IMG/VR virus record: IMGVR_UViG_3300006805_000123
Span: 1-27,704 of that record
Source of the DNA: a virus
Direction: 5' to 3' (one strand)
Length of the DNA: 27,704 nt
Positions 1 to 27,704 of this stretch are shown in pieces; the stretch's first letter is position 1, and each line of letters opens with the position of its first letter. Below the pieces are notes generated by a model. It was not told the origin of the DNA. It searched no databases and saw only the letters and a program-made list of their open reading frames with translations. A program made the position numbers and the translations under genes.

Positions 1-286
1 AGGGTCAATAGACCTATCAAAAATCGACAAAAGTAAAATCAAAGAAGTAACCTTAAAAGACGGTTCAATCGCTAAGTTTTTAAATATCCAAATTAGCGTA
101 AACAATGAAGCTGATTCTTATGGAAACATCGCAGGTTTAACAATTCAACAAACGCAAGAGGAACGAACCGCAAAGGTAAAAAAAGTTTACTTAGGCAACC
201 TTAAAAGAGTATGGACTGATGTAGTACCGAAATTAGAAGAAAGTAATACAAGTAATACAGATAAAGGCGATGAATTGCCGTTCTGA
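1..286 (+). CDS. Single-stranded-DNA-binding-like phage protein, C-terminal part (5' end outside window)
   Basis: The reading frame is open from base 2 to a TGA at 284-286 and gives about 94 residues. The visible part has a beta-rich body with 'DLSKIDKSKIKEV', 'GSIAKFLNIQISVNNE' and 'KKVYLGNLKRVW', then a polar linker and the acidic end 'GDELPF'. An acidic tip ending in Pro-Phe is the hallmark of SSB proteins, where it recruits partner proteins, and small proteins with this layout sit in replication modules of Bacteroidota phages. Protection of single-stranded DNA during replication is therefore inferred. The start codon and first strands of the fold are not in the window, so the OB fold cannot be confirmed. 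The family is likely but not certain. Confidence 0.6.
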   Translation, partial: GSIDLSKIDKSKIKEVTLKDGSIAKFLNIQISVNNEADSYGNIAGLTIQQTQEERTAKVKKVYLGNLKRVWTDVVPKLEESNTSNTDKGDELPF

Positions 287-320
287 TAACTAATTGAAAA
301 TCAATAAAATACAAAACAAA

Positions 321-530
321 ATGAACATTTTAAGCCTACTATCCGAACAACCTCACGAACCTAACTCAAGTACTTTCTTGAGTGGGGTTTGTTTTAAAAC
401 TACAATACCTCAGAAACGCCCTAAAGACTTCAATCAATGGGTAAGATACATGAGCCGTTTAGGGGTTAAATGGCATGAGGATACAACGAAAAGAAAAGAA
501 ACATCAAAAATTAATTTAACATCAAGATGA
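321..530 (+). CDS. Small hypothetical protein (69 aa)
   Basis: I do not recognise a family. The protein starts MNILSLLSEQPHEPNSS and is polar, with a basic C-terminal third (KRPKDFNQW, then KWHEDTTKRKETSK). I chose the ATG at 321 because it follows the A-rich leader 'acaaaacaaa', the style seen before most genes here; an in-frame TTG at 294 would add nine residues. Its stop overlaps the next start as ATGA, so the two are probably translationally coupled. No membrane segment or metal-binding cluster is visible. It probably belongs to the early operon. Confidence 0.55.
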   Translation: MNILSLLSEQPHEPNSSTFLSGVCFKTTIPQKRPKDFNQWVRYMSRLGVKWHEDTTKRKETSKINLTSR

Positions 531-754
531 AAAAAATAACATCACAAAAAGAAGCTGACGAGGTTAGAACAAATCTTGCAAAACAAGTATCAAATACATT
601 AGGTATACCGATAAGACAAGCCTACAAAAGAATAGATGCGTTTAATTCTGTTCAAGAAGTGTTCTTATTGAAATATGGGATTGAAAGCCCATTAGAAGAA
701 ATTTACCAATTCATAACGGACATTGCAATGCACATACCACAATTAGAGAAATGA
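527..754 (+). CDS. Small hypothetical protein (75 aa)
   Basis: Unrecognised helical protein, starting MKKITSQKEADEVR. The stretch 'NTLGIPIRQAYKRIDAFNS' could be a helix-turn-helix-like pair of helices, but there is no clear family signature. It overlaps both neighbours by four bases (ATGA at each end), so it is a real member of a tightly packed early operon. A DNA-binding or replication-accessory role would be a guess from position only. Confidence 0.55.
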   Translation: MKKITSQKEADEVRTNLAKQVSNTLGIPIRQAYKRIDAFNSVQEVFLLKYGIESPLEEIYQFITDIAMHIPQLEK

Positions 755-1032
755 ATACTTTCTACAACACCACAAACTTAAAAGGCGAAGAACTTAAAGA
801 GGCTAAAACGCAAACATTAAAACAAGACCAAATAATTCTAAAGGCTTTTAAACCTAACTCAATGAATAGTGCATGGTTAATGTTTAATGCTAATGTTTTG
901 CCACAAGGAACTCCCATTACTTCCTATCGAAGAGCCTGTAATACCTTAGTTGAGAAAGGTAAAATAGAAGTTATCGGTAAAAGAAAAGGCAATTTAGGGA
1001 AACCCGAAAATACTTATAAATTAATTTTGTAA
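751..1032 (+). CDS. Winged-helix-like small DNA-binding protein (93 aa)
   Basis: The C-terminal half reads like a winged helix. A helix 'ITSYRRACNTLVEKGKIEVIG' is cut here at its core 'SYRRACNTLVEKGKIEV', and a wing 'KRKGNLGKPENTYKL' follows. Small phage proteins with this recognition helix followed by a Gly-rich wing and a final 'Y.L' strand are common, and are usually regulators or replication accessories. The N-terminal 35 residues are polar and helical. The last codons and TAA lie inside a 19-base sequence (1014-1032) that is repeated exactly after the methyltransferase gene, so this gene's 3' end was apparently duplicated. Its TAA overlaps the methyltransferase ATG by one base. Function beyond probable DNA binding is unknown. 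Confidence 0.55.
   Translation: MNTFYNTTNLKGEELKEAKTQTLKQDQIILKAFKPNSMNSAWLMFNANVLPQGTPITSYRRACNTLVEKGKIEVIGKRKGNLGKPENTYKLIL
1014..1032 (+). repeat. 19-base direct repeat, left copy
   Basis: TTATAAATTAATTTTGTAA is found here and again, exactly, at 1650-1668. Here it encodes the last residues (Tyr-Lys-Leu-Ile-Leu) and stop of the winged-helix gene. It also contains TAATTTTG (1022-1029), a TAnnTTTG match just before the methyltransferase ATG. Flanking bases differ on both sides, so the identity is exactly 19 bases. Confidence 0.9.
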
Positions 1033-1655
1033 TGAGTACTATTAATTTTCACAACTGCGACAACATGGAATTTATGAAAAACATTCCTGACAAGTTTTAT
1101 GATTTGGCTATTGTAGACCCACCTTATGGGATTAATATAATGAAGAAGTGGGGGAATGATAAAAATGATTATCGACAATTTGACATAAAAGAATGGGATA
1201 ATAATAGACCAAAAAAAGAATATTTTGAAGAACTATTCAGAATAAGTAAAAATCAAATTATTTGGGGTGGTAATTATTTTACAGACAATTTACCTATTTC
1301 AATGGGTTGGGCGATATGGGATAAAGGGCAAGAAGATTTTACTTTAGCTGATTGTGAATTAGCTTGGACATCTTTTAATAAGGCTATTAGAAGAAAAGTT
1401 ATACATCGCTCAAATAAAAATAATCCTAACAGAATACATATATGCCAAAAACCAATACAACTATATAAATGGCTTTTAACTAAGTACGCTAAACAAGGCG
1501 ATAAGATATTAGATACCCATGGTGGTTCTATGTCTATTGCTATTGCTTGTCACGACTTAGGATTTGATTTAGACCTATGTGAGTTAGACAAAGACTATTT
1601 CGACGCAGGGGTTAAACGATTTGAGCAACATAAAAAACAATTAAAACTTTTATAA
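1032..1655 (+). CDS. Phage DNA adenine-N6 methyltransferase
   Basis: This is an amino-methyltransferase of about 207 residues, a normal size for the short phage form. Motif IV 'VDPPYGIN' is at about residues 28-35, with DPPY at 29-32. A second conserved block 'IIWGGNYF' follows. The 'QKP' block is at about 145, and the SAM-binding region 'ILDTHGGSMSIAIA' is near 160-172, followed by 'CELDKDYFDAGVKRFE'. Catalytic motif before SAM motif is the beta-class order. The usual FxGxG of motif I is replaced by THGGSM, a variant seen in phage adenine methylases. No restriction enzyme gene lies next to it, so an orphan methylase protecting phage DNA or marking it for timing is likely. The gene is bracketed by a 19-base direct repeat, and its stop codon lies within the right copy, which suggests it was inserted as a unit. 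Confidence 0.88.
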   Translation: MSTINFHNCDNMEFMKNIPDKFYDLAIVDPPYGINIMKKWGNDKNDYRQFDIKEWDNNRPKKEYFEELFRISKNQIIWGGNYFTDNLPISMGWAIWDKGQEDFTLADCELAWTSFNKAIRRKVIHRSNKNNPNRIHICQKPIQLYKWLLTKYAKQGDKILDTHGGSMSIAIACHDLGFDLDLCELDKDYFDAGVKRFEQHKKQLKLL

Positions 1656-1668
1656 ATTAATTTTGTAA
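1650..1668 (+). repeat. 19-base direct repeat, right copy
   Basis: Exact copy of TTATAAATTAATTTTGTAA at 1014-1032, 636 bases downstream. In this copy the sequence supplies the last Leu codon and TAA of the methyltransferase. It also supplies the TTTG (1662-1665) that acts as the -33 element of the promoter at 1662-1692. Confidence 0.9.
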
Positions 1669-1692
1669 AGTTAAAACGAAATACTATATTTG
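1662..1692 (+). promoter_or_regulatory. Strong Bacteroidota-type promoter for the RNA leader and replication genes
   Basis: TTTG at 1662-1665, a 19-base spacer, then TATATTTG at 1685-1692. This is a full match to the Bacteroidota vegetative promoter consensus TTTG-N19-21-TAnnTTTG. Transcription would start about five bases after the last G, at or near G1697, which is the first base of a 12-base inverted repeat. The 12-mer TATATTTGCATT recurs at 11907-11918 before the YopX gene. Confidence 0.8.
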
Positions 1693-1696
1693 CATT

Positions 1697-1803
1697 GTTC
1701 CGTCTCAATGAACACAAAAATTTACACATCGAATCCCCTGACCTTTTTAGGTAGCATATCTTTGAGACGGAACTGCTATTTATCTAGAATCGGGGGATTT
1801 TAT
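1697..1803 (+). ncRNA. Candidate pseudoknotted structured RNA: stand-alone small RNA or 5' leader
   Basis: The 160-base gap holds two long interleaved stems. Stem 1 pairs GTTCCGTCTCAA (1697-1708) with TTGAGACGGAAC (1762-1773), 12 perfect pairs. Stem 2 pairs GAATCCCCTG (1731-1740, inside the stem 1 loop) with CGGGGGATTT (1791-1800), ten pairs of which two are G-U. A small hairpin ACCT-TTTT-AGGT (1741-1752) directly follows the 5' strand of stem 2. The joining segments of 22, 21 and 17 bases are long enough for an H-type pseudoknot. The predicted transcription start coincides with base 1 of stem 1. An AT-rich run follows stem 2, and the next ATG is 17 bases past it. It could be a small RNA ending near 1805 or a leader controlling the replication genes. 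I do not recognise it as a named RNA family. Confidence 0.6.
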
Positions 1804-1816
1804 ATTTTACAACAAA

Positions 1817-2509
1817 ATGGCAGAAAATAAAAAGTCATTCATATTGTATTGTGATTTATTGCATACAATAGATTTAATGCCTGATGAAAATGCAGGTAAA
1901 TTGTTTAAACACATACTAAAATATGTAAATGACTTAGACCCTCAAACTGATGACTTAATTACAAAGCTATCATTTGAACCGATAAAACAACAACTAAAAA
2001 GAGATTTAAACGCTTGGGAGAAAAGTTTAGAAGTTAAAAGCGATTCAGGTAAATTAGGCAATTTAAAAAGGTGGCATTTAGATTTATATTCACAAGTAAT
2101 TGAAAATAAACTAACTATAGATGAAGCTATGGTAATCGCACACAATCGCAAAACATCGCAACCCGATACTTTGCAATCGCAGACTATCCCAAACATCGCT
2201 GTTAATGTAAATGTAAATGATACTGTAACTGATAATGTAATTAAAGAACCTAAGGTTCTAACTGATTTTGATAAGGCTTTTAATGCTTATTTAGAAATGA
2301 GAAAAAAAATAAAGAAACCTGCCACCGAAGAAGCGATAAGATTAGTTAAAGATAAATTAACTAAGATGTGTGGGAGTAACGAACTTTTGAAAATTAGAAT
2401 ACTCAATCAATCAATCATAAATTCTTGGCAAGATGTTTACGATATTAAGATACCTAAACCACAAAACAAAATTGATACACCCGAAATAAAAGACATTAAA
2501 CAATATTAA
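1817..2509 (+). CDS. DUF6291-type phage replication (replisome organiser-like) protein
   Basis: The N-terminal 75 residues, from 'KKSFILYCDLLHTIDLMPDE' to 'LSFEPIKQQLKRDLNAWEK', match the DUF6291 pattern of phage proteins placed just before helicase loaders. The pattern is a short strand, a Leu-rich helix pair, then a helix with 'AWEKSLEVKSDSGKLGN'. The middle (about 110-145) is a low-complexity, Asn/Val-rich linker. The C-terminal part 'FNAYLEMRKKIKKPATEEA' to 'SIINSWQDVYD' resembles the C-terminal domain of phage replication initiation proteins, which contacts DNA and the loader. The protein probably marks the replication origin and delivers the helicase loader encoded next. It is the first gene after the promoter and structured RNA, so it may be controlled through that leader. 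Confidence 0.65.
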   Translation: MAENKKSFILYCDLLHTIDLMPDENAGKLFKHILKYVNDLDPQTDDLITKLSFEPIKQQLKRDLNAWEKSLEVKSDSGKLGNLKRWHLDLYSQVIENKLTIDEAMVIAHNRKTSQPDTLQSQTIPNIAVNVNVNDTVTDNVIKEPKVLTDFDKAFNAYLEMRKKIKKPATEEAIRLVKDKLTKMCGSNELLKIRILNQSIINSWQDVYDIKIPKPQNKIDTPEIKDIKQY

Positions 2510-2510
2510 C

Positions 2511-3104
2511 ATGAAAAAAACATATTTAAATATAAATTACCTCGCAAAAGAATGGTTAAACATAGGGGTAAAAATTAAACCACAATTTCAACCTGATACG
2601 ATTTCAAGTATTATGGTTAAGTTTTTTTGCTCAGAAAGAGAAACGCATTTCCCAAGTTTAAAAATAGAACCACTTAAAGGGCTTATGTTAATGGGTTTTG
2701 TCGGTGTAGGTAAAACACTTAACTTTACTATTTATCGTTCAATACAAGCAAAAGTAGATGGCATTGGAATGAGAATAATAAGTTCTAAGCAGATTGAAAC
2801 ACAATTTAAACAAGAGGGCGAAATATTTATTCAGTCATTAATTGATGCTGACGAACTTTTAATAGATGACTTAGGTTCTGAATCGAAGTCAATAAAGGAC
2901 TATGGCAACGATAGAAATTTAATTGCGGATATTTTAGTCCAAAGGTATATCCGATTTCAAAGAAACGAATGTATTACCCACGCAACTACCAACTTAAATG
3001 TCGAACTATTAATAAACCATTATGATGTAAGGTTAATTGATAGGATGAAAGAAATGTTTGTATTAAAGAAAATTAACTCAGAGAAAGTAAGTAAAAGAGC
3101 ATGA
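2511..3104 (+). CDS. DnaC-like AAA+ helicase loader
   Basis: A 197-residue P-loop ATPase with Walker A 'GFVGVGKT' at 62-69, Walker B 'LLIDDLG' at 116-122, a sensor-like 'THATTNLN' around 156-163, and the Arg-containing 'YDVRLIDRMKEM' at 171-182 where AAA+ proteins keep the arginine finger. The combination of 'DDLG', 'TTNLN' and 'R..DRM' is diagnostic of the DnaC/IstB family. DnaC proteins load the replicative helicase onto single-stranded DNA. No helicase gene is in the window, so it must load a host helicase or one encoded to the left. It follows the DUF6291 protein by one base and overlaps the next gene by four. Confidence 0.85.
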   Translation: MKKTYLNINYLAKEWLNIGVKIKPQFQPDTISSIMVKFFCSERETHFPSLKIEPLKGLMLMGFVGVGKTLNFTIYRSIQAKVDGIGMRIISSKQIETQFKQEGEIFIQSLIDADELLIDDLGSESKSIKDYGNDRNLIADILVQRYIRFQRNECITHATTNLNVELLINHYDVRLIDRMKEMFVLKKINSEKVSKRA

Positions 3105-3313
3105 CCAGTGAGCAAATCTATATGGAGGTTTGCAGACTTTACTTTCGTGAAAACTATTCAAGAGAGGAAATAGTAGAGATACTTTCGTTTAATCTTCTTG
3201 ACTATGTACACGAAACAACTAACTGCATTTATAAAATGAGCGAAGAAATGACAGTAGTAAACACGATAATAATGAACGAAACTGAAAGCCACGCACAAAG
3301 CAAATATTATTAA
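3101..3313 (+). CDS. Small hypothetical protein (70 aa)
   Basis: Unrecognised, starts MTSEQIYMEVCRLYFREN. It is mainly helical and mildly acidic at the C-terminal end. Its start overlaps the helicase loader stop by four bases, and the next gene begins immediately after its TAA, so it is cotranscribed with the replication genes. No metal-binding or catalytic pattern is visible. Confidence 0.5.
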   Translation: MTSEQIYMEVCRLYFRENYSREEIVEILSFNLLDYVHETTNCIYKMSEEMTVVNTIIMNETESHAQSKYY

Positions 3314-3496
3314 ATGGATTTAGAAATTATAATTATATTGCAAGACTATTTTTTACCTTTGGACATTGTGGTTAAAAATAATTTAATCTACATAAAAGAC
3401 GAAAGTAAAACCTTGCATACATTTGATATTAATTACTTAGCCTACCTATACGAAAACAACGAATTAAATAAATACTTAAAAGAAATAACAACATGA
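3314..3496 (+). CDS. Small hypothetical protein (60 aa)
   Basis: Unrecognised acidic protein, starts MDLEIIIILQDYFL. The Ile/Leu-rich start is too short and too interrupted by acidic residues to be a membrane segment. The stretch 'IVVKNNLIYIKDESKTLHTF' suggests a small beta-sheet. It begins with no gap after the previous stop and overlaps the next ORF by four bases. Confidence 0.5.
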   Translation: MDLEIIIILQDYFLPLDIVVKNNLIYIKDESKTLHTFDINYLAYLYENNELNKYLKEITT

Positions 3497-3618
3497 AAAA
3501 CAAACTCAGAAGAAAATTACTAAAGCAAAAAAAATATGTTTTAGTTGCATTGATAGAATTTGGCGAAGTTGAAGTAAATAAACAACAAGCCTATTTTGAT
3601 TATACATTTAATTTTTAA
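3493..3618 (+). CDS. Very small hypothetical protein (41 aa)
   Basis: Starts MKNKLRRKLLKQKKYVLVAL and ends DYTFNF before TAA at 3616-3618. A strongly basic N-terminus is followed by a short beta-like stretch. Its start overlaps the previous stop as ATGA, and the next gene starts eight bases after its stop. That packing and its A-rich codon use are like its neighbours and support translation. Function unknown. Confidence 0.45.
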   Translation: MKNKLRRKLLKQKKYVLVALIEFGEVEVNKQQAYFDYTFNF

Positions 3619-3625
3619 TAACAAC

Positions 3626-4351
3626 ATGAAAACAATAAACAACTCATTAGTAAACAAAATAAAACAAGAGGTAAACCATGCACATTTAGTTGATGTGAAT
3701 GAGTACACTAAGAAAACAGACTATGTATTAGCAAGGTATCAATATTATTCCTTACTAAGTGAATTTACTACCTTAGACAAAGAAAGTATCGCAAACACGA
3801 TTAAACAGACTAAAACAACCTATTTAAACTCATTAAGGAAACACAATGAATTAATTTATACAGATAGTGTTTATAGACTTAAGTACAATGAATTGTTTGC
3901 AAAGATTAAAACAAGCCTTTATGATTACGAAAAAATGTACAAATCACTTTTAAAAGATTATGAAAATTTAGAAGCAAGATACCGACAATTAAAAACAGAA
4001 CATAAAGCAATTTTAGTTAAGTTTGAAAAGCCAAAACTAGAAAAACAAAACGACCATGTCGAGAGGGTTAAAGAAGTGGTAAACGAATATTTTAACACTG
4101 ACATAAGCATTAAGATTAGAAAACAAGAATTTGTAATAGGCAGGGCAATTTACTCAGCTATCTTATTTAAAACTACCTCAATGTTGCATGGTCAAATAGC
4201 AAAGACTTTAGACTTAGATAGGTCAACTATTTACAATTCAATGAGCAACCACGAAGATTGGATAGAGTTTGACAAAGTGTATAAAAAAGACTACGAAACA
4301 ATTTTAAGACAAATCGAAAATGAAGAACAAAGACAAACAAATAACAATTAA
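3626..4351 (+). CDS. Phage protein with DnaA domain IV-like C-terminal DNA-binding domain
   Basis: A 241-residue protein with a helical N-terminal region, a coiled coil at about 95-135 (rich in Tyr, Leu, Glu, Lys), and a C-terminal domain at about 146-212. The last domain reads 'VVNEYFNTDISIKIRKQEFV', a helix 'AIYSAILFKTTSMLHGQIAK', then 'DLDRSTIYNSMSNHEDW'. This follows domain IV of DnaA, where 'RDHSTVLHAxRK' reads the DnaA box, so sequence-specific DNA binding at an origin or promoter is likely. There is no AAA+ domain, so it is not a full initiator. I preferred ATG 3626, which follows 'ataacaac', over an upstream non-ATG start at 3596 that would overlap the preceding small gene. Confidence 0.65.
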   Translation: MKTINNSLVNKIKQEVNHAHLVDVNEYTKKTDYVLARYQYYSLLSEFTTLDKESIANTIKQTKTTYLNSLRKHNELIYTDSVYRLKYNELFAKIKTSLYDYEKMYKSLLKDYENLEARYRQLKTEHKAILVKFEKPKLEKQNDHVERVKEVVNEYFNTDISIKIRKQEFVIGRAIYSAILFKTTSMLHGQIAKTLDLDRSTIYNSMSNHEDWIEFDKVYKKDYETILRQIENEEQRQTNNN

Positions 4352-4457
4352 GTATTCCAAAGGACTTGAAAATAGCACTCAGGTTATTTGGGAATCAGAC
4401 TATTTTAGGGTAAAATTAAAGTTGGAAAGGTTAGGTTATGAAGTTAAAAAGTTATGA
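4320..4457 (+). CDS. Very small hypothetical protein (45 aa), overlapping both neighbours
   Basis: Starts MKNKDKQITIKYSKG, with 'STQVIWESDYFRVKLKLERL' in the middle, and ends in LGYEVKKL before TGA at 4455-4457. It overlaps the 3' end of the DnaA-like gene by 32 bases and the start of ninG by four (ATGA). It fills the otherwise unexplained 100-base gap between those genes. The beta-alpha pattern is plausible for a real small protein. Function unknown. Confidence 0.5.
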   Translation: MKNKDKQITIKYSKGLENSTQVIWESDYFRVKLKLERLGYEVKKL

Positions 4458-4972
4458 AAACCTGCAAAATATGTAAAGAAGATTTTGAGCCTATAAGACC
4501 ATTGCAAACTACTTGCAGTTACAAATGTGCATTAGATTATAGCAGGGGTAAAATAGCAAAAGAAGTAAAGGCTGAAAACAAAGTTAAAAAAGAACGATTA
4601 AAAACAAAAGGTCAGCACCTTAAAGAACTTCAAATCATTTTTAATAAGTTTATAAGGCTTAGAGATAAAGGTAAAAACTGCATTAGTTGTGATGCAAAGA
4701 TAAAAGGCAACGGACACGCTTCTCACTTCTTTTCAGTAGGTTCAAACCCTGCATTGAGGTTTAATGAGAATAACGCTCATTGCAGTTGTGAGTATTGTAA
4801 TACCTACCTACATGGTAATTTATACGAATATTCAATAAGGCTACCTGAAAGAATAGGAGAAAGAGAATACCAAAAACTACTAGCGTCAAAAGGCGAGAAA
4901 CTACATTTAAGTATTCCTGAAATTGAAATGCTAAAGACGATTTATAAAAACAAAATAAAAGATTTAGAATAA
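4454..4972 (+). CDS. ninG: NinG/Rap-like recombination protein
   Basis: A 172-residue protein with the two-part zinc-site layout of lambda NinG (Rap). The first site is C4-x2-C7 with C21-x3-C25 at the N-terminus. The second is C76-x2-C79 with H88 and H91 ('GHASHFFSVGS') and a 'HCSCEYCN' cluster at 109-116. The lysine-rich helix between them (about 30-55) and the ending 'IPEIEMLKTIYKNKIKDLE' are also typical. NinG is a structure-specific endonuclease that promotes recombination and branch resolution during phage replication. It sits between the replication genes and later genes, as in lambdoid phages. Confidence 0.85.
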   Translation: MKTCKICKEDFEPIRPLQTTCSYKCALDYSRGKIAKEVKAENKVKKERLKTKGQHLKELQIIFNKFIRLRDKGKNCISCDAKIKGNGHASHFFSVGSNPALRFNENNAHCSCEYCNTYLHGNLYEYSIRLPERIGEREYQKLLASKGEKLHLSIPEIEMLKTIYKNKIKDLE

Positions 4973-4975
4973 AAG

Positions 4976-5007
4976 TTTGTATCTTTAAAAATAAAAATTT
5001 AATATTG
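4976..5007 (+). promoter_or_regulatory. Probable Bacteroidota-type promoter before the gene at 5016
   Basis: TTTG at 4976-4979, a 20-base spacer, and TAATATTG at 5000-5007, which has one mismatch to TAnnTTTG. It lies in the 43-base gap after ninG. The predicted start is about 5012, only about four bases before the ATG at 5016, so the transcript would be leaderless or nearly so. Confidence 0.45.
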
Positions 5008-5015
5008 TAAACGAA

Positions 5016-5240
5016 ATGACACAGAAACCTGAACAAACACCACTTCAAAAGTACATTGACCAAATAGTTGATAGAATAGCAACAAAAGAGGGGGCGTGTA
5101 CCCGAAACAGAAAAGCAGATAAAGTAGAATTTTGGATAGTAAGACCTAATTACACTGTTCACGCTTCAGTAACCTATGCAGAACTTGAAAGGTGCATGAT
5201 GTTGGAGACTTATCCCGACCAATTACTTAAGTATGTTTGA
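5016..5240 (+). CDS. Small hypothetical protein (74 aa)
   Basis: Unrecognised, starts MTQKPEQTPLQKYIDQIVDR. 'RKADKVEFWIVRPNYTVHA' suggests a beta-hairpin, followed by a helix 'YAELERCMML'. It is the first gene after a probable promoter, and its TGA overlaps the next ATG by one base. The next gene may be sigma-like, so a regulatory pair is possible but unproven. Confidence 0.5.
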   Translation: MTQKPEQTPLQKYIDQIVDRIATKEGACTRNRKADKVEFWIVRPNYTVHASVTYAELERCMMLETYPDQLLKYV

Positions 5241-5734
5241 TGAACTTTAATGACCTAATTACTGAAGCATACTATTCAGCAGACTTAATAAAAGCCTGCA
5301 AGAGTATAGCCGATAATAATTGGGAAGATTTAAGAGGGCAAGTATTGGTCAAGATGTTAGAAATGAACGAACACCAAAGAGAGAAAATCAAATCAGTAAA
5401 AGGTTTTATGATTCGTTCTTGTTGGAATTTAGGGCTAGACATTAAGAAGTCTAAATTAAATTCAATCGAGTTTGTTCAGATAAATGACCAAGTAATGAGC
5501 CAAGCCGAAGAAATTAAAGACACGTTAATAATTGACAAGATAAAAAAAGACTTAGAAAACCCGAAACGATTTTATCATGCTAGAGTATTTGTTTACTCAA
5601 ATGTGTACGGGAATGTGTACGGGCTTTATACCAACATTAAAAAAAACGGGTTAGTAATTCCATACAACGAACTATTAAAAACTTACAACGAATACAAACA
5701 ATACATTAAAAACTATGAAAGTAGCATACGTTAG
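5240..5734 (+). CDS. Possible sigma-70-like small regulatory protein (164 aa)
   Basis: The N-terminal half, 'ADNNWEDLRGQVLVKMLEM' then 'IKSVKGFMIRSCWNLGLD', resembles region 2 of small sigma-like proteins seen in Bacteroidota phages, where a 'W-E-D-L' turn leads into paired helices. A clear region 4 helix-turn-helix is not visible, so this is tentative. The C-terminal half has a perfect 12-base tandem duplication giving NVYG-NVYG. The start at ATG 5240 gives a one-base overlap with the preceding stop; a TTG at 5237 would add one residue. The 3' end overlaps the glycosyltransferase start by 20 bases. If sigma-like, it could direct host polymerase to later phage genes. Confidence 0.4.
   Translation: MNFNDLITEAYYSADLIKACKSIADNNWEDLRGQVLVKMLEMNEHQREKIKSVKGFMIRSCWNLGLDIKKSKLNSIEFVQINDQVMSQAEEIKDTLIIDKIKKDLENPKRFYHARVFVYSNVYGNVYGLYTNIKKNGLVIPYNELLKTYNEYKQYIKNYESSIR
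5600..5623 (+). repeat. Perfect 12-base tandem repeat inside a coding region
   Basis: AATGTGTACGGG occurs twice in a row. It is in frame and duplicates the peptide Asn-Val-Tyr-Gly in the sigma-like protein, so it looks like a recent slippage duplication rather than an origin iteron. Confidence 0.85.
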
Positions 5735-6695
5735 GAATCCGTCACAAGGTGTAAACTACCACCGATTAGAAGTCCCTATGAGTTTATTAGCCTTTGGTGG
5801 TATGAGTGTGACTGAGTTAGATATAGTTAGACATGATGCCGACTTTGATGTAGTTATTTTTAATAGACTACCTAGCCAGTTCCAACCATTAAGCACTATT
5901 GAACGATTAAAACAAAGAGGTATTAAGATAATTTACGATTTAGACGATTATTGGACTAGACCGAATTGGTTAATAAATGACGGGAGAGTGTACGAAAAAG
6001 AATACACTTTAGAAATTATCAAATGTTTAAAGTTAGCTGATGTGGTTTGGGTTTCAACTCCTTACTTGCAAGAACAAATCGCAGGTTTAATGGTCAAATC
6101 TTTATTAGTTCCTAACGCATTGAACTATGAGGAAGAACAATTTAAAAACCTAAGACCTGAAAGAAATAATCCCGTAGTCGGTTGGATAGGTGGAGTTAAT
6201 CACCACATGGACTTTAAGACTATTGAAATGGCTTTTCACAAAGGGATAGACGGAGAGGTGGTTATCGGTGGACTAAGACAAATAGACAACTATTGGAAGT
6301 ACTTAGGTCAAGTTTTAAAAGGTGGACGACACGATAAAATTAAATATTTTCAAGGCTTAGATGTTTATAATTATGCAGTTTTGTACAATGAATTAGACAT
6401 AGTCGTTTTACCTAGCTATGACGACACCTTTACTAAATGCAAATCAAACCTTAAACTTTTGGAAGCGGGTGCGTTCAAATTGCCCGTAATAACAAACGGA
6501 GTTGCCTATAAAGAAGTGAACAATAAAATCGGGTTACGAGTTGAGGGCGATAGGGAGTGGATTAAGGCAGTTAAAAAACTAAAAGAATCCAAACGTATGC
6601 GAACTGAACTTGGCGAAGCCTTGCACGATTATACGACCACTAAATACGACATTAACAAGATTAACCAAATAAGGAAACAATCAATAGAGTTATGA
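5715..6695 (+). CDS. GT-B fold glycosyltransferase
   Basis: A 326-residue protein with the two-domain layout of GT4-like glycosyltransferases. The N-terminal Rossmann-like half starts 'MKVAYVRNPSQGVNYHRL' and contains 'IIYDLDDYWTRP' at about 73-84. The second half begins near 'VVGWIGGVNHHMDF' and contains the nucleotide-sugar site 'VVLPSYDDTFTKCKSNLKL' followed by 'LEAGAFKLPVITNG'. The family moves a sugar from an activated donor to an acceptor in the cytoplasm. The acceptor could be modified phage DNA, a virion protein or a surface glycan; the sequence does not say. The next genes are another glycosyltransferase-like protein and two methyltransferases, so the four probably work together. Confidence 0.8.
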   Translation: MKVAYVRNPSQGVNYHRLEVPMSLLAFGGMSVTELDIVRHDADFDVVIFNRLPSQFQPLSTIERLKQRGIKIIYDLDDYWTRPNWLINDGRVYEKEYTLEIIKCLKLADVVWVSTPYLQEQIAGLMVKSLLVPNALNYEEEQFKNLRPERNNPVVGWIGGVNHHMDFKTIEMAFHKGIDGEVVIGGLRQIDNYWKYLGQVLKGGRHDKIKYFQGLDVYNYAVLYNELDIVVLPSYDDTFTKCKSNLKLLEAGAFKLPVITNGVAYKEVNNKIGLRVEGDREWIKAVKKLKESKRMRTELGEALHDYTTTKYDINKINQIRKQSIEL

Positions 6696-6898
6696 CCGAT
6701 TCACAAAAACAAAGTATAAGGTCAGCGATGGAAGCCTACGAACTTTATTTACTTACTAAGGTAAAAATCTTTAATTCTTTTCATTATTCAAGTGTTAAGG
6801 CAGTTAGAGAAAGTTTAGGTATGAGTACTTTAGTTTGTAGGGATTGCGAGGAATCGGTTAATTATTTTAAAGAAATATATCAAATATGGAATACATAA
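6692..6898 (+). CDS. Small hypothetical protein (68 aa)
   Basis: Unrecognised helical protein, starts MTDSQKQSIRSAMEAYELYL. It contains a C-x2-C pair ('LVCRDCEES') near residues 48-51 that could bind metal only with partner residues elsewhere. It overlaps the glycosyltransferase by four bases and the next gene by 13, inside the modification cassette. Confidence 0.5.
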   Translation: MTDSQKQSIRSAMEAYELYLLTKVKIFNSFHYSSVKAVRESLGMSTLVCRDCEESVNYFKEIYQIWNT

Positions 6899-7659
6899 AA
6901 ATAGTAAATTCAGGCAATGCAGGGGACTTAATCTATTCGCTTAGTTCAATGCACTATCTTTGGACTATGCACAACAAAGAAATAGACTTATACTTAAGGG
7001 TAGGAGTTCCAAGTTCATTTACTTCAGCGACGCACCCCGTAGGTAATGTAATGTTAAACGATACAATGTTTAATATGCTTAAACCACTTTTATTAAGTCA
7101 ATCATATATTCACGATGTCATAAGAGTAGAGGGCAAAGAAGAAATAGAAATAGACTTTGATTTTGATTTGTTTAGGGATAACGCTAAAAATCTAAGCGGT
7201 GGGGATATTAAACTCTGGCACTCATTAGTATACCCTGAATTAAAACCTAGTACAACCTACAAAGTTTTAGAAGCTTCGCCTTATGAAGAGGGCGAGTATA
7301 TCGTAATTAACCGAAGCACACGCTACAACAATCCTTTAATTGATTACACGCTATTAGAAAAGTTAGGTAAGAAAATGTACTTTGTAGGGGTGGAAGATGA
7401 ATTTAAAATCATGTCGGCAATAATTCCAAACTTAATACATAAGCAAGTAAATGACTTTTTAGAAATGGCAGATTTGATTTATGGTAGTTGGTTATTTATC
7501 GGCAATCAGTCAATGGCTTTTTCAATCGCTGAACAATTAAAAGTAAGGCGAGTACTTGAGCAATATTTCGCAGCCCCTAATGTTATTCCTCAAGGTGGGG
7601 ATTGGTCAGTGTTTCACACGAATAAACAATTTGAAAATATAATTAATTCAATGATATGA
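6886..7659 (+). CDS. GT9/heptosyltransferase-like protein
   Basis: The N-terminal 'IVNSGNAGDLIYSLSSMHYL' corresponds to the GDxxxxxPxxxxL start of ADP-heptose:LPS heptosyltransferases. The late segment 'LFIGNQSMAFSIAEQLKVRR' resembles the GDSGxxHlAaAL motif that binds the nucleotide-sugar. At 257 residues it is shorter than cellular heptosyltransferases (about 320-350), as is usual for phage copies. Donor and acceptor are unknown. Together with the preceding GT-B enzyme it suggests a two-step glycan or sugar modification, either on DNA or on a surface polymer. Confidence 0.6.
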   Translation: MEYIKIVNSGNAGDLIYSLSSMHYLWTMHNKEIDLYLRVGVPSSFTSATHPVGNVMLNDTMFNMLKPLLLSQSYIHDVIRVEGKEEIEIDFDFDLFRDNAKNLSGGDIKLWHSLVYPELKPSTTYKVLEASPYEEGEYIVINRSTRYNNPLIDYTLLEKLGKKMYFVGVEDEFKIMSAIIPNLIHKQVNDFLEMADLIYGSWLFIGNQSMAFSIAEQLKVRRVLEQYFAAPNVIPQGGDWSVFHTNKQFENIINSMI

Positions 7660-8303
7660 TATCCGAATATGAAAAAATAGGGGATTCATATAAAAGTAAA
7701 GTCTTTGGAAACCCTAAAGACATTTACACCGATAACTATTGGTCAACCCCAATAAGGTCAAGCATAGATGAGCAAGTTAATAATGTCACAAAAAAGAATA
7801 AACTTGTGACAAGTAATTTAACTTTAATTGAGCCGAGAAAGAACTTAGAAATAGCTTGTTCGCCAGGCGTTCTATTGGGCGAGATGTCTAAACATTTTGA
7901 GTGTGTAGGTATTGAAGTTGATTCAAAGTACAAAGAGCAAATTGAAAAGTACGCTAACGGCTCAGAACTTTTCTTTGGTTTCTTTCCTGAAATCACAAAG
8001 GAGTGGGGTTCAACCCAATTTTCAAACATAATAGCTTTAGATGTCTTTGAACACATTGAAGATTCAAAAGGATTCTTAACCGAATGTAGCCGTCTTTTAG
8101 TCAAAGGTGGACATTTAATAATTCAATCCCCTATAATCTTAGCAGACGGGCAAATGGACGATAAGATGTTTAACGGCTTAGAGCATATTTGGATTTACGG
8201 AATACACGATTTAAAAAACTTGTTAATTGAAAATGGGTTTATGATTCACGACATCCAAAGGCATATAGTAGGACACGAACAAATAACAGCAACAAAAATA
8301 TAA
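7656..8303 (+). CDS. SAM-dependent methyltransferase (class I)
   Basis: A 215-residue class I methyltransferase. Motif I is 'LEIACSPGVLLGEMSKHF' at about 64-81, the acidic end of strand 2 is 'GIEVD' at 85-89, and the post-motif region is 'IIALDVFEHIEDSKGFL' at about 125-141. 'LLVKGGHLIIQSP' follows. The 'DVFEHIED' segment matches the Methyltransf_23 type, which acts on small molecules and sugars more often than on DNA; no DPPY or NPPY motif is present. It starts four bases inside the previous gene, in the glycosyltransferase cassette. A sugar O-methyltransferase role is plausible but inferred from context. Confidence 0.8.
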   Translation: MISEYEKIGDSYKSKVFGNPKDIYTDNYWSTPIRSSIDEQVNNVTKKNKLVTSNLTLIEPRKNLEIACSPGVLLGEMSKHFECVGIEVDSKYKEQIEKYANGSELFFGFFPEITKEWGSTQFSNIIALDVFEHIEDSKGFLTECSRLLVKGGHLIIQSPIILADGQMDDKMFNGLEHIWIYGIHDLKNLLIENGFMIHDIQRHIVGHEQITATKI

Positions 8304-8305
8304 TT

Positions 8306-8869
8306 ATGGCAGAAACAAGCAAAAGTAAACCACGCAGAGAAGCAAACGGCTTCTTTGATAAATATGTAAAGGGTAAAGTAATTGACATCGGAGTGGGTAG
8401 AATAGACACTCACGATGGGGCAGACCCTTTAACAGATTGGTGCGATACATGGGATAAAGATAACGGAGATGCTCACTACATGAAAGGAGTTGAAGATAAT
8501 ACTTATGACCTTGTTTATAATTCACACCTATTAGAACATCTCGAAAATCCATGTCTAGCGATTAGTAATTGGTTTCGTATAACTAAAAAAGGTGGTCATT
8601 TAATAATGGCAGTACCTCACAGAGATTTGTACGAAAGAAAAAAAGTCTTACCTAGTAAATGGAATTTAGACCATAAGTATTTTATCTTAGACGATTGGAG
8701 TGAGCCACCAAATACATTTAGTTTAAGACATTTAATTGAGCAAGGTTTAAGATTAGAAAAGTACAAAATTGTTTCCATAGAAGTAAACAACACTTGCACC
8801 AATGTATCGAATCCAAACGAACATGGAAACGGGGAATATCAAATAGAGGCAATAATCAAAAAACTCTAA
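8306..8869 (+). CDS. SAM-dependent methyltransferase (Methyltransf_11-like)
   Basis: A 187-residue class I methyltransferase. It has a short motif I 'KVIDIGVGRIDTHDGAD' at about 24-40, an acidic strand end 'WDKDNGDAH' and the typical 'VYNSHLLEHLENP' at about 70-82. 'KKGGHLIMAVPHRDLYE' follows. Cell-wall and O-antigen type methyltransferases share this arrangement. It starts two bases after the previous methyltransferase and is the last gene of the modification cassette; a 91-base gap follows. Substrate unknown. Confidence 0.8.
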   Translation: MAETSKSKPRREANGFFDKYVKGKVIDIGVGRIDTHDGADPLTDWCDTWDKDNGDAHYMKGVEDNTYDLVYNSHLLEHLENPCLAISNWFRITKKGGHLIMAVPHRDLYERKKVLPSKWNLDHKYFILDDWSEPPNTFSLRHLIEQGLRLEKYKIVSIEVNNTCTNVSNPNEHGNGEYQIEAIIKKL

Positions 8870-8870
8870 G

Positions 8871-8880
8871 TCGTCTATTA
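8871..8880 (+). promoter_or_regulatory. Shared intergenic 10-mer TCGTCTATTA (copy 1)
   Basis: This 10-mer occurs exactly here and at 19962-19971, and with one change at 14004-14013. All three are in the few gaps between genes and just before a start codon. A related 'aaaaaac' stretch precedes copies 1 and 3. The rest of the 8870-8960 gap holds no recognisable gene. The role is unknown; it may be a translation or regulatory signal. Confidence 0.35.
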
Positions 8881-8960
8881 ATATGTGGGCAAAGTACTAC
8901 ATATCGAAATAAAGGAAGTTAAAAAACCGATTAGGCAAACAGATAACGCACCAAAACAAA

Positions 8961-9965
8961 ATGGGAGTACCGAAAACAAAAGTAAATAAACTTACAGAGG
9001 ACGCAATTAAAAAGTTCCCAAGTATGTCCAAATCGGCAATAGCTAGATATTTACACGCTACCTACCCACTTCATTTTAGTTCAATCGAAAATGCAAGGAG
9101 TATGATTAGAAAGTTGACGGGTGCTTCAGGCGAAGATAGAAGAAAGTATAAACAACTAGACCACGAACCTGCAAGAGAAACTCAATTCAATCTACCTAAG
9201 TCACAAGCTAAGTCAAGAACATTCTATAAATTAGATAAATCGATTAGAAACGCTTTAATACTTTCAGATATACATTTCCCTAACCATGATGTAGAAGCCC
9301 TCAGAAACGCTTTAATTTACGGCAAAGAGAATAATATAGACTGTATAATATTAAACGGGGATATATTAGACAACGAACCATTTACTTCGCACGATGCACC
9401 ACCCCAAAAATTGACAGCAGTTCAAGAGTGGTTCGAAATGGTAGAAGATTTCTTAGATATGTTGATTAAAGAGTTTGGAGTTCCTATACATTGGACAGAG
9501 GGAAATCACGATAATTGGTATAAGCGTTTTCTAATGAAGAAAGCCCCAATACTTTTCAATGATGCTTACTATACAATGTCGGCAAGACTAAAGCTAAGAG
9601 AAAAGGGCATCAAGTTTCACGACCAAAATATAGTATTTATGGCAGGTAAACTACCGATTACACATGGTCACTTATTGGTTAGGGGTGCATTTAGTCCAGT
9701 GAACCCGTCAAAAGGAATCTTTAACAAACTAAAAGGCTCAATGTTAATAGGTCATTGCCACCAAACAAGTGAACACTCCGAAAGTACATTAGACGGCACT
9801 TTGATAACTACCTATTCAACGGGTTGCCTTTGCACCTTATCGCCTGACTATGACCCTCACAATATGCGACATAACTTAGGTTTTGCAAGAGTAGAGATAA
9901 AAGAGGACGGGGGGTATAGAGTACACAACAAAAGAATAGATTATTTCACAAAACAAATTTACTAA
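8961..9965 (+). CDS. Calcineurin-like metallophosphoesterase with N-terminal helical domain
   Basis: A 334-residue protein. Residues 1-60 form a helical region ('MSKSAIARYLHATYPLHF') that could be a helix-turn-helix. The rest has every metallophosphoesterase motif in order: D103-x-H105 ('SDIHFPNHD'), 'NGDILD' with D134, 'GNHD' at 181-184, 'HGH' at 235-237 and 'GHCH' at 264-267. These residues hold two metal ions and cleave phosphoester bonds, and similar phage enzymes may process DNA ends, RNA or nucleotides. The ATG at 8961 follows the A-rich leader 'ccaaaacaaa'. It stands at the start of the packaging block, and phages of this host group often keep such an enzyme near terminase. The substrate is unknown. 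Confidence 0.85.
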   Translation: MGVPKTKVNKLTEDAIKKFPSMSKSAIARYLHATYPLHFSSIENARSMIRKLTGASGEDRRKYKQLDHEPARETQFNLPKSQAKSRTFYKLDKSIRNALILSDIHFPNHDVEALRNALIYGKENNIDCIILNGDILDNEPFTSHDAPPQKLTAVQEWFEMVEDFLDMLIKEFGVPIHWTEGNHDNWYKRFLMKKAPILFNDAYYTMSARLKLREKGIKFHDQNIVFMAGKLPITHGHLLVRGAFSPVNPSKGIFNKLKGSMLIGHCHQTSEHSESTLDGTLITTYSTGCLCTLSPDYDPHNMRHNLGFARVEIKEDGGYRVHNKRIDYFTKQIY

Positions 9966-10189
9966 TGTGGATTGAAGTATTTGAACTAACGGCTAAGCAA
10001 GAGGAAGAAGATTTCTACACTCTACACGAAAGTAATGTAGTTTCAAGATATTTCTTAAAAATGGATAACTTTGCAAAATACATTGATTACGACGGCACAG
10101 AATATGTTTCGTTTTATTCAGGTGGACATGAATGGATAAGTATTTTAACATTAGAGCAATTTATAACTCAATACATTAACCCGAAATGA
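9965..10189 (+). CDS. Small hypothetical protein (74 aa)
   Basis: Unrecognised acidic protein, starts MWIEVFELTAKQEEEDFYTL. Beta-strand content is likely ('YVSFYSGGHEWISILTLEQF'). It overlaps the metallophosphoesterase stop by one base (TAATG) and the next ORF by four. Confidence 0.5.
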   Translation: MWIEVFELTAKQEEEDFYTLHESNVVSRYFLKMDNFAKYIDYDGTEYVSFYSGGHEWISILTLEQFITQYINPK

Positions 10190-10332
10190 AAGCAAAAAGA
10201 AGAATAGACAACAACACAAAGGCACAACACGAAGCCCCAAGTAAGATTAAAAGACCTCAGTTTACGAGCGACTTCACAACAGATAACAAACTATTCTATA
10301 GATTTTTAGAAGATATAAATAAAAAGAAGTAA
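10186..10332 (+). CDS. Very small basic hypothetical protein (48 aa)
   Basis: Starts MKAKRRIDNNTKAQHEAPSK and ends FLEDINKKK before TAA at 10330-10332. It overlaps the previous gene by four bases, and the terminase small subunit begins one base after its stop, so it is in the packaging operon. It is strongly basic and probably disordered at the N-terminus. Function unknown. Confidence 0.5.
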   Translation: MKAKRRIDNNTKAQHEAPSKIKRPQFTSDFTTDNKLFYRFLEDINKKK

Positions 10333-10333
10333 T

Positions 10334-10789
10334 ATGCACCCAACAAGAATATTCAAGACAGCAGACGAACTATTAAAGGCATGGGAAAGCTATAAGAAAG
10401 ATAGAGATGCAGAAGCTAAGAAATGGGCAAAGGTTCAATATGTAGGTAAGGACGGCATAAGGGTAGAAGATTATCCACCTATGCCCTATGACTTAAGTGG
10501 GTTTGTATCTTGGTATTTTAACAAGTACGGGAGAGACATACACCATTATTTTGAGCAAACAAATATTTATGAGGAAGAGTTTTGGGGTATCGTTACGCAC
10601 ATAAAGAACGAAAGAGATAACAGTATAAAGACTGGCACTCTATTAGGTTTCTACAATGCAAGTATGGGTAATAGGATTGTAGGGCTAAAAGAACAAACTG
10701 AAAACACCAATATTGAAAAACCTATCTTTGAGGGGATTGATTTAAATGTTAAAGAAAACAACGGCACAGACCAAAATATCGAATCTTAA
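10334..10789 (+). CDS. Terminase small subunit (gp3-like DNA packaging protein)
   Basis: A 151-residue protein that starts MHPTRIFKTADELLKAWESY. 'YPPMPYDLSGFVSWYFNKYG' and a helix 'DNSIKTGTLLGFYNASMGNR' follow. This is the pattern of gp3/gp1-type terminase small subunits, with a DNA-binding helical N-terminal part, an oligomerising helix and 'GLKEQTE' near the end. The protein recognises the packaging site and hands DNA to the large subunit. It overlaps the large subunit gene by 44 bases, which suggests coupled translation and fixed stoichiometry. Confidence 0.75.
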   Translation: MHPTRIFKTADELLKAWESYKKDRDAEAKKWAKVQYVGKDGIRVEDYPPMPYDLSGFVSWYFNKYGRDIHHYFEQTNIYEEEFWGIVTHIKNERDNSIKTGTLLGFYNASMGNRIVGLKEQTENTNIEKPIFEGIDLNVKENNGTDQNIES

Positions 10790-11906
10790 AAAAAGAGTAA
10801 GGGTAGTAAGAGGTGGAACATCAGCGTCCAAAACATTCTCTATTATACCTTTCTTAATTGACTATGCAGTTAAAAACGCAAAGCAAGAGATAAGTATTGT
10901 AGCTGAAACAATCCCACACTTAAGGAGAGGGGCTTTAAGGGACTTCCTTAAGATAATGGATTTGATAGGTATGTATAGGGATGACCAATTTAATAAGTCA
11001 AGTCTAACCTACCAATTTAAAAACGGCTCATTTATTGAGTTTTTCTCGGCAGACAATTCAAGTAAGCTAAGGGGGGCAAGGAGAGATGTATTATTTGTAA
11101 ATGAGTGTAATAATATAGATTGGGAGAGTTACTACCAATTAGCGATAAGGACTAGAAAGTTTATTTATTTGGACTATAATCCCGTTAGTGAGTTTTGGGT
11201 AGACCAAGAACTAATCGGGGATATTGATACGGACTTTGTTGTTTTGACTTATAAAGATAATGAAGCTTTAGACGAATCTATTGTCAAAGAGATTGAGAAA
11301 GCTAAAGAGAAAGCCAAGACCTCATCTTATTGGAAGAATTGGTGGGACGTGTACGGATTAGGTTTAGTCGGGAGTGTTCAAGGCACTATCTTTACTAACT
11401 GGCAACAAATAGACAATATCCCAAGTGAAGCAAGACTTTTAGGTTTAGGATTGGACTTTGGTTATTCAGTTGACCCGACTGCTTGTGTAGCAATTTACAA
11501 GTACAATGATTCATATATTTTAGACGAGGTACTCTATAAAAAAGAAATGAGCAACCGAGATATATTTATGAATCTTCAGAACTTTAGAGATATGGTAGTT
11601 TGCGATAGTGCCGAACCTAAGTCAATCGCAGAGTTACAAAGCTATGGATTAAGGTGTATCGGGGCTAACAAGGGTAAGGATTCAATCGTACATGGTATTC
11701 AATTAGTCCAACAACAAAATATTTTAGTAACTAAAAGAAGTACAAACCTAATCAAAGAGTTAAGGGGTTATGTATGGGCAACCGATAGGAATAACCAACC
11801 AACGGGCGACCCTATAGACATTAACAATCACTTAATGGACGCAATGAGGTACGGGTTTAGCCATGTGATACAAAATAAAAATTATGGTAAATATCATGCA
11901 GCATAG
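10746..11906 (+). CDS. terL: Terminase large subunit
   Basis: A 386-residue packaging motor and nuclease. Walker A is 'GGTSASKT' at 23-30. Walker B with catalytic Glu is 'DVLFVNE' at 114-120. An RNase H-like nuclease has its acidic residues at D237 ('GLDFGY'), D287 ('VVCDSAEPKSI') and D365 ('NHLMDAMRYG'). The family pumps DNA into the prohead with ATP and cuts the concatemer; this short form is like PBSX/Terminase_3 types. The ATG at 10746 lies inside the small subunit gene. Its 3' end carries the promoter for the next gene. Confidence 0.93.
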   Translation: MLKKTTAQTKISNLKKRVRVVRGGTSASKTFSIIPFLIDYAVKNAKQEISIVAETIPHLRRGALRDFLKIMDLIGMYRDDQFNKSSLTYQFKNGSFIEFFSADNSSKLRGARRDVLFVNECNNIDWESYYQLAIRTRKFIYLDYNPVSEFWVDQELIGDIDTDFVVLTYKDNEALDESIVKEIEKAKEKAKTSSYWKNWWDVYGLGLVGSVQGTIFTNWQQIDNIPSEARLLGLGLDFGYSVDPTACVAIYKYNDSYILDEVLYKKEMSNRDIFMNLQNFRDMVVCDSAEPKSIAELQSYGLRCIGANKGKDSIVHGIQLVQQQNILVTKRSTNLIKELRGYVWATDRNNQPTGDPIDINNHLMDAMRYGFSHVIQNKNYGKYHAA

Positions 11907-11914
11907 TATATTTG
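11883..11914 (+). promoter_or_regulatory. Promoter for the YopX gene, apparently leaderless
   Basis: TATATTTG at 11907-11914 fully matches the Bacteroidota -7 box TAnnTTTG. An imperfect -33 (TATG, 11883-11886) lies 20 bases upstream. The ATG follows after exactly four bases, so the predicted start base is the A of the ATG. TATATTTGCATT is identical to the box at 1685-1696. The minus-strand gene at 19928 has the same TAnnTTTG-N4-ATG layout. Confidence 0.6.
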
Positions 11915-11918
11915 CATT

Positions 11919-12272
11919 ATGAGAAACGAAAGATTTAAATTTAGAGCATGGATGATTGAATCGTCAAAAATGGTACAATGGCATAGAGATATGTTTTACG
12001 ACACCTCAGAGGTTACGAATTACGGTGGTTCATTCCCCCCTGATGATGAGGATACTATAATAATGCAATGGATTGGGCTAAAGGATAAAAATGGAGTTGA
12101 TATTTACGAAGATGATATAGTCATGTATAGGAATATTAAGTGCAAAGTATTCTATCAATTTGCAAGTTTTAGAATTGCCCCATTATCCAATGTTGATATA
12201 TCTGTGATAAACACTAATACTGAGATAGAAGTAATTGGGAATATTTACGAAACACCTGAACTACTAAAATGA
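11919..12272 (+). CDS. YopX family protein
   Basis: 117 residues starting 'RNERFKFRAWMIESSKMV', with 'IIMQWIGLKDKNGVDIYEDD' in the middle and 'IEVIGNIYETPELL' at the end. This is the canonical YopX signature: the R-x-W start, 'q.tGlkDknGkeIyegD' and 'vIGNiyenpel'. YopX proteins are widespread in phages and mobile elements and have no settled biochemical role. It begins right after terL, between packaging and tail genes, with its own promoter, so it is best seen as the first gene of an accessory (moron) insert. Confidence 0.88.
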   Translation: MRNERFKFRAWMIESSKMVQWHRDMFYDTSEVTNYGGSFPPDDEDTIIMQWIGLKDKNGVDIYEDDIVMYRNIKCKVFYQFASFRIAPLSNVDISVINTNTEIEVIGNIYETPELLK

Positions 12273-12586
12273 AATACATATTAATAATACTTCTTTTAAT
12301 CGGTTGCCAAAAGGATAGACACAAAGTAACCTTTGTTTTTCAAACATATGGCGACGGGGCTATAATGGTTAATAACCAAATGAGCGATGTAAGCAATTCG
12401 AGTAGTCCTACAAAGTTTGAATTTGAATCGAGGGGACGAAAACAATACACAATTAAGGCAAGTAATAAAAACAGACTAGACTTTGTATGTATGTTTTACT
12501 ATGTTTATGTAAACGATGTAAGAGTACATGACGGGAAGTTTACTTGTTATACAAATGAGGAAGTAGTAATAAAAGATAAGTACTAA
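12269..12586 (+). CDS. Short phage lipoprotein, possibly surface-exposed
   Basis: Starts MKYILIILLLIGCQKDRHK. There is a very short hydrophobic signal with lipobox LIGC, and Cys13 would be the lipidated residue. The mature protein of about 93 residues looks beta-rich ('KVTFVFQTYGDGAIMV', 'FVCMFYYVYVNDVRVHDGKF'). Residues after the cysteine are Gln-Lys-Asp, resembling the Bacteroidota lipoprotein export signal (K or Q-x followed by acidic residues) that sends lipoproteins to the cell surface. A phage lipoprotein in the outer membrane could block superinfection. That role is inferred from class and context. It overlaps yopX by four bases and the next gene by one. Confidence 0.65.
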   Translation: MKYILIILLLIGCQKDRHKVTFVFQTYGDGAIMVNNQMSDVSNSSSPTKFEFESRGRKQYTIKASNKNRLDFVCMFYYVYVNDVRVHDGKFTCYTNEEVVIKDKY

Positions 12587-12780
12587 TGGTAATAAGATAT
12601 TTACATAAGGGGGTTTATTATATTGCTTTTGAGTTTGTAGAACATGAGGGTAACGAATACCAAGTTAATTACGCTTGTAAGTTCAAACGATTAGACGAGG
12701 GCAAAGAGGTAATAGATACCGATTGGGGGTTAGTGCCTAAAGATGATAAATTAAAAACACTTAGGATAAATGAATTATAG
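12586..12780 (+). CDS. Small hypothetical protein (64 aa)
   Basis: Unrecognised, beta-rich, starts MVIRYLHKGVYYIAFEF. 'EHEGNEYQVNYACKFKRLDE' and 'DTDWGLVPKDDKLKTLRI' follow. It overlaps the lipoprotein stop by one base and the next gene start by 11, and is probably the third member of the accessory insert. Confidence 0.5.
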   Translation: MVIRYLHKGVYYIAFEFVEHEGNEYQVNYACKFKRLDEGKEVIDTDWGLVPKDDKLKTLRINEL

Positions 12781-13282
12781 TGACGTAACCATATTACAAT
12801 TTCAAAAAGTACACTCAGCGATAAGGCATTACCAAGAGAATGTCTATGAGTTAGGCATGGAAATCTTAAACATCTTTGAGGGGGTAGAACGTACCGAGAG
12901 TAGTCAATGGTTAGTTAAGGACTTTGAAAAGCGTTTAGAAAAGTATGCGTTCTTGAATGAGGACTTGCCTAGTGACCATTGGGTTAAAGAATTTACTTTA
13001 GGCAAAGACAAATTTCAAGTAAGCCAAACACCTAATAAATGGAATGTAGGTCAGTATGTTTCTATTTCACAACTAACCCAAGACCAAGAAAAGATTGTAG
13101 ACAACTTACATTTAATTCTAGCAGTCATGTGCCAAAAGGACGAGGACGTAAAAGACTTGTCGGAACGATTCCAAAACGAACTACCAATTACTATTGCTTA
13201 TCCGATAGCACTTTTTTTTTGCGGTGTCATGTTGATGTTGCCAAACGATATTCAGCACTCTTTGACGGCAAAGGTAGGGTAA
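12770..13282 (+). CDS. Tail assembly chaperone-like protein, short (0-frame) product
   Basis: A 170-residue mostly helical protein, starts MNYSDVTILQFQKVHSAIRH. Its later part 'LILAVMCQKDEDVKDLSERF' and 'LPITIAYPIALFF' resembles tail chaperone proteins of Bacteroidota siphophages. At residues 148-151 the reading frame crosses a run of nine T (13212-13220), read CTT-TTT-TTT-TGC. The 0-frame ends 20 codons later with MLMLPNDIQHSLTAKVG. The -1 frame stays open to 13449. Such a short/extended product pair is the classical G/GT arrangement upstream of the tape-measure gene. The family is inferred from pattern and position. Confidence 0.6.
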   Translation: MNYSDVTILQFQKVHSAIRHYQENVYELGMEILNIFEGVERTESSQWLVKDFEKRLEKYAFLNEDLPSDHWVKEFTLGKDKFQVSQTPNKWNVGQYVSISQLTQDQEKIVDNLHLILAVMCQKDEDVKDLSERFQNELPITIAYPIALFFCGVMLMLPNDIQHSLTAKVG

Positions 13283-13449
13283 GTTGGTTTAGCCTTAAAT
13301 GGGGTTGGTATGATACTTTAAACCATGTAGCAGGGAATTATTTAGAACTTGAGCGTCTTTATAAACAGAACATCATTGACTTTCTAAACTATTTAAGTTA
13401 CGAGAAAGACAAAGAAAACTTTAAGAATGAGCAGTCAAATACAGAATGA
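12770..13449 (+). CDS. Tail assembly chaperone-like -1 frameshift product (about 226 aa)
   Basis: If the ribosome or polymerase slips -1 on T9 (13212-13220), the product continues as LRCHVDVAKRYSALFD and on to 'SLKWGWYDTLNHVAGNYLEL' and 'IIDFLNYLSYEKDKE', stopping at TGA 13447-13449. 'W-G-W-Y-x-T-L-x-x-x-A' and the final 'LNYLSYxKDK' recur at the C-terminus of chaperone-like genes in related phages, so the extension is real coding sequence. T-TTT-TTT is in exact phase for a -1 slip. Transcriptional slippage on T9 could give the same protein. A sequencing error in the homopolymer would mean one continuous gene instead. The end overlaps the next gene by 23 bases. Confidence 0.55.
13212..13220 (+). 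promoter_or_regulatory. T9 slippery site for -1 frameshifting
   Basis: Nine consecutive T preceded by C and followed by GCGG. The 0-frame codons are CTT TTT TTT TGC, giving the X-XXY-YYZ heptamer T-TTT-TTT in the right phase. The site lies within the window where both frames are open (from at least 13039 to 13282). Confidence 0.6.
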
Positions 13450-13999
13450 AATAGCCAACGTATTAGAACAATGGTCTAATGAAAAGATAATTAAGGCAAA
13501 GGGTATTCTAACAAGATACGGGGCAATAGCTTCTGAAAACTTGTCAGCTTCCCTTATGACATTCGATGTAAAGGTCTTAGGAGATACTATAAGTATAGGA
13601 ATTGGATTTGTTGACAATGCTAAAAGCCAAGCAAGTGAATACTATAAATATGCAGACGAGGGTGTTAAGGGTATTGGTGGGGGTAAAAGTCAAGCCGTTA
13701 CTACGGGAAGATTCTCTTATAAAAACGCATTTGTTTCTAAGAAAATGGTTTCAAGTATTCAAAGTTGGATAGGTCAAAAGGGTATTCAAGTAAGAACATC
13801 TAATAAACAAAAGACAAGCGATGTGATTAAAAGGTCTGAATCCTTAGCCTATGTTATCGCTAAGTCTATAAAAAGAACGGGGATAGGCAAGACAATGTTT
13901 TGGTCTGACACATTTAATCAAAAGGCTTATGACGAGTTAGTCCAAATGATTGAGGACGCAACGGGCAAAAGTTATTCATTGACATTTAAAGACATTTAG
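13427..13999 (+). CDS. Neck/tail-completion-like virion protein (HK97 gp10 type, tentative)
   Basis: 190 residues, starts MSSQIQNEIANVLEQWSNEK. The parts 'YYKYADEGVKGIGGGKS', 'KKMVSSIQSWIGQKGI' and 'SLAYVIAKSIKRTGIGKTMF' follow the pattern of phage connector or tail-completion proteins. The pattern is a strand with 'YY.fvdeG', a basic helix, then 'lAy.IarsI...G' and an aromatic end. Such proteins seal the head-tail joint or stop tail growth. It overlaps the frameshift product of the chaperone-like gene and is followed by large tail genes. Confidence 0.5.
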   Translation: MSSQIQNEIANVLEQWSNEKIIKAKGILTRYGAIASENLSASLMTFDVKVLGDTISIGIGFVDNAKSQASEYYKYADEGVKGIGGGKSQAVTTGRFSYKNAFVSKKMVSSIQSWIGQKGIQVRTSNKQKTSDVIKRSESLAYVIAKSIKRTGIGKTMFWSDTFNQKAYDELVQMIEDATGKSYSLTFKDI

Positions 14000-14003
14000 G
14001 TTT

Positions 14004-14013
14004 TCGTCTATAA
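14004..14013 (+). promoter_or_regulatory. Variant of the shared 10-mer (TCGTCTATAA, copy 2)
   Basis: Nine of ten bases match TCGTCTATTA found at 8871-8880 and 19962-19971. It lies in the 18-base gap between two tail genes, four bases before the ATG at 14018. Confidence 0.3.
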
Positions 14014-14017
14014 GGAC

Positions 14018-15253
14018 ATGAGTATAACCATACTTCAAAGTCCTAAGACTTATTCGCCAGTATTCAACCCTATGAATTTTGTTTGTTCCTCTAATAACAT
14101 AGCAGGAAACAATTACTTTTTTTACCTATGTAAGATTAAGGATTCAAGTGGAAATGTAATAAGCCAACACCGATTTACACCACGTTATGACAATGACTAT
14201 CTTTTATTTGATGTTAGTCGAGAGTTAGAAAAATACACGAGTTACGATATAAGTGGTATTTCCGTTCCGAGTTATGGAGTTAGAAGAACATCAAACGTAT
14301 TTAAAGAATACACAGTACAATTCATTGAAGAAATAGGCTCAGTAGCTTCGGTAGTTGCTTCAGGGTTAAATACTATAAGTTCAACTTTATACGCTTATAA
14401 CGGCTCATTTGAATACACTCAGAATGTCAGTTATTTAGATACTGATTGGTTAATTGATACGGGTACTAAGAAATTCCTAACCGACTTAAGAGGTGGTAAT
14501 ATTAGAATAAAAGAGGGGCAGTCTTATGAGTTAGGTATAATGACGGGTGCAGGGGCAGGGCAACCCGTAAAGAATATAGTAATTAAGACTTATGATAATT
14601 CAGGAACAATTATAGGAACTTACAAGATAGCGAACTCATATTCAAGTGGAACAACTACAGCCGACAAGTTTTTAAGTGTTTTAGTGGGTACGGCAGATTT
14701 GAACCTTACGACTTTAGGAAGTGGAAGTCAGCCCGTAATAACGTCAAGCGTAAGTACCTATACTGTTTACATTGAAAACAATTCAAGTACAATAGTAAGC
14801 GAAACCTTAACTTTTGAGATAGACAGAACGTGTTACCAACAAGACGAAATAAGATTGCATTGGTTAAACTCTCTAGGTCGGATAGATTCTTACAATTTTA
14901 ACTTTGCTAACGATGTGAGTTATTCAGTAGAGCGACAAGCATTTAAAAAAGATGTAGGTGCGTTCAATGGTTCGGCTTATGGCTATAAGACTTATGAACC
15001 TGCAACTACTAACTACTACACTAAAGTAGATAAGAAGATAAAGATAAGGACCGATTACATTAATAACATAGAAGCCGAATGGTTTAAAAATCTTGTAAGT
15101 AGTCCGATAGTTTGGGCAGAGGTGGACGGGGTTTTAGTGAATGTTATTATGGACACTTCAAGTTACAATGTTCAGACAATCGAAAAGAACAAACTATTCT
15201 CAGTTGAGTTCGATTTGACTTATTCTAATTCGTCTTTTAGACAAAGATTATGA
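14018..15253 (+). CDS. Tail structural protein (411 aa)
   Basis: Starts MSITILQSPKTYSPVFNPMN. It is almost entirely beta-rich and Ser/Thr/Asn-rich, with an Ig-like look in the centre. It has a late conserved block 'EIRLHWLNSLGRIDSYNF' and ends 'KLFSVEFDLTYSNSSFRQRL'. This architecture, with 'W-L-N-x-x-G' and a final 'YS.s...qR', occurs in tail or baseplate proteins of Bacteroidota siphophages, encoded next to a larger tail protein as here. A distal tail or baseplate role is inferred; no enzymatic motif is seen. It overlaps the next gene by four bases. Confidence 0.55.
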   Translation: MSITILQSPKTYSPVFNPMNFVCSSNNIAGNNYFFYLCKIKDSSGNVISQHRFTPRYDNDYLLFDVSRELEKYTSYDISGISVPSYGVRRTSNVFKEYTVQFIEEIGSVASVVASGLNTISSTLYAYNGSFEYTQNVSYLDTDWLIDTGTKKFLTDLRGGNIRIKEGQSYELGIMTGAGAGQPVKNIVIKTYDNSGTIIGTYKIANSYSSGTTTADKFLSVLVGTADLNLTTLGSGSQPVITSSVSTYTVYIENNSSTIVSETLTFEIDRTCYQQDEIRLHWLNSLGRIDSYNFNFANDVSYSVERQAFKKDVGAFNGSAYGYKTYEPATTNYYTKVDKKIKIRTDYINNIEAEWFKNLVSSPIVWAEVDGVLVNVIMDTSSYNVQTIEKNKLFSVEFDLTYSNSSFRQRL

Positions 15254-17952
15254 GTTTACTAACGGATAACTTTACTTTAGATTTAGGGGAAGATTCAAAC
15301 CTAACCCTCACTAAGTCTATTTATAATATTCAAGACCCTGACAAAAGGCAAAGTTCATTTACCAAAACGATTACTGTTCCAAGTTCAGCGAACAATGATA
15401 AGATATTTGCGAGTTGGTTTGATGTTAATTTTGTCTTAGATAATAACAATCAGTTCGAACCTTTCTTTAATCCGAATAAAAAAGCCCCTTGTATCTTACA
15501 CACCGATACGATAACCCAAATGACGGGCTACGCTCAACTAACGGACATTGTAATAGTAGATAGTAAGGTAGAATATAAACTCACATTATACGGGGAGAAT
15601 AGGGATTTATTCGGGATTCTAACGGATAGGAAGATGAATGAGTTAGATTTATCCGAGTTTGACCATACTTACAACGAAACAAATATAGAAGCTTCATGGA
15701 GTAATACTTCGGGTTATGTTTATCCAATGATTGACTATGGCGACAACCATATACATTGGGTTAATAACCAAGTAAACGCAACAGATTGGTGGGTGACGGA
15801 ACATTTTAAGCCGTGGTTATTTGTAAAAACTTTAGTCGATAAGATATTCCAAGACGCAGGATTTAGTTATTATTCATCGTTTATGAATACCGACAACTTT
15901 AAGAAGTTGATATTTCAAAGTGATGTGGACGGATTGACAAAGACAGACCAAGAAGTCGAGGACTTAAGTATAGATGCTGAGAGGACTACAAGTTTAGCCT
16001 ATTCAAACATAGGCAGTAATAAAACGGCATTAGATTGTTATGCAAACTACCCTATTATTTTTGATTCAGAGTTATTAGATACGGGTTCACAATACAACCC
16101 AACAACGGGAGTGAGTACAATTACTAACGGTGGTAAATACAACCCTTATGTAAAGATGTATTTTAGTGTGACCAATAACTCATCAGCGACAATAGACGGA
16201 ACACTTAAGATAACAATCGCAGGTATAAAATCTGACGGGGCTGTTTTCTTTTCTCAAAGTTATACTTGTAACTTAGGATTCTTTGGGCAACCTGCATATA
16301 ATATCGACCCTGGCAATACTCGTTATTATGAGTTTGATTTGAGAGGGGTAAATATACCGATAGTTGCAGGGGATGTATTTAAGGTATGTATTAGGAGTGT
16401 AGAACATTCAAATCTAAATTTAAGTTCAACAACAACTTTAATAACAATAACTACATTAACTAATAGTTCATATTCATTAGTCCCGTCAGCCCAAACAACT
16501 TACGGAGATGTGGTTAATGTTTCGCAAGTCCTCAATTCAGAAATGACCCAAAAGGAGTTTATAATGAATTTAGTTAAGATGTTTAATCTATACATTGAGC
16601 CTTACTATTTTAGAAACGGGGATGCAAACTCAGGCAAGTACGCACAATATTTAATTGAAACAAGGGATGAATATTTCACAGACGATGTAATTGATTGGAC
16701 TATGAACCTAGACAATTCAAAGGACTTTATAATTAAACCGAGTGCCTTAATAGATTCTAAGTTTTTACAATTCACATACTCAGAGGATAACGATTTGTAT
16801 AACGACCTATACACAAATCAAACGGGCAGGATATATGGGGATTATTTAAGAGAGATAGACAACGACTTTGCTAAAGATACTAAGAAAATAGAAGTAAGTT
16901 TTAGCCCTACTATTATGAGCGACCAAAGTCAAAGCGACCATTGGAAGAACAGAATAATGCCCGTAATTAAAAACCAAGACGGAACTTTAAGAAAAGACGG
17001 CAAGGCAAAGATATTATTTTATAACGGACTAAGGACTTCATCATGGAACTTTAACGGAACAGTCAAAACCTCATATCCATTGGCTTCTAATGTTGATGAT
17101 TGGGATAACCCTACAACCGACTTGCTATTTAAACAACCTAAACTCATTTACTATGGTGGAGATGCAAAAGGTCAAGTTACATTTACAAACGGAACATTAT
17201 TCAATAAATACTATTACAGACAAATAGTCGAAACAACGGATAAGAATAGTAAAATGATTGAGTGTTATATGAGGTTAAGACCTAGCGATGTACACAACTT
17301 ATCGTTTAGACCTTTGTACTTTATTCGTGATGCTTATTACCGACTTTATGAAATGGTAGACCACAACTATGAAGATACTACCTTATGTAAGTTTTTAAAG
17401 ATAAATGAAGCCACTCCAATAAGCAACGCAACCACAACAACAAGAGGTGGGCGGGGTGTAATAATCGGAACAACCGAGAAAACACCTACAAAATATATTC
17501 CTATTGATACGGGGATAGGAGACAAGTTTAGAGGGGGATTAAAAGACATTACTTCAGGTGGTGGGGTTACTGGTGGTGGAGTTATTAAAGAGGGATTTGT
17601 GGTCAATGTAAGTGGTAACAATGTTTTAACGGGTGGACTTTACAAAGGCGAGGTTATAAAGGATAATATAATTGCATTAGGGTTTAATTATGATAGTGTA
17701 GCGAGTGGCGATACTTATGTTACGGGAATGGAAGGAAGCCCTTATTATTTGATAGTAGATACAAGTTTAGGCAATGCAACTATACACCTACCTGACGAAA
17801 CAATCTACAAAGGTAATGTTATTTACATAATGAAAACCAATTTAGCAAACACAATAACGATAAACGATTCATTAGATAGCCCCTTTGATACAATCACTTT
17901 AGTGGAAACACATACAATCTTATACACCGAAAACGGACTAATTAAAATATAA
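15250..17952 (+). CDS. Large tail/baseplate protein (900 aa)
   Basis: Starts MSLLTDNFTLDLGEDSNLTL. The early block 'DKRQSSFTKTITVPSSANN' and 'LTLYGENRDLFGILTDRKMN' with 'GYVYPMIDYGDN' is typical of the large tail protein next to the tape measure in Bacteroidota phages, which is probably tail-tip or baseplate. A middle region (about 420-720) includes 'MTQKEFIMNLVKMFNLYIEP', reminiscent of tail-hub proteins. Near 720-790 is a Thr/Gly-rich linker with repeated GGG, then a beta-rich C-terminal domain of about 100 residues with 'YLIVDTSLGNATIHLPDET', a segment common at the end of tail fibre proteins. The C-terminal domain probably contacts the host or another fibre. It overlaps the tape-measure gene by one base. 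Confidence 0.7.
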   Translation: MSLLTDNFTLDLGEDSNLTLTKSIYNIQDPDKRQSSFTKTITVPSSANNDKIFASWFDVNFVLDNNNQFEPFFNPNKKAPCILHTDTITQMTGYAQLTDIVIVDSKVEYKLTLYGENRDLFGILTDRKMNELDLSEFDHTYNETNIEASWSNTSGYVYPMIDYGDNHIHWVNNQVNATDWWVTEHFKPWLFVKTLVDKIFQDAGFSYYSSFMNTDNFKKLIFQSDVDGLTKTDQEVEDLSIDAERTTSLAYSNIGSNKTALDCYANYPIIFDSELLDTGSQYNPTTGVSTITNGGKYNPYVKMYFSVTNNSSATIDGTLKITIAGIKSDGAVFFSQSYTCNLGFFGQPAYNIDPGNTRYYEFDLRGVNIPIVAGDVFKVCIRSVEHSNLNLSSTTTLITITTLTNSSYSLVPSAQTTYGDVVNVSQVLNSEMTQKEFIMNLVKMFNLYIEPYYFRNGDANSGKYAQYLIETRDEYFTDDVIDWTMNLDNSKDFIIKPSALIDSKFLQFTYSEDNDLYNDLYTNQTGRIYGDYLREIDNDFAKDTKKIEVSFSPTIMSDQSQSDHWKNRIMPVIKNQDGTLRKDGKAKILFYNGLRTSSWNFNGTVKTSYPLASNVDDWDNPTTDLLFKQPKLIYYGGDAKGQVTFTNGTLFNKYYYRQIVETTDKNSKMIECYMRLRPSDVHNLSFRPLYFIRDAYYRLYEMVDHNYEDTTLCKFLKINEATPISNATTTTRGGRGVIIGTTEKTPTKYIPIDTGIGDKFRGGLKDITSGGGVTGGGVIKEGFVVNVSGNNVLTGGLYKGEVIKDNIIALGFNYDSVASGDTYVTGMEGSPYYLIVDTSLGNATIHLPDETIYKGNVIYIMKTNLANTITINDSLDSPFDTITLVETHTILYTENGLIKI

Positions 17953-19613
17953 TGGCAGAAAAAGTAGAATTAATAATAGAGGTAAAAGGCGGGGATTCGG
18001 TTGGTAAAGCTTCCGAAAAAGTAACCTCATTAAAAACCCAACTTAAACAACTAAAGGAACAATTAGCGAGTGGTACACTTGCCCCTGATGAATTTGAGAA
18101 AGTAGCAAAAAAGGCAGGGGAGTTGTCAGATAGGATTGGGGATGTAAACCAAAAAGTAAAAACATTAGGCTCAGACACTAAAAGGTTAGACGGGTTTATC
18201 GGTATCGCTACGGGTATTACTTCGGGGTTTGCTGCTGCTCAAGGTGCTATGGCCTTATTCGGTTCTGAGAATGAAGATTTACAAAAGACCTTAATAAAAG
18301 TTCAAGGGGCAACGGCTTTACTTAATGGACTTCAAGGGATTCAATTAGCACTACAAAAAGAGAGTGCAGCGATGACTGCTATACAATCGGCAAGGCTTCA
18401 AGTATTAACTTTCTTACAAACAAGATATACGGCAGCAGTCGGTGGGACTACGGGGGCAATGCGTTTATTAAGAATAGCAGGTGCAGCGTTAGGGATAGGT
18501 TTGATTATTGGTGCGATAGCGTTATTAGTTTCTAATTTCGACAAATTAAAGAATACAATAGGTAAGTTTTTACCAAGTTTAGATTCAATAGTAAAAGGAT
18601 TTAAGGCAGCCTATAACGCAGTAACGGATTTCTTAGGTGTTACAAGCGACCAAACAAGGGTTTATGATAGATTAAAAGCCAGCACAGACCAAAGAAGTAA
18701 GGATATTAAAAGAGAAATTGAACTTTTAGAAGCACAAGGGGCAAGTGAAAGGGTTATATTTCAGAAAAGATTAACACTTATAGACAATGAATTAAAGGTT
18801 TTAAAGGCTAAAAGGGATTCAAAACAAAAGTTAAGCCAAGAAGAAATTGAAAACGAAAAGGATTTAAACAACCAAAGAGCGATTGAATTAGCTAAATACC
18901 ACAAAGGTATTGACGAGGAACTATCTAAGAATACCAAAACAAAGGTTAAAGCCGTCAAAGTAGAAGCCGAAAAGATAAAAGAAGCACAACAAGACGCCCA
19001 TGTTGAAGCACATAAACTTTATGTTCAACAAAGCGAGGAAGATATGGCTTCCTTAATGGAAACCTTAGAACAAGAATTAGAAGTTGAGCAAAGTATAGCA
19101 GATAGACGAATTGAATTAGACAAGCAAATATATGAAAACAAGGTTAGTATTGCCAAAGACGGACTATCAGCACTTAGCGACCTTACAACGGCTTTTGCAG
19201 GTAAATCTGAAGAGGGGCAAAGGAGAGCGTTTGCAATTAATAAAGCGTTAAACATAAGTACTACTATCATTGATACTTATATGGCAGCACAAAAAGCCTA
19301 TGCAAGTCAATTAAGTATTCCTACACCTGACGCACCGATAAGAGCACAGATAGCAGCAGGGATAGCAGTTGCAGGTGGTTTAGCTAGAGTAACTGCAATA
19401 GGTCGAACAGAATTTGGAAGTCGAGGTATAAGTAATTCAAGTGGGGGAAGTTTACCAAGTAACAACGCCCCAAACATAAGAGGTTTTCAAACGGGTTCTA
19501 CGGGTAGACAAAATGGTCAAGGTGGTTCAATGAAAGTTTATGTTACCGAAACCGACATAAGAAAGTCTACAAATAAAACCAATTCTATTTATTATCAGGC
19601 TACAGTTGATTAA
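17952..19613 (+). CDS. Tail tape-measure protein
   Basis: A 553-residue protein with the layout of short tape measures. There is an N-terminal coiled coil (about 17-75), Ala/Gly-rich helices, and a hydrophobic segment at about 174-196 ('IAGAALGIGLIIGAIALLVS'). A long charged coiled-coil region runs from about 225 to 400, followed by an Ala-rich 'IDTYMAAQKAYASQLSI' and 'AAGIAVAGGLARVTAI' block, and a Gly/Ser-rich tail. The protein fills the tail tube, sets its length and may help DNA cross the membrane. At about 0.15 nm per residue it would give a tail near 80 nm (inference). Its TAA (19611-19613) directly abuts the stop of the minus-strand gene. Confidence 0.82.
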   Translation: MAEKVELIIEVKGGDSVGKASEKVTSLKTQLKQLKEQLASGTLAPDEFEKVAKKAGELSDRIGDVNQKVKTLGSDTKRLDGFIGIATGITSGFAAAQGAMALFGSENEDLQKTLIKVQGATALLNGLQGIQLALQKESAAMTAIQSARLQVLTFLQTRYTAAVGGTTGAMRLLRIAGAALGIGLIIGAIALLVSNFDKLKNTIGKFLPSLDSIVKGFKAAYNAVTDFLGVTSDQTRVYDRLKASTDQRSKDIKREIELLEAQGASERVIFQKRLTLIDNELKVLKAKRDSKQKLSQEEIENEKDLNNQRAIELAKYHKGIDEELSKNTKTKVKAVKVEAEKIKEAQQDAHVEAHKLYVQQSEEDMASLMETLEQELEVEQSIADRRIELDKQIYENKVSIAKDGLSALSDLTTAFAGKSEEGQRRAFAINKALNISTTIIDTYMAAQKAYASQLSIPTPDAPIRAQIAAGIAVAGGLARVTAIGRTEFGSRGISNSSGGSLPSNNAPNIRGFQTGSTGRQNGQGGSMKVYVTETDIRKSTNKTNSIYYQATVD

Positions 19614-19928
19614 TTATCTTAGTAACTTAAAAAATCTTTTATTAACTCGATAAGGTCTAATTATATTTTTATCGGTTCTTATGTAAATTACAATATTGTT
19701 ATTATGTAGCGAGCAATTTAAAACCTCATAAGTTTTCCCAATAGTTAAATTGTTTTGGCTTTGTATACAATTATTAACGCACTCGACATAGTCCCCTTGT
19801 TTAATATAACTCATGTCTTTATACTTAGAACTTTGTTTCTCAACTTGTATTGTTCTAACCTTTAATTCTAAATGATATTGCTCAACAATATCTAATGCTT
19901 TTAAGTATTGTTCTTTTGATATTGACAT
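19614..19928 (-). CDS. Lone minus-strand small protein (104 aa), accessory
   Basis: Starts MSISKEQYLKALDIVEQYHL. An N-terminal helix of about 40 residues is followed by a beta-rich C-terminal part 'YIKQGDYVECVNNC' and 'NLTIGKTYEVLNCSLHNNNI' that looks like a small SH3-like barrel. Proteins with 'GDYV.CvnN...LtiGK.YeV' occur in phages without known function. This is the only gene here on the minus strand. Its stop abuts the tape-measure stop with no gap, and its own promoter box lies four bases before its ATG. That pattern is typical of a moron, a gene expressed on its own from a prophage or early in infection. Confidence 0.75.
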   Translation of the reverse strand: MSISKEQYLKALDIVEQYHLELKVRTIQVEKQSSKYKDMSYIKQGDYVECVNNCIQSQNNLTIGKTYEVLNCSLHNNNIVIYIRTDKNIIRPYRVNKRFFKLLR

Positions 19929-19932
19929 AAAA

Positions 19933-19940
19933 CAAAGATA
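19933..19940 (-). promoter_or_regulatory. Promoter -7 box for the minus-strand gene, apparently leaderless
   Basis: On the minus strand the bases read TATCTTTG, a full TAnnTTTG match, followed by exactly four bases and then the ATG (19928-19926). No good TTTG is visible at the -33 position; only a T-rich run is present. The box-to-ATG distance equals that of the yopX promoter. Confidence 0.5.
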
Positions 19941-19961
19941 ATAGTAATTATTTAAAAAACC

Positions 19962-19971
19962 TCGTCTATTA
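19962..19971 (+). promoter_or_regulatory. Shared intergenic 10-mer TCGTCTATTA (copy 3)
   Basis: Exact copy of 8871-8880. It lies in the 51-base divergent gap between the minus-strand gene and the protease gene, eight bases before the ATG at 19980. No TAnnTTTG promoter is visible for the plus-strand gene in this gap. Confidence 0.35.
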
Positions 19972-19979
19972 AAATAGAA

Positions 19980-21068
19980 ATGGAATTACCCGTTTACGAA
20001 TTAACGATTGACGACTTTGCAGAAGATAGGGTAGAGGCGATTGCCTTTGTCGATAATCCTGCAATACAACGAAATTGGATGGCTTTTAATGACCAAACCA
20101 AATTTGAGTTTAGTGCAGTCGATACCGAAAAGAGAATAGTTGCTGGACCTTTAATGGTGGCTGAAATGCCAATCTATAGAAACTATCAAGGCAAAGAATT
20201 TTTTGTTAAGTTTAGTGCAAAGACCATTGAAGCTATAGTAGACAAGTTTATGGCTGAGGGTAGAATCAACGCATTTAACTATATGCACAATGAAGAGCAA
20301 GTAATAAACGATGTTTACTTACAACAATCTTTTATTATAGATTCTACTAAAGGCATAAACACCCCACAAGGTTACGAAACATTAGCAGACGGGTCTTGGT
20401 TTGGGTTTGTAAAGGTCAATAATGACGAGATTTGGAACGATTTCGTTAAGACGGGCAAATTAAAAGGTTTCTCAGTAGAGGGGAATTTTTCACAAAAGGA
20501 ACAATTTAATAATCAAATAATGACAAAATTAGAAGAAATGTTGGGTAAACTTGATAAAAAGTTATTCGGCAGTCAAGAAAAAGTCGAAGAGAAAGAAGAA
20601 ACGGAACAAGTTTTCAGTTCTTCAATGCTTACAGACGGGACAGAAATCAGCTACGAGGGTGAATTAAAACAAGGTACTGCGGTTACTTGTGGCGGTCAGC
20701 CTTGCCCTGACGGACAACATACTTTAGAGGACGGCACTGTAATAAGTGTAATGGGTGGTGTTGTCGAATCAATCGCACAACCTGAAACCGAAGTAGAAAC
20801 AGAACAAGTAATGAGTACAGAAATACAAGCAGAATTTGAAGCGTTGAAACTTCAAGTTACTGAATTAAAAACAGCAATCGAATCATTGCCAAAACCTGAA
20901 GCACCAAAAGACTTTAGTGCAGAGATTCAAGAATTTAAAAAAGAAATGTTTGAAGCGATGAAAGAATTTATTCAGGCTACAGACGAAACATCAAAGAAAG
21001 ATACTTTTCAAAAAGCAGAAAGCCCATTGACTAAAGTTGATTTAATGATTGAAAGATACAAAAAATAA
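19980..21068 (+). CDS. XkdF-type prohead protease fused to scaffold
   Basis: Residues 1-180 form an XkdF-like serine protease. It starts 'VYELTIDDFAEDRVEAIAFV', with 'DNPAIQRNWMAF', then a candidate catalytic His103 in 'YMHNEEQ' and Ser165 in 'LKGFSVEGNF'. After a Glu/Lys-rich linker comes a small beta-rich domain (about 215-263) with two 'DGT.IS' elements and Cys237/Cys242. The last 80 residues form a coiled coil ('FEALKLQVTELKTAIESL') like a scaffold core. The protease matures the prohead by cutting scaffold. Having both in one chain means self-cleavage removes the scaffold. The major capsid gene follows 14 bases later. Confidence 0.8.
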   Translation: MELPVYELTIDDFAEDRVEAIAFVDNPAIQRNWMAFNDQTKFEFSAVDTEKRIVAGPLMVAEMPIYRNYQGKEFFVKFSAKTIEAIVDKFMAEGRINAFNYMHNEEQVINDVYLQQSFIIDSTKGINTPQGYETLADGSWFGFVKVNNDEIWNDFVKTGKLKGFSVEGNFSQKEQFNNQIMTKLEEMLGKLDKKLFGSQEKVEEKEETEQVFSSSMLTDGTEISYEGELKQGTAVTCGGQPCPDGQHTLEDGTVISVMGGVVESIAQPETEVETEQVMSTEIQAEFEALKLQVTELKTAIESLPKPEAPKDFSAEIQEFKKEMFEAMKEFIQATDETSKKDTFQKAESPLTKVDLMIERYKK

Positions 21069-21082
21069 CAATAATAAATAAA

Positions 21083-22045
21083 ATGAAATTAAAATTCGGT
21101 TACGACTTATCAGACTTAGCGGTATACGTTAATGAAGAAAAAATGCCACTATTAATGAAATCAGTTTTCAGTGGCGAAACTGCAACAACTTTTGAAATTC
21201 AAGAGGGTATCAAGTACAAAGATGTTTTAAACTACATGGATACGGAAGTAATTTTCCGTTCTAATGCAGGTTGTGGAACATTTACTGCAACGGGTTTAAC
21301 TACCTTTACGCAAAAAGAAATCAGCGTAGACAAGTTCATTCAAGAAAGTTCTTTCTGTCCTAACGACTTAGAAAACTATTGGACTAGAGCAGGTTTGTCA
21401 AGTGGTCAATACTATGACACAATGGCTTTTCAAACTGAGTGGGTAGGTCACTATTCAAACTTGGTTAATAAAGAAATTGAATTGATGTTGTGGAAAGGCA
21501 ACAAATCAACGGGTTCAGGTAACTTAGCTTTGATTAACGGCTTAATCAAATACATTGACGCTGACACCGAAGTAATAGACGGAAACTTAACAGGTGGCGG
21601 TTATACTCAAGTAACTTCAATTACTGCTGCTAACATCGTTGCTTCATTGGAACAAATGATTAATGTATTACCTACAAGTGTAGAGGGTGCGGACGATTTG
21701 ATGTTTAGTGTGGGTTGGGATTCTTTCAAGAAACTACTTTCTGCATTGAAATCATTGAATAACTTCTTCTATGACGGAGTAAATGCTAATCCTTACAAAT
21801 CAGGCGAAGTTTATCTTCCTACCTTTGGAATCAAAGTAAAAGCGTTTAGAGGTTTGGACGGAACTAACAGAATGTTCTTACATAGAGCATCAAACTTTGT
21901 TATCGGTACTGACTTGGCTAACGATTGGGAAAACTTCCAAGTTTGGTATGAGCATAAAGATGACAAAATTTTAACTAGATTGAAAGCAGCTTTAGGAACT
22001 CAAATTAAATTTGGGTCAGAAATGGTTGAGTACACTAATAAATAA
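21083..22045 (+). CDS. Major capsid protein
   Basis: 320 residues, starts MKLKFGYDLSDLAVYVNEEK. Central blocks 'FTQKEISVDKFIQESSFCPN' and 'SGQYYDTMAFQTEWVGHYSN' are typical of the HK97-fold major capsid proteins of Bacteroidota siphophages. So are 'DDLMFSVGWDSFKKLLSALK' and the final 'DKILTRLKAALGTQIKFGSE'. It lies directly after the protease-scaffold gene, which fits. Its A-rich leader 'aataaataaa' before the ATG is the strong type. It shares a transcript with the next gene, which ends at an intrinsic terminator, so both are probably highly expressed. Confidence 0.85.
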   Translation: MKLKFGYDLSDLAVYVNEEKMPLLMKSVFSGETATTFEIQEGIKYKDVLNYMDTEVIFRSNAGCGTFTATGLTTFTQKEISVDKFIQESSFCPNDLENYWTRAGLSSGQYYDTMAFQTEWVGHYSNLVNKEIELMLWKGNKSTGSGNLALINGLIKYIDADTEVIDGNLTGGGYTQVTSITAANIVASLEQMINVLPTSVEGADDLMFSVGWDSFKKLLSALKSLNNFFYDGVNANPYKSGEVYLPTFGIKVKAFRGLDGTNRMFLHRASNFVIGTDLANDWENFQVWYEHKDDKILTRLKAALGTQIKFGSEMVEYTNK

Positions 22046-22050
22046 GTAAT

Positions 22051-22563
22051 ATGAGTTGTATATTAAGTAGCGATTTTATCCAATCATGCAGACGTAGCAT
22101 GGGGGGTGTCCAAAAGGTTTACATTACCGAATTGGCAAACACAGACACATTAACTGTGGCTACTGGTGTCGCTACTACCTTTACATTGACAAGTGGTAAG
22201 AAATTCTTTACTTACAATCTTACAATGGGGGGAAGTAGTGCAACTGCTACGATTGGTGGCGATAGAGCAGTAGGGTCAAGATTCTACACTCACTCAGTCG
22301 CTATCCAGTTACCGAAATTTGAAACTGCGATTAGAAATGAGATTCTTGTCTTAGGTCAAGTAACTTCACAGATTATAGTTTTAGATTCAAACGGCAAATA
22401 TTTCTTATACGGGGCTTACAGAGGTTTAGAAATTTCTGAAGGGTCAGGTCAAACGGGTACGGCTTCGGCTGACTTGTCAGGGTTCAACATCACATTTAGT
22501 GGAGATGAATTAGACTTGCCTATCGAAATCCCTGCTGGGTCAATAGCAGCCTTAACAGCGTAG
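22051..22563 (+). CDS. Probable tail tube/major tail-like virion protein (170 aa)
   Basis: Starts MSCILSSDFIQSCRRSMGGV. The blocks 'QKVYITELANTDTLTVA', 'TAIRNEILVLGQVTSQIIVL' and 'NGKYFLYGAYRGLEISEGSG' follow, with 'TGTASADLSGFNITFSGDEL' near the end. This is the pattern of a conserved small structural protein of Bacteroidota phages that resembles a tail tube protein, with a beta-sandwich and 'NGK.wl.G...G.e...g.g.tGta..D..G'. It lies between major capsid and terminator, a place for abundant proteins. A decoration protein is the main alternative. Confidence 0.5.
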   Translation: MSCILSSDFIQSCRRSMGGVQKVYITELANTDTLTVATGVATTFTLTSGKKFFTYNLTMGGSSATATIGGDRAVGSRFYTHSVAIQLPKFETAIRNEILVLGQVTSQIIVLDSNGKYFLYGAYRGLEISEGSGQTGTASADLSGFNITFSGDELDLPIEIPAGSIAALTA

Positions 22564-22581
22564 ATTAACACAAATACAATC

Positions 22582-22610
22582 GGGGGTAGGGCAACTTACC
22601 CCCTTTTTTT
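22582..22610 (+). terminator. Strong intrinsic terminator after the capsid genes
   Basis: GGGGGTAGG (22582-22590) pairs with CTTACCCCC (22595-22603), nine pairs including one G-U, closed by a GCAA tetraloop of the GNRA class. Seven T follow at 22604-22610. The T tract ends one base before the ATG of the next gene. Confidence 0.92.
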
Positions 22611-23009
22611 ATGATTATTTTAAACCCAACATCAACAAATGTTTTAGTACTTTCTCTACTTGAGAAAACTACTATTAACTCACCTTATTACTTATTTAGG
22701 TTTGTATCTAAACAGAGTAAAAACGAATATGTATGTCTAAGTAGTCCGATAGATACTTATTCGCACTTTAGACAATCGTTTAACATAGTAACCACAACGG
22801 GAACTCCTAACCCATTAAACGCAGAAATTAAACTCGTCTATGGAGATGAGTACAACTATTATATTTACGCTCAATCAAGTTCCACAAATGTAGATTATAC
22901 AGAAAGTGACGAACTTGTTCAAGAGGGTATTATGAAGTTTAACAAAGTTATAACAGAACGCACGATATATGAGCGAGGAAATACAACAAGAAAAGTCTAC
23001 AACGGATAA
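22611..23009 (+). CDS. Conserved phage structural protein (132 aa)
   Basis: Starts MIILNPTSTNVLVLSLLEKT. 'SPYYLFRFVSKQSKNEYVC' and 'IKLVYGDEYNYYIYAQSSST' follow, with 'DELVQEGIMKF' near the end. Small beta-rich proteins with a start like 'MI.LN..stN...lTL.EkTt' and 'Y.iYaq.SstN.....delvE.G' are common in Bacteroidota phage structural regions and probably form part of the virion. The ATG directly follows the terminator T tract, with no leader of the usual kind, so its translation and transcription past the terminator are puzzling. Its end overlaps the portal gene by 41 bases. Confidence 0.6.
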   Translation: MIILNPTSTNVLVLSLLEKTTINSPYYLFRFVSKQSKNEYVCLSSPIDTYSHFRQSFNIVTTTGTPNPLNAEIKLVYGDEYNYYIYAQSSSTNVDYTESDELVQEGIMKFNKVITERTIYERGNTTRKVYNG

Positions 23010-24903
23010 GTATCAGTTCGGGGCTTTCCCGTTATATGAGCATAAAACACCCGAATTTAGGGAGAGAACGGGCTATAAATACATTTTTTATGGCGATGAC
23101 AATGCTTATTCAGACTATTTAATTTATTTGTATTCTCGTTCTGCTATTCATAATTCAATAGTAAACGGAAAGACTAGGTTTATTTTAGGTAGAGGGTGGA
23201 AATCTGAGGACGAATCAGAGGTAGTTAAGCCTAATTTAAAAGAAACTTTGGACGAAATGACCCACAAAGTCATTTTAGATAGGTTAATTTTCGGGGGTTA
23301 TGCCTTGAGAATTGTATGGTTTAACAAGAAAATCATAAGTATTTACCACGAACCTTTTCAAAAAATCAGGGCAAACTCAAGTCAAACAGAGTATTATATT
23401 TCAAATGAGTGGACACGTGACCAAAGTACTAAGGCAAGGTTTAAAGCTTCACAAAAGATGCCTGACGACCTTAAAGTCCTAACTCCATTTAATCCTAAAG
23501 AACCAAAAGGCGAACAACTTTTATATGTTTGCGACTATAGACCAAATCTAAAAATTTATCCTTTGCCTGAGTATCTACCTAGTAACTCAGCTATTGAAAC
23601 GGATATCGAGATTGATAATTTCCACATTAATAATATTAAATCGGGTTTCGCAGCAGGTACAATGATTACCTTATTCAATGGTAAGCCTAGCCCTGACGAA
23701 GCAAAGAAAGTTGAAAGAGATTTAAAGGCTAAGTTTACCGGAACGGATAACGGGGGCGAGGTTGTTTTAAATTTTGCAGAGTTAAATGAAAAAGAACCTT
23801 TGGTAACTCCTTTACGTTCTAACGGCTTAAGTGACCAATACCAACAACTAAGCGATTCAACAATTCAAAAGATATTCATAGGACATAATATTTCTAGCCC
23901 TATGCTATTCGGTTTAAAAACCGAGGGGCAGTTAGGTGGTAGGTCTGAAATGGACATCGCTTGGGAGTTATTAAATATTAACTATGTAACACCTCGCAGA
24001 CTTCAGTTTGAAAGTGAATTTAACTACATACTACAATTCTCAGATAGTAAAAGTAAATTAGAATTAGTACCGTTGAAACCTTTAGGTGTTGAGTTTAACG
24101 AAGAAACTATTAAAAGTGTTCTTACTAAAAAGGAACTTAGAGAAATGGTTTCAGATTCTATCGGACTTGAAAGCGAGGAAGAAACAAACGATACTTTGAG
24201 CATAATTGCTTCATTAAGTCCTATTATTCAAACTAAGGTATTATCTTCAATGACTACCAACCAAATTTTAAACATGGTAGGGTTGCCTAGTATTCCAAAC
24301 GGAGACACAATACCTCAAGACACGACTTCTAAGGCTTTTAAAATGGCTATGGAGTTCGATGCTATCTTATTGGATTCTTTTAGTAAGATTGGTATAAGTG
24401 AATATGAGTTTGCCGATGCCGAATTAAGTAAAGAAGAACAGATTTTATTAGATTACATTAAAGGTAAAAAGGTTTTAGACATTAATCAGGCTAAAAAAGA
24501 CCTTAAAATTGATGTTCAAAAGGTTTTAGACACCTTAATTAAGAATAATATCATTCAAGGGACATACGAACCTAACGGGAATGTAAAGGTAAAAGACATT
24601 CAAGAGCCTAATACGGGCTATAAAGTTAAAACATATTGGCAATATTCAGGGCCTAAAGATTCAAAAAATAGGACTTTTTGTGCTAAAATGCTCGAATTAA
24701 ACAATCTCTACACTAAAGAAGAGATTGATAATTTGGATATGACCATGAAACAATACAACGAACAATACAATTATATCAATGGCGATGTTGATATTTGGTC
24801 TTATCGTGGTGGTTGGTACACAGTACCGAATACTGACGGGCTTTTACATAAGCCGTCTTGCAGACATTCATGGAATCAAGTACTTGTTAAAGAAAAAATA
24901 TGA
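22969..24903 (+). CDS. Portal protein with C-terminal MuF-like domain
   Basis: 644 residues. The first 400 or so show portal features: 'YSDYLIYLYSRSAIHNSIVN' and 'GGYALRIVWFNKKIISIYHE' near the N-terminus, then 'KIFIGHNISSPMLFGLKTEG' and 'GGRSEMDIAWELLNINYVTP'. After a linker (about 440-550) the last 90 residues (555-644) have 'YWQYSGPKDSKNRTFCAKML', 'IWSYRGGWYTVPNTDG' and 'HKPSCRHSWNQV'. That matches the 'G..D..tR..C......pp.H..CRh.w' pattern of MuF/gp7-type head morphogenesis proteins. Portal plus MuF in one chain means the portal carries its partner into the head. It overlaps the next gene by four bases. Confidence 0.78.
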   Translation: MSEEIQQEKSTTDKYQFGAFPLYEHKTPEFRERTGYKYIFYGDDNAYSDYLIYLYSRSAIHNSIVNGKTRFILGRGWKSEDESEVVKPNLKETLDEMTHKVILDRLIFGGYALRIVWFNKKIISIYHEPFQKIRANSSQTEYYISNEWTRDQSTKARFKASQKMPDDLKVLTPFNPKEPKGEQLLYVCDYRPNLKIYPLPEYLPSNSAIETDIEIDNFHINNIKSGFAAGTMITLFNGKPSPDEAKKVERDLKAKFTGTDNGGEVVLNFAELNEKEPLVTPLRSNGLSDQYQQLSDSTIQKIFIGHNISSPMLFGLKTEGQLGGRSEMDIAWELLNINYVTPRRLQFESEFNYILQFSDSKSKLELVPLKPLGVEFNEETIKSVLTKKELREMVSDSIGLESEEETNDTLSIIASLSPIIQTKVLSSMTTNQILNMVGLPSIPNGDTIPQDTTSKAFKMAMEFDAILLDSFSKIGISEYEFADAELSKEEQILLDYIKGKKVLDINQAKKDLKIDVQKVLDTLIKNNIIQGTYEPNGNVKVKDIQEPNTGYKVKTYWQYSGPKDSKNRTFCAKMLELNNLYTKEEIDNLDMTMKQYNEQYNYINGDVDIWSYRGGWYTVPNTDGLLHKPSCRHSWNQVLVKEKI

Positions 24904-25451
24904 TACCTTTATTAATTTCAATAGATAGATTAAAAGAATTTTCGGTAGTCAATGAGAATGTAGATTCAAAGTTGATTGAGCCGACTATTATAAATGTTCA
25001 AGAACTTTATTTGTATGATGTTTTAGGTAAAGACTTGTATAATGAGATAATCACTCAAGTAAACGCTTCTACAGTCACTACACTTAATCAAACTTTACTA
25101 AATGACTACATAGAGCCGTATCTAATAAATAAAGTCATTAGCGAGGCTGTAATAGACCTTAATTTCAAAATAAGAAATAAAGGGATACAAACTAATTCAA
25201 GTGACAACGGGCAACCCGTAGGATTAACGGAACTTTCTCAACTTCAAGGTAAGTATAATAATCTTGCTGAGGGGTATAAAACTAAAATAGAAAACTATTT
25301 GTGCGAGAACGGGACTTCATATCCTTTGTATTTACCAATCAATAAACATTCAACAATAGGGGGCATTTATGTCGGAAACAAAAGAGTCGATTACAAACAC
25401 AGAAGAGGAACTTATACCAATTTCTCCGAAAAAGATAACTACAACCGATAA
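24900..25451 (+). CDS. Head-tail connector-like protein (DUF6712 type)
   Basis: 183 residues, starts MIPLLISIDRLKEFSVVNEN. 'IINVQELYLYDVLGKDLYNE' and 'KGIQTNSSDNGQPVGLTELS' follow. The helical fold with 'q...l..lLG..Ly' and 'n.G......Sdn..pv.l.el' is the pattern of connector or adaptor proteins encoded after the portal in Bacteroidota phages. It probably joins the portal to the neck. The C-terminal 30 residues are basic and overlap the next small ORF in another frame. Confidence 0.6.
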   Translation: MIPLLISIDRLKEFSVVNENVDSKLIEPTIINVQELYLYDVLGKDLYNEIITQVNASTVTTLNQTLLNDYIEPYLINKVISEAVIDLNFKIRNKGIQTNSSDNGQPVGLTELSQLQGKYNNLAEGYKTKIENYLCENGTSYPLYLPINKHSTIGGIYVGNKRVDYKHRRGTYTNFSEKDNYNR

Positions 25452-25524
25452 ACACGCTAAAATACTTTTAGAATTTGAAAACAAAAAATCAGTTAAAAAA
25501 GATATTCAGCGATTTTGCAAATAG
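25369..25524 (+). CDS. Small hypothetical protein (51 aa) overlapping both neighbours
   Basis: Starts MSETKESITNTEEELIPISP and ends KKDIQRFCK before TAG at 25522-25524. It has an acidic start and a basic end. It overlaps the connector gene by 83 bases and the next gene by 50, and covers the gap between them. The sequence looks coding, with no rare amino acid runs, but no family is recognised. It could serve to bring ribosomes to the TTG start of the next gene. Confidence 0.4.
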   Translation: MSETKESITNTEEELIPISPKKITTTDKHAKILLEFENKKSVKKDIQRFCK

Positions 25525-26308
25525 TCACTTACAAATCCATTCTTTCGGGTATGGCGAGGAGTGGGAACAACAAGCAAAAGAGAATCTTGAATACCCTTTA
25601 ATGTGGGTACTTCCTAATACTTCTACTTTGTCTGGAGTTCAAATGAATTATTCCTATAGAGTAATTGTTGTGGATAGAGTACGCAAAGATGAAAGCGATG
25701 AAGTTGATGTTGAAAGCGATACGGATTTAATTCTTAAAGATTGTATTTCTTACTTGTATAAATACGCTTTACAAAACGAACTTAAATTAACTGACGGGAT
25801 TACCTTTAACCCAGTTTGGGAAAAGTGGAGTGACGAGGTCAGTGGGGCTTACATTGATGTAAATTTAGAAGATTACTTCGATTTTGATTCTTGCAATTTA
25901 CCTTTAGCCGATGAAATACCACAAGGGGAGTTTCCTGATGTGAACGGAATTTATATAAGCCCGAGCGTTTACTCAAAAGCCTTAACAATACCTCAGCCTG
26001 TTATTACTGACGACATACCAATTTTCTATACTTACTCGTCTATTCAAATAAGAGAGATAGCTGATGTTTTGTCGGGGACTAATCCAAGTTTGACCTATAA
26101 TATTTACTTCGCTTCAACTAAAAATTCAGGCACACCTAGTAAAATATGGGTAACGGATAGAACGGCAACAAGTCAAGCAGGTAGCGAAAGTGCAGTTATT
26201 GATACGAAGATAATCCCTAAAGATAATTGGGTTTGGATAGAGTATAGTGCGATAAGTGGGCAAGTAGATATTTTCTCTTTTAACATATTTTATAAAACAA
26301 TAATATAA
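25475..26308 (+). CDS. Conserved virion protein, neck/tail-terminator-like (TTG start)
   Basis: 277 residues, starts MKTKNQLKKIFSDFANSHLQ, followed by 'NLEYPLMWVLPNTSTLSG' and 'YSYRVIVVDRVRKDESDEVD'. This part is like small neck or tail-terminator proteins of Bacteroidota phages. The C-terminal 110 residues are a beta-rich addition. The start must be TTG at 25475: an in-frame TAG lies at 25469-25471 and the first ATG would cut off the conserved N-terminus. TTG starts are rare here. Its final TAA overlaps the next ATG by one base. Confidence 0.55.
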   Translation: MKTKNQLKKIFSDFANSHLQIHSFGYGEEWEQQAKENLEYPLMWVLPNTSTLSGVQMNYSYRVIVVDRVRKDESDEVDVESDTDLILKDCISYLYKYALQNELKLTDGITFNPVWEKWSDEVSGAYIDVNLEDYFDFDSCNLPLADEIPQGEFPDVNGIYISPSVYSKALTIPQPVITDDIPIFYTYSSIQIREIADVLSGTNPSLTYNIYFASTKNSGTPSKIWVTDRTATSQAGSESAVIDTKIIPKDNWVWIEYSAISGQVDIFSFNIFYKTII

Positions 26309-26724
26309 TGGCAACATATAACAAATTCAACTCTTTTGTTGAAGCTTTAGCAGAAAAGGTTCATAATCTAGGTTCAGACCAATTAGTTGTGGCTTTATGT
26401 GCAACAGCTAACGCACCCGTAGCTAGTAACACAGTTTTAGCAAACTTAACTCAAATCAGTTACACAAACTTATCGAGCAGAAACTTAACAACCTCAGCAA
26501 GTTCGCAAACTTCAGGGGCTTACAAATTAGTAATTAATGATTTAGTTCTGACGGCTTCAGGTGGTTCGGTAGCTTCTTTCCAGTATGTAGTAATCTACAA
26601 TGATACTGCGACTAACAAAGAATTAATTTGTTGGTTCGATTACGGTTCTGCTGTTACTCTTGCGAGTGGCGAAACCTTAACTTTAGACTTTGACGCTACT
26701 AACGGACTTTTGCAAATAGCATAG
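26308..26724 (+). CDS. Small beta-rich virion protein (138 aa)
   Basis: Starts MATYNKFNSFVEALAEKVHN. 'LGSDQLVVALCATANAPVAS' and 'TQISYTNLSSRNLTTSASSQ' follow, with 'WFDYGSAVTLASGETLTLDF' near the end. Proteins of this form occur in structural regions of very different phages without an assigned role; a tail-fibre or decoration function is possible. It follows the neck-like gene with a one-base overlap, and the next gene starts one base after its stop. Confidence 0.6.
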   Translation: MATYNKFNSFVEALAEKVHNLGSDQLVVALCATANAPVASNTVLANLTQISYTNLSSRNLTTSASSQTSGAYKLVINDLVLTASGGSVASFQYVVIYNDTATNKELICWFDYGSAVTLASGETLTLDFDATNGLLQIA

Positions 26725-26725
26725 T

Positions 26726-27555
26726 ATGGCAATTACTACATTAGACGGATATATAGGGGCTTCTAAGCAAAGAATCCCTTTTGTTAAAACAGCAACGAGG
26801 ACTTCGGTAGCTTTAATACCTTTTAGTGTATTTGATTTGGCAGGTAATCCAGGCGCAGGTGTTTAGCAGGTACTTCAACAACGGCAGGTGTAGTCCCAAC
26901 GGATGCAACGGCAGGGACTCCGAGTATTAAAGCTTTTGGTGGTTCTGCAACGGGGTATTTAACTAAGGTAGAATATTATAATTCGGTTTTAAGTTATCTT
27001 TATCTTTATGACCTTTTATTTAAGGCAGGTAACTACGCTTACAACTCAGGTACTACAACTTTATCGGCTCAACCTGCAATTTCAAGTAGAACTCCCGACT
27101 ATTCAGGTGGGGCTACTTTTGGTAATGGTTGTGAAATTTGGATAGAGGTTGTGGCAGCGATGACATCGGCAACGGCTTGGCAAGTTCAAGTAACTTATAC
27201 AAATAGTGCAGGTACTACGGGAAGAACTTCTATTGTTTCAGCAGCCCAAGCAGCAGCAGCCTTAACAGTTGGTAAAATGTTCCAATTAGCATTACAAGCA
27301 GGGGATTCAGGTGTACAAAAAATAGAAAGCGTAATCGTTACAACAGGTGCAGCAGCAGCAGGTTCTTTTAACGTGCTTATAATGAGAAAACTTTGGTCTA
27401 ATAGAATAGCCATTGCAAATAGTGGTGGTATTGATGACATTTTAAAAACGGGTGCGCCAATAGTTTACGCAGATTCAGCCTTAGTATTAGTTGTTCAAGC
27501 CGATTCGACCTCAACGGGTTTACCAAATTTAAACATTGAGATTAGTAATGGCTAA
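26726..27555 (+). pseudogene. Virion protein gene with a one-base frame break (about 276 aa if intact)
   Basis: The frame from ATG 26726 starts MAITTLDGYIGASKQRIPFV and stops at TAG 26864-26866 after 'GNPGAGV'. The -1 frame continues without interruption from 'LAGTSTTAGVVPTDATAGT' to TAA at 27553-27555, ending 'STSTGLPNLNIEISNG'. The two halves join into one sensible protein, since a single extra T in 'GTTTAG' would give GAGVLAGT. An N-terminal half of 46 residues and a C-terminal half of about 230 in different frames are unlikely to be separate genes. The window for the break is 26848-26866. It may be a sequencing error, a true mutation or a -1 frameshift. The protein is probably a structural or fibre protein, Ala/Thr/Gly-rich and beta-type. 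Confidence 0.65.
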
Positions 27556-27704
27556 ATGGACACTATTTTCAAGTTTAACCAAAGATTAGATAGTTCGGAT
27601 TTTATACCTAAGTCCATAGGTGGCATAGGTACTTTAATTGCTGACGATTTCTTTGGCGTAACTTCGGGTGGTGGGAGTGGTGTATTAGGTTACACTACAA
27701 TAGG
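27556..27704 (+). CDS. Start of a further virion protein gene (3' end outside window)
   Basis: ATG at 27556-27558, immediately after the TAA of the previous gene, opens a frame that stays open to the window edge (49 codons). The protein starts MDTIFKFNQRLDSSDFIPKS and continues with 'GGIGTLIADDFFGVTSGGGS', a Gly/Ser-rich stretch of the kind found in tail-fibre proteins. The product is unassigned. A shorter ORF from ATG 27549 in another frame ends after 13 codons and is unlikely. Confidence 0.5.
   Translation, partial: MDTIFKFNQRLDSSDFIPKSIGGIGTLIADDFFGVTSGGGSGVLGYTTI

Follow-up and report, generated by a model that had tools for sequence, protein, structure and literature searches.

A Kissing-Loop Leader, Possibly a Transcription Attenuator, in Front of the Replication Operon of Bacteroidota Phages

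A folded RNA leader is encoded in front of the replication operon of a phage contig, and leaders with the same layout and different letters recur before homologous genes in many phages. Its first hairpin, which begins at the predicted transcription start, carries a loop complementary to the tip of a long terminator-like hairpin that ends shortly before the first gene. We read this leader as a transcription attenuator whose 5′ hairpin would dock as termination occurs, with a probability of about 0.55. The window, which is the whole stretch of DNA analyzed, is a virus record of 27,704 bases and, as a contig, a fragment. The parts of the leader and the first two genes behind it lie on the plus strand.

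The Leader and Its Operon

A gap of 161 nt separates an N6/N4 DNA methylase gene (1032–1655) from a gene encoding a DUF6291 protein (1817–2509). Phage profiles matched by this protein, a putative replication initiator, are ‘replication initiation O-like’ and ‘primosomal protein’. Directly behind it in the operon lies a gene for a DnaC-like helicase loader (2511–3104), and a NinG gene comes after that. These neighbors therefore identify the gap as the front of a replication operon; the initial annotation of this DNA had placed the gap ahead of replication initiation genes. An exact repeat of 19 bases, starting with TAAATTAATTTTGTAA, occurs at 1014–1032, where the gene preceding the methylase ends, and again at 1650–1668, at the promoter of the leader.

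Sigma-A promoters of F. psychrophilum carry the element TAnnTTTG at −12 to −5 (PMC9723704). The window matches this element with TATATTTG at 1685–1692 (the −7 element), and the TTTG of a Bacteroidota sigma-A −33 element lies 19 nt before it at 1662–1665. The predicted +1 is therefore G1697, the same base that had been proposed initially. No second promoter motif was found between the U-tract described below and the DUF6291 start codon.

Downstream of this start, two helices interleave. Stem 1 joins GTTCCGTCTCAA (1697–1708) to TTGAGACGGAAC (1762–1773) through 12 perfect pairs, and stem 2 joins GAATCCCCTG (1731–1740) to CGGGGGATTT (1791–1800) through ten pairs including two G-U. Both are present base for base as first annotated, and A1741–T1790 extends stem 2 by an eleventh pair. 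The best interleaved helix pair in 1693–1816 scores 54.0, a value reached by none of 3000 dinucleotide shuffles of the same segment (mean 28.5, sd 3.3, maximum 44.5), so the interleaving lies beyond chance. The next best promoter-coupled site in the window scores 39.5 and falls within coding sequence.

These stems had been described as an H-type pseudoknot. The interleaved topology of that description holds; its anatomy does not, since the strands of stem 1 are placed in the loops of two hairpins. A minimum-free-energy (MFE) fold cannot hold both interleaved stems at once, and the one obtained here contains the two hairpins. The first, H5 (1697–1713), begins at the predicted +1 and pairs GTTC (1697–1700) with GAAC (1710–1713) around the loop CGTCTCAAT (1701–1709). 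The second is built from a lower stem S2 (1731–1741 with 1790–1800) and a 9-pair upper stem S3 (1748–1756 with 1774–1782), closed by a 17-nt apical loop (1757–1773). The 5′ kissing strand K (1697–1708) has bases 1701–1708 in the H5 loop, and 1697–1700 could join if H5 opens; its partner K′ (1762–1773) sits in the apical loop. Eight of the 12 stem 1 pairs thus fall in the loops of the two hairpins, and stem 1 is better read as a probable intramolecular kissing loop, joining the transcript's first hairpin to the tip of its second.

The S2+S3 hairpin runs into the U-tract TTTTATATTTT (1798–1808), which overlaps and then follows S2, and it ends 16 nt before the start codon, resembling an intrinsic terminator. 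A simple terminator scan reported no terminator here, because it allowed only loops of 3–8 nt. The small hairpin initially proposed at 1741–1752 (ACC/GGT) is not favored, because it overlaps S3, which is present in the MFE fold and whose equivalent covaries in relatives. S3, H5, the U-tract and an open reading frame (ORF) from the ATG at 1708 were all absent from the initial annotation.

Leaders of Related Phages

DUF6291 homologues were collected from viral contigs and their upstream leaders compared. The layout is kept and the letters differ. Leaders were scored with a detector that combines the promoter motif, a helix K starting at most 50 nt from it, and a second helix that interleaves with K and precedes a T-run. 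Since this detector requires the helices that it reports, its prevalence figures rest on comparison with shuffles and control windows: 80 of 124 unique DUF6291 leaders score at least 40, against 1 of 1240 shuffles, and 57 of 140 non-redundant DUF6291 loci have a leader at most 1.3 kb upstream (score at least 38), compared with 2 among 152 control windows taken downstream. Of 796 promoter-like sites on 400 kb of a Pedobacter chromosome, a single one reaches 40. Isolated phages that carry the leader are Cellulophaga phi13:2, phi10:1 and phi19:1 and Flavobacterium elemoA and lillamy9-1; a methylase also precedes the leader in phi13:2. Across the family the length of K peaks at 7–8 bp, the commonest start of the 5′ hairpin is exactly +1, the 8 nt that follow S2 are 74% T, and a median of 18 nt separates the end of S2 from the start codon. 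Linker length showed no correlation with terminator arm length.

Alignable leader classes were tested pair by pair, in class counts where kinship is handled by clustering only. Among the 23 alignable leaders of class B, pairing of the kissing helix is kept in 98.9% of cells, and both bases have changed in 6 of its 8 pairs; the 5′ hairpin and upper stem are paired in 93% and 94%. In the 19 marine leaders of class M, all four helices of the structure taken together are paired in 98.1% of cells, with 8 pairs changed on both sides and a covariation score that 0 of 500 shuffles reach; sliding the partners by one column leaves only 36–43% pairing. Compensatory changes are present between near-identical leaders as well. 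The initial annotation had named a sequence conserved without its pairing as the outcome that would count against the fold, and had suggested a search for compensating changes in the stems: relatives keep the pairing and not the sequence, and such changes occur in classes B and M.

The kissing strands are also seen as loops of two hairpins. Perfectly matched 7-nt loops occur in several leaders (L002, L072 and L242); read by hand, L002 opposes ACATT[GTACGAG]AATGT to GATTG[CTCGTAC]CAATC, and L072 opposes AATAC[GTCGCAG]GTATT to TCG[CTGCGAC]CGA. A strict test on 90 leaders found both enclosing hairpins in 40%, against 8% with shuffled flanks; a looser version of the test is weak, as shuffled flanks pass in 53%. 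The family contains 61 distinct kissing pairs. GU begins one K strand in 35 of these and ends it in 2. The strand that starts with GU is often purine-rich; in class A it occupies the loop of the 5′ hairpin and in class B that of the terminator. This bias may be a trace of factor recognition, of loop geometry or of shared descent.

The surroundings of the leader change from phage to phage. Contig L394 has a helicase loader 87% identical to that of the window and a leader that is nearly the window's up to the start codon, followed by an unrelated initiator gene. Compared with L394, homology breaks at the initiator start codon (1817 in the window) and resumes at the helicase loader. As far as this alignment goes, initiator genes appear to be exchanged behind a constant leader. 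Contig L002 (also fetched as L395) has a loader 85% identical, a DUF6291 initiator and a different leader with the same architecture. L339 and L338, whose NinG is 82–86% identical, also have leaders; a homing-endonuclease-like gene follows one of these, and an initiator of a third type follows another (by hand reading of loops and gene names). Leaders also precede small ORFs in front of the initiator and NUMOD4/HNH-like, ParB-like and annealing-protein-like genes (named by eye), and two or more leaders with unrelated K are found in each of the contigs L065, L139, L255, L257 and L290. Judged by gene neighborhoods, the leader appears to belong to the locus and not to the protein. Autoregulation by the DUF6291 protein is disfavored, because L394 keeps the leader before an unrelated initiator.

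Several contigs carry additional or variant elements. Before DUF6291 in L070 (upstream of 3001), L074 and L080, the first stem runs into a T8 tract and an interleaved second stem (GTTGTGC/GCACAAC) closes behind this tract, adjoining the start codon; this layout looks like a mutually exclusive terminator arrangement. In L065, L170, L189, L314, L336 and L337, a motif that reads roughly ATAGTTnAtnGGTAATCTTnAAACC lies behind the terminator, a few nt before the ATG of a small ORF, and could be a second hairpin or a translation element. No family of Rfam 15 matches the leader at gathering or relaxed thresholds, and Rfam matches elsewhere in the relatives are limited to tRNA and a separate DUF805b element. 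The latter is a cis-regulatory RNA at 12781–12815 of L314 (Flavobacterium phage lillamy9-1; 52 bits), about 20 nt before a ParB-like gene, in the same early region that has a kissing leader at 14098.

Attenuation and Alternative Explanations

A promoter, a structured leader and a terminator-like hairpin with a U-tract stand before the first gene of the operon, as expected of an attenuator. ‘A leader that switches replication gene expression’ was one of the initial suggestions, and it fits this arrangement, in which no second promoter lies behind the element and which many phages have at the same position. In the proposed mechanism, transcription would begin at G1697 and the first 17 nt would fold into the small hairpin H5. 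RNA polymerase would then make the long S2+S3 hairpin that ends in the U-tract, a putative intrinsic terminator before the initiator gene. Because the apical loop is complementary to the H5 loop, the 5′ end could dock on the terminator tip by a kissing helix of 8 bp, or of up to 12 bp if H5 opens, and docking would coincide with the termination decision. The docked and terminated form would be the off state, yielding an RNA of about 110 nt and little initiator; undocking, or prevention of the terminator, would let polymerase enter the replication genes. We infer that docking favors the off state, and it could in principle hinder termination instead of helping it. An alternative fold that breaks the terminator, as in a classical attenuator, was not seen.

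In a subclass of leaders the kissing strand would double as the start region of a leader ORF. The window contains such a possible ORF of 40 codons (MNTKIYTSNPLTFLGSISLRRNCYLSRIGGFYILQQNGRK*, 1708–1830), whose ATG has its A at the last base of K, whose frame crosses the terminator and whose stop lies 14 nt inside the DUF6291 gene in a different frame. An ATG stands 0–4 nt behind K in 15 of the 57 non-redundant leaders (5% expected each), and the ORF stays open through the terminator stem S2 in 11 of them (1% expected, binomial p ~1e-11). Open frames in leaders without the ATG give no signal (54%, against 46% expected). Between the window and L394 no amino-acid conservation was found, and in an alignment reading of this one pair most differences are non-synonymous; translation of the window ORF is therefore put no higher than plausible. 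In the docked form the start codon of the leader ORF would be hidden. A ribosome that loads early at ATG 1708 would keep both the kissing contact and the terminator from forming and would stop translating next to the initiator start codon; leaders of this subclass would in this way test translation capacity before replication starts. Most leaders, in classes M, B and C, have no such ORF, so ribosome gating cannot be general.

For the leaders without an ORF, the main rival is a phage or host protein that recognizes the structure, binds the kissing complex regardless of its sequence and decides in trans between termination and readthrough. Rom/Rop is such a binder of the ColE1 RNA I/II complex. 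The free sequence and fixed geometry of K (7–8 bp, closed by hairpins on both sides) are what such a protein would leave behind, and the GU that starts one strand in so many distinct pairs could be its mark, although the same bias may reflect a geometric preference or shared descent. The five contigs with differing leaders are also compatible with it, on the understanding that a factor common to unlike leaders would have to be sequence-blind. No candidate gene was identified, and we consider this explanation unlikely, if the strongest of the alternatives.

Less probable again is a stand-alone small RNA or RNA-stability element, for which the terminated RNA of about 110 nt, or a protected 5′ end, would itself be the product. 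A strong compact fold with its own promoter and a terminator-like end would suit such a role, but the element precedes operon genes, the gene behind it has no other promoter motif between U-tract and start codon, and there is no conserved sequence for a common target. The initial annotation had also raised a small or host-directed RNA. Nothing favors that suggestion; the loop sequences vary from phage to phage, and no enrichment of them was seen elsewhere in the contigs.

An immunity system like that of P4 is improbable on present evidence. P4 blocks its replication genes by premature termination, with the CI RNA pairing with leader sequences (PMC4825925), and by analogy a released leader RNA or 5′ hairpin would act in trans on the same leader of an incoming or co-resident phage and terminate its replication genes early. 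Kissing sequences do vary between phages as immunity groups would, and phi13:2 has a recombinase and a repressor gene. Pairing in cis should win, however, because both partners lie on one transcript, and leaders in several single contigs have unrelated K. Extra copies of K are not enriched in the same contigs (8 seen, 15.5 expected; the window and most contigs are fragments), and neither are antisense promoters over the leader (5 of 54, against 4). Very improbable, finally, are DNA operators, with the 12-bp inverted repeat serving as repressor sites at +1 and +66: the repeat overlaps +1 and K varies between phages as operators do, but the location of K in hairpin loops, the covariation of S2, S3 and H5, the limit of 7–8 bp and the U-tract are left unexplained.

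Known Systems and Implications

The attenuator leader is a known kind of regulator; its architecture here is not, as far as could be searched. Literature on DUF6291, on Bacteroidota phage leaders and on kissing loops on terminators yielded nothing that describes such a leader. P4 immunity is nearest to the proposed function. The P4 leader with CI RNA (seqA, seqB, seqC) and IsrK of Salmonella Gifsy-1 share RNA structure upstream of phage genes, premature termination and complementary stretches within one leader, and in P4 the genes controlled are also replication genes (PMC4825925). In P4, however, a processed RNA pairs in trans, whereas the window leader would form a kissing loop in cis on the tip of its terminator. 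No sequence or gene relation between the two was found.

Kissing-loop riboswitches (corrinoid, purine and guanidine-II) are likewise cis leaders with a loop–loop contact, and in some of them this contact is reported on an expression-platform hairpin beside a terminator (PMC10653944). Riboswitches keep a conserved ligand core, whereas the phage leader classes share no common sequence: with 61 distinct K pairs, junctions unrelated between classes and no Rfam match, assignment as a riboswitch was rejected.

The hairpin loops of ColE1 RNA I and RNA II are fully complementary and kiss over about seven base pairs. The length of the contact is alike, but it joins two antisense RNAs there and parts of one RNA here, and antisense control of the ColE1 type was rejected as no antisense promoter signal lies over the leader. 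Leader-peptide attenuators of the trp and tetQ type resemble the subclass in which an ORF runs from the leader across the terminator, as it does in the window and in 11 of 57 leaders, to finish at the start codon of the following gene; they differ in that no regulatory codons were recognized in the phage leaders, most of which have no ORF. HK022 put and lambda nut are promoter-proximal structured RNAs of phage early operons that act on distant terminators through conserved sequence, whereas the element described here carries its own terminator-like hairpin.

The same fold with completely different letters in dozens of phages looks like an undescribed phage replication switch. We give roughly even odds to a broader reading, in which these leaders form a widespread, sequence-free class of regulatory RNAs in Bacteroidota phages. 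Each transcript would use a private ‘address’ of 7–8 bp to dock its first hairpin on its own terminator tip and would thereby gate the replication operon, the module would be kept while initiators are swapped, and several orthogonal copies could serve one phage. Sequence-profile methods see almost no conserved letters in such leaders, and the family thereby shows that whole classes of structured RNA can escape sequence-based motif searches. With its readable architecture, the leader allows promoters, 3′ ends and regulated operons to be predicted across many contigs, and the family amounts to a naturally occurring set of terminators that bear orthogonal kissing loops. Little is known about the timing of early genes in Bacteroidota phages, and a common leader offers a direct handle on it.
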